From contig CANLEH010000001.1 of the NCBI GenBank assembly GCA_947489665.1, positions 1,460,501-1,524,500 on the forward strand: DNA of 64,000 nt, read 5' to 3'. Each line of letters opens with the position of its first letter. Within the stretch, counting starts at the first letter, position 1. The notes beneath the pieces are model-generated. The model searched no databases, was not told the origin of the DNA, and saw only the letters and a program-made list of their open reading frames with translations. Below are positions 1 to 64,000 of this stretch, piece after piece. A program made the translations under genes and the position numbers. The DNA comes from an uncultured Roseicyclus sp. (GTDB lineage Bacteria; Pseudomonadota; Alphaproteobacteria; Rhodobacterales; Rhodobacteraceae).

Positions 1-1
1 A

Positions 2-1132
2 CAGCAAGTTGCGCACGACAATGCCGTCTTGCTGGAACTTGAAGGTCTGAAACATCTGGCCAGCGAGATCCAGGAAAGCGTCATGGCCATTCGGGCGCAA
101 CCGGTCAAACCGCTTTTTCAGCGCATGGCGCGAACAATTCGCGACGCCGCTGCGAGCACCGGGAAAACCGTCAGACTGGTGATGGAAGGAGAGGGGACCG
201 AGATCGACAAGACGGTTTTGGAACGCTTGGTCGACCCGCTTACCCATATGGTTCGCAATTCGGTCGATCACGGCCTGGAAACGCAAGAAGACCGGATCGC
301 TGCGGGTAAGTCACCCGAAGGTATGATACAGCTGACCGCCGCCCACAGATCTGGCCGCGTTGTGATCGAAATCACGGATGACGGCGCAGGCATAAATCGT
401 GATCGTGTGCGGCAAGTCGCGGAAGAAAAAGGATTGATCGCCCCGGACGACCACCTGACGCCGCCCGAAATCGACGCGCTTTTGTTCCTGCCGGGCTTTT
501 CCTCGAAGCAAGAGGTGTCAGAATTGTCCGGTCGAGGGGTCGGACTCGATGTTGTGCGCAGCGAAATCGAAGCGCTTGGCGGGCGCATGTCCGTCTCGTC
601 CGAGGCTGGATTTGGCTCAACATTTACAATCAGTCTCCCGCTGACCCTTGCCGTTCAGGAAGGCATGGTTGTCGACATCGCCGGTCAGACCATGGTGGTG
701 CCGATAGGCGCCATCAAGGAAACACTCTACGCCACCAGCGCCACGACCCATTCCATCGGGCTTGGGGAAAAGATGCTCTCGATCCGCGGCTGTTTGATGC
801 CGGTCGTTGATCTGGGCGTCAAATTCGGGTTTCGCGCCGAAGCAAGCGACCTCAGGGACCGGGTCCTCTTGGTGGTCGAAACCACCGCCAACAAGCAGTG
901 CGCTTTGGTCGTCGACGCCTTGCATGATCAACGCCAGGTCGTGATCAAAAGCCTTGAGACAAACTATTGTAAAATCGAAGGGATTGCGGCCGCAACCATT
1001 CTGGGAGACGGGCGGATTGCCTTGATTGTTGACCCCGAAGGCATCGCGAGGCGCGCGACAGATTTTTCCCCGGCCAGCGCGTTGATGGCGCAGACAGCCC
1101 ATTCTGAGGGAGGCGCACTTGAAACCATCTGA
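2..1132 (+). CDS. cheA: Chemotaxis histidine kinase CheA, C-terminal part (truncated by window edge)
   Basis: The reading frame is open from base 2, so the His-phosphotransfer domain lies outside the window. What remains is the end of the dimerisation helix, the GHKL ATPase domain (N-box around HMVRNSVDHGLE, G1 box DDGAGIN, G2 box SGRGVGLDVVRSEIEALGG) and the CheW-like P5 domain starting near LPLTLAVQEGMVVDIAGQ. CheA autophosphorylates on His in response to MCP receptors and passes phosphate to CheY and CheB. It is the first visible gene of a che operon: cheW starts 14 bp before its stop, and cheR, cheY and an orphan gene follow. Identification of the family is secure. Which paralogous chemosensory system it belongs to cannot be told from the fragment. 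Confidence 0.95.
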   Translation, partial: QQVAHDNAVLLELEGLKHLASEIQESVMAIRAQPVKPLFQRMARTIRDAAASTGKTVRLVMEGEGTEIDKTVLERLVDPLTHMVRNSVDHGLETQEDRIAAGKSPEGMIQLTAAHRSGRVVIEITDDGAGINRDRVRQVAEEKGLIAPDDHLTPPEIDALLFLPGFSSKQEVSELSGRGVGLDVVRSEIEALGGRMSVSSEAGFGSTFTISLPLTLAVQEGMVVDIAGQTMVVPIGAIKETLYATSATTHSIGLGEKMLSIRGCLMPVVDLGVKFGFRAEASDLRDRVLLVVETTANKQCALVVDALHDQRQVVIKSLETNYCKIEGIAAATILGDGRIALIVDPEGIARRATDFSPASALMAQTAHSEGGALETI

Positions 1133-1586
1133 ATCCCCCGAAGATCAATCCACGCTCGAAATGGTTGCTTTTCGCGTTGCAGAGCAGGATTTCTGTTTCG
1201 ATATCATGTCGGTCCGTGAAATCCGCGGCTGGACAGAAACGACCACACTTCCGCATGCCGACAGTTTCGTGAAGGGTGTGATCAATTTACGTGGAGCCGT
1301 TGTTCCCGTGATCGATCTCTCCGATCGTTTGGGGCTTGGGCGCACCGATCCATGTGATCGCCATGTGATTATCGTCGCTGTCGTAGACGGCCAGACAATC
1401 GGCCTGCTCGCCAACATGGTTTCAGACATTTTGTCTGTGGACGACGACGCTGTGCATCCCGTGCCTGAGATGGTTTCGGGCAAGGTTCGAGGGTTTGTTT
1501 CCGGCGTTGTCCTTCTGGAAGAGCGCATGTTGCGCCGGCTTGATCTGAACTCTGTCGTCGAACGCTCCAACCCGGTGGCTGCATGA
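1119..1586 (+). CDS. cheW: Chemotaxis coupling protein CheW
   Basis: A 155-aa protein consisting of a single CheW domain, the usual length. It couples MCP receptors to CheA in the cytoplasmic signalling array. Typical features are the start of the beta barrel (MVAFRVAEQDFCFDIMSVREI) and the later VKGVINLRGAVVPVIDL segment. The start chosen is a TTG at 1119 inside the 3' end of cheA, preceded by a strong ribosome site (GAGGGAGG at 1106-1113). The 14-bp overlap suggests translational coupling. Its stop overlaps the cheR start (ATGA at 1583-1586). Confidence 0.95.
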   Translation: MKPSESPEDQSTLEMVAFRVAEQDFCFDIMSVREIRGWTETTTLPHADSFVKGVINLRGAVVPVIDLSDRLGLGRTDPCDRHVIIVAVVDGQTIGLLANMVSDILSVDDDAVHPVPEMVSGKVRGFVSGVVLLEERMLRRLDLNSVVERSNPVAA

Positions 1587-2434
1587 TGATGGGTGACCCG
1601 TCAATCGAACGCTCGCGAGACCCCGGTCTCGCAGGTGATGCAGCGTTTGCGAAGTTGGCGGAGTTTCTCGAGGACCGGACCGGAATTGTGTTGTCGAACG
1701 GAAAACGCCGGATCGCGGCATCCCGGTTGTCCAGACACCTCAAGCGATTGGGACTCTCCGGGTTCGATGCATACTGCGACCATCTGAATGGACCGGACGG
1801 TGCAGACGAACTGCAGCACATGATCACGTCCCTCACGACAAACGTGACGCGCTTTTTCCGAGAGTCGCACCACTTCGATGCGTTGAAAGCGGTCCTTCTC
1901 TCCCGCATCGCACAATCACCGAGAATTCGGATGTGGTCCGCTGGCTGTTCAAGCGGAGAAGAGGCCTATTCAATGGCAATGGTCGTGCGCGATGCACTTC
2001 CTCAATCCGATGACCTGGATGTTAAGATCCTCGGGACCGATATCGACGCTGATGTTTTGCAACGCGCGCGCAGCGCGAGGTATTCGTCCAGCCTTTATGA
2101 TCAGATCGAGCACCCTTTACTTCAAAAATACACCAGGCCATGCGCGGACGAACCCAACATGTTTGAGGTTTGTCCTGAGGTTCGATCCCTCGTCCAGTTT
2201 GCTCAGTTGAACTTGGTCGACCCGTGGCCGATGCAGGGCCAGTTTGATGCAATCTTCTGCCGGAACGTCGTCATCTATTTCTCTGCGCAGACGCAAGCAT
2301 CGCTTTGGCCCAGATTTGCTACGGCACTTCGGCCCGGCGCGCCTTTGATGATCGGTCACTCGGAACGGGTGACGGGCCCCGGTTCCGAACAGTTGAAATC
2401 CAGCGGTGTCACCCAATACCGACGCATCTCCTGA
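1583..2434 (+). CDS. cheR: Chemotaxis protein methyltransferase CheR
   Basis: A 283-aa SAM-dependent methyltransferase that methylates glutamates of chemoreceptors during adaptation. The N-terminal helical CheR domain (about residues 15-80, with the TNVTRFFRES segment) is followed by a Rossmann methyltransferase domain. That domain has the SAM loop MWSAGCSSGEEAYS and the FDAIFCRNVVIYF motif, both diagnostic of CheR. The gene starts at the ATG overlapping the cheW stop. An ATG 3 bp further on (MMGDP) is also possible. No CheB methylesterase is visible in the window, though it could lie upstream of base 1. Confidence 0.95.
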   Translation: MMMGDPSIERSRDPGLAGDAAFAKLAEFLEDRTGIVLSNGKRRIAASRLSRHLKRLGLSGFDAYCDHLNGPDGADELQHMITSLTTNVTRFFRESHHFDALKAVLLSRIAQSPRIRMWSAGCSSGEEAYSMAMVVRDALPQSDDLDVKILGTDIDADVLQRARSARYSSSLYDQIEHPLLQKYTRPCADEPNMFEVCPEVRSLVQFAQLNLVDPWPMQGQFDAIFCRNVVIYFSAQTQASLWPRFATALRPGAPLMIGHSERVTGPGSEQLKSSGVTQYRRIS

Positions 2435-2447
2435 AAGGGTGAATTTC

Positions 2448-2834
2448 ATGAGCACTAAAGACATGCTTCGCGTTCTCGTCGTGGACGATATGTCCACGTC
2501 ACGAGGACTAATTATCCAAGCCCTTGAATGGATGGGAGTTGCAACCATCGACCATTGTGCAGACGGTCAGACCGCGCTGCAAAAGCTATCCGCCTCGCCG
2601 GTTCATATGGTGATCTCCGACTACAACATGCCTGGCATGGATGGTCTCCAACTGCTTGAGGTCTTGCGAAAACACGAAAGTTTCTCTCGCATCGGGTTCA
2701 TCTTGATAACCGGCACTACGGATCCAGAGATCGTGGACCGAGGGACGCAGCTTGGTATGAACAATTTCCTCAAGAAGCCGTTCTCACCAACAGCGCTTCG
2801 CGCCTGCATCGAACGCGTTGTGGGCCCTTTATGA
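2448..2834 (+). CDS. cheY: Single-domain response regulator, CheY type
   Basis: A 128-aa receiver domain with no output domain. The acidic pair is D13-D14, the phospho-acceptor is D58 (VISDYNMPGMDG), the conserved Thr lies in LITGTTD and the Lys in LKKPFSP. It should carry phosphate from CheA to the flagellar switch or act as a phosphate sink. I start it at the ATG at 2448, which has a good ribosome site (GAAAGGG at 2433-2439). A longer GTG start at 2406 would overlap cheR by 29 bp and add residues unlike a receiver. The next gene overlaps its stop by 4 bp. Confidence 0.93.
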   Translation: MSTKDMLRVLVVDDMSTSRGLIIQALEWMGVATIDHCADGQTALQKLSASPVHMVISDYNMPGMDGLQLLEVLRKHESFSRIGFILITGTTDPEIVDRGTQLGMNNFLKKPFSPTALRACIERVVGPL

Positions 2835-3175
2835 GTGATCTTCTGCGTCCGGGAGAGGTGCCGCTGGAAGCTTTGTTCGAAGCCGTTTCAGGCGAGCTTT
2901 CGCGTCAGGCGAGGCTGGCGAAGAATTTGGACAGCCAGATCGGCGCCATGGTTGAGAACCTTGATGTTCCGATCGAAGTCCAGGAAATCGACAGGCTTTC
3001 TCAAAGCTTAGATGCACTCTCGGTCCTGTGTGAAAATGCAGCGGGTTCCGCTACAGGCCCACATCTCACCCTGCCAATCGATGATCTCATCATTGGCGTG
3101 GAACTAGAAGCGATACGTGCTCTTTTGCGGCCGAACGAGAGCCGCTCTGACGACGCGATCGTCAGCTTCTTTTAG
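2831..3175 (+). CDS. Hypothetical protein at the end of the che operon
   Basis: A 114-aa acidic, largely helical protein whose ATG overlaps the cheY stop (ATGA at 2831-2834), so it is probably translated together with cheY. I do not recognise a family. The N-terminal half is rich in Leu, Glu and Gln and could form a long helix or helical bundle. It contains no Cys and no obvious catalytic motif. By position it could be an accessory to CheY or CheA, for example a phosphatase-like, tethering or localisation factor, but nothing in the sequence proves this. Confidence 0.75.
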   Translation: MSDLLRPGEVPLEALFEAVSGELSRQARLAKNLDSQIGAMVENLDVPIEVQEIDRLSQSLDALSVLCENAAGSATGPHLTLPIDDLIIGVELEAIRALLRPNESRSDDAIVSFF

Positions 3176-3196
3176 CGCACGCCCGAACCCACAAGC

Positions 3197-3685
3197 CTAG
3201 ATCGAGTCCTTCGCAGGACCGTCCGCCAACGCCTCGCCTGGGTCATCCTGCGATCCGTGATCAGCAACTCGGCCAATATGTTTTAGGACCGGTCGAACAT
3301 CTGTGGCGCGGCCAGTTGCAAGCATGACTTCCGACATCAGAACACGCAAGGCGCGGTTGCCCGGGTTGGTCTCGATTGCGGCCAGCAAGATGGCATGCGC
3401 CGCAGCACCGTCACCCGCTTTGACTGCAATTCGTGCCTTGGCTGCGGCGACCTGCGCGCGCGCTTCGATGGCCTCGGACTGGTCCAACTCGTGCAGGCGC
3501 CCCTCTTCATCGGCGACAAGGTTGCGCGCTTTTTGAAAGTCCACGGCTGCAAGTGCAGACTGCAATTGGCCCAGAAATCCGCTGACGGTTTCCTGCTCCG
3601 ATTTTTCGGCGCGTGTCACCCGGCGCGCCTCTGCCTGAGGCGCAATAGGATGATTATTCAACACACCCCTGATTCTGTTGCCCAT
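3197..3685 (-). CDS. Small helical (TPR-like) protein, function unknown
   Basis: A 162-aa protein convergent with the che operon. The start chosen is the ATG at 3685, preceded on the minus strand by a G-rich ribosome site (GGGGGAG about 6 bases upstream). The longer ATG at 3754 has no such site. The middle (ARAQVAAAKARIAVKAGDG and AIETNPGNRALRVLMSEVML) has the small/large residue pattern of one or two tetratricopeptide-like helical hairpins. This suggests a scaffold protein, perhaps linked to motility. A CtrA-type box lies about 90 bp upstream of the start. Confidence 0.7.
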   Translation of the reverse strand: MGNRIRGVLNNHPIAPQAEARRVTRAEKSEQETVSGFLGQLQSALAAVDFQKARNLVADEEGRLHELDQSEAIEARAQVAAAKARIAVKAGDGAAAHAILLAAIETNPGNRALRVLMSEVMLATGRATDVRPVLKHIGRVADHGSQDDPGEALADGPAKDSI

Positions 3686-4017
3686 GGCAACTCCCCCAAT
3701 TCCCCCAAGAGTTTTCAGGTAATGGCGCCAACCCACACGACGCATACCGCCCACAACGATAACCCATTAGGCGGTTAATTGTTGGTTAATGTATACACGA
3801 ATATTGGGTGCGCCAGAAAATTCGCAGAAAACCGCCCCGTCAACGGCGGGCCCTTGCGCTGCCTCTCGATAGGCGCGCGTCCCGTTTATGGTGGTCAAAA
3901 CTATCTTTTGTGCCGTTGCGTCACATGTTTGATTGCTGCAAGACTAGGGCCTGCACGCTTCTGCCCGCTCGCATTTTTGAGCGCGTGTTATCTGTATTTT
4001 TGACCGGAGCTTGACCC
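3686..4017. other. 332-bp divergent intergenic region
   Basis: No convincing gene. It separates the minus-strand TPR-like gene from the plus-strand secreted-protein operon, so it should hold both promoters. It is visibly more AT-rich around 3760-3830 than its flanks and contains the CtrA-type box described separately. The GGAG at 4004-4007 lies just ahead of the TTG start at 4018. Confidence 0.6.
3775..3789. promoter_or_regulatory. Putative CtrA binding site (TTAA-N7-TTAA)
   Basis: The sequence reads TTAATTGTTGGTTAA, an exact match to the full CtrA consensus TTAA-N7-TTAA known in alphaproteobacteria. In Rhodobacterales CtrA mainly drives flagellar and chemotaxis genes. The site lies about 90 bp upstream of the minus-strand gene at 3197-3685 and about 230 bp upstream of the plus-strand gene at 4018. 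The match is seen in the sequence. Binding is inferred. Confidence 0.5.
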
Positions 4018-5727
4018 TTGCTGCCCAAAAGCCTTTCTGCACTGTTTTTCACGACCAACGCGGCGCTTTTCGCCGCCAGCGCGACCCTGGCACAAGGCAT
4101 TGATTTGCCAGATCAAAGTATCGTTGATGAACAACTTGCCCAACTAAACCAGAACGTTCCCGGCACCATCTTCGCGATGCAGCCTTTCCGCAACGCCCAG
4201 ACGCTGACGGGTGAGGACGGAACGACATACACGCTGACCTCGCTGAACCCGCACGTGAACTCATGGTTTGTGCTTGAAATAGCGCCGGAAGGCGGGCGCT
4301 CACGCTTCGCGCACTTTGAGAACGGGGCACCGGACACCTGGGATATCTCGCTGATCGACGAAGATGGGCCGACCCTTCTGATCGAAGGGGAAGGGGATAG
4401 TTTTGCCTGCGCTCCATGGGATGATGGCGAATTGGAAGAGGCGCAAACAAGCGCATTGCCATTTGCACCCGTTTGCGATTGGAGCCTTTTTGTTCGCAAT
4501 CCGGTCAGCGGAAACCGCACGACCCGCGAAGCTGTGGCTGAATTCCTGCGCGATAATATCGTTTTTGGCGAATCCATTGTGAATTTGATCAAGGGCGCCT
4601 TCTTTGAAGATGCATTCATGGTGTCCTCCGAAGGGGAAGAGGAAGTCGAGGAAATCGATGGCGTCGAACTTCTGGGGACGGCCCTGCTCGACAGCACTCC
4701 GAACATGCGCCCCTATATGGGTTTTGAGCTGAGCGGGACCGACGCAGGCGCGATGACGGCCGGTTCTTGGTACGAGGTTGAAAACAGCCCTGGCATCTAC
4801 GCGTCCGTCATGCAGCCGTCGATGATCGCGAACGAGGTTTTCCAGGTCTCTGGCGCCAACGGGTTGGACAGCATCGAGCGGCGTGCCGACGTCTATCTGG
4901 TTGCGTTCGACATGGCGCGCTTTGAGATCGGTTATGAATTGGGCACCGAGCATCCACGCCTAGGCTGGTCGTCGCGCCCTTCCAACAGGCACGGCCAGGG
5001 CCGTGGACCGGATGGTTTTGATCGGCCTGATCCACTGGTGCGCACGGGCATGCTGAGCCCGGCCTTTGTCGAGCGTGTCGCGGCAACCTTTACCGGCGGG
5101 TTCAAACGGGACCATGGGGCATGGCGCTTTGGCGACTACGCGACCTTCAACTACGGCCACCATTACGGCTTCATGCAGAATGGTGTGTTGATCTCTCGCC
5201 TCTGGCCGAACCTTGCCACGATGTATCTGACGCAAGACGGTGAGGTCGATATGCGCACCTGGTCGGAAGAGGATGACGCACTTTTGTCCGATCTGGTCTT
5301 TGCGCGGCAAAACGGCGTACCCATCATCGAGGACGGCGTGCCGGGCCCCCGCGTGACCTCATGGGGTGGCGGCAATTGGTCGGGGGATGCGAATGCGACT
5401 TTGCGTACCTTGCGGGGCGGGGCGTGCATGCGCACCGTGGAGGGGCGCCAATTCTTGATTTATGCCTATTTCTCCTCTGCCACGCCGTCGGCCATGGCGC
5501 GGACATTCCAAGCCTATCAGTGCGACTATGCCATGCTGCTCGACATGAATTCGCAGGAGCACACATACATGGCGCTCTACGTCCACGACGAAGAGGGCGA
5601 GGAAGAGATGCAGTGGCAGCACCTCGTCTCTGGCATGGCGGAAGCGGACCCGGACAATGGCCGCATCGCTCGCTTCATTGGCGCACCAGACAACCGTGAT
5701 TTCTTTTATCTTTTGCGGAGGCAGTGA
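4018..5727 (+). CDS. Secreted protein of unknown function (569 aa)
   Basis: Translation from the TTG at 4018 gives a typical Sec signal peptide (about residues 1-26, ending SATLAQG), which supports this start. The mature protein is acidic, rich in aromatic residues and has few Cys, consistent with a periplasmic or extracellular enzyme or binding protein. I do not recognise a family. Its stop (TGA at 5725-5727) shares a base with the ATG of the next gene, which also encodes an exported protein, so the two are probably coexpressed and may act on the same extracellular target. Confidence 0.8.
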   Translation: MLPKSLSALFFTTNAALFAASATLAQGIDLPDQSIVDEQLAQLNQNVPGTIFAMQPFRNAQTLTGEDGTTYTLTSLNPHVNSWFVLEIAPEGGRSRFAHFENGAPDTWDISLIDEDGPTLLIEGEGDSFACAPWDDGELEEAQTSALPFAPVCDWSLFVRNPVSGNRTTREAVAEFLRDNIVFGESIVNLIKGAFFEDAFMVSSEGEEEVEEIDGVELLGTALLDSTPNMRPYMGFELSGTDAGAMTAGSWYEVENSPGIYASVMQPSMIANEVFQVSGANGLDSIERRADVYLVAFDMARFEIGYELGTEHPRLGWSSRPSNRHGQGRGPDGFDRPDPLVRTGMLSPAFVERVAATFTGGFKRDHGAWRFGDYATFNYGHHYGFMQNGVLISRLWPNLATMYLTQDGEVDMRTWSEEDDALLSDLVFARQNGVPIIEDGVPGPRVTSWGGGNWSGDANATLRTLRGGACMRTVEGRQFLIYAYFSSATPSAMARTFQAYQCDYAMLLDMNSQEHTYMALYVHDEEGEEEMQWQHLVSGMAEADPDNGRIARFIGAPDNRDFFYLLRRQ

Positions 5728-6755
5728 TGGCTATTCGAACGACCTTAAAGGCCGCTTGCGCGGCGCTTGCACTTGCACTGACCGGCGGGGCGGCCGACGC
5801 CCAATCGTTGGGGGAGCGGAACGAGCTTCTGTTCCAGCAATTGCAGGAGATCCGGGGGCTTTCGAACTCGGAAATTAACCGCGTGCGCCAGATCTTTGCG
5901 GGATCGCCCAACGGCTGGATGGGGCAGGGCAACCCTGCCGTCACCCAGCACCCGCTGACGCCGGAAGAGGCCGCTGCGCGCCTTGGCGGCACGGTGGAGC
6001 AGGTGCAGGCAAGTTACCGCAACCGCGAATATGAACGCATCTGCGGCGGGCCTTATATGGTGCCGCTGTATGATCCCCAGACACAGTCGCCGCGGGATGC
6101 GACGGTGTGCGCAGATATGTTTGAATATCCAAACATCCCAATGGTTTACCCGGTCGTCTGGGTCCGTGCGAACGAAGCGGCGCAGCTGTGCGCAGCGGAA
6201 GGCGGGCGGATCGGCGATGCCCATGAATGGGAGGGGGCCGCGGCGGGCCAGCTGCTGCCGCCCGATTACCCGTTCGACATGATCCGAGGCATGGGCCTGT
6301 CCGCCGCGGTTAACACCATGCGGAACTGGCACAACAACCATTATGCCAGCACCTCCGGCACGTACTCGATCGGCGCCTGGCAATCGGGCGTTTGCGCGAC
6401 CGGGTCGTTCAAGAATGCCTCGTGCAACGGCGGCAGCTTTCAGGGGTGCGGATCAAACACCTATCCGGCCGGCAGCTTCCCGTCGTGCCAGTCGCCCTTG
6501 GGTGTCTATGATATCGACGGCAACGCGGCTGAGCATATGAACCTACCGCTGGCCGAAGATCAGATGGCGTCTGCCGGGTCCACGACCCTTGGCGTGACCG
6601 AGATGAAGGGGTCGTGGTTCATTTGGGACACGATCCGCGCGCATGAGCATTGGGCGCGCTGGCGCGCCCCGTTCTGGCACGGCACCCGCGTGATGAGCGA
6701 GGGGAGCCACCGGAACTATCACCTCGGGTTCAGGTGTTTCCGCGACGTGAACTGA
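5727..6755 (+). CDS. Secreted FGE/SUMF1-fold protein
   Basis: A 342-aa protein with a signal peptide (cleavage near GGAADAQS). The second half has the hallmarks of the formylglycine-generating-enzyme/sulfatase-modifying-factor fold: VVWVRANEAAQLCAAEGGRI, HEWEGAAAG, a DIDGNAAEHMN segment (usual WEW replaced) and the terminal HLGFRCFRD. The two catalytic Cys of true FGE (C-x4-C just before the terminal GFRC) are absent; that stretch reads GTRVMSEGSHRNYH. It is therefore unlikely to make formylglycine and is better seen as a ligand-binding or structural member of the fold. It starts at the ATG at 5727, coupled to the upstream gene, with a ribosome site GCGGAGG. Confidence 0.85.
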   Translation: MAIRTTLKAACAALALALTGGAADAQSLGERNELLFQQLQEIRGLSNSEINRVRQIFAGSPNGWMGQGNPAVTQHPLTPEEAAARLGGTVEQVQASYRNREYERICGGPYMVPLYDPQTQSPRDATVCADMFEYPNIPMVYPVVWVRANEAAQLCAAEGGRIGDAHEWEGAAAGQLLPPDYPFDMIRGMGLSAAVNTMRNWHNNHYASTSGTYSIGAWQSGVCATGSFKNASCNGGSFQGCGSNTYPAGSFPSCQSPLGVYDIDGNAAEHMNLPLAEDQMASAGSTTLGVTEMKGSWFIWDTIRAHEHWARWRAPFWHGTRVMSEGSHRNYHLGFRCFRDVN

Positions 6756-6783
6756 ACGGCGACGAAATGTTGCAAAAGGGAAA

Positions 6784-6808
6784 GGCGCGCCGAGCTGGCG
6801 CGCCTTTT
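6784..6808 (+). terminator. Rho-independent terminator after the FGE-like gene
   Basis: A perfect 8-bp stem (GGCGCGCC at 6784-6791 and 6797-6804) with a 5-base loop, preceded by AAA and followed by TTTT. It lies 28 bp after the stop of the secreted FGE-like gene and can also act on the opposite strand. Confidence 0.75.
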
Positions 6809-6825
6809 CGTTTGGGGGCAAACCC

Positions 6826-6931
6826 CGTTCAGGTGGACGCATCTCCGTTCAGGTGAACGCAAATCTCGCGAAAAACCCGCTCAACTGAACGCAGTTTCCG
6901 GGCCCGGATCGCGATGCGTTCACGTGAACGC
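6826..6931. repeat. Intergenic array of four palindromes, GTTCA-NN-TGAAC type
   Basis: Four 15-bp near-palindromes occur at 6826-6840, 6846-6860, 6878-6892 and 6917-6931. The core is CGTTCA-NN-TGAACGC, and the last copy is a perfect 16-bp palindrome when extended to 6916. The first three are spaced 5 and 17 bp apart. The 17-bp spacer (AAATCTCGCGAAAAACC) resembles the spacer of the element at 16789-16855, which has identical spacing but different arms. The array sits between two convergent genes just after a terminator, so it is not an ordinary promoter operator. Confidence 0.8.
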
Positions 6932-6977
6932 ACTTCGCCCAAAGGGGGCCGACATGCTGCCCAAAGGCGAGCGAAAA

Positions 6978-8483
6978 TCAGAGAGAGGCGAGCCGGACCG
7001 TTGCGCCGGTCAGCGCGCCGTCAGAATTCAGGAAACCGGCATAGCGTTCATCGGTCAGCAATTCGCGCAGATCGACCGCTTCGCCGTTCACATAGGCTGT
7101 GCGGCTGACGAGCCGGATACCATGAGAATAGTCCGCGTAATATTCGCCATGCACGGTCGACAGCGGCTGGATCGCGTTGCCGTTCGTGCGGTGCCATCCA
7201 TAGATCGCCACTCGTCCGGGATTGCGGGACAGGCGATTGGCGATCACGAGGTCTTTCTTGTGACCCGCGACCAACATGCCCTGCTGCGCACCTGCGCGGG
7301 CGAATTGCGCGTCGATGGTTTGGTCGTGGGTGACGAAATAGCTGGTCGAGGACATGGACGAGCCCGGCGTCATCGGCGACGGGGCCACACGAACGTCGGC
7401 CTGCCGGTAGATCGCATCCACCATCGAAGTGGTCGGCAGCATCATGTCAAAGGCGTCAGCCACGCGCAGTGCCGCAGGCAGACCAAGCGGCACGCGCACA
7501 TGATCACTGTCTGACCCGATGGCGAGGTAGTCGGGCGTCACGCAGATCGTCACGGTGATCGAGCGTCCACCCACCGTTCCATCAAACGTCACGGGGTGAA
7601 GATTGCGCATGTAGGTCGGCATGTTGCCGTTCAGCGCTTCTTGCACCAGCCGGTTGTCGCGGCCCGAGCCGGACCCGTTGCCAACTGCGGCCATCACCGC
7701 TGATCCGCCTGCGGCAGAGCCCGGGCGGCGCGGCATTTCACGTGCGAGGCGGGGGGAACATTCCCCGGCACTGCCACCAAAGAGGCTGCCGCGCGGGATT
7801 TCACCGACTTCGCCACGGGCGACTTCGATTTCAAGGTCATCGGGGCGTGCGGCGACCCGCGTCACGAGATCCTCAGGGCGGAGTGAGGGGCGCGGGCTGG
7901 CCGCTGCCAAAAGCTCGGACGTTTGCGGCCCGGTTTCCTGATCCGGCCAGGCCGGTGTGGTGGTGCCATTCGGGCGCGCCACAGGCTCCGGGAATGTTCG
8001 GGCGCGGGCGATGGTGATATTGCGCGCGACGGTCAGGATATCGGGGCCCTGCGACGGGCGTGGCAAAGGCTCAACAGCCGGGCGGCCTTCGACAACGGTA
8101 TAGGGCGCGGGGCCGGATGGGTTGGCCGCGGCCACGACGGGCGCGTCCGCTGGTTCCAGCCCCGGTGCGGTGCGCGTGCGTGGGCCCATATCGATGGCGA
8201 CCGAAACGGTTGTGTCAAAAACCTCAGGCAGCGGATAGGCGCGATCTGGCTGGATATTCGGGGACGGGGCGCTTGCAACCTCCCGCGCCAGATCAACGCG
8301 GTGAGCATCAAGCGCATTGGAATAGACGACATAGCCGCAGGCCGACGTCATCACAGTCGACGCCAAAACAAGCCCCAGAACGCCGTTGGGGCGTTCAAAG
8401 AAGCCGGGCTTGCTGACTGCCGCCTGCACCTTGTCGGCCCGCGCGCGTCCGCGCACGATTCTGGCCGTTACTGTCCCATTCAT
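6978..8483 (-). CDS. Membrane-anchored periplasmic protein of unknown function
   Basis: A 501-aa protein with a basic N-terminus, one membrane segment around residues 34-58 (GVLGLVLASTVMTSACGYVV), and a Pro-rich variable region to about residue 270. A compact C-terminal domain of about 220 residues follows. That domain has strong local motifs (CVTPDYLAIGSDSDHVRVPLG, GHKKDLVIANRL, VAIYGWH, QPLSTVHGEYYADYSHGIRLV) with several His and Asp that look catalytic or metal-binding. I do not recognise the family. The start at 8483 is preceded by a Gly/Ala-rich leader (GGGGCAGAG). It appears monocistronic. Confidence 0.8.
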   Translation of the reverse strand: MNGTVTARIVRGRARADKVQAAVSKPGFFERPNGVLGLVLASTVMTSACGYVVYSNALDAHRVDLAREVASAPSPNIQPDRAYPLPEVFDTTVSVAIDMGPRTRTAPGLEPADAPVVAAANPSGPAPYTVVEGRPAVEPLPRPSQGPDILTVARNITIARARTFPEPVARPNGTTTPAWPDQETGPQTSELLAAASPRPSLRPEDLVTRVAARPDDLEIEVARGEVGEIPRGSLFGGSAGECSPRLAREMPRRPGSAAGGSAVMAAVGNGSGSGRDNRLVQEALNGNMPTYMRNLHPVTFDGTVGGRSITVTICVTPDYLAIGSDSDHVRVPLGLPAALRVADAFDMMLPTTSMVDAIYRQADVRVAPSPMTPGSSMSSTSYFVTHDQTIDAQFARAGAQQGMLVAGHKKDLVIANRLSRNPGRVAIYGWHRTNGNAIQPLSTVHGEYYADYSHGIRLVSRTAYVNGEAVDLRELLTDERYAGFLNSDGALTGATVRLASL

Positions 8484-8653
8484 CTTGAGGCTCTGCCCCT
8501 TTGTTATGCCGTCGCGGTGCCTGCCCGCGTCTTGCTGTCCCGTCGATTTATTCGTCCCTATGACGGAAGTGTTAAATTAGCAACAAGGCCAATTCAGTTT
8601 GTTCATACCGCTTGAATTTTGCGCGGAATCTTGCCAGCCGCGCATTTTCCCGC

Positions 8654-9388
8654 TCAGAGCGATGTCTTCTTGAAAACCGGCTCGGGGATGTTGCGGATCA
8701 CGGCCATTACGATGCGCCAGATGGGGCGCGTGTAGATCACGTTCTTCTGTTTCTCGACCGCCTTCACAACAGCCGCACCCACTTCGGCGGGTTCCGCCGT
8801 GAGCGGCCCTGGCGTCTCCATTCCATCCAGCATCGCCGTGCGCACAAAGCCGGGAAGGACCGTCACAACATGGACGCCCTTTTTCGCCAAACGATTGCGG
8901 AGGCCTGACAGGAAGGCGGTGAAGCCTGCCTTGGCGGAGCCGTAGATGTAGTTGGAGGCGCGCCCCCGATCCCCCGCAACCGAGGAGATGCCCACGAGCG
9001 TGCCTGATCCGCGGGCCTCCATCGCGTTTGCGAGATGCGCCAATATGCTTGCAGGTCCTTCGAAATTGGAGCGCAGGATATGGGCGGCGGCCTGCGGGTC
9101 GGCTTCGCTTTGGCCTTGCTCGCCCATCGCGCCGACGGCGCAGACTGCGACTTCCGGTAGGACGGGCAGCGTGTCGACAAAGGCGGCATGGCTGTCGAGT
9201 GTCAGGGCGTCGAAGTCGTGCAGGCTGACCTCAATGCCGTAGCGTGTGCGTAGATCAGCGGCGTCATCTTCGAGGCGTGAAGAGTTGCGCGCGGCCAGCT
9301 GGATCGAGTGGCCCGCTTCGGCAAAGCTGCGTGCGATGGCGCGCGCGATACCGGAGGCGGCGCCGAGGATCAGAACCGGGCCGCTCAT
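8654..9388 (-). CDS. SDR-family reductase, DprE2-like (decaprenylphosphoryl-2-keto-ribose reductase)
   Basis: A 244-aa short-chain dehydrogenase with an N-terminal nucleotide-binding loop (GAASGIARAIARSFAEAG), the catalytic Ser (GISSVAGDRG), Tyr and Lys (YIYGSAKAGF). It is the last gene of a four-gene operon and overlaps the DprE1-like oxidase by 4 bp. In actinobacteria, DprE2 reduces the keto intermediate made by DprE1 and completes epimerisation of polyprenyl-phosphoryl ribose to arabinose. The pairing with a DprE1-like gene and a UbiA prenyltransferase is the main argument for that role. Sequence alone would only say SDR. Confidence 0.85.
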   Translation of the reverse strand: MSGPVLILGAASGIARAIARSFAEAGHSIQLAARNSSRLEDDAADLRTRYGIEVSLHDFDALTLDSHAAFVDTLPVLPEVAVCAVGAMGEQGQSEADPQAAAHILRSNFEGPASILAHLANAMEARGSGTLVGISSVAGDRGRASNYIYGSAKAGFTAFLSGLRNRLAKKGVHVVTVLPGFVRTAMLDGMETPGPLTAEPAEVGAAVVKAVEKQKNVIYTRPIWRIVMAVIRNIPEPVFKKTSL

Positions 9389-10686
9389 ATCCCCAACCTT
9401 TCGGATTGCATGGACACGAACCGGTCTGACAGCCCGGCCTGTTTGCGCATGGCGGCGAAGGCTTCCGTGCGCGGATCGGCCTTGGCCACGGCCTCAGGCA
9501 TGCGCGCGTCTTTCGCGAGGTAGAAGCGCCCACCATGGGCGAGGGTGATTTCGTCAAGTCTGCTCATCAACTCAAGGCTCCGTTCTGACGCCGGGAAGTC
9601 CAGGGCCAAGGTATAGCCGGGCATTGGGAAGGAAAAATGGCCGGATTGCGGCCCGAACCGTTTCAATACGGACAGCACAGATCCCGTTTGGGACGCGGCG
9701 ATTGTGGCCATGAGCTCGGCCAACCCTGCGGCTGAGCTGTGTTCGGGCAGGGCGCATTGGAATTGCACGAAGCCGTTCCGGCCATAAAGGCGGTTCCAAT
9801 TCGACAGGGCGTCGAGGGGGTAAAAGTAGCTGTCCCAATCAACAAGGGCATGGCCCGCGCGCCGGGCCCCGCGCCGCCAATAGATGCCATTGAGCGCGCG
9901 GAGCCACAGCCCGCGAAACAGGAAGGGCGGTGCGCCGAAGGGCACTGGCAGCTTGCGTTTGCGTTTGACGGCAAAGGGGTGCCACCGGGGCGGCAGATCC
10001 TGCGCCGTTGCGTGACGTCCGAGCAAAAGCAGCGAATGGCCATGGTGCGGCCCGTCTGAACAGTCGATCCACGCGACTGAATAGGGGGCGTCGAGCGTCT
10101 GTTCGAACGCCTCCAACGTTTCGCTCAGCGATGTCAGGGCGCGGGTTTCCTGTGCGATGTACATGGTCTCGACCGCGCGCAGGCGGATCTGGGCGCGCAG
10201 GATCACGCCGGTCAGGCCCATGCCCCCCAGTGTCCAGTCGAAGAGGTCATCGCCCGGGACCGTGCGGGTCACTGCACCGTCAGGCCCCATCACGTCCACC
10301 CAATCGACGCAGGTGCGAAAGGACCCGTCCAGGTGATGGTTTTTGCCATGCACATCCGCCGCGATGGCGCCGCCAAGGCTCACATATTTCGTGCCGGGTG
10401 TGACCATGGGAAACCAGCCGCGGGGCAGGAATGTCTGGATGATGTCGGCCAGAAGGACGCCGGCCTCCGCCACCAGAACGCCATCCTCAAACGACAACAT
10501 GCGGTCCATGCCCGTCATGGCGAGGGTCTGGCCAGCATTCATCGCCGCATCGCCATAGGCGCGCCCGTTCCCGCGTGCGATCAAGGGGGCGGCCACAATC
10601 GCGGCCTCAACGTCGGCTGGCGAGCGGGCCGAGACAAGGGTGCAGTCCGCTTTGGGATATCGGCCCCAGCCGCTGAGCAGGCTCAT
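9385..10686 (-). CDS. FAD-linked oxidase, DprE1-like (decaprenylphosphoryl-ribose 2-oxidase)
   Basis: A 433-aa protein of the vanillyl-alcohol-oxidase fold. The N-terminal FAD domain has ARGNGRAYGDAAMN and the strongly DprE1-like VSLGGAIAADVHGKNHH followed by GSF. The substrate domain carries YGRNGFVQFQCALPE and the C-terminus GRFYLAKDARM. Mycobacterial DprE1 oxidises C2' of decaprenylphosphoryl-ribose, and the shared HGKNHH motif makes this homology firm. It overlaps its neighbours by 4 bp on both sides (GtrA-like upstream, DprE2-like downstream), so the pathway enzymes are cotranslated. Confidence 0.9.
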   Translation of the reverse strand: MSLLSGWGRYPKADCTLVSARSPADVEAAIVAAPLIARGNGRAYGDAAMNAGQTLAMTGMDRMLSFEDGVLVAEAGVLLADIIQTFLPRGWFPMVTPGTKYVSLGGAIAADVHGKNHHLDGSFRTCVDWVDVMGPDGAVTRTVPGDDLFDWTLGGMGLTGVILRAQIRLRAVETMYIAQETRALTSLSETLEAFEQTLDAPYSVAWIDCSDGPHHGHSLLLLGRHATAQDLPPRWHPFAVKRKRKLPVPFGAPPFLFRGLWLRALNGIYWRRGARRAGHALVDWDSYFYPLDALSNWNRLYGRNGFVQFQCALPEHSSAAGLAELMATIAASQTGSVLSVLKRFGPQSGHFSFPMPGYTLALDFPASERSLELMSRLDEITLAHGGRFYLAKDARMPEAVAKADPRTEAFAAMRKQAGLSDRFVSMQSERLGI

Positions 10687-11093
10687 GCCGTGCCCTCGCG
10701 GAAGACGAAGCGGCGGTCGAGTTGATACTTGGTAACATAGCCGATGGTCAGGCCGATCACCGCGCCAACCTCACGCGCCAAATCGGTGCCCCAGACCAAC
10801 CAGAACCCGGTTTCCGTTGCCCAGAAAATCACGGTCGTGGCCACGCCCATCAGCGAATAAAGACCAAATTGCTTACCCGTGGCTCCGGCCCCCGCCGTGC
10901 GGTCGAAGAAGATCCAGCGCTTGTCGAGCACGTATTTCACCACCAGCCCGGCCAGCGTGCCCGCGCCAAGGGCCAGTGTGAACCAGATGGCGCTGTCACC
11001 GCCCAGTAGGACCACGCGTTGAACCGCCAGGTTCACGATGACGGCGACAATGGCGAAGGCCGTGTAGCGAAGGACCAGCGAGGACCGGGTCAT
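10683..11093 (-). CDS. GtrA-like small membrane protein
   Basis: A 136-aa protein with four predicted membrane helices, matching GtrA-family proteins in length and in the motifs YVLDKRWIF and YVTKYQLDRRFVF. GtrA proteins are thought to flip or help transfer polyprenyl-phosphate-linked sugars. Its place between the UbiA prenyltransferase and the DprE1-like oxidase (4-bp overlaps on both sides) suggests that it moves the finished polyprenyl-phosphate sugar across the inner membrane. Confidence 0.88.
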   Translation of the reverse strand: MTRSSLVLRYTAFAIVAVIVNLAVQRVVLLGGDSAIWFTLALGAGTLAGLVVKYVLDKRWIFFDRTAGAGATGKQFGLYSLMGVATTVIFWATETGFWLVWGTDLAREVGAVIGLTIGYVTKYQLDRRFVFREGTA

Positions 11094-12559
11094 AGGAAAA
11101 CGGCACCCAGAGTCAGCACGGCGCAGAAGGCGACCACGAGCCGTGAGGTGGAGTTGGTCATTGCAAAGATCATCGGATCATCGTGCATCTCGCCACGATC
11201 TGCGACCAGAACCAACCGGCTGACCCAGAAGATCAGCAAGGGGCAGATGCCCCACAACAGCCACGGCGCGCCGAACTTGGCCTGTGTTGCAGGCTCATCG
11301 ACGTAGAGCGCAAGAACCAGCACGGCGAGGTAACCGGATGTGATTGCCATCTGGCTGACCACGCGACGATCCTCTGGCTGGTAGCCGCGGCGCGATGCCT
11401 CGCGGCCCGCGGTTTCGCTATCAGTCAACTCGGCCAGCCGTTTCACTGCGGCCAGGGCGAAGAAGATGAACATCGAAAACGCCAGGATCCACACGGACAG
11501 GGGGGAGCCCATGGCCACACCGCCTGCAATGATCCTGAGCGTGAACAGAAAGGCCAGGACGCAAATGTCGATCAACGTGTGCTGCTTGAGGCGCACCGAA
11601 TAGGCCACCGTCGCCAGGAAGTAGAGCGCCACAACCGCCAACAAGGCGGGTGAGACCAGCAGGGCCAGAACCAGCGCCGCTGCCAGCAATATGGGGATCG
11701 CCACGGTTCCAAACGCCGTGGACAGGGCGCCTGAGGCAAAAGGTCGGGACCGCTTGCGCGGATGGCTGCGATCATCCTTCAGATCAAGAAGATCGTTGAT
11801 GAGGTACCCGGCGGATGCCGCAAGGCTGAGCGACAGGAAGGCCGCCAGAACAGGCAGCAAAGCGGGCGCGCCATAGCTGGGATCGGCGACCAGCGGCACC
11901 AGCACGAGGAGGTTCTTTAACCATTGCTGGGGACGCATGGCGCGGCTGAGCGCGGCAAAGGCAGGCTCCCGCTCAAGATGCTCAGCGGGGGTTGACCCGC
12001 GATCCAGTGCGGCCCGGACGCGCGGGGACGCGCCGACACTGATGGCACGTTCGGCTTGATCCCAAACCATAAGGTCGGCGGCGCTGTCGCCGATATAGGT
12101 GTATCCGTCCGGGTAATGGTCGTTGAGGAACGCGGCCTTCTCTACCCCTTTGAGATTGCGCACGCCGTCTGATCCGTGGACCGCATCAAATAGGCCCAGA
12201 TGCGCGGCGACAGCGTCTGCCAGCTTTTGATCGGTTGCAGTCACCAGCGCCGCTTGCCCGCCTTCCGCCCGCCACGCCTTGATCCGTTCAATGACTTCCG
12301 CGTCGTAGGGCAGGGTGGTGACATCAACATCGGCCAGGTCCGAGATGGCGCGCTTGAACGGTGCGCGCCCGTCCAGCAAAGTCCCCGTGGCCCGCACGGT
12401 CGCCCACAGATCGTGTCCCATGGCGGACCAGAGGCACTCAAACAGCATGTCCGAGCGGAGCAACGTTCCATCCAGATCAACCGCAAGAACAGCCCCGCCG
12501 GGTGCGTCAGTTGGTGCATTGGTACGTGTGTTTTCGGGCGAGGGTGTCAGTGTTTTCAA
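11090..12559 (-). CDS. HAD phosphatase-UbiA prenyltransferase fusion (DPPR-synthase-like)
   Basis: A 489-aa two-domain protein. Residues 25-185 form a HAD phosphatase (D28 and D30 in VDLDGTLL, TAT at 107-109, GDSAADLMVW at 157-166). Residues 205-489 form a UbiA-type membrane prenyltransferase with the Asp-rich motif starting at N255 (NDLLDLKDD) and about eight membrane helices. The mycobacterial counterpart attaches 5-phosphoribose to decaprenyl phosphate, after which a phosphatase is needed. The fusion would combine both steps. It starts at the TTG at 12559 (AAAGGA directly upstream). No upstream ATG is in frame before a stop, so the start is uncertain by a few codons. First gene of the operon. 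Confidence 0.88.
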   Translation of the reverse strand: MKTLTPSPENTRTNAPTDAPGGAVLAVDLDGTLLRSDMLFECLWSAMGHDLWATVRATGTLLDGRAPFKRAISDLADVDVTTLPYDAEVIERIKAWRAEGGQAALVTATDQKLADAVAAHLGLFDAVHGSDGVRNLKGVEKAAFLNDHYPDGYTYIGDSAADLMVWDQAERAISVGASPRVRAALDRGSTPAEHLEREPAFAALSRAMRPQQWLKNLLVLVPLVADPSYGAPALLPVLAAFLSLSLAASAGYLINDLLDLKDDRSHPRKRSRPFASGALSTAFGTVAIPILLAAALVLALLVSPALLAVVALYFLATVAYSVRLKQHTLIDICVLAFLFTLRIIAGGVAMGSPLSVWILAFSMFIFFALAAVKRLAELTDSETAGREASRRGYQPEDRRVVSQMAITSGYLAVLVLALYVDEPATQAKFGAPWLLWGICPLLIFWVSRLVLVADRGEMHDDPMIFAMTNSTSRLVVAFCAVLTLGAVFL

Positions 12560-12703
12560 TCCTTTGATGAATGCAGCGAAGGTGCCTCACTCCTCCGGGC
12601 TTGGCTAGCGGTTTCTACGGGTTCTCCGCCCCAAATCTATCGACAGCTTTGAGTGTCATGGCTATCGTTTGCCATGTTGATTTTACTCGGGGAATTGCCT
12701 GCC

Positions 12704-14320
12704 ATGAAGCTGCCTGTTGCGTTGCGCTCACTCTCTTTGGTTTCTGCCATCGCGTTGATAAGTGGGGCCGCGCTGGCCCAGGATGATGCGGCCGCCGAGC
12801 GTGCCGCAGCCGTCGAAGACGCCCTGGCCGCATTTGAAGCCCTTGCAGGTGGTGCCACGGTGGACGAGGCGGAGGATGTCGCAGCCGGGGATGACGGGTC
12901 TGACAGCGAGGGCGCGGTCGAAGAGGCACTTTCTGCCTTTGCCGCGCTTGCCGCAGAAACCGCTGCCCGCGCAGAGGAAGAAGCGGCGGCCGCGCGGCAG
13001 GAGGCCGTGGGGCAGGCGCAGGATGCCTTTGCAGCATTGGCCGCCGAGAGCGCTGCGCGCGCCGAGGAAGAAGCTGCCGCCGAAAGGGGCGCTGCCGTGG
13101 GTGCCGCGCAAGATGCCTTTGCTGCGCTGGCCGCTGAAAGCGCCGCGCGCGCCGAGGAAGAGGCCGCACTTGCGCGGGCCGCAGCCGTGGAGGCCGCGCA
13201 ATCCGCGTTTGCCGCAATGGCTGCCGAAGTCGAAGCCGCCGCCGCGCGGGAGGCCGCGATTGCCGAGGCGCAATCGGCTTTTGAGGCGCTTGCCGCAGAA
13301 AGCGCTGCCCGCGCTGAAGCGCAACTGGCGCTGGAGACCTGCGTGGCGGTCGCAGGTGAGCCGTCGGCCGAGAATTTCGCCACCGAGGAGGCGCAAGCCG
13401 CCGCCCTGAATGCTTTGCGGGAGGCCATGCCGGCCTGTCGTGCCGCGGCTGAGGCCTTGCCCGAGGCCGGCGCGCCTTTCTTCCATTTGGCAACGGCTGC
13501 GCAGGCCTCTGGCCGCCATCGGCGGGCCGTGCCGCTATATGAGCAAGCGGCAGAGAATGGGGTGGTCGCGGCGCTGACGCGGTTGGGCGATTACCACAAC
13601 TTTGGCTTGCGCCCCGTGCGTGAAGATGCGGCGCAAGCGGTGGAGTTTTACCGCAGCGCGGCAGAGGCGGGCGACCCGGCGGGCACGGCCACGCTGGCCT
13701 TCATGTACCGTCTGGGCCGTGGCGTAGAGCAAAGCGGCGCGGAGTATTTGCGCTTGATGGAGGAGGCCGCCGCCTCCGGCTATTCCTTTGCACGACAGAA
13801 CCTGGCTGAGACCTACTTGTCGGGCGAAGGCGTGCCGCGTGGCGAGCTTGAAGAGCTGGGGCTGCCCAATGCGCGCGCCGCGGTGCCGCTTTTGGTGTCG
13901 CTTGCGAATGAGGGGAGTGTCGAGGCTGTGCAATCGCTGATCACGCTTTACTCCGATGGGGCCGATGGCGTGGAGCCGAGCGATTTCCTGCGCGGGGGCT
14001 GGGTAGAAACGCTGGCCGAGACCGGTGATCCGGTTGGGATCGCAGAGCGCGGCTTCCTCTACGAACAGGGCATTGGGCGCCCTGCAAACCCGGAATTGGC
14101 AGCGGCCGACTATGTAGCCGCGCTAGAGACCGGCGAGGTCGACATCGACACGATGCGCGGGACCATCGATGGCCAGACGCCGCCCTGGGATCGGGATACG
14201 GCGATTGCCTTCCAGACGATCCTGGCCGAACGCGGGTTCTACACAATGCGGATTGATGGCGATGTCGGGCCGGGCACGCGCCGGGCTGCCGATGCGCTGG
14301 CCGACGCCGCCGACGAGTAG
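12704..14320 (+). CDS. Exported Sel1-repeat protein with coiled-coil repeats and a peptidoglycan-binding end
   Basis: A 538-aa protein starting at the ATG at 12704, where a clear signal peptide begins (MKLPVALRSLSLVSAIALI, cleavage near ALAQ). Residues about 70-215 are Ala/Glu-rich with a repeat of about 30 residues (AFAALAAESAARAEEEAA), probably a long coiled coil. Residues 260-480 hold Sel1/TPR-like repeats (YEQAAENGVVAALTRLGDYH, FYRSAAEAGDPAGTATLAFM). The last 50 residues resemble a peptidoglycan-binding domain (ILAERGFYTMRIDGDVGPGT). It is likely a periplasmic scaffold attached to the cell wall. It is divergent from the DprE/UbiA operon, which may link it to envelope biogenesis. Confidence 0.85.
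   Translation: MKLPVALRSLSLVSAIALISGAALAQDDAAAERAAAVEDALAAFEALAGGATVDEAEDVAAGDDGSDSEGAVEEALSAFAALAAETAARAEEEAAAARQEAVGQAQDAFAALAAESAARAEEEAAAERGAAVGAAQDAFAALAAESAARAEEEAALARAAAVEAAQSAFAAMAAEVEAAAAREAAIAEAQSAFEALAAESAARAEAQLALETCVAVAGEPSAENFATEEAQAAALNALREAMPACRAAAEALPEAGAPFFHLATAAQASGRHRRAVPLYEQAAENGVVAALTRLGDYHNFGLRPVREDAAQAVEFYRSAAEAGDPAGTATLAFMYRLGRGVEQSGAEYLRLMEEAAASGYSFARQNLAETYLSGEGVPRGELEELGLPNARAAVPLLVSLANEGSVEAVQSLITLYSDGADGVEPSDFLRGGWVETLAETGDPVGIAERGFLYEQGIGRPANPELAAADYVAALETGEVDIDTMRGTIDGQTPPWDRDTAIAFQTILAERGFYTMRIDGDVGPGTRRAADALADAADE
12940..13330 (+). repeat. In-frame tandem repeat of about 90 bp in the Sel1 gene
   Basis: About four to five copies of a 30-codon unit encode AFAALAAE-x-AARAEEEAA followed by a variable AVGxAQD-type end. 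Copies differ by scattered changes, and one unit is shorter. The repeat encodes a predicted coiled coil and is likely to vary in copy number between strains. Confidence 0.8.
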
Positions 14321-14324
14321 GCTG

Positions 14325-14897
14325 TCAGCGGTCCATCGCGTGATATTCCGCGTTCGGCATCATGTCGGAGGCGATGGCAAAGCGGTTGGACATATTGAAA
14401 AAGCCGATCACATCCGAGAGGTCGAAGATGTCCGCTTGGCTCAGGCCCGCGTCGCGGAGCGCCTGACGGTCGGGCTCGTCCACCTCCCACGGGGCGGTGG
14501 TCAACTTCCATGCAAAATCGAGCATGGCGCGTTGGCGCGGCTCGATCTGGGCGACGCGGTAGTTCATCACCAACATCTCTCCCAGATGCGGATCGCCTGA
14601 CAGATTGCGCACAGCCTGACCGTGCGCGACGAGGCAATAGAAGCAGCGGTTGGCGGACGAGACGACGACGGCGACCATCTCACGCTCCAGCTTCGACAGG
14701 CCGGACGGGGCCAACATCAGCGTGTTGTAGTATTGCGCAAAGGCGCGAAGCTTGTCCTGGTTGGCCGAGAAGGTGCGCAGCACATTGGGGACCATCCCCA
14801 ATTTTTCCTGACAGATTTCGAAATACCGCTTCATGTCATCGTCGAGCGTCTCGGGGTCGGGCAGATCGTAGATCGAGACATGATCGGGTTGTGGCAT
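14325..14897 (-). CDS. Peroxidase-related AhpD/carboxymuconolactone-decarboxylase-like protein
   Basis: A 190-aa alkylhydroperoxidase-like protein. The AhpD core is visible as SANRCFYCLVAHG (CxxC with a following His), the redox centre of this family. It is followed by the MLVMNYRVAQIEPRQRAMLDFAWKL region typical of uncharacterised peroxidase-related enzymes. I start it at the ATG at 14897 with a good ribosome site (GGAGG) rather than at the much longer open frame. It is convergent with the Sel1 gene (4-bp gap) and lies downstream of an AraC regulator on the same strand. Confidence 0.88.
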   Translation of the reverse strand: MPQPDHVSIYDLPDPETLDDDMKRYFEICQEKLGMVPNVLRTFSANQDKLRAFAQYYNTLMLAPSGLSKLEREMVAVVVSSANRCFYCLVAHGQAVRNLSGDPHLGEMLVMNYRVAQIEPRQRAMLDFAWKLTTAPWEVDEPDRQALRDAGLSQADIFDLSDVIGFFNMSNRFAIASDMMPNAEYHAMDR

Positions 14898-14947
14898 GGC
14901 ATCCTCCGGCGTTGTTTCGCGACCCTGACGCCAAGCCGCGCGGCTGT

Positions 14948-15811
14948 CTAGAATGGAGTGTCCGGCAGCTCCGCTTTCGTGTGGCGCTGCCGGTAGCCGC
15001 GTGGTGTGGTCCCGTATTGCTCCCGGAAGAGGCGATGGAAGTAGCTGAGGTTCTCGAACCCGCAATCCAGCGCGATGTTGGCGATGGGATGGGCCGTTCC
15101 GGACAGGATCATCGCAGCGTGTTGGATGCGGATGCGGTTGATGTACTGCGTCGGGCTCAATCCAAGATGGCGACGGGATTCGCGGCACACATGGGCTTGC
15201 GAGCGACCTGCGGCCTCGATCATGCCTTCGGCGCCCTGCCGAAAGACGCGCGGGTCCTGTGCCGCATGGGCCGCTTTGATCAACCAGGCCGGAGCGCGGT
15301 CCTGGGCGTGTGCGGTCGCATCGAGGACATGCGTGGTCATCGACAGCAGAAAGTGCTCGATCTTCGCGAGGCTTCTGTGGGTCGATTGCAGGGTTAGCAT
15401 CGCGTTGACCGCACGCTCCCTTTGCGGGCCATCCAACCGGATGGACATCGGGAATTCGGTGCGGGCCCAAAAGAATTTTCCATTCATTTCAGCGGAATAG
15501 CGCGACACGAGATGGTCGGCAGTGGACTGCCGAAACATCACATTCAGAATGCGCCCGCCCGTGCCGGGTGCTGCTTGCAACGCATGGCGGTCGGCGGGGC
15601 GTATGAAGGTCAGCTGACCCGCATCAAGGCGTTCCTCCAAGCCGTTGATCCAGTGAAAAACCTGGCCCTGTTCGACCAGAAAAAGCTCAAAATAATCATG
15701 GCTGTGCTCAATCACGGGCGGCGTTTCGGGTAGATCCTTACGCGTAAAATGATAGGCGTCGTCCGCTGCCAGATATGTATCAATTCTGAACACCTTCTGG
15801 GGTAATCGCAT
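14948..15811 (-). CDS. AraC-family transcriptional regulator
   Basis: A 287-aa regulator. An N-terminal cupin sensor domain (about 10-110, with HSHDYFELFLVEQG and a later DRHALQ) is followed by a C-terminal double helix-turn-helix of AraC type (190-285). The second HTH contains the classical IANIALDCGFENLSYFHRLF and the end GTTPRGYRQ. It is transcribed divergently from the PhyH dioxygenase gene, 131 bp apart, and so probably controls the dioxygenase-transporter-mannosidase cluster. The cupin suggests a small sugar-like or organic effector. Confidence 0.92.
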   Translation of the reverse strand: MRLPQKVFRIDTYLAADDAYHFTRKDLPETPPVIEHSHDYFELFLVEQGQVFHWINGLEERLDAGQLTFIRPADRHALQAAPGTGGRILNVMFRQSTADHLVSRYSAEMNGKFFWARTEFPMSIRLDGPQRERAVNAMLTLQSTHRSLAKIEHFLLSMTTHVLDATAHAQDRAPAWLIKAAHAAQDPRVFRQGAEGMIEAAGRSQAHVCRESRRHLGLSPTQYINRIRIQHAAMILSGTAHPIANIALDCGFENLSYFHRLFREQYGTTPRGYRQRHTKAELPDTPF

Positions 15812-15942
15812 GGTTTTATACTGTTTTCTGCACCTGCAACATCATGCACAATGTCAAAATAATACATGTTTTTGTCAAGATCGGGTCTGCCCTCGCCAAG
15901 CCGACTTGGCTTAGCGTTTTGGTTAACGGGGAGGAATATGGC
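15812..15942. promoter_or_regulatory. Divergent AraC/PhyH control region
   Basis: 131 bp between divergent start codons, more AT-rich than its flanks. It contains an inverted repeat GCCAAG-CCGA-CTTGGC (15896-15911) and, nearer the araC side, a run rich in TGCA and CAT motifs (15828-15870). The plus-strand gene has a good ribosome site (GGGGAGGAA) just before 15943. AraC binding is inferred from position. Confidence 0.5.
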
Positions 15943-16779
15943 ATGGGGCTTGCGAGCACGTCGCTGGACCTGCGCTTTCAGCCCGCCGTGGCGGCACGCG
16001 CCCGGCGGCTGAGCGTATCGGACATAGACCATTACAACAGGCAAGGTTTTGTGCAGCCGTTCGACGTGTTCGGCGCGGACGAAATGGCGCGCATCCGTGC
16101 CTATTTCGACAAGCTGATGTCCGACCTCGGGCCAGACGGTGCCTATGGCATCAATTGCTATCAGGCGCGCATGGCGGGGATTTGGGATATCGCCACCGAC
16201 AGCCGCATCCTGGACCTCGTCCAAGACATAATCGGGCCGGACATCATCTGTTGGGCCAGCGCGATTTTGTCAAAGAAACCAGAGGGATCACGTAGGGTTC
16301 CGTGGCATCAGGATGCCTCGTTCTGGCAGCTATCACCGGCGCGGACGGTAACGGTCTGGCTTGCGATTGATGATGCAGACGCAGAGAACGCGGCCATGTG
16401 CTTTATCCCCGGTACCCACGCGCAGGGCGTGTTGGAGACGGCGGATATGGGCGCGGACAGCGTGTTTCACAAAGGCATCGCTGATGCGGAGCGCTATGGC
16501 GCCCCCTTTGTCAACTCATTGAAAGCAGGGCAAATTTCGCTTCATGCGGACATGTTGGTGCATGGATCTGACATCAACCGCTCGAACCGGCGGCGCTGTG
16601 GGCTGACGCTGCGCTATTGCAGCCCGGAAAGCCAGATCACGGACCCTGATTGGGCCAAAGGTGTTGAGGCGATCATCGCGCGCGGGAGCGATCCAAGCGG
16701 CCATTGGCGCCACCATCCGCGGCCCGAAAACGACGATATTCTCGCCACCTCCAGCCCGCATGTTGTGGGGAACAATTGA
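15943..16779 (+). CDS. Phytanoyl-CoA dioxygenase (PhyH) family Fe(II)/2-oxoglutarate oxygenase
   Basis: A 278-aa oxygenase of the PhyH superfamily. The iron triad is H122-Q-D124 (VPWHQDASFW) and H207 (HADMLVHGSDINRSN), with Arg residues at 213-218 placed to bind 2-oxoglutarate. The start at 15943 is set by GGGGAGGAA; the longer frame upstream lacks a ribosome site. The substrate is unknown; bacterial members hydroxylate many small molecules. It is the first gene of a run with the MBL-fold protein, ABC transporter, P450 and mannosidase, so it probably oxidises an imported compound or its aglycone. Confidence 0.9.
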   Translation: MGLASTSLDLRFQPAVAARARRLSVSDIDHYNRQGFVQPFDVFGADEMARIRAYFDKLMSDLGPDGAYGINCYQARMAGIWDIATDSRILDLVQDIIGPDIICWASAILSKKPEGSRRVPWHQDASFWQLSPARTVTVWLAIDDADAENAAMCFIPGTHAQGVLETADMGADSVFHKGIADAERYGAPFVNSLKAGQISLHADMLVHGSDINRSNRRRCGLTLRYCSPESQITDPDWAKGVEAIIARGSDPSGHWRHHPRPENDDILATSSPHVVGNN

Positions 16780-16788
16780 TGCAAACAG

Positions 16789-16855
16789 CGTCCATCTGGT
16801 CACAATTGCGCCCATCTGGTCACATTATTCGTGAAAAAAGCGACCAAATGGTCAC
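16789..16855. repeat. Intergenic array of three palindromes, GACCA-NN-TGGTC type
   Basis: Three 15-bp units lie at 16789-16803, 16809-16823 and 16841-16855, ending TGGTCAC. The third has a complete GACCA-AA-TGGTC palindrome, and the first two have GtCCA/GcCCA left arms. Spacers are 5 and 17 bp, exactly as in the element at 6826-6892. The 17-bp spacer (ATTATTCGTGAAAAAAG) matches that of the other element at 10 of 17 positions. It begins 9 bp after the PhyH stop and ends 72 bp before the next gene. Confidence 0.8.
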
Positions 16856-16927
16856 TTCTGGCGCGCCGTGCAGCGCGACCAATCTGCCTCAACAGAGTGC
16901 TCCAACGATTGCGGGGGGTATGGCCCC

Positions 16928-17608
16928 ATGAAAATCACATGGTTCGGACATGCGGCGTTCAAACTGACCGATGCGCGCGGCTTTTCCGTCATCACCGATC
17001 CCTACACACCTGAAGGCGTCGGCTATGCTCCGATCCGCGAGAGCGCGGATGTCGTCATCATCTCGTCCGACGATGACAGCGCCCATTGCCGCGCTGATCT
17101 GATTGAGGGCGATCCGCTGGTCCTGAATGCGCTGGATGTCGCGAAGGCTGGTGGCGCGGGCGAGGCGGGTGGGCTGGCCGTTCATGCCATCGAGGCAATG
17201 GAGTGGGAATTGCACCCCGAACACGACATTCCCGGACAGAACGGAATGTACCGCTTTGAACTGGACGGCCTGAGGATCGCGCATATGGGCGATGTCGGAA
17301 ACCCGTTGACCGAGGCGCAGCAGGATTTCTTTGCCGACACCGATGTGCTTCTGGCCTTGGCCGGTGGCTACCTGACCATCGAGCTGCCCGACCTGATGCA
17401 GATGATCCACCGGGTGAAGCCCAAGGTGATTATCCCGATGCATTTCCGCACGCTGACCTACAAGCCGCGTAACACGATGTGGATCGAAAGCTTTCTGGCG
17501 CATTTCCGCGACACCCATGTGGATTTCGCCTGTTCCCATACCATCGACCTGAACGCCGCCGATCTGCCCGATCATACGCGCGTGATGGTGATGGATTACG
17601 TCCGATAA
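16928..17608 (+). CDS. Metallo-beta-lactamase-fold protein with altered metal motif
   Basis: A 226-aa protein of the COG2220-like MBL family (N-terminus MKITWFGHAAFKL, then HMGDVGNPLTEAQ, LALAGGYLTIELPDL and IPMHFRT). The normal metal-binding HxHxDH after strand 4 is replaced by SSDDDSAH (in VVIISSDDDSAHCRAD), so at least two of the usual His ligands are missing while the later Asp and His are kept. It could bind one metal, use Asp ligands, or be inactive. It starts at the ATG at 16928 after a G-rich ribosome site. It sits in the cluster with the PhyH oxygenase and transporter; role unknown. Confidence 0.85.
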   Translation: MKITWFGHAAFKLTDARGFSVITDPYTPEGVGYAPIRESADVVIISSDDDSAHCRADLIEGDPLVLNALDVAKAGGAGEAGGLAVHAIEAMEWELHPEHDIPGQNGMYRFELDGLRIAHMGDVGNPLTEAQQDFFADTDVLLALAGGYLTIELPDLMQMIHRVKPKVIIPMHFRTLTYKPRNTMWIESFLAHFRDTHVDFACSHTIDLNAADLPDHTRVMVMDYVR

Positions 17609-17613
17609 CCATA

Positions 17614-17637
17614 CCCCCTCCGGGACGCCGGTGGGGG
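17614..17637 (+). promoter_or_regulatory. Intergenic RNA hairpin ahead of the binding-protein gene
   Basis: CCCCC-T-CCGG (17614-17623) pairs with CCGG-T-GGGGG (17628-17637) around a 4-base loop, with one T-T mismatch. There is no T-run, so it is more likely an mRNA processing or stability element than a terminator. Such elements often raise expression of the binding protein relative to its neighbours. Confidence 0.45.
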
Positions 17638-17667
17638 CACATACCAAGACCCTAGGGAGGAACCTTG

Positions 17668-19407
17668 ATGAAGACGACAACTCGACTGCTGCTTGGAACG
17701 GCCGCGATGACGCTGGCCCTTGCAAGCGGGGCCTATGCCCAGGATGTGGCGCGTGAAGATACGGTGATCTTCGATCTCGACCGTACGATCAGTGACCCGG
17801 AAAACTTCAACTGGATGACCGATGGAACCGGTATTCGCCGCATGCACGGCGCGCACCAGACCATGTGGGAGCCGCTGTTCATCCTCAACTACAATACCGG
17901 TGAGTTGGACCCCTGGCTGGCGCTTGAGGCGAACTCTGATGCGGATGGCGCGGTCTGGACCATTGCGCTCCGGGAGGGTGTGACTTGGTCGGACGGTGAG
18001 GCGTTTGATGCCGAGGACGTCGTGTTCACAGTGAACATGGCGCTTGAGAACGAAGAGCTGACGGCGCGCGAAGTGGCGACCCTGCGCGGGCAGGTGGCCA
18101 GCGTTGAGGCGCTGGACAGCCATACCGTGCAGTTCACGCTGAACGCGCCCAATCCGCGTTTTGCCGTGGAGAATTTTGGGGTGCGTATCTTTGGCTCGTT
18201 CCTGATCATGCCGGAACATGTGTGGAGTGCTGCAGAAGATCCCGCGACGTTTGCCTTCTTCCCGCCGATTGGCACGGGGCCTTATGAGTATGAAAGCAGC
18301 GCGTCGAACCGTGCGATCTGGGATCGCCGCGACAGCTGGTGGGGCGCCGAGACGGGCTTCATGGACATGCCTGAGCCGGATCGCGTGATCTTCCTGGAGA
18401 GCGGTGGCGAAGAAAGCCGTGCGCAGCTGATGATCGCGGGCGAATTGGACGCGGCCCAGAATCTGAGCGTGGGCACGTTCGAGGCGATCCAAGCCCAGAA
18501 TCCCGATGCCATCGCCTGGTATGAAAGCTATCCCTATGCGGTGGCCGATCCATGCGCGCGCCAGATGGAGGTCAACACCACCATCGCCCCTTGGGACAAC
18601 GCGAATATGCGCCGGGCGGTGTCGATGATCATCGACCGGACCCAGATCGTGAACATCGCGGCCGAGGGCGCAACGACCGCCTCGCAAACGATGTTTGCAG
18701 ACTTTGGCTCCATGTCGCCCTTTATCGATGCGGTGGTCGAGGCGGGCCACGGCCTGCCTGCAACGGCGGATGTCGCGGGCGCGCAGGCGCTGATCGAGGC
18801 CGAAGGATGGGTCCGCGATGGCGACTACTACGTGAAGGACGGTGAGACGCTGTCTGTCGAAATCCACGTCAATTCGGCCTCCACCGAATATACACGGACC
18901 ATCGACATGGTGGTGGAACAGCTTCAGCGGGCCGGGATCGATGCGCGGTCCGTACCGGTGGAAAACGGTGTGTTCTGGGGTGAAGTGCTTCCATTCGGCG
19001 CCTTCACGATGAGCTATTCGTGGCTGTCGTGCGGGTCGGTGAACGAGCCTTGGGCCTCGATGGGCCGCTATACGGTTGCCGATGTGGTGCCGGTGGGCGA
19101 ACGCTCCCCCGGCTTCAACAATACCTCGCGTTGGGATGGTGAGGCGGCTGAGGCCTATTCGGCCATCGTCAACGAGATGGAGACGATGGCCTTGGGTGAT
19201 CCGGCGATCCCGGGCATGGTGGCCGAGGCCTATCAGTATCTGGATGCCGAGATGCCCTTCATCCCGCTGGTGCAGGCGTTCAAGCTCATGCCGTTTTCCA
19301 CGACCTATTGGGAAGGGTGGCCTTCGGCCGAGAACTACTACAACCACCCGTTCTTCCATTGGAACAGCGGCCACCAGATCATCCACAACCTGACGCGGGC
19401 GGAATGA
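17668..19407 (+). CDS. ABC transporter solute-binding protein, family 5 (Dpp/Opp type)
   Basis: A 579-aa periplasmic binding protein with a signal peptide (residues 1-25, ending GAYAQD). It has the family-5 signature region LALEANSDADGAVWTIALREGVTWSDGE split over the first 110 residues. Family-5 proteins bind peptides but also oligosaccharides such as manno- and cello-oligosaccharides in several bacteria. With a GH38 mannosidase at the end of this operon, an oligomannoside or other glycoconjugate ligand is plausible. It starts at the ATG at 17668 after AGGGAGGA. A TTG three bases earlier is less likely. Confidence 0.92.
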   Translation: MKTTTRLLLGTAAMTLALASGAYAQDVAREDTVIFDLDRTISDPENFNWMTDGTGIRRMHGAHQTMWEPLFILNYNTGELDPWLALEANSDADGAVWTIALREGVTWSDGEAFDAEDVVFTVNMALENEELTAREVATLRGQVASVEALDSHTVQFTLNAPNPRFAVENFGVRIFGSFLIMPEHVWSAAEDPATFAFFPPIGTGPYEYESSASNRAIWDRRDSWWGAETGFMDMPEPDRVIFLESGGEESRAQLMIAGELDAAQNLSVGTFEAIQAQNPDAIAWYESYPYAVADPCARQMEVNTTIAPWDNANMRRAVSMIIDRTQIVNIAAEGATTASQTMFADFGSMSPFIDAVVEAGHGLPATADVAGAQALIEAEGWVRDGDYYVKDGETLSVEIHVNSASTEYTRTIDMVVEQLQRAGIDARSVPVENGVFWGEVLPFGAFTMSYSWLSCGSVNEPWASMGRYTVADVVPVGERSPGFNNTSRWDGEAAEAYSAIVNEMETMALGDPAIPGMVAEAYQYLDAEMPFIPLVQAFKLMPFSTTYWEGWPSAENYYNHPFFHWNSGHQIIHNLTRAE

Positions 19408-19478
19408 TCTGAGGTGGGGTCAGGGCGGATGGCCTGTCTCCCGGGCCTTCAACAGCCCTGATCCCGCAAGACCCGTCA

Positions 19479-19504
19479 CCGGGCGGCCTGATCGCGTCGC
19501 CCGG
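19479..19504 (+). promoter_or_regulatory. Hairpin between binding protein and P450 genes
   Basis: CCGGGCG (19479-19485) pairs perfectly with CGCCCGG (19498-19504) around a 12-base loop, within a 143-bp gap. No T-run follows. It may protect the upstream mRNA or lower readthrough into the P450 and permease genes. Confidence 0.4.
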
Positions 19505-19550
19505 CCTTCCATCGCCCTTACGGGTGATCCAGACAAAGAGAGTCGTCACC

Positions 19551-20729
19551 ATGTTGGACTCCCCGATCAATAGCGTCCCACCTGATCCGTTTCGCGAAGA
19601 CCGCGAGGGACGCGGTGTTCGGAGGGCGCGGTTGCATGGGGAAGAGATGCTGATGCTGCTGCGCTGGCGCGATGTGCGGCAGGCGGCGCGGGACGTCGAG
19701 ACCTTCGACAGCGGCCAATTGGGGCGCGTGCCGACCCCGCCCGAGACCGAAATCCGCGCGTTTCGGCAATTGCCGATCGAAAGCAATCCGCCCGAGCACA
19801 CCGAATGGAAGGATCTGGTCCAGCCCTATTTCCGACGGCCGAAGGAGGCGGGCCCGAAGGCTGAGATCGAAACTTTGGTGGCGCAAGCTGTTGACGACGC
19901 GGCCCGCGCAGGTGCCTTCGATGTGTTGGGCGATTTTGCTCTGCCACTGCAATCGGCGGCCTTGACGGTGCTGCTGAATACCGACCGGGCCCTGGCGGAC
20001 GAATGGGTGCAATGGGGCCTTCATGCGTTCCGAACGGAGGGCCAGACGGACCCGGCCAAAGCCGCACGATTCCTGGCGTTCATTGACCGCATGCTGGCGG
20101 AGGCCCAGGCAAAGCCCGACGAAAGCCTTTTTTCCTACCTCCACACAGCCAAGTTCCAAGGCCGACCTTTGAGCGGCGACGAAAAGCGTGGGATTTGCCA
20201 CCTGGCGATGGCTGGGGGCCGGGATACGGTGATCAACGCCTTGAGCGGGACTCTGGCCTTTTTGGCGGAGGCCCCGGACGGGCTTGCGCGCCTGCGGGCG
20301 GAGCCGAAACTGATCGACGGGGCCGCGGAAGAGATATTTCGCGTCCTGTCCCCCTTGCCACAGATCGCTCGGGTCTGTCCTGCGGGCCTTGAGCGCGGCG
20401 GCGTGCGGATCGCGCCGGATCAGCGGGCCTCGCTGTGCTGGGCATCGGCCAATCGCGACGCCTTGATCTTCGAGGCCCCGGAAGAGATCCGCCTGGACCG
20501 CGCTCCAAACCCTCATCTGGCCTTCGGTGCGGGTGCGCATACCTGCCTGGGCGCGCCCCATGCCCGCTTGTTGCTGCGGTCCTTGTTGACCAGCCTGATT
20601 GCGCAAGTTGCCCGGATCGAGATTATCGAGACCATCCCGCGGCAGAGCCCTTTTGGCACCCCGTACCTGTACGACAAGCTGGTGCTGCGCTTTGTGCCCG
20701 CCAGGACCCTATCCGAAAGGAGCGGCTGA
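19551..20729 (+). CDS. Cytochrome P450
   Basis: A 392-aa soluble bacterial P450. The heme-binding motif FGAGAHTCLGAPHARL has the thiolate Cys at about 332, the K-helix ExxR is EIFR, and the I-helix reads AMAGGRDTVINALSG. Bacterial class I P450s need a ferredoxin and reductase; none is encoded nearby. The start is the ATG at 19551 (AAAGAGAG upstream); a GTG/ATC-rich extension to 19524 is unlikely. It is inserted between the binding-protein and permease genes of a transporter operon, which ties its substrate to the imported molecule. Confidence 0.93.
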   Translation: MLDSPINSVPPDPFREDREGRGVRRARLHGEEMLMLLRWRDVRQAARDVETFDSGQLGRVPTPPETEIRAFRQLPIESNPPEHTEWKDLVQPYFRRPKEAGPKAEIETLVAQAVDDAARAGAFDVLGDFALPLQSAALTVLLNTDRALADEWVQWGLHAFRTEGQTDPAKAARFLAFIDRMLAEAQAKPDESLFSYLHTAKFQGRPLSGDEKRGICHLAMAGGRDTVINALSGTLAFLAEAPDGLARLRAEPKLIDGAAEEIFRVLSPLPQIARVCPAGLERGGVRIAPDQRASLCWASANRDALIFEAPEEIRLDRAPNPHLAFGAGAHTCLGAPHARLLLRSLLTSLIAQVARIEIIETIPRQSPFGTPYLYDKLVLRFVPARTLSERSG

Positions 20730-20730
20730 C

Positions 20731-21738
20731 ATGGAAAACACGTTTGCCAGATACCTGTTCAACCGGTTTTTCACGCTGTTTCTGACGGTGTTCATCGCCG
20801 CGACGCTGATCTGGATCATCCCGCGCCTGTCGCCGGTGAACCCGATTGACGCGATGCTGGGGCGCATGGCCTCGGGCGGGGGCACGATCGAAAACTCGGG
20901 CGCGATCATGGAGCAGTTGATGGAGCGCTTTGGCTTCAACGACCCGTGGTACGTGCAGTACTGGCTTTATATCAGGAACACGCTGACTTTCGATTTCGGA
21001 CTGTCCACGAGTTCTTTCCCCACGCCGGTCGCCCAGATGATCGGCGACGCGCTGCCCTGGACCATCGGGCTGATGATGGTGGCGCTGATCATCACCTTCA
21101 TCATCGGCAATCTTCTGGGTGCACTGATGGTGTGGGAGCATACGCCGCGTCCGTGGAAGGCGGTGATCCCGGCGATGATGGTGTTCACCTCCATGCCGCC
21201 GATCCTGTCGGGTCTGCTGCTGATGTATATCTTTTCCAGCACCTTGCCGTGGTTCCCGCTCAACGGGGCCTATTCCATCCGGGTGGAGCCGGAGTTGAGC
21301 CTGTCGTTCATCGGATCGGTGATCCACCACGGCGTGTTGCCGGCCATGTCCATTGTCGTCGTCACCTTTGGCTTTTGGGCCTTGGGGATGCGGGGCCTGA
21401 TGATCACCGTGCAGGGCGAGGATTACACGGTTCTGGCCAAGGCCAAGGGCCTGAAAAAGCGCTATATCTTGTACAAGTACATGATCCGCAATGCGATCCT
21501 GCCGCAGATCACGGCCTTTGCGCTGAAGATCGGGATGCTGGTGGCAGGGCAGGTTCTGGTGGAGCGTATCTTTGCCTATCCGGGCATGGGCAAGCTGCTC
21601 TACGACGCGATCCTGACGCAGGACTATCCGGTGATCCAGGGGGTGAGTTTCGTCATCATCCTGATGACGGCTTTGGCGGTGTTCCTTGTCGATTTGCTTT
21701 ACCCGCTGATCGACCCGCGCATCCGGTTGGGAGGGTAA
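20731..21738 (+). CDS. ABC transporter permease, DppB type
   Basis: A 335-aa inner-membrane permease with about six helices. It carries the family coupling motif region (ALGMRGLMITVQGEDYTVLAKAKGL) and the conserved end VFLVDLLYPLIDPRIRLG. It starts one base after the P450 stop, with AAAGGAGCGG upstream. The longer frame starting at 20599 lies inside the P450 gene and is rejected. It forms the transmembrane channel with the following permease. Confidence 0.93.
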   Translation: MENTFARYLFNRFFTLFLTVFIAATLIWIIPRLSPVNPIDAMLGRMASGGGTIENSGAIMEQLMERFGFNDPWYVQYWLYIRNTLTFDFGLSTSSFPTPVAQMIGDALPWTIGLMMVALIITFIIGNLLGALMVWEHTPRPWKAVIPAMMVFTSMPPILSGLLLMYIFSSTLPWFPLNGAYSIRVEPELSLSFIGSVIHHGVLPAMSIVVVTFGFWALGMRGLMITVQGEDYTVLAKAKGLKKRYILYKYMIRNAILPQITAFALKIGMLVAGQVLVERIFAYPGMGKLLYDAILTQDYPVIQGVSFVIILMTALAVFLVDLLYPLIDPRIRLGG

Positions 21739-21742
21739 AGAG

Positions 21743-22696
21743 ATGTCTGATCCGACAAACGCGGCCGCACCGGAGACCGCCGCCCCCGATATGGCAGGGT
21801 TGACGAAACGTCAGCTCAAGCGGATGAAGCGGTTCGATAATCCGTGGAACAATCCGAAGCTGATCTGGGGCATCACGCTGCTGATGGGGATCATTGCGCT
21901 TGGGATTTTCGGGCGCATCTTCTGGGATACCGACCTTGTGTTCACCGGCGCTGTCCTGCCGAGCCAGGCGCCTGTGGGGTTTGAGAACCTGCGTGGGCAG
22001 GTTGGGTTGGCGAGTAGTCCGTTGGGCACGGATGTGGCGGGCAAGGATCTGCTGGCGCTGTTGATCGTGGGCGCGCCCAATTCGCTTTATGTGGGTGTGC
22101 TGGCCTCGCTGATTGGAATGTCTTTGGGCATCTTTCTGGGGTTCACGGCCGGGTATACGGGCGGGCGGGTTGATGACGTGATCCGGGTGGGGTCAGACGT
22201 GATGATCACGATCCCGCCCCTGCTGATTTTGGTCGTGGTGCAGGCGAGTTTCGGGGACATCACGTTGACGATGATGTCGCTGTTGATTGCCGCCTTTGTC
22301 TGGCAATCGCCCACGCGCCTGATCCGGGCGCAGGTGCTGTCGATGCGTGAGAGCGGTTATGTGCAGATGGCGCGCCTTTCGGGCGCCTCGGACCGGCACA
22401 TCATGTTCCGGGAGATGCTGCCCAATCTGGTGCCGTATCTTTTCGGCTCGTTCATCGCGAATGTCACAACGTCTATCGTGACGGCGGTGGGGTTGGAGGT
22501 TCTGGGGCTTGGTCCGCAGCGGGTGCCGACCTTGGGCCGGGTGATCTACGACGCCATCGATAGCGCCGCGTTGACGCGGGACATGTGGTGGTGGTGGGGC
22601 TTCCCCACGATCCTGTTGATGGTCATGTTCATCGGGCTGTTGCTGATCAATCTGGGGCTTGATGAAGTGAGCAACCCAAGGCTGAGGAGGTTGTGA
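21743..22696 (+). CDS. ABC transporter permease, DppC type
   Basis: A 317-aa permease with an N-terminal cytoplasmic tail, a helix near 40-60 and the DppC features PLGTDVAGKDLLALLIVGA and the coupling loop RESGYVQMARLSGAS. It starts 4 bp after the DppB stop with GGAGGGTAAAGAG as the ribosome site. The tail (KRQLKRMKRFDNPW) is long but within the family range. Confidence 0.93.
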   Translation: MSDPTNAAAPETAAPDMAGLTKRQLKRMKRFDNPWNNPKLIWGITLLMGIIALGIFGRIFWDTDLVFTGAVLPSQAPVGFENLRGQVGLASSPLGTDVAGKDLLALLIVGAPNSLYVGVLASLIGMSLGIFLGFTAGYTGGRVDDVIRVGSDVMITIPPLLILVVVQASFGDITLTMMSLLIAAFVWQSPTRLIRAQVLSMRESGYVQMARLSGASDRHIMFREMLPNLVPYLFGSFIANVTTSIVTAVGLEVLGLGPQRVPTLGRVIYDAIDSAALTRDMWWWWGFPTILLMVMFIGLLLINLGLDEVSNPRLRRL

Positions 22697-22697
22697 G

Positions 22698-24419
22698 ATG
22701 AGCGTCCTCGACATCAAGAACATCCATATCGATTTCCCCACGTCCAAAGGGGTCGTTCATGCGGTCACAGATGTAACGTTGTCCGTCGAAAAGGGCCGTC
22801 GGATCGGGTTTATCGGCGAGTCCGGCTCGGGCAAGACGACGACCGCGCTGGCGGCGATGCGGATGCTGGCCAATCCCGGTTTTGTCGCGTCCGGCGAAGT
22901 GCATTTGAATTCGTTGGAGGGGGATACGAACGTTCTGCACCTTGATGAGGAAGGGATGCGCCGCGTCCGTTTGCGCAAGATCAGCTATATTCCCCAAGGT
23001 GCGATGAATTCGCTGAACCCGGTGATGCGGGTGGAGGCGCAGATTTGGGACGCGGTGGTGGCCCATGAAGGCGCGGTTGAGGATTTACAAGCCCGGTCGG
23101 ACACGGCGCTTGAGGGCGTCGGGCTGGACCCGAAGGTGGTGGGGCGGCTTTATCCCCATGAGCTGAGCGGCGGCATGAAGCAGCGGGTCTGCATCGCCAT
23201 TGGCACCTGCCTGACGCCGGACCTGATCATTGCCGACGAGCCGACGTCAGCGCTCGACGTCATCACGCAACGCCATGTGATGCAGACCCTGCGGGAGATG
23301 CAGGCCAAAATCGGCGCGGGTCTGATCCTGATCGGGCATGATATGGGGCTGATGGCGCAGTCGGTGGACGATATCGCCGTGCTGAAGAAGGGCGTGCTGG
23401 TGGAGTTTGGGCCGGTGCGGCAGATCATCGAAAACCCGGAGCATCCCTATACGAAGGAACTGATTTCGAGCGTTCCTCTGGTGGGGGGCGAGAGTTTCCT
23501 GCACGCGCAGGCCGCGCCGCCCAAGGGCGAGAAACTGGACGTGCCGCTGTTGGAGCTGGACGGCGTCAGCAAGGTCTATGGCTCGGTCACGGCCCTGCAT
23601 CCGATGTCGTTCGCGCTGGATGGGGAGGAGCCCAAGATCATCTCCATCGTTGGGCAATCGGGCTCGGGTAAGTCGACCATGGGATCGCTCATGCTGGGGT
23701 TCAACGACCCGACGGCGGGGGCGGTGCGGTTCAAGGGCGATGATATCAACCGGATGACCGCGGGTGAGCGGCTGGAATTTCGCAAGCAGGTGCAGGCGGT
23801 GTTCCAGGACCCCTATGCCTGCTTCAATCCGTTTTACCGCGTCAACCACGCGCTGAAATTTCCGTTTGAAAACTTTGGGATGCAGGGCGACGTTGAGGTT
23901 GAAATGCATAAGGCCTGTGAGGCCGTTGGGCTGGACCCCTCGCTGGTTCTGGGCCGCTATCCGCATCAGCTTTCCGGCGGGCAGAGGCAACGGCTGATCG
24001 TGGCGCGCGCGCTGATGTTGTCGCCGAAGCTGCTGATTGCCGATGAGCCTGTGTCGATGGTCGATGCGTCGCTGCGGGCCACGATCCTGGCGAATATCCA
24101 CGACCTGAAGGACAAGCACGGCATTTCGATCATCTACATCACCCATGATCTGGCCACGGCCTATCATGTGAGTGACTATGTGATGGTTCTGTACCATGGC
24201 CATGTGGTGGAGGCTGGCCCGCCGAAAGAGGTGATCGGCGATCCGCAACATGCCTATACGCGACTGCTGATCGACTCGATCCCCTGGCCGGATCTGGACC
24301 GCGATTGGGGCGATGCGGGCGATGCACGTGCCGCGTTGGATGTGCTGGCCGAGATCGGCGGGACGCCCGAGACGGTCTATCGCGGCGATATACCCGGCTT
24401 CACCCTGGGGCAGGGCTAG
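22698..24419 (+). CDS. Fused double ABC ATPase (DppD-DppF type)
   Basis: A 573-aa protein holding two complete ABC cassettes. The first (about 1-265) has Walker A GESGSGKTTT, signature LSGGMKQR and Walker B LIIADEP. The second (about 280-560) has GQSGSGKST, LSGGQRQR and LLIADEP. The typical Opp/Dpp C-terminal extensions (EHPYTKELISSVP and QHAYTRLLIDSIP) follow each cassette. It powers import through the two permeases just upstream. Fusion of the two ATPases is common in alphaproteobacteria. The start at 22698 has GAGGAGG upstream. Confidence 0.94.
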   Translation: MSVLDIKNIHIDFPTSKGVVHAVTDVTLSVEKGRRIGFIGESGSGKTTTALAAMRMLANPGFVASGEVHLNSLEGDTNVLHLDEEGMRRVRLRKISYIPQGAMNSLNPVMRVEAQIWDAVVAHEGAVEDLQARSDTALEGVGLDPKVVGRLYPHELSGGMKQRVCIAIGTCLTPDLIIADEPTSALDVITQRHVMQTLREMQAKIGAGLILIGHDMGLMAQSVDDIAVLKKGVLVEFGPVRQIIENPEHPYTKELISSVPLVGGESFLHAQAAPPKGEKLDVPLLELDGVSKVYGSVTALHPMSFALDGEEPKIISIVGQSGSGKSTMGSLMLGFNDPTAGAVRFKGDDINRMTAGERLEFRKQVQAVFQDPYACFNPFYRVNHALKFPFENFGMQGDVEVEMHKACEAVGLDPSLVLGRYPHQLSGGQRQRLIVARALMLSPKLLIADEPVSMVDASLRATILANIHDLKDKHGISIIYITHDLATAYHVSDYVMVLYHGHVVEAGPPKEVIGDPQHAYTRLLIDSIPWPDLDRDWGDAGDARAALDVLAEIGGTPETVYRGDIPGFTLGQG

Positions 24420-24422
24420 GGG

Positions 24423-27400
24423 ATGCCGTCGCACCGGATGCGATTGACTGCCGAGAAGGTGGCACAGCGCTTGCGGCTGATCGCGCCAATGGTTGCAGTG
24501 CGCCGGGCGCCCATTGATCAATTCGTTCTGGAGGAATTGCCGGATGCGACAGCGCGCCCGGATCTGAGCCTGTTTGCCTGCAACGCCCCCGGCCCGCGAT
24601 TGGAGTGGAACGCCTATTGGGGCGGGCAGGACATGCATTTCGTGCTGCGCTCGCGCTTTACTGTGCCCAAGGGCTGGCGGCATCCAGCGCTGCATCTGCC
24701 GCTGGGGGTGGCGGGTGATATCTTCACCCATCCTGAGGGGCTTTTGTATATCGATGGCGACGTGATTGCCTCGGCCGACCGCTATCATCACTCCATCGAA
24801 ATTCCGGCACGCTTTGCCGATGGTCTGCCCCATGATCTGCTGATCCACGGCTGGACTGGCCTGTCGGGCTGGCCGCCCGATCCGAACAACCGCACACAGC
24901 TTTTGATGAAGGAATGCTCCGTCATCGAGATTGATCGCGCGCTGGAGGGGTTTCAGACGATGGCGGAGGTGGCGCTGGATCTCTGCTCGGAGCTCAACGA
25001 CAACCGGCCCGAAAAGCATGCCATTCTGACGGCGTTGGATCAGGCGTTCCTGACACTCGATACGCGTGACCCGATGGGCGAGGATTTCCGCCGCTCCGTC
25101 GCGCCGGCCACCGACAAGCTGTTGGAAGGGTTGGAGAAAGCGGGGCCATCGCTTGATATTCAGCTCCATGCTGCGGGGCATGCGCATATGGATGTGGCCT
25201 ATCTTTGGCCCATCGCGCAGATCCGGCAGAAGAACGCGCGGACCTATTCCAACGTGCTGCGCCTGATGGAGAAGCATCCGGAATTCCGGTTCAGCCATTC
25301 CCAGCCGCAACTCTACGATTGGACAGCGCAGGATTTCCCCGAGATTTTCGAGGGTATCAAGACCCGCGTTGCACAAGGCCGATGGGAGGTTCTGGGCGGT
25401 ATGTGGGTGGAGCCCGATGCCAATATGCCGGGACCGGAGGCGTTGGTGCGCCAGATCGCGCTGGCCCGGCGCTATTGTGACGAGACGTTTGGGGAAGGGG
25501 CGGAGACGCCGGTACTGTGGCTGCCGGATACGTTCGGCTTTCCTGGATGCCTGCCGCAATTAATGCAGCAGGCGGGCTTGCGGTGGTTCGTGACCAACAA
25601 GGTGAATTGGAACCAGTACAATCAGATGCCAGCCTCGACCACGATGTGGGAGGGCATCGACGGCAGCCGGGTGATGGCGCAGTTCCTGACCACCCCGCGC
25701 GAGGTGCAGCATCTGCCGTTTCCGACCAACTACAAATCGGACCTGACGGCGGAGGAGGTGGTGGGCACATGGTCCCGTTCAACCGTCAAGGACCGGGTGC
25801 GCGACCTGCTGATCTGCTATGGCTATGGCGATGGCGGCGGGGGACCGACGGATGAATTGATCCGCAAGGCCAAGGTCTGGGCGCACATGCCCGGTGCGCC
25901 GCAACTGCGGCCGTCCACCGTGCGCGCGTTTTTCGAAGCGCTTGAGGACAAGGCGCAAAACCTGCCTGTCTGGCAGGGCGAGTTTTACCTCGAAGGGCAT
26001 CGCGGGGTGCTGACCAGCCAGGGCTGGATCAAGCGTGCAAACCGCAAGGCGGAGGTCGCGCTGCATGATGCGGAGCTGGCCATGGCGCTGGCGATGGAGC
26101 GCGGCCATGTTCCCGAGGATCTGACAGCCGTGTGGCAGCGGCTGTGCACCAACCAATTCCATGACATCCTCACGGGCACCTCCATCGGCGAAGTGTTTGA
26201 GGATGCGCGCGCCGATTTTGAGTGGATCATGGGCGAAGTCGAGGGCGTCTTGGAGCGGGCTGGGGCTGCGCTGATGCCTGAAGGGGCGGATTGGCTGGTT
26301 CTGGATGGCGCACCCTTGGCGCGTGCGCGGCAGGTTTTGCTGGACGGCCCTGCGGTGGAGGCTGGCAACGCCTTGCCGGCGCAAGTGGTCGATGGCGGTG
26401 TCTTGGTCGAGCTGCCGGAGGGCGCGCCGCTGTCGGCGCGGGCGCTGTCGCGGGCGACTGAGGGCGCGGATGTCTTTGGCGCATCGGCCCGTGCAGAGGG
26501 TGACGGCGCCGTGCTCGAAAATGATCTTCTGCGCATCGAGATTGGCGATCACGGCATGATTGCACGGCTCTACGACAAGCGCGCAGGGCGTGAGGTGCTG
26601 AAGCCTGGTACCTTTGGCAACCGCTTGGAATTGTTTGAAGATCGACCCATCTCCTGGGACGCGTGGGACATCGACATCTTCTTTGAGGATCGCGGGGAGC
26701 TTGTGGGCGGCCTGACCCGGATCGAGGTCGTGGAAACGGGGCCGTTGCGGGCTGTGGTGGAAGTGGAGCGCGCCTTTCGGCAATCCAAGATCACGCAGCG
26801 CGTGGTCCTGCGCCGAGGCTCCGCCCGGCTCGATTTTGAGACGGATGTGGATTGGCATGAAACGCATCTGCTGCTGAAGGCGGCCTTCCCGGTCGATATC
26901 CGCGCCAGCCGCGCGGTGTTCGACATCCAATGGGGCCAGATTGACCGGCCTACCCATCGCAACACCTCGTGGGACGCGGCACAATTCGAGGTGCCCGCGC
27001 AGAAATGGGCGGATCTGAGCGAGGGCGATTACGGTGTCGCGCTGCTCAACGACTGCAAATACGGGTATGACGTGCGAGATGATGTGCTGCGGCTGAGCCT
27101 GATCAAATCAGCCACGATGCCCGATGCGGGTGCGGATCAGGGCGCGCATCGGTTCACCTATGCGCTCCTGCCCCATGTCGGGAACACGCGCGTGGATGTG
27201 CGGGCAGAGGCCTATGCCCTGAACTATCCGCCACGTGTGCTGCACGGGCCGGGGCAAGGGCAGCTGGTGGAGCCTTTGGTGCGCTGCCTGTCGGGCCGCG
27301 CGGTGATCGAGACGGTGAAACCGGCCGAGGATGGCGACGGGGTGATCGTGCGCCTGTTCGAGGCCCATGCGACGCGTGGCACGGTAGACGTGCGCCTTTC

Positions 27401-27536
27401 CCCCAGGGTGTCTGGCGTGGAGCAGGTTGGATTGCTGGAAGATGGCGCCACAAAGCTGCCGATCTCGTCCGGGATGGTCTCCGTGCCTCTCCGCCCTTAC
27501 GAGATAATCACTCTCAGGCTCCGCTTCGCCCCCTGA
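24423..27536 (+). CDS. GH38 alpha-mannosidase
   Basis: A 1037-aa glycoside hydrolase of family 38. The zinc-binding HxD is H255-M-D257 (AGHAHMDVAYLWP), the nucleophile is D369 in VLWLPDTFGFPGC, and the later TNQFHDILTGTSIGE belongs to the helical domain. The N-terminal 240 residues are the usual beta domain, and the C-terminal half is the all-beta GH38C region. No signal peptide is present, so it acts in the cytoplasm on imported mannosides, fitting the ABC transporter genes directly upstream (3-bp gap). Bacterial GH38 enzymes remove alpha-linked mannose from oligosaccharides or glycoconjugates. Confidence 0.94.
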   Translation: MPSHRMRLTAEKVAQRLRLIAPMVAVRRAPIDQFVLEELPDATARPDLSLFACNAPGPRLEWNAYWGGQDMHFVLRSRFTVPKGWRHPALHLPLGVAGDIFTHPEGLLYIDGDVIASADRYHHSIEIPARFADGLPHDLLIHGWTGLSGWPPDPNNRTQLLMKECSVIEIDRALEGFQTMAEVALDLCSELNDNRPEKHAILTALDQAFLTLDTRDPMGEDFRRSVAPATDKLLEGLEKAGPSLDIQLHAAGHAHMDVAYLWPIAQIRQKNARTYSNVLRLMEKHPEFRFSHSQPQLYDWTAQDFPEIFEGIKTRVAQGRWEVLGGMWVEPDANMPGPEALVRQIALARRYCDETFGEGAETPVLWLPDTFGFPGCLPQLMQQAGLRWFVTNKVNWNQYNQMPASTTMWEGIDGSRVMAQFLTTPREVQHLPFPTNYKSDLTAEEVVGTWSRSTVKDRVRDLLICYGYGDGGGGPTDELIRKAKVWAHMPGAPQLRPSTVRAFFEALEDKAQNLPVWQGEFYLEGHRGVLTSQGWIKRANRKAEVALHDAELAMALAMERGHVPEDLTAVWQRLCTNQFHDILTGTSIGEVFEDARADFEWIMGEVEGVLERAGAALMPEGADWLVLDGAPLARARQVLLDGPAVEAGNALPAQVVDGGVLVELPEGAPLSARALSRATEGADVFGASARAEGDGAVLENDLLRIEIGDHGMIARLYDKRAGREVLKPGTFGNRLELFEDRPISWDAWDIDIFFEDRGELVGGLTRIEVVETGPLRAVVEVERAFRQSKITQRVVLRRGSARLDFETDVDWHETHLLLKAAFPVDIRASRAVFDIQWGQIDRPTHRNTSWDAAQFEVPAQKWADLSEGDYGVALLNDCKYGYDVRDDVLRLSLIKSATMPDAGADQGAHRFTYALLPHVGNTRVDVRAEAYALNYPPRVLHGPGQGQLVEPLVRCLSGRAVIETVKPAEDGDGVIVRLFEAHATRGTVDVRLSPRVSGVEQVGLLEDGATKLPISSGMVSVPLRPYEIITLRLRFAP

Positions 27537-27565
27537 CCAGCGGCGAAATGCGCGATTAGTCTTCC

Positions 27566-27609
27566 TTGTTTCAAAAATACCTCGGGGGGTCCGGGGGGCA
27601 GCGCCCCCC
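27566..27609. repeat. GC-rich REP-like intergenic element, copy A
   Basis: An AT-rich start (TTGTTTCAAAAATACC at 27566) leads into a G-rich run and a perfect 7-bp hairpin GGGGGGC-AGC-GCCCCCC (27593-27609). A related element is at 32112-32162. It lies between two convergent operons and can act as a bidirectional terminator. From memory, such elements recur between genes in Roseobacter genomes. Confidence 0.6.
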
Positions 27610-27646
27610 GCTCGGTCGACCGCGTCAGCGGGCGAAACCGATCATG

Positions 27647-29350
27647 TCACGCGACCGCCAGACCTTCATCGGAAAGCCCATCCAACCTTGGCATCAGGGA
27701 CAGCAGGCTTTGCGTGTAGGGATGCTGTGGATTGGCGAAGAGCGCCTCGGTCTCGGCGACCTCCACCAGCTCGCCGTTCTTCATCACACCCACGCGGTCA
27801 CACATCTGACGCACTACGGGAAGGTCGTGGGAGATGAACAGCATCGTAAGGCCCAGATGCTCCTGCAGGTCCTTCAGGATGTTGAGGATCTGCGCCTGGA
27901 TGGACACGTCGAGGGCGGAGGTCGGCTCATCACAGATCAGGAAGCGCGGTTGTGTGGCCAAGGCGCGGGCGATGGAGATGCGCTGCCGCTGACCGCCGGA
28001 GAATTCGTGGGGGTATTTGAGACCCGCTTCCGCGCCGAGGCCCACGCGGTCGAGCAGTTCGGCCACGCGATCCTTGAGCGCTTGCCCGGCCAGTAGCCCG
28101 TGATGGCGGGCGGGCTCGGCCACGATCTCATCCACGCGCATGCGGGGGTTGAGCGATGAATAGGGGTCCTGAAAGATCATCTGGATCTGCTTGCGGTAAC
28201 TGTCGGGGACGCCGCCGGGCTGCGGCGCAACTTGGGCGCCGTCAAACCAGACCTCACCACCATCGACCGGGTACAGCCCCGCGATCATCCGCGCGATGGT
28301 GGATTTGCCAGAGCCGCTTTCGCCCACAAGCCCGAAGACTTCGCCTTCCTTGATGTCGAAGCGGGCCTGATCGACGGCGGTGAAATATTCCCGGTTGCGC
28401 GGCAGGATCGCGCGTTTCTGGAGGAAGGTCTTGGTCAGGCCCTTGGCCTCGACCAGCGGTTTGGTGCGGTCGACGTCCGTCGAGGGCCAGTTGCGCTTGA
28501 GGTCTTCGATGGCGAATTCCGTGACGCGACCGCCGTAGGAGATCAGCGGGAAGCGGTGCAGCTTGACCGTGGGGCGGGGGACGGCAGCGATGAGGGATTT
28601 GGTGTAGGGGTGGTTGGGTTGGCCAAGCACCTGTTCGGTGGAGCCGCTTTCGACCACCTCGCCCATATACATGACCGTCACCTTGTCGGTCGTGTCGGCG
28701 ATCACGCCCATGTCGTGGGTGATCAGGATCACGCCCACCTGCCGCTCGCGGGTCAGTTCCTTGATGAGTTCCAGGATCTGCGCCTGGATCGAGACGTCGA
28801 GGGCCGTGGTCGGCTCATCGGCGATGATGACATCGGGTTCCGAGCAGAGGGCGAGGGCGATCACCACGCGCTGCCGCATGCCGCCTGAGAACTGGTGCGG
28901 ATACTGGTCGAGGCGGGTTTCCGGGTCGGGGATGCCCACGCGGTCGATCAGATCGCGGGCGCGTTGATTGGCCTCGGCGTCCGTCACGTCGAGATGTTGG
29001 GTGATGGTCTCCACAAGCTGCTGTCGCACGGTGAAGAGCGGGTTGAGGGAGGTTAGCGGGTCCTGGAAGATCATTGAGATCTTCTTGCCGCGGAGCGCGC
29101 GCATGGCGTCGGTGTCGAGGCCGGAGATCTCCTCACCCTTGTAGCGAATAATCCCGCCCGCGATGCGCCCGGGGCGATCGAGCAGGCCCATGACAGCGGC
29201 GCCGATGGTGGATTTTCCGGCCCCGGATTCGCCGACAAGGCCGTGGATTTCACCGGGTTCCACGCTCAGGTTCGCGGCTTTCACAGCGGTGAAGACCTGA
29301 CGGCGGGCCGGGAATTCGACGGTGAGGTTTTGGATTTCGAGGAGGGGCAT
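27647..29350 (-). CDS. Fused double ABC ATPase (DppD-DppF type), second system
   Basis: A 567-aa protein with two ABC cassettes. The first (5-260) has GESGAGKST, FSGGMRQR and VIIADEP. The second (300-555) has GESGSGKST, FSGGQRQR and FLICDEP. Opp-type tails (NHPYTKSLIAAVP, QHPYTQSLLSLMP) follow each. It is the last gene of the second peptide/oligosaccharide transporter operon (33795 to 27647). Its ATG overlaps the stop of the nuclease-like DUF gene by one base (TAATG at 29348-29352), so the ATPase is translationally coupled to that unrelated gene. Confidence 0.94.
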   Translation of the reverse strand: MPLLEIQNLTVEFPARRQVFTAVKAANLSVEPGEIHGLVGESGAGKSTIGAAVMGLLDRPGRIAGGIIRYKGEEISGLDTDAMRALRGKKISMIFQDPLTSLNPLFTVRQQLVETITQHLDVTDAEANQRARDLIDRVGIPDPETRLDQYPHQFSGGMRQRVVIALALCSEPDVIIADEPTTALDVSIQAQILELIKELTRERQVGVILITHDMGVIADTTDKVTVMYMGEVVESGSTEQVLGQPNHPYTKSLIAAVPRPTVKLHRFPLISYGGRVTEFAIEDLKRNWPSTDVDRTKPLVEAKGLTKTFLQKRAILPRNREYFTAVDQARFDIKEGEVFGLVGESGSGKSTIARMIAGLYPVDGGEVWFDGAQVAPQPGGVPDSYRKQIQMIFQDPYSSLNPRMRVDEIVAEPARHHGLLAGQALKDRVAELLDRVGLGAEAGLKYPHEFSGGQRQRISIARALATQPRFLICDEPTSALDVSIQAQILNILKDLQEHLGLTMLFISHDLPVVRQMCDRVGVMKNGELVEVAETEALFANPQHPYTQSLLSLMPRLDGLSDEGLAVA

Positions 29351-30018
29351 TAGGTGCTCAATTCACTTACGGCGCGAACGACGTCTGCACCAAGTTGTCT
29401 TGTGTTCTTGGGATTTCCAGCACCATTCAAAAGGTCGACTCCAAACTTGGCGGCAAGGTCGCGCAGGACAGGTTTCGAAGGCTGGATAATCGCTTCGCCA
29501 GAGGTCACTTTGATCGTGCCATTTTCCAAAATGGAGACTTCGAATCCGTGGGTTGCGACAGAATTCTGGACCGTAATTTCGCGCAACGGCTTGTTGGGTT
29601 TCTCCATTGAAGAGACACTTATACGCAGTTTTCCATTGCTTTCGCGCATCGTTGGTCGGGCGTCTTCAGGGCTGCCGTCGAACAATTCCTCGATCGAGAC
29701 TTCTCCCTCATCGATCAATATCCGCAAAACGAGAATGCGATTAACTCTATCGAGAGTGTTTTGGTTGAACGCCACATGGTTAGACGACGTGATGGTCTTC
29801 ACAGATATGCGCTCGCCCTCGGCGCTGACCACATCGTAACCTTGTTGGTTTACGTCTGACGCCATTTGGCCACGGGTGATCATGGCCGCGTAGAGTTCGC
29901 CAATTCGGCCCGTCAGGTGATTGAGTTCTGCGGGGCTTGTTCCCCAAGACAGTTCACGTTCAAACCAGCTGAGCGCTTCACCCAGAGACTGAATTATCTG
30001 AACCTGACTGAGCGCCAT
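29350..30018 (-). CDS. DUF6998-like protein with possible nuclease fold
   Basis: A 222-aa cytoplasmic protein unrelated to transport. Residues 30-90 (GRIGELYAAMITRG, GYDVVSAEGERISVKTIT) resemble the core of restriction-endonuclease-like DUF6998 proteins: a Glu in the first helix, then D-x(n)-S-x-K in adjacent strands. The C-terminal third (VLRDLAAKFGVDLLNGAGNPKNTRQLG) looks like a small DNA-binding or SAP-like helical unit. The start is the ATG at 30018, 1 bp from the upstream permease stop. It is less GC-rich than its neighbours, hinting at transfer. The family assignment is from memory and moderate. Confidence 0.7.
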   Translation of the reverse strand: MALSQVQIIQSLGEALSWFERELSWGTSPAELNHLTGRIGELYAAMITRGQMASDVNQQGYDVVSAEGERISVKTITSSNHVAFNQNTLDRVNRILVLRILIDEGEVSIEELFDGSPEDARPTMRESNGKLRISVSSMEKPNKPLREITVQNSVATHGFEVSILENGTIKVTSGEAIIQPSKPVLRDLAAKFGVDLLNGAGNPKNTRQLGADVVRAVSELST

Positions 30019-30019
30019 A

Positions 30020-30982
30020 CTAACGCAACCTCGGATTGAGGGCATCGCGGAGCCAGTCGCCAAGCAGATTCACGCTCAGCGCCAGGACCAGCAGCGTCGC
30101 CGCCGGGAAGACCAAAATCCACCAGTTCCCGGAGAAGAGGAATGTCTGGCCGATGCGGATCAGTGTGCCGAGGGACGGCTCCGTTGGCGGCGCGCCAACG
30201 CCGAGGAAGCTGAGGGTGGCTTCGGCTATGATGGCGAGCGCCAGAGAGATCGTGGCGATGACGAGGACGGGCGAGAGCACGTTGGGCAGGATATGGCGCG
30301 CCATGATGACGAAGGGCGAGCGGCCGATCAGGCGGGCGGCTTGGACGTATTCCTTGTTCTTTTCCACCAGCGTAGCCCCTCGGACCACGCGGGCGAATTG
30401 CACCCAGTCCGACAGGCCGATGGCGAGGATCAGGACGGCGATGGCGACCTGATCTCGGTACTCGATGGGGGTGATGCCCTTGGCGATGCCGAAGATCAGC
30501 ATGGCGACAAGGATCGACGGGAAGGTGAGCTGGATGTCGGCGATGCGCATGATGATCGTTTCGGTCCAGCCGCCGACATAGGCCGCGATCAGGCCAAGTG
30601 TGACGCCGAGGACCAGCGCGAAGGTGACGGCGGCGAAGCCCACGAAGAGCGACACGCGCATCCCGTAGAGGATGGTTGAAAAGACATCGCGGCCCTGATC
30701 GTCAGTGCCGAGAAGGAAGGTCTCTCCGGTAAACGCAGACGGCACGCCGGGGGCGGTGAGGCCATTGAGCAGGTTCAGCGTGGCCGGGTTGAACGGGTCG
30801 TGAGGCGCAATGAGCGGCGCGAAAACGGCGGCGAGGATCAGCGTCAGCGTCACGATGGCCGAGATCATGGCCACCGGCGAATGGCGGAAGGCATAGCCCA
30901 CGTCGCTGTCCCACGCCCGGGCAAGGCGGCTTTGCGCGCGGGCCTCGGAGACGGCGGGAATATCGTCTGGCGTGTCGGTCAT
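30020..30982 (-). CDS. ABC transporter permease, DppC type, second system
   Basis: A 320-aa permease with a 35-residue cytoplasmic N-terminus, about six helices, the motif FLLGTDDQGRDVFSTILYG and the coupling loop VEKNKEYVQAARLIGRSPF. Its start overlaps the end of the DppB-type gene by one base (30982). It pairs with that permease to form the channel. Confidence 0.93.
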   Translation of the reverse strand: MTDTPDDIPAVSEARAQSRLARAWDSDVGYAFRHSPVAMISAIVTLTLILAAVFAPLIAPHDPFNPATLNLLNGLTAPGVPSAFTGETFLLGTDDQGRDVFSTILYGMRVSLFVGFAAVTFALVLGVTLGLIAAYVGGWTETIIMRIADIQLTFPSILVAMLIFGIAKGITPIEYRDQVAIAVLILAIGLSDWVQFARVVRGATLVEKNKEYVQAARLIGRSPFVIMARHILPNVLSPVLVIATISLALAIIAEATLSFLGVGAPPTEPSLGTLIRIGQTFLFSGNWWILVFPAATLLVLALSVNLLGDWLRDALNPRLR

Positions 30983-31986
30983 CAGCTTACCCTCAGGCGC
31001 GGGTCAATGAAGACGTAGAGGAGGTCGACGATCAGGTTGATCGCCACGAACATCACCGAAATGAGCATGAGGTACGCGGCCATCACGGGGATGTCGACGA
31101 ACTGGATGGCGTTGATGAAGAGCAGGCCCACGCCCGGCCACTGGAACACCGTCTCGGTGATGATGGCGAAGGCAATGATCGAGCCCAGTTGCAGGCCCGT
31201 CACCGTGATCACCGGCACCATCGTGTTCTTGAGCGCGTGGCGGAAGTTGATGGCGCGGTCGCCTAGGCCGCGCGCACGGGCAAAGCGGATATAGTCGGCG
31301 CGCAGGACCTCCAGCATTTCGGCCCGCACGAGGCGCATGATCAACGTCATCTGGTAGAGGCCCAGGGTGATCGCGGGCAGGATGATGGATTGAATGCCGT
31401 CCCATGTGGCGAAGCCCGTGGTCCAGCCGAAAATCTCGCCAGTATCGCCGCGCCCGAATGTGGGCATGCCACCGGTGTTGAACGTCATGTCGGTGAAGGG
31501 GATGCGGATGTCGATGCCCACGCCGAAGCCGTAGATCAGGAGGACGCCGATCAGGAAGGTGGGCAGCGAGACGCCAATCAGGCTGATGCTCATGACAAGG
31601 TTTGCCGTGATCCCGTCGCGTCGGATGGCCGTGAATATGCCCAGGACAATCCCGAAAAAGAGCGCCAGGGCGCCGGACACGAGCGCAAGCTCCAACGTGG
31701 CGGGCAGGCGTTCCGCGATGATCTCGGCCACAGGGCGGCCCTGGCGGTAGGAAATGCCCAGATCGCCTTGCACGGCGCGGACGAGGAAATCCCAGTATTG
31801 GATGAAGAAGGGTTTGTTCAGGCCCAATTGCTCCCGCAGGCGGTCGATATCCTCAAGCGTGCGTTCCTGACCCAGCATCGTGTCGATCGGGTCGCCCACA
31901 AAGCGGAACATCGCAAAGGCCACGAGGCCCACGACCAAAAGGACGAGGACGGATTGGAAGATGCGTCTGAGGATGAAGCTGAGCAT
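30982..31986 (-). CDS. ABC transporter permease, DppB type, second system
   Basis: A 334-aa permease starting MLSFILRRIFQSVLVLLVVG, typical of DppB, with the coupling loop RAEMLEVLRADYIRFARARGL and the conserved end LIVDLLYVFIDPRLRVS. It follows the solute-binding protein gene after a 255-bp gap that holds a REP-like element, so the binding protein and the membrane parts may be expressed at different levels. Confidence 0.93.
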   Translation of the reverse strand: MLSFILRRIFQSVLVLLVVGLVAFAMFRFVGDPIDTMLGQERTLEDIDRLREQLGLNKPFFIQYWDFLVRAVQGDLGISYRQGRPVAEIIAERLPATLELALVSGALALFFGIVLGIFTAIRRDGITANLVMSISLIGVSLPTFLIGVLLIYGFGVGIDIRIPFTDMTFNTGGMPTFGRGDTGEIFGWTTGFATWDGIQSIILPAITLGLYQMTLIMRLVRAEMLEVLRADYIRFARARGLGDRAINFRHALKNTMVPVITVTGLQLGSIIAFAIITETVFQWPGVGLLFINAIQFVDIPVMAAYLMLISVMFVAINLIVDLLYVFIDPRLRVS

Positions 31987-32111
31987 TGATCGGTTGTGCG
32001 GCGAAGGGTGGGGGGCGTCAAGTCTGGAGCAGGGGAAAACCGGGTTGTGCGGCTTAGATCATCGAACCGTCAGCTTGCTTGGCCATGACTTGGGCAACTT
32101 CGCGATCATCT

Positions 32112-32205
32112 TTGTTCTTTAAATATGCCGGGGAGTCGCCCTTGGCGACGGGGCAGAGCCCCCCAGACAGGGATGGGGGAGCGCGAGGGGGGTATCCCCC
32201 CTCGC
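32112..32205. repeat. GC-rich REP-like intergenic element, copy B
   Basis: It starts TTGTTCTTTAAATATGCC (32112-), followed by two hairpins: GTCGCC-CTT-GGCGAC (32135-32149) and GGGGC-AGA-GCCCC (32150-32162). A further G/C-rich palindrome-like stretch ends near 32205. It shares the AT-start/G-run/C-run plan with copy A at 27566. It lies in the 255-bp gap between the binding-protein stop and the DppB start of the same operon and may attenuate transcription or protect the binding-protein mRNA. Nothing gene-like was seen in the gap. Confidence 0.55.
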
Positions 32206-32241
32206 ATTGGTCGCCCTGGCCTTGGGCCGGGGCGAAACCAC

Positions 32242-33795
32242 TTAATTCTCGGCGCCGACTGTCACCCAACGCAGGATGAAGAAGTTGTCAGGGCGCTGGG
32301 TCAACTCGATCCCGTCGCGCACACCCCAGAGCAGAGGCTGGACGTACATGGTGTTGTAGACGGCATCATCCTGAATGATCTGTGCGGCCTCATCCAACAT
32401 CGCCTGACGGGCGCTGTCGTCGATTTCCGACTGGATCAGGGGCAGAAGTTCATCAATGCGGGGGTTGGAATAGCCGCCGAAGTTCCAGGTTCCCAAGCGC
32501 TCGCCATTGGTGTGGACGAGGAAGCGGATCGGATGCTCGGCGTCGAACGTGCCGGGCGACCAACCCAGCAGGTACATGTCGAAATTGTCCTCACGCAGTT
32601 GCGGCCAATAGTTGGAGACCGGCATCGCATCGAGCGTGGCGTTCAGGCCCACTTGCGCCAGCATGGCCACGATGGCCTGACAGACGGCCTCGTCATTCAG
32701 GTAGCGATCGTTGGGGCAGGAGAGGGTGAAATTTGCGCCCTCGGCCCCGGCCTCGGCAATCAGCGACCGAGCGAGGTCCGGATCGTAAGCGGGGCGCTCG
32801 GAGAGCGCTTCCGAATAGCCGCGCATGGCGGGGGAGACCAGTTGGCTGGCCTCTTCCGCGACGCCGCCCATGATGGCTTGCAGGATCGCAGGCACGTTCA
32901 CAGCGTGGCTGACGGCCTGACGGACGCGGACATCAGCGAAGATGTTCGGGTCGCCATTCAGCAGGGTTTCGTGGTCATGGGCGAAGCCCAACATGATGAC
33001 GCGCGCTTCGATCCCGTCGAGCACGTAGACGCCATCGGCGTCGTTCACGCGCGCGGCGTCTTGCACGGGCACAGGGTCGATCAGGTCAATGTCACCTGCC
33101 AGAAGGGCCGCGACGGCGGTGGCGGAGTTCTGGATTGGCGTGAAGACGGCCTCGGTCACGTTATGCTCGACCTCACCCCACCAGCCGTCGAACGGCACGA
33201 GGACGGTTTCCAGATCGGGCTGGCGGGATTGCAGCATGAAGGCACCTGTGCCGTTCACGTTACGGGTGGCGTAGTTTTCGGCATCTCGTGCAGGGCGTTC
33301 GGCGCCATTCTCGGCCGCCCAACCGCTGTCCATCATCATCCAGTTGGCGATGCTGTCGGGAAAGATCGGCTGCGGCGAGGACGTCAGGATATCGACGGTG
33401 AAGTCATCCACCAACACCACGTCGGAGACGGGGGAGAACCAGCTGGCGACATCGCTGTCCTCGGAACTGGCACGCTGATAGCTGAACAGCACATCTTCGG
33501 CGGTGAACGCTTCGCCGCCATGGAAGGTCACACCTTCGCGTAGGTTGAAGCGCCAGCCTGCGCCGTCGGGCAGCGGCTCCCAGCTTTCGGCCAGCGCGCC
33601 TTCGATGGACATGTCGCGGCCACGGCGCACGAGACCTTCGTAGACATTGTTCAGAAAGCCCAGAACCGGCGCAGAGGACACGGCATGCGGGTCCATGGTT
33701 TGCGGGTCGGTGGTGGCGGCCCACCGGAAGGTCTCGGCCTGCGCGGGCAGGGCGGTGGCCAGCGCCAGAAGACTGGCGGTCATTAGGCGATTCAT
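32242..33795 (-). CDS. ABC transporter solute-binding protein, family 5, second system
   Basis: A 517-aa exported binding protein. The signal peptide is residues 1-21 (MNRLMTASLLALATALPAQA). Family-5 motifs follow (WRFNLREGVTFHGGEAFTAED and CPNDRYLNDEAVCQA). The start is the ATG at 33795, preceded by GGGGAGAG. The longer frame to 33924 has no ribosome site. It heads the operon with two permeases, the DUF gene and the fused ATPase. It is clearly paralogous to the protein at 38326-39915. Confidence 0.93.
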   Translation of the reverse strand: MNRLMTASLLALATALPAQAETFRWAATTDPQTMDPHAVSSAPVLGFLNNVYEGLVRRGRDMSIEGALAESWEPLPDGAGWRFNLREGVTFHGGEAFTAEDVLFSYQRASSEDSDVASWFSPVSDVVLVDDFTVDILTSSPQPIFPDSIANWMMMDSGWAAENGAERPARDAENYATRNVNGTGAFMLQSRQPDLETVLVPFDGWWGEVEHNVTEAVFTPIQNSATAVAALLAGDIDLIDPVPVQDAARVNDADGVYVLDGIEARVIMLGFAHDHETLLNGDPNIFADVRVRQAVSHAVNVPAILQAIMGGVAEEASQLVSPAMRGYSEALSERPAYDPDLARSLIAEAGAEGANFTLSCPNDRYLNDEAVCQAIVAMLAQVGLNATLDAMPVSNYWPQLREDNFDMYLLGWSPGTFDAEHPIRFLVHTNGERLGTWNFGGYSNPRIDELLPLIQSEIDDSARQAMLDEAAQIIQDDAVYNTMYVQPLLWGVRDGIELTQRPDNFFILRWVTVGAEN

Positions 33796-33979
33796 GAAAT
33801 CTCTCCCCAGAGTTGGTGTGCGTGCGACCCGGTCCGCCGCGTATGGCCAAACGTGACCCAACCGCGAGCATAGCACGAGGGGGGGTATTGTCACGAACGC
33901 GTGATCGGCTGTCCCGGGTTGCAATTGCGCGGCGCCCTACGCTCTATGCGGGCCAAGGGTTTCCGGGTGGGGCAGGGAC

Positions 33980-34573
33980 ATGCTGGAGTTTTTCTGGGGG
34001 ATGGTCGGGAGCCGGCCTGTTGAGTGGATCGCCGTGGCCTGCGGCATCCTGAATGTCAGCTTGATCATCCGCCGGTCGATCTGGAACTACCCGTTCGGGT
34101 TCGCGGTTGTGACGCTGTATTTCTTCATCTTCTGGGAATATCGCCTTTATAGCGACGCGCTGTTGCAGATCTATTTCTTCGTGATCCAGATCTATGGGCT
34201 TTACTACTGGCTCAAGGGCCGCGCGCCGGATGGGCGCATTGTCGTGGCGCCCTTGGGGGCCGGGGCCTTTGCCGTGTATCTGCTGGCCACGGCATTGGTC
34301 TGGCTGATCGTGGCAAGCCTGATGTCGGCCTATACGGACGCGGCGGCCCCCTATTGGGATGCGGCGGTCGCGGCGTTGAGTGTGACGGCGCAGTTCCTGT
34401 TGTCGCGTCGCCACCTGCAAAGCTGGTATCTGTGGATTGCGGTGGATGTGCTGGCCATCGGCCTGTTCTACACGCGCGGGCTGGAGCCGACGGCAGCGCT
34501 TTATGTGGTTTTCCTGGGTCTGGCGATCACGGGGCTGATCCAGTGGCGCCGTGCCGCCCGCGCAACCGCATGA
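33980..34573 (+). CDS. pnuC: Nicotinamide riboside transporter PnuC
   Basis: A 197-aa membrane protein with about seven helices and PnuC motifs: SIWNYPFGFAVVTLYFFIFW, QIYFFVIQIYGLYYWLKG and the RRHLQSWYLWIAVDVLAIGL segment. PnuC facilitates uptake of nicotinamide riboside, which is trapped by phosphorylation inside the cell. The next gene, overlapping by 4 bp (ATGA), encodes a NadR-type kinase that can do exactly that, so the two form an NAD salvage unit. Confidence 0.93.
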   Translation: MLEFFWGMVGSRPVEWIAVACGILNVSLIIRRSIWNYPFGFAVVTLYFFIFWEYRLYSDALLQIYFFVIQIYGLYYWLKGRAPDGRIVVAPLGAGAFAVYLLATALVWLIVASLMSAYTDAAAPYWDAAVAALSVTAQFLLSRRHLQSWYLWIAVDVLAIGLFYTRGLEPTAALYVVFLGLAITGLIQWRRAARATA

Positions 34574-35562
34574 CCACGCGCGGCTTTCTTTTGGGGAAGT
34601 TCATGCCACCCCATGCAGGCCATTTGCATTGCGCCGAGGTCGGGCGCGCGCGGTGCGATGAGATGACGGTGCTGGTGTGCAGCCACGATGCAGAACCCAT
34701 CGACGGGTGTTTGCGGGCCGAGTGGATGCGCGCTTGCCTGACTGCGCCGGGCTACCGGGTGGTGCATATGCACCGCGACATCCCGCAGGCGCCCGAGGAT
34801 CATCCCGATTTCTGGCCGATCTGGAGGGCCGCGATTGCAGAGCATCACCCCGAGCCCATCGATTGGGTCTTCGGGTCGGAGGCCTATGTGCATCGCCTTG
34901 CCGCCGAAGTCGGGGCGCGGCCGTTTCCGGTGGACCCAGAGCGGCGGGTCGTGCCGGTGTCGGCCAGTGCAATCCGCGCCGACCCGTCGGCCCATTGGGG
35001 CCATGTACCATCCCCTGTCCGAAGCTTTTTCCAGCGGCGTGTGGTTCTTCTGGGGGCCGAGAGCACCGGGAAAACCACTTTGTCGGAGGCTTTGGCAAGC
35101 GACCAGGGGGCCGTCCCGGTTCCGGAATACGGGCGCGATTACGATGCGTTGTTCCGGCACGGCCAGACATGGGAGGCGGACGATTTTGCCGCCATCGTGG
35201 ATGGCCATGCGGCCTTGGCCACGGCCGTGGCGATGCGCGGTGGACCGATGGTGATTGAGGATACCGACGCTATCCAAACGCTTGTCTGGGCCGAGGCGTT
35301 GTTGGGCTCCGTGCCCAAGGAGTTGGTGGCGCAGGCGCAAAGCTTGGCGGGAGAGGGGCGCAAGACCTATCTGCTGCTGGATCATGCGACGCCCTGGCAC
35401 GACGATGGCACGCGCCACTTCCCTGACCCGGCGCGGCGGGCGTGGTTCACGGAGCGGCTGGAGGCCTGGCTGGAGGCATTCGGGGCCGATTGGCATCGGA
35501 TCTCGGGCCCGGACTGGGCCGCGCGCGCCGCCGCGGCCCGATCCGCCCTTGGCTGCGCCTAG
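34570..35562 (+). CDS. nadR: NadR-type NMN adenylyltransferase / ribosylnicotinamide kinase
   Basis: A 330-aa bifunctional enzyme. The N-terminal nucleotidyltransferase domain (1-150) starts GFLLGKFMPPHAGHL with the HxGH motif and has a VPVSASAIRADP segment like ISSTxIR. The C-terminal kinase domain has a P-loop (VLLGAESTGKTTLSEAL) and VIEDTDAIQT. There is no N-terminal helix-turn-helix, unlike the enterobacterial repressor NadR, so it is an enzyme only. It would convert nicotinamide riboside imported by PnuC to NMN and then NAD. Its last four bases overlap the convergent usp gene. Confidence 0.92.
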   Translation: MTTRGFLLGKFMPPHAGHLHCAEVGRARCDEMTVLVCSHDAEPIDGCLRAEWMRACLTAPGYRVVHMHRDIPQAPEDHPDFWPIWRAAIAEHHPEPIDWVFGSEAYVHRLAAEVGARPFPVDPERRVVPVSASAIRADPSAHWGHVPSPVRSFFQRRVVLLGAESTGKTTLSEALASDQGAVPVPEYGRDYDALFRHGQTWEADDFAAIVDGHAALATAVAMRGGPMVIEDTDAIQTLVWAEALLGSVPKELVAQAQSLAGEGRKTYLLLDHATPWHDDGTRHFPDPARRAWFTERLEAWLEAFGADWHRISGPDWAARAAAARSALGCA

Positions 35563-35993
35563 TGCACCGTCAGGACTGAACATTCCGCGCCATGGCCGAC
35601 CTTCTGGCTGACGGATCCCAGGAACAGGCTGGCCACCGAGCCGAGCCCGCGGCGACCCATGACGATCAGGTCCGCGTCATTGAGTTTGGCGATGCGCAGG
35701 ATCGTTTCAGTCGGATCGCCAGCCATGACGTGGGTGCTGGCAGGTGTGACCCCGGCCTCTGTCGCCTGTGCCAAGGCGGCTTCCATGACGGCTTTGCCAG
35801 CCTCTTCGATTTTTTCGGCGGTCAACGGCAGTTCAACAACCGAATAGCCCACGGCGACCATGGTTGTGTCGATCTGTGGTGTATGGACCAGGTGCAGCTC
35901 GGCCCCGAGTGTTTTGGCCAATTCGCATGCCTTGTCGAGCGCATGTTTGGACGGATCCGAGCCGTCGACGGGGGCGATGATGGTCTTGAACAT
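35559..35993 (-). CDS. Universal stress protein (UspA family)
   Basis: A 144-aa single Usp domain: MFKTIIAPVDGSDPSKHALDKA at the start and the ATP-binding GRRGLGSVASLFLGSVSQKV near the end (G-2x-G-9x-G-S), so it belongs to the ATP-binding subgroup. Its cytoplasmic stress role is poorly defined in general. It is convergent with nadR, with its own promoter region upstream at 35994-36101. Confidence 0.93.
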   Translation of the reverse strand: MFKTIIAPVDGSDPSKHALDKACELAKTLGAELHLVHTPQIDTTMVAVGYSVVELPLTAEKIEEAGKAVMEAALAQATEAGVTPASTHVMAGDPTETILRIAKLNDADLIVMGRRGLGSVASLFLGSVSQKVGHGAECSVLTVH

Positions 35994-36101
35994 GGTGTGT
36001 CCTTTCCAGACTGTTCGCGCAATTGGCTGCGCTTACGAGTCTGGCAGAACGGGGGCGTGGGCGCTTTGAGATGGATCAAGCGGGGCCGGTTCGACCGATG
36101 C

Positions 36102-38180
36102 TCAGCCCCGCTTGGAGGGTTTGCGGAAGGGCCGCGCTTCTCCACTCTGGGCCTTTGCGGATGTCTTGTGTTTTGACTTGTGGCGCTGCTTGCGCCCCCC
36201 CAGAGACTTTCCCGGATCAGACGCGCTGTTGTCGGGCTTTTGGCGCTTTTTGTCGCCAGGTGCGGACTGCGGCTTGGTCTTGGGGCCGTCGGTTTTGGGT
36301 TGCGATGGCTTGGCTTTGCCGTGCGTGGGCTTGGGTTTTTTGTTGCTCTTGCTATGCGCGGGCTTTTCGCTGCGGGCCGGTTGAGCCGCGGGTTTTGCCG
36401 GGGGCTTGCCTTTGTGTTTGTGGGGCTGCTTCGCGGGCTTGTCCGTTTGGTCCGCACCATCGGACGTCTGAGCGGGCTTCGCGGGTTTGCCTTTGTGCGG
36501 CTTATGTGCGGGCGCAGGCGCGGCGGGCATGTGGGCGGCGGCGGGCGGCCCCTTGGGGGACGCATCGAAATCCGGCAGGCCGGGCAATTGGGTCAGCTTC
36601 GCGCCTTGCTCCATCACCATCTCAGGGCCCAGTTCCTGGGTCATGGCTGGGATGGCCTCGTTGGCGATCTCAATGAAGGTTTCCTGAAACTGGACGCGAA
36701 TGGCGCCGATGGCGTCCTTCGAGATGCCTGCGTTGCGGCAGATCATTGGCAAAAGCCAGCGCGGCTCGGCCCGGTGCTTGCGGCCGAGCGACAGGGAAAA
36801 CCATGTGCTTGGCCCGAAATCCGCGTGTTCGCGGCCCTTGCGGGCGGGGCGTTCACCGGGGGCGGGGACGGCGCTGAGCAGTTCAGGGGCCGAGTGACGC
36901 TCACGGTAGAGGCGCAGGTAGGCGGCGGCGATCTGTTCGGGTTGGTGGAGGTTCAGCAGCTTTTCAGCAAAGGCGCGTTCCTCACCGCTGAGCGCGTCAT
37001 TCCACGCAGGGTCAGCGAGGATGCGATCCTCGTCGCGGGCGCGGATGTCGTCGGGGGAGGGGGGCGTGCCCCATTCGGCCTGAAGCTTGCCGCCTTTGAG
37101 CAGGCGTTGAGCCTTGGCGCGTTGACGGCCGGGGACGATCAGGACGGATGTGCCCTTACGGCCCGCGCGGCCTGTGCGGCCCGAGCGGTGTAGGAGGGAT
37201 TCGGAATTGGACGGAAGATCGGCGTGGATCACCAGCTCCAACCCCGGAAGGTCGATGCCGCGGGCAGCCACATCGGTGGCCACACAGACCCGCGCGCGCC
37301 CGTCGCGGAGGGCTTGCAAAGCGTTGGTGCGTTCTGCCTGACTAAGCTCACCGGACAGCGAGACGACGGAGAGGCCCCGATTGGAAAACTTGGCGCTGAG
37401 GCGGGCCACCATGGAGCGGGTGTTGGCGAAAACGATGGCGGTTTGCGCCTCGTGATAGCGCAGAAGGTTGATGATGGCCTTTTCGATATCGGAAGGGGCC
37501 ACTTCCAGGGCGCGATAGGCGATATCGGTGTGCTGTGTATCGGCGCTGCCGATCTTGAGGCGCTGTGCGTTGTCCTTCTGGTGCGTCTGGGCGAGTTTCG
37601 TGATGCCGTGGGGCACGGTCGCAGAGAACATCAAGGTGCGCCGGTCGGCGGGGGTCTGGTCGAGGATGAATTCCAGATCCTCGGCAAATCCCATATCGAG
37701 CATTTCATCAGCTTCATCGAGGACGACGGTGCGCAGGCCGGATAGGTCGATCACACCTCGCATGGCGTGGTCGCGCAGCCGTCCCGGCGTGGCAACCACC
37801 ACGTGCGCGCCGCGTTCGAGCGCGCGACGTTCGGTGCGCGTGTCCATACCGCCCACGGCGGAGGCGGTGACAATCCCGGCCTCGGCATAGAGCCAGTCGA
37901 ATTCGCGGCGGACCTGCATGGCCAGTTCGCGCGTGGGGGCGATGACGAGCGCCAGCGGCGTTGCGGCAGGACCGAAGCGGCCTTCGCCGTCGAGGATGTC
38001 TCCCGCCATCGCGAGCCCGAAGCCCACGGTCTTGCCGGACCCGGTTTGCGCAGAGACCAACAGGTCGATCCCGGCCAGGGCCGAGTTCGAGACCGCCTCT
38101 TGAACAGGGGTCAGGCCGCTATAGCCCTTTTTTTCAAGCGCGGTGGAGAGCGTCTTTGGAACGCCGGAAAAGTCTTTCAT
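36102..38180 (-). CDS. DEAD-box ATP-dependent RNA helicase with long basic tail
   Basis: A 692-aa helicase. The RecA-like core (1-370) has the Q motif, AQTGSGKT, PTRELA, VLDEADEMLDMGF, FSATVP and HRSGRTGRAGRKG. Residues 440-520 look like a DbpA-type RNA-binding domain (RAEPRWLLPMICRNAGISK). The last 140 residues are a low-complexity Lys/Pro/Ala tail, probably disordered and RNA-binding. This fits DeaD/CsdA-like roles in ribosome assembly or cold-shock RNA unwinding. The gene is probably monocistronic. Confidence 0.94.
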   Translation of the reverse strand: MKDFSGVPKTLSTALEKKGYSGLTPVQEAVSNSALAGIDLLVSAQTGSGKTVGFGLAMAGDILDGEGRFGPAATPLALVIAPTRELAMQVRREFDWLYAEAGIVTASAVGGMDTRTERRALERGAHVVVATPGRLRDHAMRGVIDLSGLRTVVLDEADEMLDMGFAEDLEFILDQTPADRRTLMFSATVPHGITKLAQTHQKDNAQRLKIGSADTQHTDIAYRALEVAPSDIEKAIINLLRYHEAQTAIVFANTRSMVARLSAKFSNRGLSVVSLSGELSQAERTNALQALRDGRARVCVATDVAARGIDLPGLELVIHADLPSNSESLLHRSGRTGRAGRKGTSVLIVPGRQRAKAQRLLKGGKLQAEWGTPPSPDDIRARDEDRILADPAWNDALSGEERAFAEKLLNLHQPEQIAAAYLRLYRERHSAPELLSAVPAPGERPARKGREHADFGPSTWFSLSLGRKHRAEPRWLLPMICRNAGISKDAIGAIRVQFQETFIEIANEAIPAMTQELGPEMVMEQGAKLTQLPGLPDFDASPKGPPAAAHMPAAPAPAHKPHKGKPAKPAQTSDGADQTDKPAKQPHKHKGKPPAKPAAQPARSEKPAHSKSNKKPKPTHGKAKPSQPKTDGPKTKPQSAPGDKKRQKPDNSASDPGKSLGGRKQRHKSKHKTSAKAQSGEARPFRKPSKRG

Positions 38181-38271
38181 GGATCACCAAATGCCGGGGA
38201 AGCCGTGGCCCTAGTGCGTTTTGTGGGCGGTGTATAGCCCGCGTGGCGTGCGTCTGGCGGCGAGCGCCAAG

Positions 38272-38300
38272 AAAAAGCCCGGCGATTTGCATCGCCGGGC
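38272..38300 (-). terminator. Rho-independent terminator of the second binding-protein gene
   Basis: On the minus strand the perfect 10-bp stem GCCCGGCGAT / ATCGCCGGGC (38277-38286 with 38291-38300) and a 4-base loop are followed by TTTTTC. It lies 26 bp after the stop of the gene at 38326-39915. Confidence 0.8.
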
Positions 38301-38325
38301 GTTCTGTTTGGGTAAGGTGTGCGCC

Positions 38326-39915
38326 TTAGTTCAGTTCAAAATACTTGAACAGGACCTGATCGTCCGCATCCACTTCCGAGGACCAGGCATCCGAGATGCC
38401 CCAGTTCAGGACCTGGTTGTGGATGGGCAGATAGATCAGCTCTTCCTCGGACATGGCAAAGAGGTCCGCGATGGTCTGGTTGCGCACGTCGAGGTCCGTT
38501 TCGGACGACAGCGAGACGATCATCTCGTTCATCTCAGGATTGTCGAAGCGCGTGCCGTTCCACGAGCCACGGCCTTCGGAGCGACCGTGATAGAGGAAGT
38601 TAAAGATATACTCCGCGTCATAGGTCGGAACGCCCCAGCCAAGGAGGTAGAAGTCGGTCTCCAGGTTGGCGATCAGCGGGAAGTGCTGCGCACGCGGCAG
38701 GGCCGATAGGTTCACGGTAATGCCGAGCTGCGCGAACATGCCCACGGCCGCCTGACAGATCGCTTCGTCGTTGATGTAGCGATCGTTGGGGCAGTCGAGC
38801 TGGATGGTAAAGCCGTCCGGGTAGCCAGCTTCTGCCATCAGGGCGCGGGCAGCGTCGATGTCATAGGCGGGATATTCATCCAGCTCAGCCGTCCAGCCGT
38901 TGACCGGCGGGGGCGACAGAACACCGGCGGGGGCCGACTGGCCGCGCATGACGATCTGTTGGATCGCTTCGCGGTTGATGGCCATGTTCATCGCCTGGCG
39001 CACCAGCGGGTTGGCGAGCGGGTTTTCACCCTCGACATCATCAAGCGTCAGGTCGTCGTCGCCCACGTTCATGCCGAAGAAGATCACGCGGTTCTGCGGC
39101 CCGGAGAGAAGCCCGATGCCATCGGCGGCTTCCACACGTTCAAGGTCTTGGACGGGCACGTCCTGGATGAAGTCCACTTCACCACCAAGGAACGCGGCCA
39201 GACGGGTGGCGGGGTTCTGGATCGGCGTGAAGACGATCTGGGTGATGTCCATCGGATATTCATCCGCGCCCCAATAGCCGTCGTTGCGGTTCAGGACGGT
39301 TTCGGTATCGGGCGTGCGGCTTTCAAGGATGAAAGGCCCTGTTCCGTTGACGTTGCGGGCTGCGAAGGTGTCTTCACCACCTGCATAATCCTGCACGTTT
39401 TCGGAGCCATTTTCGGTCGTCCAGCCCTCATCCATCATCATGATGTTTGTCAGGTTGTTGGGCAGAAGCGGGTTCGGGCCGTCGGTTTCGATCTCAACCG
39501 TGTAGTCGCCCGTGGCGCGGACTTCGACGACGCCGGAGAGGAGTTCCTTGAAGTTCGACGTCTCCTGCATCGCGCGGTTCAGCGAGAACACCACGTCGGA
39601 TGCATCAAACGTTTCGCCGCCGTGGAACGTGACGCCTTCGCGGATCTGGAAGACCCAGACGTTCGGGTTATCAGCCGATGGCTCCCACGAGGTGGCGAGG
39701 GTGGGGACCATGGCACCGGTCATGTCGTTGAGAACGAGCGGCTCATAAATCTGGTGCATGAGGGTCGTGGTCGGACCCTCATTCTGGGAATGCGGATCGA
39801 GCGTAAGGGCCTCGGCCGCGCGGGCCCATCGCAAGGTCTCGGCATTCAAAGTTGTGGCCGTCAGGGCAGTCGTGGCCAGTAGGGCCGCGCTGAAGGCGGT
39901 GAAACGGTTCATCAT
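38326..39915 (-). CDS. ABC transporter solute-binding protein, family 5 (orphan paralogue)
   Basis: A 529-aa exported protein with a signal peptide (MNRFTAFSAALLATTALTA, cleavage after LNA) and the family motif WVFQIREGVTFHGGETFDASD. It is a close relative of the protein at 32242-33795 (both contain CPNDRY-x-NDEA-x-CQA and the DGYWGADEYP/FDGWWGEVEH region), but no permease or ATPase adjoins it. It may supply the transporter at 27647-31986 with a second ligand. Two adjacent ATG codons (39915, 39912) are possible starts after GGGAGAAG. It ends in a good terminator. Confidence 0.92.
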   Translation of the reverse strand: MMNRFTAFSAALLATTALTATTLNAETLRWARAAEALTLDPHSQNEGPTTTLMHQIYEPLVLNDMTGAMVPTLATSWEPSADNPNVWVFQIREGVTFHGGETFDASDVVFSLNRAMQETSNFKELLSGVVEVRATGDYTVEIETDGPNPLLPNNLTNIMMMDEGWTTENGSENVQDYAGGEDTFAARNVNGTGPFILESRTPDTETVLNRNDGYWGADEYPMDITQIVFTPIQNPATRLAAFLGGEVDFIQDVPVQDLERVEAADGIGLLSGPQNRVIFFGMNVGDDDLTLDDVEGENPLANPLVRQAMNMAINREAIQQIVMRGQSAPAGVLSPPPVNGWTAELDEYPAYDIDAARALMAEAGYPDGFTIQLDCPNDRYINDEAICQAAVGMFAQLGITVNLSALPRAQHFPLIANLETDFYLLGWGVPTYDAEYIFNFLYHGRSEGRGSWNGTRFDNPEMNEMIVSLSSETDLDVRNQTIADLFAMSEEELIYLPIHNQVLNWGISDAWSSEVDADDQVLFKYFELN

Positions 39916-40068
39916 TGTCTTCTCCCGGTTGGTCCCCGTGTCTGGGGTCAGTCACGTCAGTCGTTGCTGATGGGTGGAAGAGTATGGACGGATTTCGAAA
40001 TGTCCAGCGGGCTTGGCGACGGGCGCCGGGGTGATTAAATCGGGCAAGGTACAAAGAAGGGACATGTC

Positions 40069-40500
40069 ATGGAAACGGAATTCACGCCCTGGGCGTCGCT
40101 GGCCGGCGGCGCGATGATCGGGTTGGCGGCGGTGTTTCTGATGGCCGTGGCGGGCCGCGTCATGGGGGCCACGGGCATTCTGGCGGGCGCGCTGTTGCCG
40201 GCGGACCGCGACGATGGGCTTTGGCGCTGGGTGATGATTGCGGGCATGGTAACAGCGCCTGCGTTTTATCTGCTTGGAACAGGCGATTGGCCGGAAATCA
40301 CCGTGCCGGTCAGCACGCCGATGCTGTTGATAGGCGGCTTTCTTGTTGGTCTCGGCGTGACCTTTGGCGGTGGCTGTACCTCTGGCCACGGAGTTTGCGG
40401 GATCGCGAGGTTTTCCGTCCGCTCCATCGTGGCGACGGGGGTGTTCATGGTGGCGTGTTTCGCCACCGTCTACATCGTGCGCCATGTGGTGGGGGGCTGA
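40069..40500 (+). CDS. YeeE/YedE-family sulfur transporter subunit (PmpA-like)
   Basis: A 143-aa membrane protein with about four helices and the signature GGGCTSGHGVCG, whose Cys is thought to contact sulfur compounds such as thiosulfate during transport. It pairs with the next gene (half-size partner) and with a persulfide dioxygenase-like enzyme downstream, an arrangement known from the bigR-blh loci of alphaproteobacteria. The ribosome site AGAAGGGA precedes the ATG. Confidence 0.9.
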   Translation: METEFTPWASLAGGAMIGLAAVFLMAVAGRVMGATGILAGALLPADRDDGLWRWVMIAGMVTAPAFYLLGTGDWPEITVPVSTPMLLIGGFLVGLGVTFGGGCTSGHGVCGIARFSVRSIVATGVFMVACFATVYIVRHVVGG

Positions 40501-40503
40501 GCC

Positions 40504-40935
40504 ATGCGGTTGATCTTGATCTTTCTGATAGGGGCTTTGTTCGGCCTTGGCATCGTCATCTCAGGCATGGGAAACCCGGCCAAGGTGGTGAATTTCTTCG
40601 ATATTGCAGGCACATGGGACCCGAGCCTGATCTTTGTGATGGGCGGCGCCCTGGCCGTAACCCTGGTGGGCTACCGCGTGGCCGTCCCACGTGCGCGGCC
40701 CCTGTTTGACGTGAATTTCCATTTGCCAGTTGCCAAGCAGATCGACCGGCGATTGGTGCTGGGTGCCACCACGTTCGGCGTGGGCTGGGGGATTGCCGGG
40801 TTCTGCCCCGGAGGCGCCCTGCCAGTCCTGGGCGCATTTGATGCGTCGGTGTGGCTCTTCACGGGGGCACTTGTGGCGGGTATCCTTGTCGCACGGTTGG
40901 GGCCTGGCCTGTTGGCCCGCCGCGCGTCTGCTTGA
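40504..40935 (+). CDS. DUF6691/YeeE-family sulfur transporter subunit (PmpB-like)
   Basis: A 143-aa membrane protein, the second half-size partner of the YeeE/YedE pair. It has the conserved GWGIAGFCPGGALPVLG with the functional Cys, and starts 3 bp after the first gene. With it, the protein would form a full sulfur-compound channel in the inner membrane. Confidence 0.9.
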   Translation: MRLILIFLIGALFGLGIVISGMGNPAKVVNFFDIAGTWDPSLIFVMGGALAVTLVGYRVAVPRARPLFDVNFHLPVAKQIDRRLVLGATTFGVGWGIAGFCPGGALPVLGAFDASVWLFTGALVAGILVARLGPGLLARRASA

Positions 40936-40947
40936 GGAGGTGAGAGA

Positions 40948-41829
40948 ATGGCTTATCCGGTTGACATGAACGTGCATCCGAAGGTGACGGGGTTCTTTGA
41001 CGAGGCGACCAATACGATCTCTTACGTGGTGCAGGACCCCGATAGCCCGGCCTGCGCCGTAATCGATACGGTTCTGGATATCGACTATGCGGCGGGACGG
41101 ATCAGCTATGACAGCGCCGATGAGATCATCGCCTTCGTGCAAGAAAACGGCTTGCAAGTCGAATGGCTGATCGAGACCCATGTCCACGCAGATCACCTGT
41201 CAGCGGCGCCCTACCTGCAAGAGAAACTGGGCGGCAAGATTGGGATCGGCGAGAAGATCACGCAAGTGCAGGAGGTCTTTGGGAAGGTCTTCAACGAGGG
41301 CACGGAGTTCCAACGCGACGGATCGCAATTTGATGCGCTGTTCAAGGATGGCGACACGTACGAGGTTGGCGGCATGACCTGTTTTGCGATGGCCACGCCC
41401 GGCCATACGCCTGCGTGCATGGTCCACGTTGCAGGGGATGCGGCCTTTGTTGGCGACACGCTGTTCATGCCCGACGGAGGCTCGGCCCGGTGCGATTTTC
41501 CGGGCGGCGATGCTGGGGAATTGTACGACTCGATCCAGAAGGTTCTGAGCCTGCCGGACGAGATGCGGCTGTTCATCTGCCATGATTACGGGCCCGGTGG
41601 ACGTGCGATTGCGTGGGAGACGACCGTTGCCGAGGAGCGGGAGCGCAACATTCACCTTGCCGGTGGCACCTCGCGTGAAGAGTTCATCCGGGTGCGCGAA
41701 GAGCGGGATGCGACGCTGGCCATGCCCAAGCTGATCATCCCTTCGCTTCAGGTGAATATGCGCGCAGGCGATATTCCAACAGATGGCGACGGGCGCCCGG
41801 TTCTGAAGGTGCCGTTGAACGGATTGTAG
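40948..41829 (+). CDS. Blh-like MBL-fold persulfide dioxygenase (sulfur dioxygenase)
   Basis: A 293-aa metallo-beta-lactamase-fold hydrolase of the ETHE1/Blh group. The metal motif ETHVHADHLSAAPYL is complete, followed by TPGHTPACMVHVAGDAAFVGDTLFMPDGGSAR and CHDYGPGGR. These enzymes oxidise persulfides, such as glutathione persulfide, to sulfite during sulfide detoxification. It is last in the operon with the YeeE pair and has a strong ribosome site (GAGGAGGTGAGAG). The repressor BigR usually found beside it is not present here. Confidence 0.92.
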   Translation: MAYPVDMNVHPKVTGFFDEATNTISYVVQDPDSPACAVIDTVLDIDYAAGRISYDSADEIIAFVQENGLQVEWLIETHVHADHLSAAPYLQEKLGGKIGIGEKITQVQEVFGKVFNEGTEFQRDGSQFDALFKDGDTYEVGGMTCFAMATPGHTPACMVHVAGDAAFVGDTLFMPDGGSARCDFPGGDAGELYDSIQKVLSLPDEMRLFICHDYGPGGRAIAWETTVAEERERNIHLAGGTSREEFIRVREERDATLAMPKLIIPSLQVNMRAGDIPTDGDGRPVLKVPLNGL

Positions 41830-41889
41830 GGGTCGGTCGGAAGACGCTCGGCTGACGCCATCGCCCCTCCCGCCGTCCCGTAAGGCGCA

Positions 41890-42672
41890 TTATGCGGCGA
41901 GGTCGATCCAGACCGGGACGTGGTCAGACGGCTTTTCGCGGCCGCGCACGTCCTTTTCTATCCAGCAATCCTGAAGGAGGTCTGCCGCTTCGGGGCTGAG
42001 CAGGTGATGGTCGATGCGGATGCCGTCGTTTCGGTCCCATGCGCCGGCCTGATAATCCCAGAAGGAATACAGGCCCGGCGCCTGGTTGCGGGCGCGGAAG
42101 GCTTCGGTCAGGCCGAGGCTAAGGAGGCGACGAAAGGCGGCGCGGCTTTCCGGGCGGGCAAGCGCATCTTCCTGCCAGACCTCCGGGCGGGCCGCGTCTT
42201 CGTCCTGCGGGATAATGTTGTAATCGCCGGCCATGACGAAGGGGATTTCCTGCGCCATCATATCGGCGGCATGGGCATGGAGCCGCTCCATCCAGGCCAG
42301 TTTGTAGTCGTATTTCGGGCCCGGCACGGGGTTGCCATTGGGCAGGTAGAGGCCGCAGAGGCGAACCGGATGGGTGTCGCCCATGACGGTGGCCTCAATC
42401 CAGCGGGCCTGTTCGTCGCTGTCATCGCCGGGCAGGCCGCGGCTCAAGTCTTCCAGTGGCAGTTTCGACAGGATCGCGACGCCGTTGAAGCCCTTTTGAC
42501 CGTGGGTTTCGACGTTATAGCCTTTGTCCTCAAAGATCTCGCGCGGGAAGCCTTCATCCACCGATTTGATCTCTTGCAAGAGGGCGACGTCAGGTTGCGC
42601 TTCGTCCAGCCAATCGGTGAGTGCGTTGATGCGTGCTTTGACGCCGTTGATGTTGAAGGTCGCGATCTTCAT
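41890..42672 (-). CDS. xthA: Exodeoxyribonuclease III
   Basis: A 260-aa AP endonuclease/3'-exonuclease of the EEP superfamily. Motifs: KIATFNINGVKAR, LLQEIKSVDEGFP, the GDYNIIPQDED metal site, DYQAGAWDRNDGIRIDHHLLS and the final SDHVPVWIDL. It acts in base-excision repair. The start is the ATG at 42672, where the conserved N-terminus begins, with GGGAGGGG just upstream. Confidence 0.95.
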   Translation of the reverse strand: MKIATFNINGVKARINALTDWLDEAQPDVALLQEIKSVDEGFPREIFEDKGYNVETHGQKGFNGVAILSKLPLEDLSRGLPGDDSDEQARWIEATVMGDTHPVRLCGLYLPNGNPVPGPKYDYKLAWMERLHAHAADMMAQEIPFVMAGDYNIIPQDEDAARPEVWQEDALARPESRAAFRRLLSLGLTEAFRARNQAPGLYSFWDYQAGAWDRNDGIRIDHHLLSPEAADLLQDCWIEKDVRGREKPSDHVPVWIDLAA

Positions 42673-42821
42673 GGGCCCCTCCCGGTTTGAGGGCCTTTGT
42701 GCCTGCTTGGCCGGGTAAAGCCAAGCGGGGCCTTGCCGATCATTATTCCCCGCCCCATCTGGGTTTTGCTGCGCTGCCGCATGGGGTAGGCAGATGGAAA
42801 CGATCAACATTGAGGTAAGAG

Positions 42822-43196
42822 ATGTTCAAGTTCCTGTTTGGTGGAAAGAAAGTTTCCGAAGAGGCTGTTCCGGAAACGGATCGGGAGCAGTTCAAGCGGC
42901 TGACGACGGACCTGAATGCGTTGATCGATAGCTTGCCCACAAAGCCAAAGGTAACGTTGGACCCTGCAACAGGGCGGATCGAGTTGGAGGAGCCGGAGCA
43001 ATTTGCAGATGAGGCGCTGGCTTTGCCAGCACCCGCGGCGAAGGAGGAAGCAGCGGGGCCAGCCGAGGCGGACGCCAAGCCCGTTGCGGCCGACAAAATC
43101 ACTGAGGGGGATGCCGTGGCCGCCGCGCCAAAAGCGCCGGTGCCAAATCCGCCGAAGCCCAACCCACCGCAGCCGAGCGCCCCTGAGGCGCGCTAG
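42822..43196 (+). CDS. Small acidic, Pro/Ala-rich protein of unknown function
   Basis: A 124-aa protein starting MFKFLFGGKK after a good ribosome site (GAGGTAAGAG). Residues 20-70 are helical and charged. The last 50 residues are Pro/Ala/Glu-rich (PNPPKPNPPQPSAPEAR) and probably disordered. There is no signal peptide. The short hydrophobic-aromatic N-terminus could bind membrane. It is convergent with the STAS-like gene by 4 bp. I do not recognise a family. Confidence 0.65.
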   Translation: MFKFLFGGKKVSEEAVPETDREQFKRLTTDLNALIDSLPTKPKVTLDPATGRIELEEPEQFADEALALPAPAAKEEAAGPAEADAKPVAADKITEGDAVAAAPKAPVPNPPKPNPPQPSAPEAR

Positions 43197-43579
43197 GCGG
43201 TTGCAGGGGCTGTGTTCAGCCATTCGCGCGCACTGGCTTCGTCGTTGAAGTTGCGGATCTCATAGCCGGGGATCAGCGCGGATTCGATCGCAGCCGCGTT
43301 GCGGAAAAAGGCGTTGTGGCTGACCAGCGCCGCGCGATCGAGTTGGTGGAGCATGGCCATCATCTGCGGCCAATGCCGCAGCTCGACCCCGATGGCGCCC
43401 ACGGTCGGCCATTCCGCGCCCTCGTCAATGATCAGGACATCGCCATGGGCCATGCCCTCCATCTCGGTCGACATCTGCTGCAGCGCGACCTCCATCAGGG
43501 CCGCGTCGACGCGGCCTGCAATGGCTATGCGCAGGCTGTTTGGGCCTTCGCGGGTGATTTCGAATTTCGGGTCTGACAT
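43193..43579 (-). CDS. STAS/SpoIIAA-like domain protein
   Basis: A 128-aa protein with an alternating strand-helix pattern resembling SpoIIAA-like (DUF3478-type) STAS proteins: LRIAIAGRVDAALMEVALQ, VLIIDEGAEWPTVGAIGVEL and a final FNDEASAREWLNT, the usual closing helix. Such proteins bind small hydrophobic ligands or act as anti-sigma-antagonist-like switches. The start at 43579 is set by GGAGGAAAGC. The longer frame has no ribosome site. Confidence 0.75.
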   Translation of the reverse strand: MSDPKFEITREGPNSLRIAIAGRVDAALMEVALQQMSTEMEGMAHGDVLIIDEGAEWPTVGAIGVELRHWPQMMAMLHQLDRAALVSHNAFFRNAAAIESALIPGYEIRNFNDEASAREWLNTAPATA

Positions 43580-43658
43580 CTGCTTTCCTCCTTCGTTTGC
43601 TTTCGAAGAAGGATAATCAAGGCGCAGGTTAAGCGCCTTGATGCGTGTCAATTCGTCC

Positions 43659-44873
43659 TCAGAAAAAGGCCTGCAGGCCAGTTTGTGCGCGCCCAAGGAT
43701 CAGGGCGTGGACATCATGCGTGCCTTCATAGGTGTTGACCGTCTCCAGGTTCTGGGCGTGCCGCATGACATGGTATTCGGCCATGATCCCGTTACCGCCA
43801 TGCATGTCGCGGGCCTGACGCGCGATATCCAGCGCCTTGCCGCAATTGTTGCGTTTGATCAGCGAGATCATTTCCGGGGCCGCGGCGCCGTCATCCATCA
43901 GGCGGCCCACACGCAGGGCGGCTTGCAGGCCGAGGGTGATTTCGGTCTGCATGTCGGCGAGTTTCTTCTGGAAAAGCTGGGTTTGCGCCAGCGGGCGGCC
44001 GAATTGCGTGCGGTCGAGGCCGTATTGGCGGGCGCGATGCCAGCAATCCTCAGCCGCGCCCATGGTGCCCCAGGCGATGCCGTAGCGCGCGCGGTTGAGG
44101 CAGCCAAACGGACCTTTCAGGCCCTCGACGCCGGGCAGAAGCGCATCTTCGCCAACCTCGACATTGTCCATCACGATTTCGCCCGTGACGGAGGCGCGGA
44201 GGGAGAGTTTACCGCCGATCTTGGGGGCGGAGAGGCCTGTCATGCCCTTTTCAAGGATGAAGCCACGGATCTTGCCGCCATGGGCTTCGGACTTGGCCCA
44301 GACAACGAAGACATCGGCGATGGGCGAGTTGGAGATCCACATTTTGGCGCCATTGATGACATAGCCACCATCAGTCTTCTTGGCATTCGTCTTCATGCCA
44401 GCCGGATCGGAGCCCGCATCGGGCTCGGTCAGGCCGAAACAGCCGATCTTGGTTCCTGCAGCGAGGCCAGGCAGGTATTTCTGGCGCTGCTCTTCGGACC
44501 CATAGGCGTGGATCGGGTACATCACGAGCGAGCTCTGCACCGACATCATCGAGCGATAGCCGCTGTCGACACGCTCAACCTCACGCGCGACAAGTCCGTA
44601 GGTGACGTAGCCCGCGCCGAGGCCGCCATATTCTTCGGGGATCGTGGTGCCGAGCAGACCCATTTCGCCCATCTCTGCAAAGACCTCGGGCGTGACATGC
44701 TCTTCGAGATAGGCGTCGGTCACGCGGGACAGCAACTTGTCTTGCGCGAAAGTGGCCGCACTTTCGGCGACCATGCGTTCCTCTTCCGTTAGCTGGCTCT
44801 GCAGGTGAAAGGGATCAGCCCAATCGAACGGGGCAAGGGAAGGTCCGGTGTGGCGCGTCTGACCGTCGGGCAT
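43659..44873 (-). CDS. gcdH: Glutaryl-CoA dehydrogenase
   Basis: A 404-aa acyl-CoA dehydrogenase. Features typical of Gcd[20 protein letters not shown] at the N-terminus, [17 protein letters not shown] and [19 protein letters not shown] for FAD and substrate, [15 protein letters not shown], and the catalytic Glu in [10 protein letters not shown]. It oxidises and decarboxylates glutaryl-CoA to crotonyl-CoA in lysine and tryptophan degradation. It is divergent from the nitronate monooxygenase-like operon, 120 bp apart. Confidence 0.94.
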
Positions 44874-44993
44874 CTGGTCTCTCCTCGTGTCGTGTTGCGC
44901 GGAGTCTGGGGCCGGGACGCAGGATTGGCAAGGGCGGTGCCTTGCCGCGCCCCGTTGGGCGGGCTAGCGTTTGGGCAGGGAGAGGCAGACACA

Positions 44994-45965
44994 ATGGCTG
45001 GTAGAGAATTACCCAAGGTTTTGAGCGGTTTGCGCCTTCCGGTGGTGGGCAGCCCGATGTTCATCGTGTCAGGCCCGGACTTGGTTATTGCGCAATGCTG
45101 CGCGGGAATCGTGGGCTCTTTCCCGGCGCTGAATGCCCGGGAGGCGGACGGCGAGCCGATCATGCTGGAGGTCTGGCTGCAGCGGATCACCGAGGCACTG
45201 GATGCGTGGAACCAGGCAAATCCTGACCGGCCAGCCGCGCCCTTTGCCGTCAATCAGATTGTGCATCGGTCGAACACGCGGCTGGAGCGCGATCTTGAGA
45301 TTTGCGCGAAGTGGAAGGTGCCGATCTGGATCACATCGCTTGGCGCGCGGGTGGAGGTGAACGAGGCCGCGCATTCGTGCGGCGGCATCGCGTTGCACGA
45401 CGTGATCAACAACACGTTTGCGAAGAAGGCGATCGACAAAGGCGCGGATGGGTTGATCGCCGTGGCGGCGGGGGCGGGCGGCCATGCCGGGCCGCAATCG
45501 CCCTTTGCCCTGGTGCAGGAAATCCGGGAATGGTTCGACGGGCCGCTGCTTTTGAGCGGGTCTATTGCGACAGGCGGCGCTGTGCTGGCGGCGCGCGCGA
45601 TGGGCGCAGATCTGGCCTATATTGGCTCGCCCTTCATCGCCACGGCTGAGGCGAATGCGGTGACGGATTACAAGCAAATGATTGTGGAAGGCGGGGCGGA
45701 GGACATCGTGACATCTTCTTTGTTCACAGGGGTTTCCGGGAACTACTTAAAGCCGTCCATTGCGGCAGCGGGGCTCGACCCCGATGCGCTTCCCGGAGCG
45801 GATGCGCGGTCGATGGATTTCGGCAAAGGCTCGGCCAAGCCCAAGGCATGGAGCCAGATCTGGGGCTCGGGTCAGGGGATTGGCGCCGTGAAAGCGGTGG
45901 AGCCGGTGGCCGTGTTCGTGGATCGGTTGGAGCGGGAATACATCGCCGCACGGGAGGGATTGTAG
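44994..45965 (+). CDS. Nitronate monooxygenase-family flavoprotein
   Basis: A 323-aa TIM-barrel FMN protein of the nitronate monooxygenase/enoyl reductase-like family (LRLPVVGSPMFIVSGPDLV, VAAGAGGHAGPQSPFAL with the GGHxG phosphate loop, SGSIATGGAVLAARAMGADL and YIGSPF). The substrate need not be a nitro compound; many homologues are oxidoreductases in acyl-CoA loci. It starts at the ATG at 44994 after GGGAGAGG and ends 1 bp before the acyl-CoA dehydrogenase start, forming a four-gene operon. Confidence 0.88.
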   Translation: MAGRELPKVLSGLRLPVVGSPMFIVSGPDLVIAQCCAGIVGSFPALNAREADGEPIMLEVWLQRITEALDAWNQANPDRPAAPFAVNQIVHRSNTRLERDLEICAKWKVPIWITSLGARVEVNEAAHSCGGIALHDVINNTFAKKAIDKGADGLIAVAAGAGGHAGPQSPFALVQEIREWFDGPLLLSGSIATGGAVLAARAMGADLAYIGSPFIATAEANAVTDYKQMIVEGGAEDIVTSSLFTGVSGNYLKPSIAAAGLDPDALPGADARSMDFGKGSAKPKAWSQIWGSGQGIGAVKAVEPVAVFVDRLEREYIAAREGL

Positions 45966-47201
45966 ATGGATCTGGGTGTTTCAGAGCGGGTGAAGCCGCT
46001 GGTCGAGGCCGTGCGCCGCATGGTGCGCGATGAAATTGCGCCGCTGGATGCCGAGTATCACGCGGAGGTGGGCAAGCACCCATCAGGCGACCGGTTTGCC
46101 ATGACGGACCGGCAGGTGGAGATCCTTAAGTCCCTGAAAGAAAAGGCCCGCGCGCAGGGGCTTTGGAATTTCTGGTTGACGGATTCTGACGAAGGCTATG
46201 GGCTGAGCACGGTCGGATATGCCTACTTGGCCGAGGAAATGGGCGCGGTGTCCATCGCGCCGGAAATTTTCAACTGCAACGCGCCCGACACCGGCAACAT
46301 GGAGGTGTTGGAGCGCTACGGGACCGACGCGCAAAAGGCACGGTGGTTGCCGGATTTGATGGAGGGCAAGAGCCGGTCGGCCTATCTGATGACGGAGCCG
46401 CAGGTCGCCTCCTCCGATGCTACGCAGATTTCGTTAAAATGCGAACGGCAGGGTGAAGACTATATCCTAAACGGCGAGAAATATTGGGCAACTGGGGCAG
46501 GCGACCCGCGTTGCGCGCTGTATATCGTGATGGCCTGCACCGACCCGGATGGCCCGAAACATGCGCGGCACACGATGTTGCTGGTTCCGGCGGACAGTCG
46601 CGGGATCGAAAAGCTGCGCCCGATGGAGGTGTTCGGCCATGACGACGCGCCGCACGGCCATATGCATATCCGGTTTACGGATGTCCGGGTGCCCGCCGAC
46701 GCGGTTGTTCTGGGCGAAGGGCGCGGGTTCGAGGTGGCGCAAGGGCGACTTGGGCCGGGCCGGATCCACCATTGTATGCGCGCGATTGGGCGGGCGGAAT
46801 ATGCCCTTGAATTGATGGTGAAACGCGGGCTGTCGCGCGAGGCCTTCGGCAAGCGCCTGGTCGATCTGGGCGCGAATTACGACATCATCGCCAATGCCCG
46901 AATGGAGATCGAGATGTGTCGCCTGTTGTGCCTGAAAGCGGCGTGGATGATGGACCATGCGGGCGTACGCGCGGCACAGCCATGGATTTCTAAGGTGAAG
47001 GTCGTGGCGCCTTTGATGGCGCTCAAGGTCGTGGACGAGGCAATGCAGATGTTCGGAGCGACGGGGCTAAGCCAGGACACGCCATTGGCGCGGCTTTACT
47101 GCGACTTGCGCACGTTACGCCTGGCAGATGGACCCGATGCGGTGCACAGGCGGCAGGTTGCGCGAGCGGAGCTGCGCAAATTCTCCAACGACGCGCCATG
47201 A
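45966..47201 (+). CDS. Acyl-CoA dehydrogenase of the ACAD10/11 (LvaC-like) group
   Basis: A 411-aa acyl-CoA dehydrogenase-fold enzyme (MTEPQVASSDATQISL, GEKYWATGAGDPRC, GPGRIHHCMRAIGRAEYALELM). At the site of the usual catalytic Glu of the IYEGT motif it has Asp388 in LADGPDAVH, as in ACAD10/11-type proteins. That group acts on 4-phosphohydroxyacyl-CoA, eliminating phosphate, rather than simple dehydrogenation. The next gene, overlapping by 4 bp, encodes the matching kinase fold. The specific role is inferred from this pairing and the D388 feature. Confidence 0.88.
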   Translation: MDLGVSERVKPLVEAVRRMVRDEIAPLDAEYHAEVGKHPSGDRFAMTDRQVEILKSLKEKARAQGLWNFWLTDSDEGYGLSTVGYAYLAEEMGAVSIAPEIFNCNAPDTGNMEVLERYGTDAQKARWLPDLMEGKSRSAYLMTEPQVASSDATQISLKCERQGEDYILNGEKYWATGAGDPRCALYIVMACTDPDGPKHARHTMLLVPADSRGIEKLRPMEVFGHDDAPHGHMHIRFTDVRVPADAVVLGEGRGFEVAQGRLGPGRIHHCMRAIGRAEYALELMVKRGLSREAFGKRLVDLGANYDIIANARMEIEMCRLLCLKAAWMMDHAGVRAAQPWISKVKVVAPLMALKVVDEAMQMFGATGLSQDTPLARLYCDLRTLRLADGPDAVHRRQVARAELRKFSNDAP

Positions 47202-48208
47202 GCGGGCTTGATCTTGCCCGGCTCGGCCCTTGGCTGAACTTGAACCTCGGGCTGCAAGGGCCTTTCGAGGCAGAGAAATTCTCCGGCGGGCAATCCAACC
47301 CGACCTTCCTGATCAAGGGCGCGTCGCGGTCCGTGGTTGTGCGCCGCAAACCGCCCGGAAAACTGCTGAAATCCGCCCATGCCGTGGACCGCGAATTCCG
47401 GGTGCAGAAAGCGCTGGCGGGCTCGGATGTGCCCGTGGCGGACGTCTATGCGCTCTGCGAGGATACAGCGGTGGTCGGATCATCGTTCTATGTGATGGAA
47501 CATGTCGCGGGGCGGGTCTTTGATGACCCACGCCTGGACAGCATCACGCAACCGGAAAGACGGAGTTTTATCAAAGAGATGGGACGCGTTCTTGCGGCAA
47601 TCCACAGCGTCGATCTGGAGCAAACGGGCCTGTCGGATTATGGGCCTACGGGGAATTATTTCCGCCGTCAGATTGATCGCTGGTCCGGGCAGTACCGCGC
47701 CAGCGAAACCGGCGAGATCGCGGCCATGGACCGGTTGATTGAAGCTTTGGACCGAGCCTGCCCTGAGGATGATGGCCGGGTGACGTTGGTGCACGGCGAC
47801 TACCGGATCGACAACTTGATGTTTGATACGGATGCGCCCGAAGTGCGGGCGGTTTTGGATTGGGAATTGTCGACGCTTGGCCATCCGTTTGCCGATCTGG
47901 CGGCAGTGATCATGCAGTGGCAGATGCCGCCCGGTGATCAGGGGCGGGGCTTGCGCGGGGTGGATCGTGCGGATCAAGGCCTTGTTTCTGATGAGGAATT
48001 CGTTGCGGATTACTGTACGCGGATGGGCATCGGGGCGATAGAGAATTTCGGCTTCTACGTCGCGTTTTGCTTCTTTCGCATGGGGGCGATCCTGCAGGGC
48101 GTGGCAAAACGGGCGCTGGATGGCAACGCATCGGACCCGGAACGGGGCCGAAAACTGGGCGCTTTCGTGCCGCTATACGCTGCCGCGGGATTGGAGGCTT
48201 TGGGATGA
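47198..48208 (+). CDS. APH-fold phosphotransferase (ACAD10/11-kinase, LvaA-like)
   Basis: A 336-aa aminoglycoside-phosphotransferase-fold kinase. The N-lobe has FSGGQSNPTFLI and VVVRRKPPGKLL, the catalytic loop is VTLVHGDYRIDNLMFD, and the metal motif is AVLDWELSTLGHPFADLA. Closest known relatives are the kinase halves of ACAD10/11 and bacterial LvaA, which phosphorylate the 4-hydroxyl of 4-hydroxyacyl-CoA. Antibiotic resistance is unlikely given the operon. It overlaps both neighbours by 4 bp. Confidence 0.9.
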   Translation: MSGLDLARLGPWLNLNLGLQGPFEAEKFSGGQSNPTFLIKGASRSVVVRRKPPGKLLKSAHAVDREFRVQKALAGSDVPVADVYALCEDTAVVGSSFYVMEHVAGRVFDDPRLDSITQPERRSFIKEMGRVLAAIHSVDLEQTGLSDYGPTGNYFRRQIDRWSGQYRASETGEIAAMDRLIEALDRACPEDDGRVTLVHGDYRIDNLMFDTDAPEVRAVLDWELSTLGHPFADLAAVIMQWQMPPGDQGRGLRGVDRADQGLVSDEEFVADYCTRMGIGAIENFGFYVAFCFFRMGAILQGVAKRALDGNASDPERGRKLGAFVPLYAAAGLEALG

Positions 48209-48624
48209 GTGTTCCGCCGGACTTAGAGGAGCCATTTTATCCACTTCAACGGCATCTGGGCTACCGTTTGATGGACTGGTCCGAAGGGGCGGCGACCATC
48301 GAACAACCGCTGCTGACGCATCTGGAGAACCGGCAAGGCCTTCCCCATGGCGGGGTGCATGCGACCTTACTTGATACGGCGATGGGCTATGCGGGCTGTT
48401 TCACGGGCGACCCGGACCGCAAGCAGATGGCACTGACCCTTTCGCTGACAATCAATTTCGTTTCCCGCCCCAAGGGCACCCGCTTGATTGCAACGGCACG
48501 CAAAATTGGCGGGGGCAAGTCGACCTATTTCGCCGAGGGCGAAGTAAGAGACGATTTGGGGGAGTTGATTGCGACAGGATCCGGTGTTTTCCGCTATCGC
48601 AAGGCGGATTTGTCCGTCGGCTGA
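48205..48624 (+). CDS. PaaI-type hotdog thioesterase
   Basis: A 139-aa hotdog-fold thioesterase. The signature LPHGGVHATLLDTAMGYAG carries the HGG loop and the catalytic Asp. It hydrolyses acyl-CoA thioesters, probably unloading CoA from dead-end intermediates of the operon. It starts at the ATG at 48205 overlapping the kinase stop by 4 bp, with GGAGG upstream. Confidence 0.9.
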   Translation: MSVPPDLEEPFYPLQRHLGYRLMDWSEGAATIEQPLLTHLENRQGLPHGGVHATLLDTAMGYAGCFTGDPDRKQMALTLSLTINFVSRPKGTRLIATARKIGGGKSTYFAEGEVRDDLGELIATGSGVFRYRKADLSVG

Positions 48625-48716
48625 GCGGGCAGATATTGCGGAAATGAGATTTTGTGAGGGCAACCTGCGTCCAGAATCCGCTTTTATTACTCTTTTCGAA
48701 CCTTCATCCCCTCATG

Positions 48717-49904
48717 TCACGCGAAGTCTGCGACGAGCTCAGGAATGGCCTTCTTGAACCTGAAAAATCCGTGTGTCGCGTGGGGCCAAGCGGCGCTGTC
48801 CCAAGCGCGGCGGCATTCCACCAATGAAATCCCGTCCGCGCCAAGGCGTTTGCGCAAACTCCTCAAGGTCGAAGCGGCAGGGCCGACGGGGGCAAATGGA
48901 GCGACCACTTGTTCCAATCCTTCCGATTTGACCCATTCTACGATCTCGCCAACGGAATGAGTGACCGGTCCGCGTGTACCAAGCCTGCCTTGCCACCGTT
49001 CCAAAGCATCCTTCGCCGCGGCATCGACAAATGCGATGACTTTCTCACTCACGGTGCGTGGCGATCTGCGTGATGGAGATAGCAAAGCCGCACAAGCCAC
49101 AGGCGCGGTAGGCAGTACATCGAGCAGATAGCCGGGTGACAGGTCATCTTCATGCAGCAGGACGCCCGTCCGCAGACCGGCTTTTACCTCACCCACATCG
49201 CGCAGCGGGCGGCGTTCGGGGTGGGGTGGCCCGGACAGGGGATCGGCCTGAGTGTTCAACCGCCATTCCGGGTTGTGGCGGCCTTCGGTGTACTTAGAGA
49301 TGTTCGAAGACCGTGCGATGTAGTGTTTTCCATGGGTCTGTAGGCCGGCCACCCAGCGCCAGCTGAGCGTATTGGACGCCGGATCGCCGTCGAGCAAATG
49401 GCGCATGAAGAAATCTGCACCCGCTTGCCATGGCAGCCCCAGTGTGAAGATCCAGATTGAGGCGAACCACATCCGGGCGTGGTTGTGGAGATACCCGGTC
49501 TCTACCAGCTCGCGGGCCCAAGCATTGAAGGCGTCGATATCTGTTTCGCCGGTCTCAGCTGCCGCGACTTGAGGATCGACCTGCAACGCATTGAGAGAAT
49601 TGGCATAGTCTGCCCAAACGCCTGGCCTCAGCTCCAACCAGCCTTTCCAGTAGGTGCGCCAGCAAACCTCCTGAACAAACTTCTCCGCCGTTCCCAAGGA
49701 ATAGCGTCCCAAGATGGCTTGGATCACCTCCTCCTCCGTCAGGAGCCTGTGGCGGAGATAGGGGGAAAGCCGGCTGACATGGGGATGGCCCTGATCGGGC
49801 AAGTCGTAATTGCGCTTCGCCGCATAATCGCGGCCCGATTTGGGGGCAAAATCGGACAGGCGGGCGAGCGCTTCAAGTCGGGTCGGGGGGAACGGATCGG
49901 TCAT
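48717..49904 (-). CDS. Photolyase/cryptochrome-like FAD-domain protein with unusual architecture
   Basis: A 395-aa protein. The first 240 residues contain the photolyase FAD-binding helical domain (SRLSPYLRHRLLTEEEV, VCWRTYWKGWLELRPGVW, ETGYLHNHARMWFASIWIFTLG, DGDPASNTLSWRWVAG), but no Rossmann chromophore domain precedes it. Residues about 245-395 form a second alpha/beta region ending AWPHATHGFFRFKKAIPEL, a segment that resembles the end of a photolyase antenna domain. The order looks permuted. The start is the ATG at 49904 with a weak ribosome site. Probably a light-dependent DNA repair or sensory flavoprotein; photolyase activity is not proven. Confidence 0.85.
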   Translation of the reverse strand: MTDPFPPTRLEALARLSDFAPKSGRDYAAKRNYDLPDQGHPHVSRLSPYLRHRLLTEEEVIQAILGRYSLGTAEKFVQEVCWRTYWKGWLELRPGVWADYANSLNALQVDPQVAAAETGETDIDAFNAWARELVETGYLHNHARMWFASIWIFTLGLPWQAGADFFMRHLLDGDPASNTLSWRWVAGLQTHGKHYIARSSNISKYTEGRHNPEWRLNTQADPLSGPPHPERRPLRDVGEVKAGLRTGVLLHEDDLSPGYLLDVLPTAPVACAALLSPSRRSPRTVSEKVIAFVDAAAKDALERWQGRLGTRGPVTHSVGEIVEWVKSEGLEQVVAPFAPVGPAASTLRSLRKRLGADGISLVECRRAWDSAAWPHATHGFFRFKKAIPELVADFA

Positions 49905-50035
49905 GCGAGGGCGAGATATTCCTAAGACCCGGATAATCAACCGATACGAATTCGACAGGACCTGCCCTTGCAGGCCCCCATGGGCAGACATAAGACTCAA
50001 GGACCGTACCGCGATGAATTCGAGAGGCAGGCGCG

Positions 50036-50656
50036 ATGCAAGATCCCATTGAGACGTATAACAACCTTGTTCCCATGGTCGTGGAACAGACCAGCCGCGG
50101 CGAACGCGCCTATGATATTTTCAGCCGTCTGCTGAAAGAACGTATCATTTTCGTCAACGGCCCCATCCATGACGGCATGAGCCACCTGATCGTGGCGCAG
50201 CTTCTGCACCTTGAGGCGGAAAATCCGTCCAAGGAAATCAGCATGTACATCAACTCTCCCGGCGGCGTTGTGACGTCCGGTTTGTCGATCTACGACACGA
50301 TGCAATACATCAAACCTGCGGTGTCGACGCTGGTGGTGGGGCAGGCGGCCTCGATGGGTTCGATCCTGTCGGTGGGCGGGGCGAAAGATATGCGCTTCTC
50401 CCTTCCCAACAGCCGGATCATGGTGCACCAGCCCTCTGGCGGCTATCAGGGCCAGGCGACCGATATCATGATCCACGCGCAAGAAACGCAGAAGATCAAA
50501 GATAAATTGATCGGTATTTACGAAAAACACACCGGTCAAAGTGCAGAAGATATCTTTGAGGCGTTGGAGCGTGATAATTTCATGTCTCCAGAAGAAGCGA
50601 AGGCATGGGGCCATATCGACGAGATCGTTGAAAACCGGTCATCGGACGAGGGCTGA
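50036..50656 (+). CDS. clpP: ATP-dependent Clp protease proteolytic subunit ClpP
   Basis: A 206-aa serine protease with a complete triad: S106 (GQAASMG), H131 ([10 protein letters not shown]) and D180. It forms the double heptameric chamber that degrades substrates unfolded by ClpX or ClpA. It is followed after 153 bp by clpX on the same strand, the usual order. The leader region 49905-50035 is shared with the divergent photolyase-like gene. Confidence 0.96.
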
Positions 50657-50767
50657 GGCCCTCGCGCAACCGTGTCAAACGGTGCGTGATTGTTCCGGAA
50701 TTTGCGATTGTGGCCCGGGCAGCGCTGTTCTAGGCTGGCGCAAACTCGGGTCCAGCACCGACCCTGA

Positions 50768-50785
50768 GGGGGCCATTCTGCCCCC
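50768..50785 (+). promoter_or_regulatory. 5' hairpin ahead of clpX
   Basis: A perfect 6-bp stem GGGGGC-CATTCT-GCCCCC ends 24 bp before the clpX ATG. No T-run follows, so it is not a standard terminator. It may attenuate readthrough from clpP or stabilise the clpX mRNA. Confidence 0.45.
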
Positions 50786-50809
50786 GACGGACCGCACAAG
50801 GTAGACGAG

Positions 50810-52075
50810 ATGGCAAGTAATTCCGGCAACGACTCCAAGAACACGCTGTACTGTTCGTTCTGTGGAAAAAGCCAGCACGAGGTCCGCAAACTGATTGCAG
50901 GCCCAACCGTATTCATCTGCGATGAATGCGTTGAATTGTGCATGGATATCATCCGCGAAGAAACGAAATCGGCGGGCCTTAAATCCGATGATGGGGTGCC
51001 CTCGCCGAAAGAGATCTGCGGTGTGCTGGACGATTACGTGATCGGCCAGGCGCATGCGAAACGCGTTTTGTCGGTTGCCGTGCACAACCACTACAAACGC
51101 CTGAACCATTCCGGAAAGTCCGAGATCGAGCTGGCGAAATCGAACATCCTGCTGATTGGCCCCACGGGCTGCGGCAAGACGCTGCTGGCGCAGACGCTGG
51201 CGCGCATTCTGGATGTGCCGTTCACGATGGCGGACGCAACGACACTGACCGAAGCGGGTTATGTGGGTGAGGATGTCGAAAACATCATCCTAAAGCTGTT
51301 GCAGGCGTCGGAATACAATGTCGACCGTGCGCAGCGCGGCATCGTCTATATCGACGAGGTCGACAAGATCACGCGCAAGTCTGACAACCCGTCGATCACC
51401 CGCGATGTTTCGGGGGAGGGCGTGCAGCAGGCGCTTCTGAAGATCATGGAAGGCACGGTGGCAAGCGTTCCGCCGCAAGGTGGCCGCAAGCATCCGCAGC
51501 AGGAATTCCTGCAAGTCGACACGACGAACATCCTGTTCATCTGTGGCGGCGCGTTTGCGGGGCTCGACAAGATCATCGCGCAGCGCGGCAAGGGTTCGGC
51601 CATGGGCTTTGGTGCCGATGTGCGCGACCCGGAAAGCAAGTCCGTGGGCGAATATTTCAAGGATCTGGAGCCGGAAGACCTGCTGAAGTTCGGCCTGATC
51701 CCGGAATTCGTGGGCCGCTTGCCGGTTATCGCGACGCTTGAGGATCTGGACGAGGATGCCCTTGTTACCATCCTGACCCAGCCCAAGAACGCCCTGGTCA
51801 AGCAATACCAGCGCCTGTTCGAGCTGGAAGATGTGCAACTGACCTTCACCGAGGATGCGCTGAGCGCGATTGCCAAGCGTGCGATCGAGCGCAAAACCGG
51901 CGCGCGTGGCCTGCGGTCGATCATGGAAGATATCCTGCTGGATACGATGTTCGATCTGCCGGGCGCGGAAGGCGTGGAAGAGGTTGTCGTAAACGACGAC
52001 GCCGTAAACTCCGATACCCAGCCGATGATGGTCTATTCCGATAAGGCTAAGGAAGAACCGGCGAGCGCAGGGTAA
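50810..52075 (+). CDS. clpX: ATP-dependent Clp protease ATPase subunit ClpX
   Basis: A 421-aa AAA+ unfoldase. The N-terminal zinc domain has [12 protein letters not shown] and [10 protein letters not shown] (four Cys). The ATPase has Walker A GPTGCGKT, Walker [11 protein letters not shown], the pore-loop GYVGED and the IGF-type ClpP-binding region further on. The C-terminus has the sensor-2 [21 protein letters not shown]. It recognises substrates, such as ssrA-tagged proteins, and feeds ClpP. The next gene starts immediately at its stop. Confidence 0.97.
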
Positions 52076-52621
52076 TTGCGCGGGCCGCTGTCCGACACCT
52101 TCGAGGCGCTTTTAAAGATACCGGCCACCCTGCTTTTGTTGGGTGGTCTCTTCTATGGCGTCTATTGGTATCTGGCTGTTCATCTGCCAGATGAGCGGCG
52201 CGCGCGAGATGATCCTGCTTACGCTGAATTTGTATTCGGCGGTTACGTCGCTTTTGAAGAGGTTCGTGAAAGCCGACGCTGGCACCGACACGGTGCAGAC
52301 GCGTACGATTGCACCTATGCTATCGTATCGCTCCGCACAGACGCGCCAGTTGAGCCACCGGAATTGCCGGAGAACCGGCGCGATCAGCCCTGGTACTGGG
52401 CTTACGGGGGCGACTGGTTGCCAACACCCGCGCCACCCCTAGGAAGAAACAGGGACGCGGTTGGATTCTGCGCGCGGTATTTCAGCACGGGAACGAATGA
52501 ACGGCTGGAGGCCGCGATGGCTCAGCCGGGGTCATGGCACATCATCGGTTCAGTCGGGGAAACCGTTCATATCTATTCAGCCCCACACCGCATAGCGGCA
52601 CGCATCCGCTACGGAGATTAA
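52076..52621 (+). CDS. Single-pass membrane protein of unknown function
   Basis: A 181-aa protein beginning with the TTG at 52076, directly after the clpX stop (TAATTG). One membrane helix lies at residues 14-33 (PATLLLLGGLFYGVYWYLAV), followed by a hydrophilic domain rich in Trp, Tyr and Arg, probably periplasmic. I do not recognise a family. It may be cotranscribed with clpX. It is convergent with the glycosyltransferase-like gene, overlapping by 4 bp. Confidence 0.65.
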   Translation: MRGPLSDTFEALLKIPATLLLLGGLFYGVYWYLAVHLPDERRARDDPAYAEFVFGGYVAFEEVRESRRWHRHGADAYDCTYAIVSLRTDAPVEPPELPENRRDQPWYWAYGGDWLPTPAPPLGRNRDAVGFCARYFSTGTNERLEAAMAQPGSWHIIGSVGETVHIYSAPHRIAARIRYGD

Positions 52622-53619
52622 CGCAGCCAGAGCTTCTCACGCTTCAGCGTGTTGCGGATCGCCTGTTCCCGGCGCGGAAGGTTCGCGCGATCAAACAGCG
52701 CCCGGGCCTTTTGGCCTTTCCCTTGGTAAATCATCCGCTTCATCGGGTCATAGTTCTTTAAGACTTTCTTGATCTTGTTGGGGGCCGAGACCTCCTCCAG
52801 CACGTCGACAACCCGCTGCTCCTCCCTTGCATAAAGAAGCGGCAGAACCCGGTAGTGGCAGGTGGTTTGACCGTCCAGCCAGCCTGGCTCCAACGCATCC
52901 CGACCGCCCCCGAAGGCGTGGATCACAAGGGGAAGTGCGACTTGATCGAGCCAGGGGTCGAGGACCTGGCAGACGATTTCCTCCGGTCCGTTGTCGCGGA
53001 TCGTGGTGGCGTATTCGGTGAAGCGTTGCCCGAATTCGTGCGGGCATTTGTAGTAGAAGAACCCAGCGTTGAAGTAGAGGTAGCGGCGCCAGTATTCCTC
53101 GGGTTGGTCCGTATCCAATGAGCTTTCGAAATCCAGCCCAAATTGGTCGTAGAGAGATTTCCAGGTGGCGGTGTAGCCGGGCCCATAAAGCTCGATCTTC
53201 GGCCAGGTGCCTTCCACGCGCAGACTGGCCGAAGGCCTTTCAAAGTCGAAGGGCACTTTGGTGAGATCATCCATCACCAACGTATCGGTATCGAAGAAGA
53301 CGAAAGGCTCACCCTTGGGCAGGGCCTTGAGCGCTTCGATCTTGTTGCCGTAGGGATAGTATTCACCGAAGTGATTGTTCTCGAACGGAATAATCTCAGC
53401 CCCAAGCTCTTCCAGCAGTCCACGGACGGCGTTGTCCCCCATGCGCGGATCCTTGGACCAGCGGTGGTTGGGTTGAGGTTCGGCGACGAATAGACGGCCC
53501 GGAAACTTTGGGTTGGCGGCCCGGAACGACGCGGCGAAAAGGGCTGCTTCGTATTGAAGCCGACCGTTTTGGCCAACGATCATGACGTTGAATTGGGGCG
53601 TCTTTGGCTTTTTCGCCAT
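52618..53619 (-). CDS. Glycosyltransferase-like protein (GT-A fold, DxD motif)
   Basis: A 333-aa protein. An N-terminal sugar-nucleotide-binding region (FNVMIVGQNGRLQYEAALFA) and a DxD motif at residues 110-112 (FVFFDTDTLVMDD) indicate a GT-A fold, possibly GT8-like. A conserved core around YLYFNAGFFYYKCP and a basic C-terminal tail follow. No membrane helix is seen. It may glycosylate a surface polymer, but no other polysaccharide genes are adjacent. Confidence 0.75.
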   Translation of the reverse strand: MAKKPKTPQFNVMIVGQNGRLQYEAALFAASFRAANPKFPGRLFVAEPQPNHRWSKDPRMGDNAVRGLLEELGAEIIPFENNHFGEYYPYGNKIEALKALPKGEPFVFFDTDTLVMDDLTKVPFDFERPSASLRVEGTWPKIELYGPGYTATWKSLYDQFGLDFESSLDTDQPEEYWRRYLYFNAGFFYYKCPHEFGQRFTEYATTIRDNGPEEIVCQVLDPWLDQVALPLVIHAFGGGRDALEPGWLDGQTTCHYRVLPLLYAREEQRVVDVLEEVSAPNKIKKVLKNYDPMKRMIYQGKGQKARALFDRANLPRREQAIRNTLKREKLWLR

Positions 53620-53685
53620 TATGGTGGTCCGCTGCTCATTATTTTTTCCGACTATAGCGGTATCACGGGCAGCGTTCCAATGGGT

Positions 53686-56115
53686 TTACGGGGCCATTGC
53701 GTACGAGACATCCCGCAATCGCTTGCCAGACGGATCAAACGGGGCCTCGTGCAGAATGCGCGCTTCGTGCGGTTGGCCGAGGATAGCCACATGAACCATG
53801 TCGCCCGGATCTGCGGATGCCGTTTTGATATAGGCCAGCGCCAGTGATTGGGACACGCTGTATCCGTAGGCCCCGGATGAGACCTGTCCGATGGGCGTAC
53901 CGTCGGGAAGAAAAACCGGCTCTCCACCGCTGGCATCCGCGGTCTTTGCATCGATCGAAAGCAGGACCATCGTTTCGCGAGGGGCTTTGTCCTTTATCTT
54001 CAACCAACTGTCTTTGTTCAGAAAATTCTTGTCCGTCTTCATCAGGCCGGCCAAACCGCTTTCCTGGGGCCAGTATTCCGGTGAATAGTCCCGACCCCAT
54101 GAGCCGTAGCCTTTCTCAAGCCGCAAGGACATCAGCGCGCGGGAGCCGACTGGCCCTGCGTTGACGGCTTTTCCTGCATCGATCAGCGCGGTGTAGAGCG
54201 CAACCTGATCGCCCTCGGCGCAGTGCAACTCCCATCCCAGATCGCCGGTGAAGGAAACGCGGATGGCCACGCAATCGACGCCCGCAACGGTGATGCGCCG
54301 GGATCGGAAGAAGGGGAAGGCATCGTTGGAAAGGTCCGCATTTGTGAGGCGTTGCAATAGGTTGCGCGCCTGGGGACCAGCGACATTGAAGCCGCAGGTG
54401 GCCTCGGTCAGGCTGTCGAAGGTGGTGCCTTCGGGCAGGGGGATGGCCTTGAAGAAGCGTTGGTGGAAGCGTTCCGCAGCCCCACCGCCAAGGATCCAGA
54501 ACTCGTCGTCCGCGAGGCGAGTAACCGTGAAATCACCCGCCACGCCGCCGCGTTTGCCAATGAGGGGCGTCAGGCAGGAGCGGCCAATTTTGGTTGGCAT
54601 GCGATTGGGGAAAAGCGCGTTCAGCCATTCCTCAGCACCGGCACCTTTCACGCGATATTTGGCGAAGTTCGATATGTCGATGATGCCTGCGTTCTCGCGC
54701 AACATCCGCGCTTCGCGACCCACAACATCCCACCAGGGTTGGCGCGCAAAACCGGCGCTGTCGGGCGTGGTTTCGTCAAAGAACAGCGGATGCTCCCAGC
54801 CATAGTTCAAGCCGAACTTGGCCCCCATCGCGGACTGCATTTCATAGGCCGGACGCATGCGAACCGGGCGCCCTGCTTCACGTTCTTCGCCAGGGAAATG
54901 GATTTTGAAGCGGTGAGCGTATTGGTCTTCGACGCGGGCCTTGGTGAAGGCTTTACCAGCCCAATGGCCATAGCGCGCGAGGTCCCAGCCGAAGAGATCG
55001 AGGGATGGTTCGCCTTCGACCATCCATTCGGCAGCGAGTTTGCCCAGGCCGCCGTTTTGCGAGAAGCCAGGGATGATGCCGTTGCAGCAGAAGTATCCCT
55101 TCAATTCGGGGACTGGGCCGAAAAGCGCGCTTGAGTCGGGCGACCAGATCATCGGGCCGTTGATGACGCGCTTGATGCCCGCCGTGCCGACAACCGGCAC
55201 GCGGTCGATGGCCCGCATCATGTTGTCTTCGATCCGTTCCAGATCATCGGCGAAAAGCTCGTGCCCAAAGCCTTTCGGCGTGCCGTCTTCGGCCCAAAAC
55301 CGCATGTCTTTCTCATAGGCCCCGACGAGCAGGCCTTGCCCCTCCTGGCGCAGGTAATATTCTCCGTCTCGGTCCGCTACAGAGGGCAGCCGGCTCTCCA
55401 TCGCGGCGATCTCGGCGATGGTCTCGGTCACGAAATATTGGTGCTCAGTCGGGATCAGCGGCAGTTCAATCCCCGCCATGGCAGCCACTTCGCGGCCCCA
55501 GAGGCCAGCGGCGTTCACGACCCAAGGCGTGCGGATGTCACCTTTTTCCGTGCGCACGATCCAGTTGCCGTCGGGTTGTTGTTCGGTGCCAGTGACAGGG
55601 CAAAAGCGGATGATTTCCGCCCCCCGCTGCCGCGCCCCAAGGGCGTAGGCGTTGGTCACGCCGGACGGGTCGACGTTGCCGCCATCAGGTTCAAACATGA
55701 TGCAGCGGATGCCGTCATAGTCGACGAGCGGGTGCAGGCGTTCGGCCTCATCCCGGCTGACTTCGTGGAAATTCATGTCGTAGCGGCGCGCCTTGGCCTC
55801 TTGCAGGCGCAGCTGATGTTCGCGGTCCTCGGTTTGGGCAAGATACAAGGACCCGGGCTGAAAGACGCCGCAGGATTGGCCGGTTTCCTCCTCCAACTCC
55901 TTATACAAGTTCATCGTATAGTGCTGGAGCCGCGAGATATTCGTGCTGTCGTGGAGGCCATGGATATTGGCCGCCGCGTGCCAGGTGGAGCCGGACGTCA
56001 GCTCATCGCGTTCCAAAAGGACCACGTCGGTCCAGCCCGCCTTGGCAAGGTGGTAGAGGATCGAGCAGCCGACAACGCCGCCCCCGATGACGACGGCCTG
56101 GGCGTGGGTTTTCAT
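53686..56115 (-). CDS. FAD-dependent oxidoreductase of the dimethylglycine/sarcosine dehydrogenase family
   Basis: An 809-aa two-domain enzyme. The N-terminal FAD domain (1-400) has the dinucleotide motif VVIGGGVVGCSILYHLAKAG and a His46 in TSGSTWHAA that in dimethylglycine dehydrogenase carries covalent FAD. The C-terminal GcvT-like domain (430-809; e.g. VAGDFTVTRLADDEFWILGG) binds tetrahydrofolate and accepts the one-carbon unit. The likely role is demethylation of dimethylglycine, sarcosine or a related methylated amine from glycine betaine. The start at 56115 has GGAG upstream; longer starts lack one. Confidence 0.9.
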   Translation of the reverse strand: MKTHAQAVVIGGGVVGCSILYHLAKAGWTDVVLLERDELTSGSTWHAAANIHGLHDSTNISRLQHYTMNLYKELEEETGQSCGVFQPGSLYLAQTEDREHQLRLQEAKARRYDMNFHEVSRDEAERLHPLVDYDGIRCIMFEPDGGNVDPSGVTNAYALGARQRGAEIIRFCPVTGTEQQPDGNWIVRTEKGDIRTPWVVNAAGLWGREVAAMAGIELPLIPTEHQYFVTETIAEIAAMESRLPSVADRDGEYYLRQEGQGLLVGAYEKDMRFWAEDGTPKGFGHELFADDLERIEDNMMRAIDRVPVVGTAGIKRVINGPMIWSPDSSALFGPVPELKGYFCCNGIIPGFSQNGGLGKLAAEWMVEGEPSLDLFGWDLARYGHWAGKAFTKARVEDQYAHRFKIHFPGEEREAGRPVRMRPAYEMQSAMGAKFGLNYGWEHPLFFDETTPDSAGFARQPWWDVVGREARMLRENAGIIDISNFAKYRVKGAGAEEWLNALFPNRMPTKIGRSCLTPLIGKRGGVAGDFTVTRLADDEFWILGGGAAERFHQRFFKAIPLPEGTTFDSLTEATCGFNVAGPQARNLLQRLTNADLSNDAFPFFRSRRITVAGVDCVAIRVSFTGDLGWELHCAEGDQVALYTALIDAGKAVNAGPVGSRALMSLRLEKGYGSWGRDYSPEYWPQESGLAGLMKTDKNFLNKDSWLKIKDKAPRETMVLLSIDAKTADASGGEPVFLPDGTPIGQVSSGAYGYSVSQSLALAYIKTASADPGDMVHVAILGQPHEARILHEAPFDPSGKRLRDVSYAMAP

Positions 56116-56319
56116 GGGGTATGCTCCGGTCTGCGGTCCATGGAAGGAGGGTGCGCCGGGGCCGCGCGCGATTCTGGTCAGGGGGCGACGTTTGCGGGCA
56201 AAATCGCGCAAGGGGTCGCGTGGCGGGTAATTGTGGTAAGCAGTAACCGGGGGCTTTCGGGACCGTTTCCCTTGGAAGCGACCCTGTCGTTTCTCGCCAG
56301 CATCCTTCGAATGCGGCGG

Positions 56320-56403
56320 TGGTGGGTGACCCTGGAATCGAACCAGGCGTGAGTCGCCTCGAGGGAGTTACAGTCCCCTGCCACACCTTGCGGCCTGTCA
56401 CCC
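56320..56403 (-). tRNA. tRNA-Tyr (GTA anticodon)
   Basis: The minus strand folds into a complete class II tRNA: acceptor GGGTGAC/GTCACCC, short D stem GCC/GGC, anticodon stem GGGGA/TCCCT with loop C-T-GTA-A-C, a long variable arm (GAG/CTC stem) and T arm CCTGG/CCAGG with loop TTCGATT. The discriminator A and CCA are encoded. Anticodon GTA and the long variable arm identify Tyr. Confidence 0.95.
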
Positions 56404-56510
56404 ATTCCGACGCAGTGCGCGAAACGTGGACGCGGGATATCCATGCGCGCGGGAGGGGTCAAGCGGGAATGCGGCTTTGCATAGGCTCCATGCAACGCTA
56501 AGGGTGCGAC

Positions 56511-57290
56511 ATGGCAAAAAAACCGACATGGGTGATCGACAAGGAACGTGGCAAGCGGGCAGCAGCGGCGGAAACGCTATGGCTGTTCGGACTGCACGCG
56601 GTGCGTGACGCGTTGGCGAATCCCAACCGCGAGGTGTTGCGGCTGGTGGTCAGCAAAAACGCCGCCGATAAGCTGGCAGAGGCAATTGGCGCGCGGGGGA
56701 TCACCCCCGAGATGGCCGATCCGCGCAAATTTCCAGTGCCGCTTGATCCGGGCTCGGTCCATCAGGGGGCAGCTGTTGAGGTCAAACCGCTCGATTGGGG
56801 GGATTGGCGCGCCTTGGCGCGGGGCACGGGCGGTCGGTCTGTGGTCGTGATGCTCGACCGGGTCAGCGACCCGCACAATGTGGGCGCCATCCTGCGGTCG
56901 GCTGAGGTGTTCGGGGCGACGGCGGTGCTGGCACCCGCGCGGCATTCGGCGCCAGAGACGGGCGCATTGGCCAAGACGGCCTCCGGCGCGTTGGAGCGGA
57001 TGCCATACGCGCGCATCGGCAATCTTGGTGATGCGATGGAGGCGCTCAAGGCCGATGGATTCTGGATGGTTGGTCTTGCCGAAGAGGGCGCGCAAGATAT
57101 TCACGAGGTCGCGAAGGTCCACGCCGAAGGGCATGTGGCGCTGGTGATGGGCGCAGAAGGGCCGGGTTTGCGGGAACGGACGCGGGAATTGTGTGACGTA
57201 TTGGCAAAAATCCCCTTCGCGCGCGAATTCGGATCGCTCAACGTCTCAAATGCGGCGGCTGTTGCTCTATATGCCCTGACAAAGGGGTAA
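56511..57290 (+). CDS. rlmB: 23S rRNA (guanosine-2'-O)-methyltransferase RlmB
   Basis: A 259-aa SPOUT/TrmH-family methyltransferase. An N-terminal substrate-binding domain (WLFGLHAVRDALANPNREVL) is followed by the knotted SPOUT domain with VVVMLDRVSDPHNVGAILRS, HVALVMGAEGPGLRE and the closing IPFAREFGSLNVSNAAAVALY. It methylates the 2'-O of G2251 (E. coli numbering) in 23S rRNA. Neighbouring tRNA-Tyr is on the other strand. Confidence 0.94.
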   Translation: MAKKPTWVIDKERGKRAAAAETLWLFGLHAVRDALANPNREVLRLVVSKNAADKLAEAIGARGITPEMADPRKFPVPLDPGSVHQGAAVEVKPLDWGDWRALARGTGGRSVVVMLDRVSDPHNVGAILRSAEVFGATAVLAPARHSAPETGALAKTASGALERMPYARIGNLGDAMEALKADGFWMVGLAEEGAQDIHEVAKVHAEGHVALVMGAEGPGLRERTRELCDVLAKIPFAREFGSLNVSNAAAVALYALTKG

Positions 57291-57293
57291 CGG

Positions 57294-57608
57294 ATGCCAC
57301 AAAACACGAAGATCGCGACCTGTTCGTATTGCGGGCGACGTCAGACACTCAATTTCACTGCACGGCAGGGCCATGAGCTCGCCTGCGGCGCGTGCGGTGC
57401 GCCGATCCACGAGATGAAGTGGCTGAAACCGCCGGAGCAGAGGGGTGCGGTAAAACGATCCCCCCAACGGCCTGCGCCCCATGGGTTTGGCCTGCCGGAG
57501 CGGCAGCTGAAGAGCCGCCGCAAGAAAAAGCGCAAACCCAAATGGAAACGGATGATGAAGGACGTGTTTGAAGACGCTTTCGATGTCATCGAAGATATTT
57601 TCGACTGA
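57294..57608 (+). CDS. Small basic zinc-ribbon protein
   Basis: A 104-aa protein with two CxxC pairs (TCSYCGRRQ and LACGACGAP, 18 residues apart) that should hold a zinc ion, then a very basic Lys/Arg stretch (KSRRKKKRKPKWKRM) and an acidic end (DVIEDIFD). It starts 3 bp after rlmB and is probably cotranscribed. The basic tail suggests RNA or DNA binding. No named function. Confidence 0.8.
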   Translation: MPQNTKIATCSYCGRRQTLNFTARQGHELACGACGAPIHEMKWLKPPEQRGAVKRSPQRPAPHGFGLPERQLKSRRKKKRKPKWKRMMKDVFEDAFDVIEDIFD

Positions 57609-57699
57609 CGCATTCTCACGAACGCGCCAGCCTGGGTTCCCTTTTGCGGAAACATGGGCATTTTGCACGGCGAACGACGCCTTCACCGGGAGCCTTCTC

Positions 57700-58161
57700 A
57701 TGCTGACACGCCGCACGACCCTTTCCATGTTGACCGCTTCGACCGCGATCCTTCTGGCGCCGCCTGCGCTGGCGATGGAGCCGCCCGTCTATGCCGAGGG
57801 CGGGATCGCCATCGACGGGGCGGATGCGGTTGCGTTCTTTTCGCTCGCCGAGGACGACGCTCCGGTCATTGGTGTCGCGGATCACGCGTTCGAGTGGAAC
57901 GGGGCCACGTGGCATTTTGCAAATGCCGAAAACCGCGCCCTGTTCGCGGCCGATCCGGAGGCCTATGCGCCTGCCTTTGGCGGCTATTGCGCCTTTGCTG
58001 CGGCGCGTGGCTATGTGGCAAGCACGGTGCCCGAGGCCTGGTCGATTGTCGACGGGCGATTGTTCTTGAACTATTCCCTGCGCATCCGCCGCCGTTGGCT
58101 GCGTGAATTGCCCCAAGCGATTGGGAATGGCGACGCAAATTGGCCGGCAATTCTTGGCTAA
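57700..58161 (+). CDS. Exported YHS-domain protein
   Basis: A 153-aa protein with a signal peptide starting MLTRRTTLSMLTASTAILL. The twin Arg suggests Tat export, though the motif is imperfect. The mature part has the YHS-domain-like pattern IDGADAVAFFSLAEDD, FEWNGATWHFANAENRALFAADP and PAFGGYCAFAAA. YHS-like proteins often bind metals or copper-linked partners. It starts at the ATG at 57700; the frame upstream of this lies over the zinc-ribbon gene end. Followed by a strong terminator. Confidence 0.85.
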   Translation: MLTRRTTLSMLTASTAILLAPPALAMEPPVYAEGGIAIDGADAVAFFSLAEDDAPVIGVADHAFEWNGATWHFANAENRALFAADPEAYAPAFGGYCAFAAARGYVASTVPEAWSIVDGRLFLNYSLRIRRRWLRELPQAIGNGDANWPAILG

Positions 58162-58281
58162 GACAGGCGTGATCACGTTTTTGTAGCGCCTCTTTTCCAA
58201 GGCATTGGGCGACCCCATATCATTAACAGGCGCCGCGGGTCGGAACCCCGCGCGCCCATCACTGTCCCTCGTTCCGAAACT

Positions 58282-58317
58282 GCGCCCGCCGGATCTTCCG
58301 ATGCGGGCGCCTTTTTT
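58282..58317 (+). terminator. Strong rho-independent terminator
   Basis: GCGCCCGC (58282-58289) with an internal CGGA-TCT-TCCG stem pairs with GCGGGCGC (58303-58310) and is followed by CTTTTTTG (58311-58318). It lies 120 bp after the YHS gene and 19 bp before the next start. A second hairpin (CGCGGGT/ACCCCGCG around 58236-58254) precedes it. The 58162-58317 interval could thus be a 3' end or a small RNA. Confidence 0.8.
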
Positions 58318-58335
58318 GTTTGCTATGAGGGGCCT

Positions 58336-58809
58336 ATGACGACGACTCCTTCAGATGATCTGCTCCGCGAGGTCCTCAAGACCTCCAAATCCTTCGCCTG
58401 TGTGGGCGTCTCGCCCAACCCTGTGCGACCGTCGCACTATGTCGCGCGTTACCTGAGGCTGAAGGGGTACGATGTGATCCCTGTCAATCCCGGCCATGCT
58501 GGAAAAACCCTGTTTGGGGCGGAGGTTAGGTCAGATCTGGCTGACATTCCGGAGCCGTTCGATGTGGTCGATATCTTCCGCCGGCCCGAGGCTGTGCCAG
58601 ATATTGTGGACGCCGCCCTGGCGCTGGCGATCCGACCGAAGGTGATCTGGATGCAAATCGGTGTGACTCATGCCGAAGCTGCTGCAAAGGCGGAAGCCGA
58701 GGGTCTGGTTGTGATTCAGAACCGCTGTCCCAAGATCGAGTATCAGCGTTTGTTCGGCGAGTTGAGGATGGGCGGGTTCAACACCGGAATTATTTCGTCC
58801 AAGCTGTAA
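58336..58809 (+). CDS. CoA-binding protein (YccU family)
   Basis: A 157-aa Rossmann-fold protein of the CoA-binding domain family: FACVGVSPNPVRPSHYVARYL, DVIPVNPGHAGKTLFGAEV and KVIWMQIGVTHAEAAAKAEAEG. These proteins resemble the CoA-binding half of succinyl-CoA synthetase but lack ligase parts, and their role is unclear. It starts right after a terminator, so it has its own promoter or relies on readthrough. Confidence 0.9.
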   Translation: MTTTPSDDLLREVLKTSKSFACVGVSPNPVRPSHYVARYLRLKGYDVIPVNPGHAGKTLFGAEVRSDLADIPEPFDVVDIFRRPEAVPDIVDAALALAIRPKVIWMQIGVTHAEAAAKAEAEGLVVIQNRCPKIEYQRLFGELRMGGFNTGIISSKL

Positions 58810-59104
58810 AGGCCGGGCGCTCCCGTGATCACCGCCAGTCGGCTTTGCCGACATGTTGGTGATCTTTGGGCCGCGCGCGCCGTTGCGCCGCAAGCGGCCC
58901 AACGGCGCGGGACGTCGCGCGGAATGTGAGGGTTGTGCGTACGGGGAACGGTTGGATTCCTGCTGAGAGGCCGTTTGCTGGCATCTGTGCCATCAAACAG
59001 GCCAGTTCGAGTGTGGTCTGCGAGTCGGGCGCCGCGTCAAGGACAAGCCGCGCGGCGCGCGGTCGGCTGTGCCGATCCTTGACCCGCCCCCCGAATCGCG
59101 GATG
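58810..59104. repeat. Intergenic region rich in inverted repeats
   Basis: 295 bp between convergent genes with no gene. It holds three hairpins: 58827-58864 (GATCACC/GGTGATC arms with an inner GTCGGC-TTT-GCCGAC), one around 58879-58905 (GCCGTTG/CAACGGC) and 59036-59083 (GTCAAGGA/TCCTTGAC arms with an inner TCGGC-TGT-GCCGA). The first and third share the same inner core but have different outer arms, as in REP-like elements. Confidence 0.6.
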
Positions 59105-59545
59105 TCAGGCGCGAAGATCGGCGCGGACACGCATGAGGATTTCGCCCAGTTTGTTGAGCCCGGTGCCGTCTTGCCCGCCGCCCCAATAGTAATCCATCGG
59201 CGCGTTTTCGACGATGCGGGCGGTGCCGGTACCAAGCAGCAGATCGCGCGCTGCCGCATGGGTGCGAAATTTGCGTGAGACAGCGGCGTACATGAGACCG
59301 TCCTTGACCTCTTCCCAATCAGGGCGAAGAGGGACCGCGCGGGTCATGCCCAGGGCCTTTGCGTCCTTGGGTTTGGAGGCGGAACGGATGCGCTCGCGGT
59401 AATCGGCGTCGTAAAACTTCATGGCCTGGAAGTAATGCTCGACGGTGCGCCAGTAGGTGCCCTCCATCTCCACGCCGAAGGGCGCGAAGTTGGAGAATTC
59501 GGCGTAGGGGTCGGTCTGGGCGTAGAAGTAGATCGTGTCAGCCAC
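59105..59545 (-). CDS. NADAR-family protein (YbiA-like)
   Basis: A 146-aa NADAR protein: FYAQTDPYAEFSNFAPF at the start, WRTVEHYFQAMKF, then KDGLMYAAVSRKF and the end DYYWGGGQDGTGLNKLGEIL with the catalytic Trp-Gly-Gly-Gly-type loop. NADAR enzymes are N-glycosidases acting on riboflavin-pathway intermediates and ADP-ribose-type substrates. It overlaps the end of hisE by 8 bp and is probably translated with the his genes. Confidence 0.92.
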   Translation of the reverse strand: MADTIYFYAQTDPYAEFSNFAPFGVEMEGTYWRTVEHYFQAMKFYDADYRERIRSASKPKDAKALGMTRAVPLRPDWEEVKDGLMYAAVSRKFRTHAAARDLLLGTGTARIVENAPMDYYWGGGQDGTGLNKLGEILMRVRADLRA

Positions 59546-59846
59546 GGCTTGCCTTTTCCGTTAGGCCGGATTGGGCGCTGCGGTGGGTGAGTTCTGCCTC
59601 GATATCCGCAAGGCTCACGTCGCGGGCGGCGCACATGACGAGCAGGTGGTAGAGGGCGTCGGCGGCCTCGGATGTGAGGGCTGCGCGGTCGCCTTTGACG
59701 GCCTCAACGATGGCCTCGATGGCCTCTTCCCCGAACTTTTCGGCGCATTTCTCCGGGCCCTTGGCGAGGAGTTTGGCGGTCCACGAACTGCCGGGGTCCG
59801 CGGATTTGCGGGCTTCGATGGTGGCGGCCAGGTCTTGGATGCTCAT
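59538..59846 (-). CDS. hisE: Phosphoribosyl-ATP pyrophosphatase HisE
   Basis: A 102-aa all-helical pyrophosphatase ([20 protein letters not shown], the EExxE metal site, then [19 protein letters not shown]), the second step of histidine synthesis. It overlaps hisF by 4 bp and the NADAR gene by 8 bp. HisI activity is not encoded nearby in the window. Confidence 0.95.
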
Positions 59847-60604
59847 GTCAGCCTCATTGGGATACCGGCGGCGGCCATGTGGGCCTTGGCCTCGCCGATT
59901 GTATAGGTGCCGAAGTGGAAGATTGAGGCGGCGAGCACGGCCGACGCGCCGCCCTCGGTGACACCTTCGACAAGGTGGTCGAGCGTGCCGACGCCTCCGC
60001 TTGCGATGACAGGGACGTTGACCGCATCGCTGACGGCGCGGGTCAGCGGCAGGTTGAAGCCCGCCTTGGTGCCGTCGCGGTCCATCGAGGTCAGCAGGAT
60101 CTCACCGGCACCTTTGGCGGTGACGGTTTTGGCAAATTCCACGGCGTCGATGCCGGTGGGTTTGCGGCCGCCATGGGTGAAGATTTCCCATTTTCCGGGG
60201 GCCACAGTTTTCGCGTCGATGGCGCAGACGATGCATTGGCTGCCGAATTTGTCGGCGGCCCGCGCGATGCAATCGGGATCAGCCACGGCGGCGGAGTTGA
60301 AGGAGACCTTGTCGGCGCCCGCCAGCAGAAGGTTGCGCACGTCATCCACGGTGCGGACACCGCCACCGATGGTCAGCGGCATGAAGCACTGCTCAGCCGT
60401 GCGGGTGGCGAGGTCGTACATGGTGCCACGGTTTTCGTGCGTGGCCTTGATGTCGAGAAAACACAGCTCATCCGCGCCAGCGGCGTCGTAGGCGCGAGCT
60501 TGTTCGACGGGATCGCCCGCGTCGATCAGATCGACGAAATTGACGCCCTTGACGGTACGGCCTTCGGCGACGTCGAGGCAGGGGATGATGCGGGTTTTCA
60601 ACAT
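59843..60604 (-). CDS. hisF: Imidazole glycerol phosphate synthase subunit HisF
   Basis: A 253-aa TIM barrel. Catalytic Asp residues are in [16 protein letters not shown] (D11) and [13 protein letters not shown] (about D130), with the phosphate loops [11 protein letters not shown] and [13 protein letters not shown]. With HisH it makes imidazole glycerol phosphate and AICAR. It is coupled to hisE downstream. Upstream, the usual partner hisA is separated by four unrelated genes. Confidence 0.96.
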
Positions 60605-60709
60605 GGGCGGGTTTTAGACCGAGACGGGCGCGCACGAAAGGGTGATTGGCGGGACGCTCCGATCGTGTGGACACTTTGCGCGAGACCAACACAAAATATG
60701 AGGTACACG

Positions 60710-61156
60710 ATGACGCGGATGATGACACTCGCAGGAGCTTTGATCATGGCAGCCAGCCCGGTATTTGCAGAAGACTACGCGCAGCGCAGCAGCGCAGATG
60801 GCGTGGCCATGACGATGGATCGCCTGGTGGCTGCCGTGGAAAACGCAGGCGCGACCGTGTTCGCGCGGGTCAATCACGGCGCGGGGGCCGCGTCCGTTGA
60901 TATGGACCTTGTGGATGCGGAGTTGCTGGTCTTTGGCAATCCGATGTTGGGCACACCGGCCTTGCAAGATGACATTCGCGCTGGCCTGCATTTGCCGTTG
61001 CGCGTGCTTGTGTACGGCGATGGTGAGGGCAGCGTGATCACATGGCAAACGCCTGAGGCCATGTTCGACGATCTCGATATTGCTGACGATGCCGCGCATC
61101 TGGAGCGGATGAACGGCGCATTAGGCAATCTCACGGCGGCGGCCGCAGGAGAGTGA
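60710..61156 (+). CDS. Exported DUF302 protein
   Basis: A 148-aa protein with a signal peptide (MTRMMTLAGALIMAASPVFA). The DUF302 core follows: MTMDRLVAAVENAGATVFARVNHG, then LVFGNPMLGTPALQDD and LPLRVLVYGDGEGSVITW. The function of the family is unknown. I prefer the ATG at 60710 (GAGGT just ahead) to the in-frame ATG at 60698. It is on the strand opposite to the surrounding his genes and is convergent with the small membrane gene. Confidence 0.85.
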   Translation: MTRMMTLAGALIMAASPVFAEDYAQRSSADGVAMTMDRLVAAVENAGATVFARVNHGAGAASVDMDLVDAELLVFGNPMLGTPALQDDIRAGLHLPLRVLVYGDGEGSVITWQTPEAMFDDLDIADDAAHLERMNGALGNLTAAAAGE

Positions 61157-61157
61157 A

Positions 61158-61376
61158 TCAGTCGTCGTCGACTGAGCCGCCAAGCCAACGCACCAGAACC
61201 CACGTCACGCCTGCGATGCAGGTCAGCCCGCCTAGAATGAGAGCGCCTTGAGCGATCACGGCGTTGGCGATGTTACGTCCGATATTGGCATCGCCGGTTC
61301 CGTTGCTGGCCGTCCATGCGATGGCACAGATCAACACACCTGCGGCAAGAGTGATCAGGGGACCTGTGAGTTTCAT
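61158..61376 (-). CDS. Small two-helix membrane protein
   Basis: A 72-aa protein with two hydrophobic helices (residues 5-22, GPLITLAAGVLICAIAW, and 42-65, AQGALILGGLTCIAGVTWVL) and an acidic end. No family recognised. It ends 2 bp from the convergent DUF302 gene and lies 54 bp downstream of the Hint-domain gene on the same strand. Confidence 0.65.
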   Translation of the reverse strand: MKLTGPLITLAAGVLICAIAWTASNGTGDANIGRNIANAVIAQGALILGGLTCIAGVTWVLVRWLGGSVDDD

Positions 61377-61429
61377 GGCTAAGCGTCCTTAAGCGTGTGA
61401 TGCTCACAGCCTAGCAGATCATACCGCTG

Positions 61430-62821
61430 TCACGCGACCAGCGCGCGGGCCTCCTGCATGCGCAGAACGGGGCGGGCCGGTGGGCCCCAACAAGCGGGCG
61501 CGGTGCGTAGATCGGGAAACAGCGTGAAAAGCTCTTCCCGGGTCCGGGCGCTCAGGGCCTGTTTGGCCATATCGCCCGGATGGAAGCTTTCCATCGGCAG
61601 GTCGTTGGCTTGGATGATTTCATGCCCATCGAAAAGCAGATGAATATACGTAACTGTCCGGGCCTTGGTATCTTGCGCAAAGAGCGCTTTGGCCGGGGCC
61701 AGAACCTCAGCCTCGCTAAACAAAAGCTGCGCGCTGGCGCCCCGCATCAGGATGCGGTGCTGGGGCGAGACCTGCGTGTCGCGCGACGGAAGACCGGGAC
61801 CAAAGCTATCAGCAGGGATCGTGACCGGCGATAGGGCAGGATCGGCTTCGGGCAACGTAACAGTCTGGCTGCAGATCCAGCGCAACGGTTGCAAGCCGTG
61901 ATCCCGGGTGATGACTAGATCGCCAACCGACAGATCCTCAACCGCACGATAGCCCAGCGGGGTCGCAATTGCAGTGCCTGTCGTGAAGCAAAGAATCGCG
62001 CCTTGCTCAAACGTGACAATGCCAACGCCTTCATCGGCGTGCCCGGTATCGCCATCGACAGACGTATCCTCTTCAAACCGGAGCTGGATCGTATCCGTTC
62101 CCGCACTGTCATTGCGGAAGATGACATTGCCGGTGTCGGTGTCATTGCGGGTCTGGGTTTCCGCGACGGTGATCGGATTGGTGAAATCGTCGCCAGTGGA
62201 ATAGGTGGACCAGCCGGAATTCACGGTGCTGCCGTTCAGGGCGGCGCCGCTGTCGGTGCCATTTCCAGGCTCAATTGCGATCCAGCCCACCTGTTCGGTG
62301 CCGTGCACGCCGTCCTGGCTTTCGGCCTCTTCCACGATCAGATTGAACCCTGAGGCGGTGATATTGTAGGGGTCGCTGTCGACGTTGGAGGCGTCATTGT
62401 CGGACGCCACCGTCGTCAGAACTACCGGCGGGGCAGAGAACCCTGCGCTGAAGCCCACGGCCTCTCCATCGCCGTCGGCATCGGCGTGGCGCGCTTCGAT
62501 CAGGCGGCCGTCTGGCAAGACATGGCTACCTTCCTCGACCGCAATCCAATTTATGTCTTCGACGCGAGGATGGGGGCCATCGTGGTTTTCCCATTCATCC
62601 ATGGTGAACCGAAAACCGGTCGCCTCGCCAGCGGCATTGGTCTGCACGTCGATCAAGCGAAGCGAGAACTTGTTGCCCCCGAAATCGGTGGCCATCAGCA
62701 CGATGACAGGATCATCCAGCGGGTCAGCGAAGGTTACAACAATGGGTTCGCCCGTGACGGTGGTGTTGTCGCTGATTGTACCGGCTTCTCCGATCGCCAA
62801 TGTGGGCTCCTGATCCATCAT
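61430..62821 (-). CDS. Hint (Hedgehog/intein)-domain protein with two lectin-like repeats
   Basis: A 463-aa acidic protein. Residues about 25-100 and 115-200 are two related beta-rich repeats, each ending with a WIAIE/WIAVE motif after E..DG.H. They resemble H-type-lectin-like units. From Cys278 (ILCFTTGTAIATPLGYRAVE) a Hint domain follows, with VGDLVITRDHG and SPQHRIL (His near 355), the residues used in intein-type autoprocessing. No signal peptide is visible, so export, if any, would be by type I or another route. The ATG at 62821 or 62818 starts it. It interrupts the his region. Confidence 0.85.
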   Translation of the reverse strand: MMDQEPTLAIGEAGTISDNTTVTGEPIVVTFADPLDDPVIVLMATDFGGNKFSLRLIDVQTNAAGEATGFRFTMDEWENHDGPHPRVEDINWIAVEEGSHVLPDGRLIEARHADADGDGEAVGFSAGFSAPPVVLTTVASDNDASNVDSDPYNITASGFNLIVEEAESQDGVHGTEQVGWIAIEPGNGTDSGAALNGSTVNSGWSTYSTGDDFTNPITVAETQTRNDTDTGNVIFRNDSAGTDTIQLRFEEDTSVDGDTGHADEGVGIVTFEQGAILCFTTGTAIATPLGYRAVEDLSVGDLVITRDHGLQPLRWICSQTVTLPEADPALSPVTIPADSFGPGLPSRDTQVSPQHRILMRGASAQLLFSEAEVLAPAKALFAQDTKARTVTYIHLLFDGHEIIQANDLPMESFHPGDMAKQALSARTREELFTLFPDLRTAPACWGPPARPVLRMQEARALVA

Positions 62822-62978
62822 GCTTTGTGTCCAGTTTTCGTTTGAAAACAGGAGGAAACTCGCACCTGTATACAGCTAAGGGACAAATCAGTTCAGGGGG
62901 AAATGTGGCGCGACGTTGCCCCTAGCACCGGTCAGCGAGGTCTTGCCGAAACCGCGCATCGCGCAGGCGGCGGAGCGC

Positions 62979-63350
62979 TTAGCCAGACCCTTCGCGCCGC
63001 CGAACGACAAACTCCCAGACGCCTGCCAAAACCAACAGCGCAGCGCCGAACAGAATGCCAAGCCCATAGGCAAGTAGAGCAACACCCGAAATCTGGTCTG
63101 CGGCCGTTCCAGTTAGCCCAATCCCGGGACAGGTCCCAAATCCGTAGAGGAAATTGCCGGTACAGTTGGCCGTCAAAGCAATGAACACCACAAAGGCTGC
63201 GGTCAAAATGACGACCCAGAAAAGCGCGCTGATCTTGAGGATCTTGGACAGGCGCAGCGACCAGGAATGGGCGCCCCAGGCGGCAAAGGCTGCACAGATG
63301 CACCAGGTCGGCAGCAATACGGTCAGGGATGCAACGATAAGATCGCTCAC
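62979..63350 (-). CDS. Small membrane protein coupled to hisA
   Basis: A 123-aa protein with about four hydrophobic segments ([39 protein letters not shown] and a last one at [16 protein letters not shown]). Two Cys lie in an external-looking loop ([15 protein letters not shown]). It starts with GTG at 63350, overlapping the hisA stop by 4 bp (GTGA), so it depends on hisA translation. Function unknown. Confidence 0.7.
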
Positions 63351-64000
63351 GCCAATGCGCCAAGCGCCTCGGCGAGGTCGAGCGCACCGTCGTAGAGCGC
63401 GCGGCCCGAGATTGCGCCTGAGATCACACCGGTGGCCTTGAGGGCCTGCAAATCCGCGAGCGACGACACGCCGCCTGATGCAATCACCGGAATGGATGTC
63501 GCGCGCGCAAGATCAGCGGTGGCAGAGACATTCGGGCCACCCATCGCGCCATCACGGTCGATGTCGGTGTAGATGATGGCGGCTACGCCCGCATCCTCAA
63601 AAGCTTGCGCGAGGTCGGTGACCATAACGTCGGTCTCTTCCGCCCAACCCTTGGTGGCGACACGGCCCTTGCGGGCGTCGATGCCGACAGCGACCTGACC
63701 GGGAAAGGCTCTTGCGGCTTCGCGCACCAGGTCGGGGTTTTCCACCGCGACAGTCCCAAGGATCACGCGCGCGATCCCCTTTTTCAGCCACATCTCGATG
63801 GTGGACATGTCGCGGATGCCGCCGCCAAGCTGCGTCGGTACGTTTGTTGCGGCGAGGATGGCCTCAACCGCTGCTCCATTCACCGGCTCCCCCGCGAAAG
63901 CGCCATTAAGATCAACGAGGTGCAGCCATTCGCAGCCAGCCTCCTCAAATGCCTTGGCTTGTGCGGCGGGGTCGGTGTTGAAGACGGTCGCTTCAGACAT
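63347..64000 (-). CDS. hisA: Phosphoribosylformimino-AICAR ribotide isomerase HisA, N-terminus cut by window edge
   Basis: The 217 residues visible lack only the usual first ~22 (the IPAIDLKDG region), which lie beyond 64000; the Met at the edge is internal. Present are [32 protein letters not shown] with the catalytic Asp, and [13 protein letters not shown]. It isomerises ProFAR in histidine synthesis. The downstream membrane gene overlaps its stop. Confidence 0.95.

Follow-up and report, generated by a model that had tools for sequence, protein, structure and literature searches.

What are clusters of short palindromes doing in the gaps between genes of a Roseicyclus chromosome, where two clusters share one spacing plan and carry different arms? 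Both lie in the window, the 64,000-nucleotide stretch of DNA analysed here. A preliminary description of it had reported four palindromes at 6826, 6846, 6878 and 6917 and a 15-5-15-17-15 plan at 16789-16855, and direct reading of the sequence confirmed both: the sites are 15 bp each, with spacers of 5, 17 and 24 bp in array 1 and of 5 and 17 bp in array 2. The features, the genes being given for context only, are as follows.

5724..6755, + strand: gene upstream of array 1 with an FGE-sulfatase domain; its stop lies 70 bp before P1
6784..6808, + strand: terminator-like inverted repeat and T-run directly before array 1, read from the sequence
6826..6840, + strand: array 1 palindrome P1, with one mismatched pair; model match G000:C1:1467315-1467408 +
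6846..6860, + strand: array 1 palindrome P2, 20 bp from P1, centre to centre
6861..6877, + strand: array 1 17-bp spacer, with a T-run/A-run near-dyad inside
6878..6892, + strand: array 1 palindrome P3, 32 bp from P2, centre to centre
6917..6931, + strand: array 1 extra palindrome P4, 39 bp from the P3 centre and outside the common three-site plan
6978..8483, - strand: gene without a Pfam match, convergent to the FGE-sulfatase gene, its stop codon on the far side of array 1
15844..16779, + strand: PhyH gene before array 2; its stop lies 9 bp before P1
16789..16803, + strand: array 2 palindrome P1, of the CCA/TGG class; model match G000:C1:1477278-1477371 +
16809..16823, + strand: array 2 palindrome P2, 20 bp from P1, centre to centre
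16824..16840, + strand: array 2 17-bp spacer, read from the sequence
16841..16855, + strand: array 2 palindrome P3, 32 bp from P2, centre to centre
16928..17608, + strand: beta-lactamase-fold gene after array 2, its start as chosen in this analysis

A position between convergent genes, as first described, holds for cluster 1 and not for cluster 2, whose PhyH and beta-lactamase-fold neighbours run in the same direction. Further palindromes past P3, at steps of about 24 bp, were seen by eye in four other copies from the same genome (L118, L112, L108 and L190), beside the 39 bp of P4 in array 1.

Within the window the single motifs are close to chance, the array 1 motif giving 19 matches with at most two mismatches against 15.4 (sd 5.0) in shuffles, and the GACCA motif 63, not above chance, against 51.9. 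The significance of the arrays derives from paired spacings across the genome from which the window comes (G000, here the source genome). There the 20-bp-spaced pair was matched 29 times per strand against 2 in a reversed-pattern control, the 32-bp-spaced pair 19 times against 1, and the CCA/TGG 32-bp pair 17 and 13 times against 0 and 0. A covariance model of 94 columns, built from 34 aligned copies, recovered all 34 training copies among 44 full-length, indel-free copies (E < 1e-9) in the 4.13-Mb source genome, or one per about 95 kb on average. Both window clusters are copies of this one dispersed element, family A, a multi-copy set of intergenic palindromes. Eleven of 100 scored places were dropped (score < 55) as reverse readings of arrays already counted, and the later counts for the source genome use 43 copies, the 44th (C1:1385931) being merged with the sequence-identical copy L148 of a relative, G006.

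The plan of family A consists of three palindromes GNNCA-NN-TGNNC whose centres are separated by exactly 20 bp and then exactly 32 bp, and it is free of gaps in 34/34 aligned copies. The invariant columns at each of the three sites read G-NN-C(A)-NN-TG-NN-C, with few exceptions at A17. Among the 204 half-sites the commonest are GACCA (66), GTTCA (62), GTCCA (42) and GCTCA (23). The arms fall into two main classes with a common 20/32 plan and a similar spacer, and copies of the source genome are bimodal in CCA/TGG half-sites, with no more than 2 of 6 in 16 copies and 5 or 6 of 6 in 23; for G006 the figures are 32 and 6. Pairwise identity reaches 0.88 for the best pair, with a median of 0.65. 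With 44 copies, two arm classes, one plan and a similar spacer, the elements form the proposed family with diversified recognition sites. That the arms had changed in a compensated way proved partly correct: the pair next to the CA-NN-TG core follows the class; further out mismatches are frequent, and within a class partners show no covariation. GTCCA is paired with GACCA in 33 of the 102 palindromes, so that most sites of the CCA/TGG class are imperfectly compensated.

The family is confined to a narrow lineage in the genomes surveyed. A first survey covered 61 genomes (the source, 12 congeners, a further 24 from the family and 24 from the class), of which three carry family A: the source genome with 44 copies, G006 with 42 full-length copies and G010 with 4, so the window clusters are far from being the only two copies. 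None of the 48 genomes outside the genus had it. In a wider draw of 394 genomes, made with stricter filters and with 10 candidates scored per genome, the source genome and G006 matched and the 392 of other genera gave none; G010 was not in this draw. Plasmids gave no match to array 1 at E 1. Viral sequences gave no match to the class 2 pattern; the family A pattern matched four stretches resembling coding repeats. A phage origin was considered and rejected. A triple of ACTAC, the unit of another array family described below, occurs in 30 viral stretches, some resembling integrase attachment arms. Six viral contigs (L449, L450, L451, L453, L457 and L465) show integrase-arm-like ACTAC repeats of 11-bp period beside a common AT-rich stretch. 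In the literature searched, no description was recognised as these arrays.

Gene context bears on whether the palindromes are ordinary operators, through which a dyad-binding repressor controls neighbouring genes. Dyad sites with helical phasing would suit such a role, and GACCA-NN-TGGTC presumably resembles the sites of RutR-type regulators. Contexts were assigned with a purpose-written gene caller for all sites except 4/83 of family B and 1/8 of family C, two direct-repeat families with units ACTACAG and ATATACC. Arrays were found mostly at gene 3' ends, often starting just past the stop codon; of the 43 source copies 18 lie between convergent genes and 3 between divergent genes, against the promoter-side location expected of an operator and in agreement with the earlier remark that the location argues against a simple operator. 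Different families also occupy the same address in relatives, and an operator function is accordingly held to be very improbable.

The arrays are polar with respect to local GC skew. Measured in 1.3-kb flanks on both sides of each array, skew along the A direction is positive in 84/89 (source 40/43, G006 41/42, G010 3/4); along the B direction it is negative in 76/83, and along the C direction in 8/8. For family A the sign is positive at 38/38 convergent, 6/6 divergent, and 11/11 and 29/34 tandem sites. Since it holds in every gene context, polarity follows skew and not gene direction. Of 27 ORFs picked in the window, from both strands, 25 have a G-rich + strand. The orientation of SSU rRNA, assumed to be co-directional with replication, agrees with that of neighbouring arrays in the 3/3 genomes that gave a match; 8/11 gave none. 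Array orientation flips repeatedly along long contigs of the source genome and G006, and the arrays thus track local skew and not necessarily present fork direction. As a hint only, 71/88 A arrays border on the 3' end of a G-poor-strand gene, compared with 23/57 other gene pairs with gaps of at least 40 bp, and 93/155 without a gap limit.

Spacing along the chromosome is also more even than random. For A and B sites together, with family B by exact-pattern sites only, the gaps have a CV of 0.53 in G006, compared with 0.95 at random, and 0/5000 random placements were as even. In the source genome the CV is 0.65 (4/5000), and for B gaps 0.61 in G001 (78/5000) and 0.54 in G011 (203/5000). The test used 42 of the 44 source places, the single-copy contigs C7 and C8 being excluded, and 41 places of G006, two copies 101 bp apart being merged.

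Skew itself varies around some sites. At the convergent site named after the source copy L118, skew over the 1 kb past the array is 0.036-0.111 in 7 array loci, and averages 0.012 in 73 others. In the stretches fetched from G009 and G010 it is mostly near 0 but reaches 0.07 to 0.2 over 10-20 kb round some arrays, for example L516-L517 (G010 C1, about 952-964 kb) and L506 (G010 C1, 350-370 kb); two arrays, one at G010 C1:119.4 kb and the other at G009 C1:951.9 kb, lack such a skew island.

Comparison with G006 separates the address of an array from its sequence. Two-sided flank matches pair 36/43 source copies with orthologous copies in G006, and all 37/37 pairings (one source copy matches a G006 double) have the same orientation, with 0 opposite. 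The seven without such a match are L056, which is array 1 of the window, L105, L107, L110, L115, L185 and L186. Over the 36 pairs, identity is 0.976 at core positions, 0.556 at variable half-site positions, 0.615 in spacers and 0.431 at centre dinucleotides, and it is 0.600 and 0.429 in the adjoining 20-bp flanks. Non-orthologous copies give 0.975 for the core, 0.460 for half-sites and 0.301 for the centre; their cores being equally alike, core identity shows the motif and not site-by-site history. By arm class, 15 pairs are CCA/TGG in the source genome and TTCA/TGAA in G006 and one is the reverse, with 10 and 3 in agreement.

The same address can also hold a different kind of array. At the L118 site, ACTAC units at an 11-bp period are found in G001 and G003, with similar ones in G011, and ATATACC units in G008 and G009. 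Across the genomes, flanks on both sides match an A site to a B or C site at seven different places, and the relative polarity is identical in each. The 43 A sites of the source genome and the 23 B sites of G003 have 6 in common. For chance to yield this overlap, the pool of eligible sites would, on an arithmetic estimate, have to be as small as about 165; the overlap may stem from hotspots and not from inheritance alone. By eye, 7/80 loci of the L118 site have arrays of kinds A, B, C, E or F, and a few others have palindromes of another kind. The tandem palindromes AAAATCTGCGCAGATTTT, CTTTAAAG and GTCCCA..TGGGAC were seen at this site in L369 and L424 after 6131 and in L200 (G007). A scan of these 80 named loci and the window (932 kb, periods 8 to 25) returned three exact 6-mer triples of period 11, all at the L118 site (L370, L394 and L397); those of other periods were confined to 15, 18, 21, 24 and 25 (1, 1, 3, 4 and 1).

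Exact ACTAC pairs number 28 in G001, 38 in G003, 15 in G011, 19 in G006, 11 in the source genome and 2 in G004, with 0 in seven other genomes of the genus, 0 to 2 per genome in the control, and one each in 3/48 genomes outside the genus. Exact ATATACC pairs, the 18-mer ATATACCATTGATATACC being set aside, occur in G008, G009 and G010 only, and CGTACAC pairs in 4/101 genomes at 1 to 4 per genome. The exact 18-mer, as in L361 (G000 C2:506859), is present 1 to 8 times in 11/13 genomes of the genus and absent from G003 and G006; it is apparently a separate motif.

At one site G009 and G010 are 95.3% and 93.9% identical on its two sides, but the array sits in the middle of a divergent island, about 300 bp long, that holds a C array in one genome and an A array in the other. 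An array-centred recombination hotspot was considered and rejected: the long alignments, about 92-96% identical, contain 54 islands (100-bp window < 0.80 identity) in about 210 kb (L483-L522), and divergence at the array site thus resembles the usual mosaic left by recombination. Of the four A sites in G010 two were comparable, the other two being unaligned in the stretches fetched, and because both lie in divergent tracts the G010 copies are read as probable imports.

Palindromes at 3' ends could alternatively act when single-stranded, either as folded RNA, for 3'-UTR stability or as a two-way terminator, or as DNA hairpins at the fork. Whole elements fold as RNA far more stably than their dinucleotide-shuffled versions, with a mean z of -4.2 for either strand and z < -2 in 75/89, against a mean of -0.4 and 19/178 in flank controls. 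Class 1 arrays have a hairpin plus T-run, and a simple scan found terminator-like matches inside 9/43 source, 13/42 G006 and 1/4 G010 arrays. Strong folding of whole elements would be expected of nested palindromes, and single palindromes, unlike whole elements, are weak as hairpins. When partners were shuffled within arm class, the closing stem P1-left/P3-right gave a weak covariation signal (z 2.1, 49/2000 shuffles), and the other six stems tested gave none (z 0.9 to -3.2), with z from 0.0 to -3.2 for the three palindromes and the inner pair of hairpins. The folds of the four copies shown differ from one another, six single-stranded DNA folds gave z of +0.3 to -2.4, and polarity goes by skew and not by gene direction. 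A single-stranded role is improbable but is kept as a rival, and double-stranded protein sites are therefore preferred, though a little less strongly in view of the folding.

The main rival to protein sites is a dispersed, non-autonomous mobile element of the REP/MITE-like kind, whose transposase would prefer one fork strand and gene 3' ends. The even intervals would then result from target immunity, and the three families would be successive waves. Dispersal, intergenic location, polarity, even spacing and lineage-restricted families all suit this origin, but the copies are old and diverse (the best pair and median identities given above) and yet keep their plan free of indels, orthologous sites persist from one species to another, and unrelated families at one address would require strong hotspots. 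On balance, mobility of this kind appears rather unlikely.

Returning to double-stranded protein sites, it is about an even call that the arrays serve putative DNA-binding proteins of switching specificity with a role at chromosome scale. Each cluster would be one of some 44 family A arrays of double-stranded binding sites, at which sequence-specific proteins would bind the half-sites G(TT/AC/TC/CT)CA, the steps of 20 and 32 bp being close to whole numbers of helical turns, possibly with two binder specificities in the source genome, one per arm class. The arrays would be polar marks for organisation, segregation, or fork or translocase handling, not for local gene regulation. The address would be under selection, the code would change together with its binder, and single arrays could also be imported through ordinary homologous recombination. 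Binder, task and order of events are what we infer from the observed copies, plan and addresses; whole-element folding, the orientation flips, the 7/43 source copies without a two-sided G006 match, the equally high core identity of non-orthologous copies and the reliance on a purpose-written gene caller for the contexts are counted against this reading. From the first interpretation of the locus, the diversified intergenic family and the non-operator context are retained, and full compensation and the convergent setting of cluster 2 are given up. Polarity, even spacing and the change of arm class or of the entire array family at retained orthologous sites go beyond that interpretation.

A more specific version, put forward tentatively and at less than even confidence, is that the arrays are chromosome-wide polar landmarks whose addresses, evenly spaced 3' ends, are inherited, with the code rewritten wholesale between species and the polarity kept. 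The codes would be palindrome triplets in two species and 11-bp direct repeats of ACTACAG, ATATACC, CGTACAC or ACGTCGG elsewhere in the genus and its neighbours. If addresses persist while the sequence is swapped as a unit, searches for conserved motifs would miss such systems. Close species whose codes differ at shared places would be a natural experiment in which a reader and dozens of sites change together, and such pairs would make it testable which chromosome process needs polar marks at these intervals.

Several known systems share single features with family A. MatP-matS, SlmA and the ParB/Noc sites (parS/NBS) are dispersed dyads of similar length, and the inner TTCA-NN-TGAA of family A is what we take to resemble parS; to our knowledge those sites are single dyads without polarity, and families B and C differ from them as 11-bp direct repeats. 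REP sequences and BIMEs, like family A, are numerous palindromes between genes, grouped into composite units with regular spacing (PMC2817692); family A differs in its fixed 20/32 plan, its orientation by local skew, its evenness along the chromosome and the exchange of half-site codes at constant addresses. Sequences of the AIMS/KOPS type have a preferential leading-strand orientation (PMC5993296), and family A likewise runs along the locally G-rich strand in 84/89; AIMS are abundant 8-mers, whereas family A consists of 44 long three-site arrays, neither short nor highly abundant. Tus-Ter fork barriers are polar sites relative to replication (PMC8707476), as family A is polar relative to the measured local skew, but family A extends over all larger contigs with many species-specific codes; source copies lie on contigs C1-C8 and are evenly spaced. 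The binding specificity of ParB and Noc can switch (PMC7383237). In conclusion, with membership in none of these classes established, single features of the arrays recall REP/BIME, AIMS/KOPS, Ter and ParB/Noc sites, and if they are indeed chromosome landmarks they would form a rapidly evolving bacterial equivalent of anchor sites that depend on orientation.
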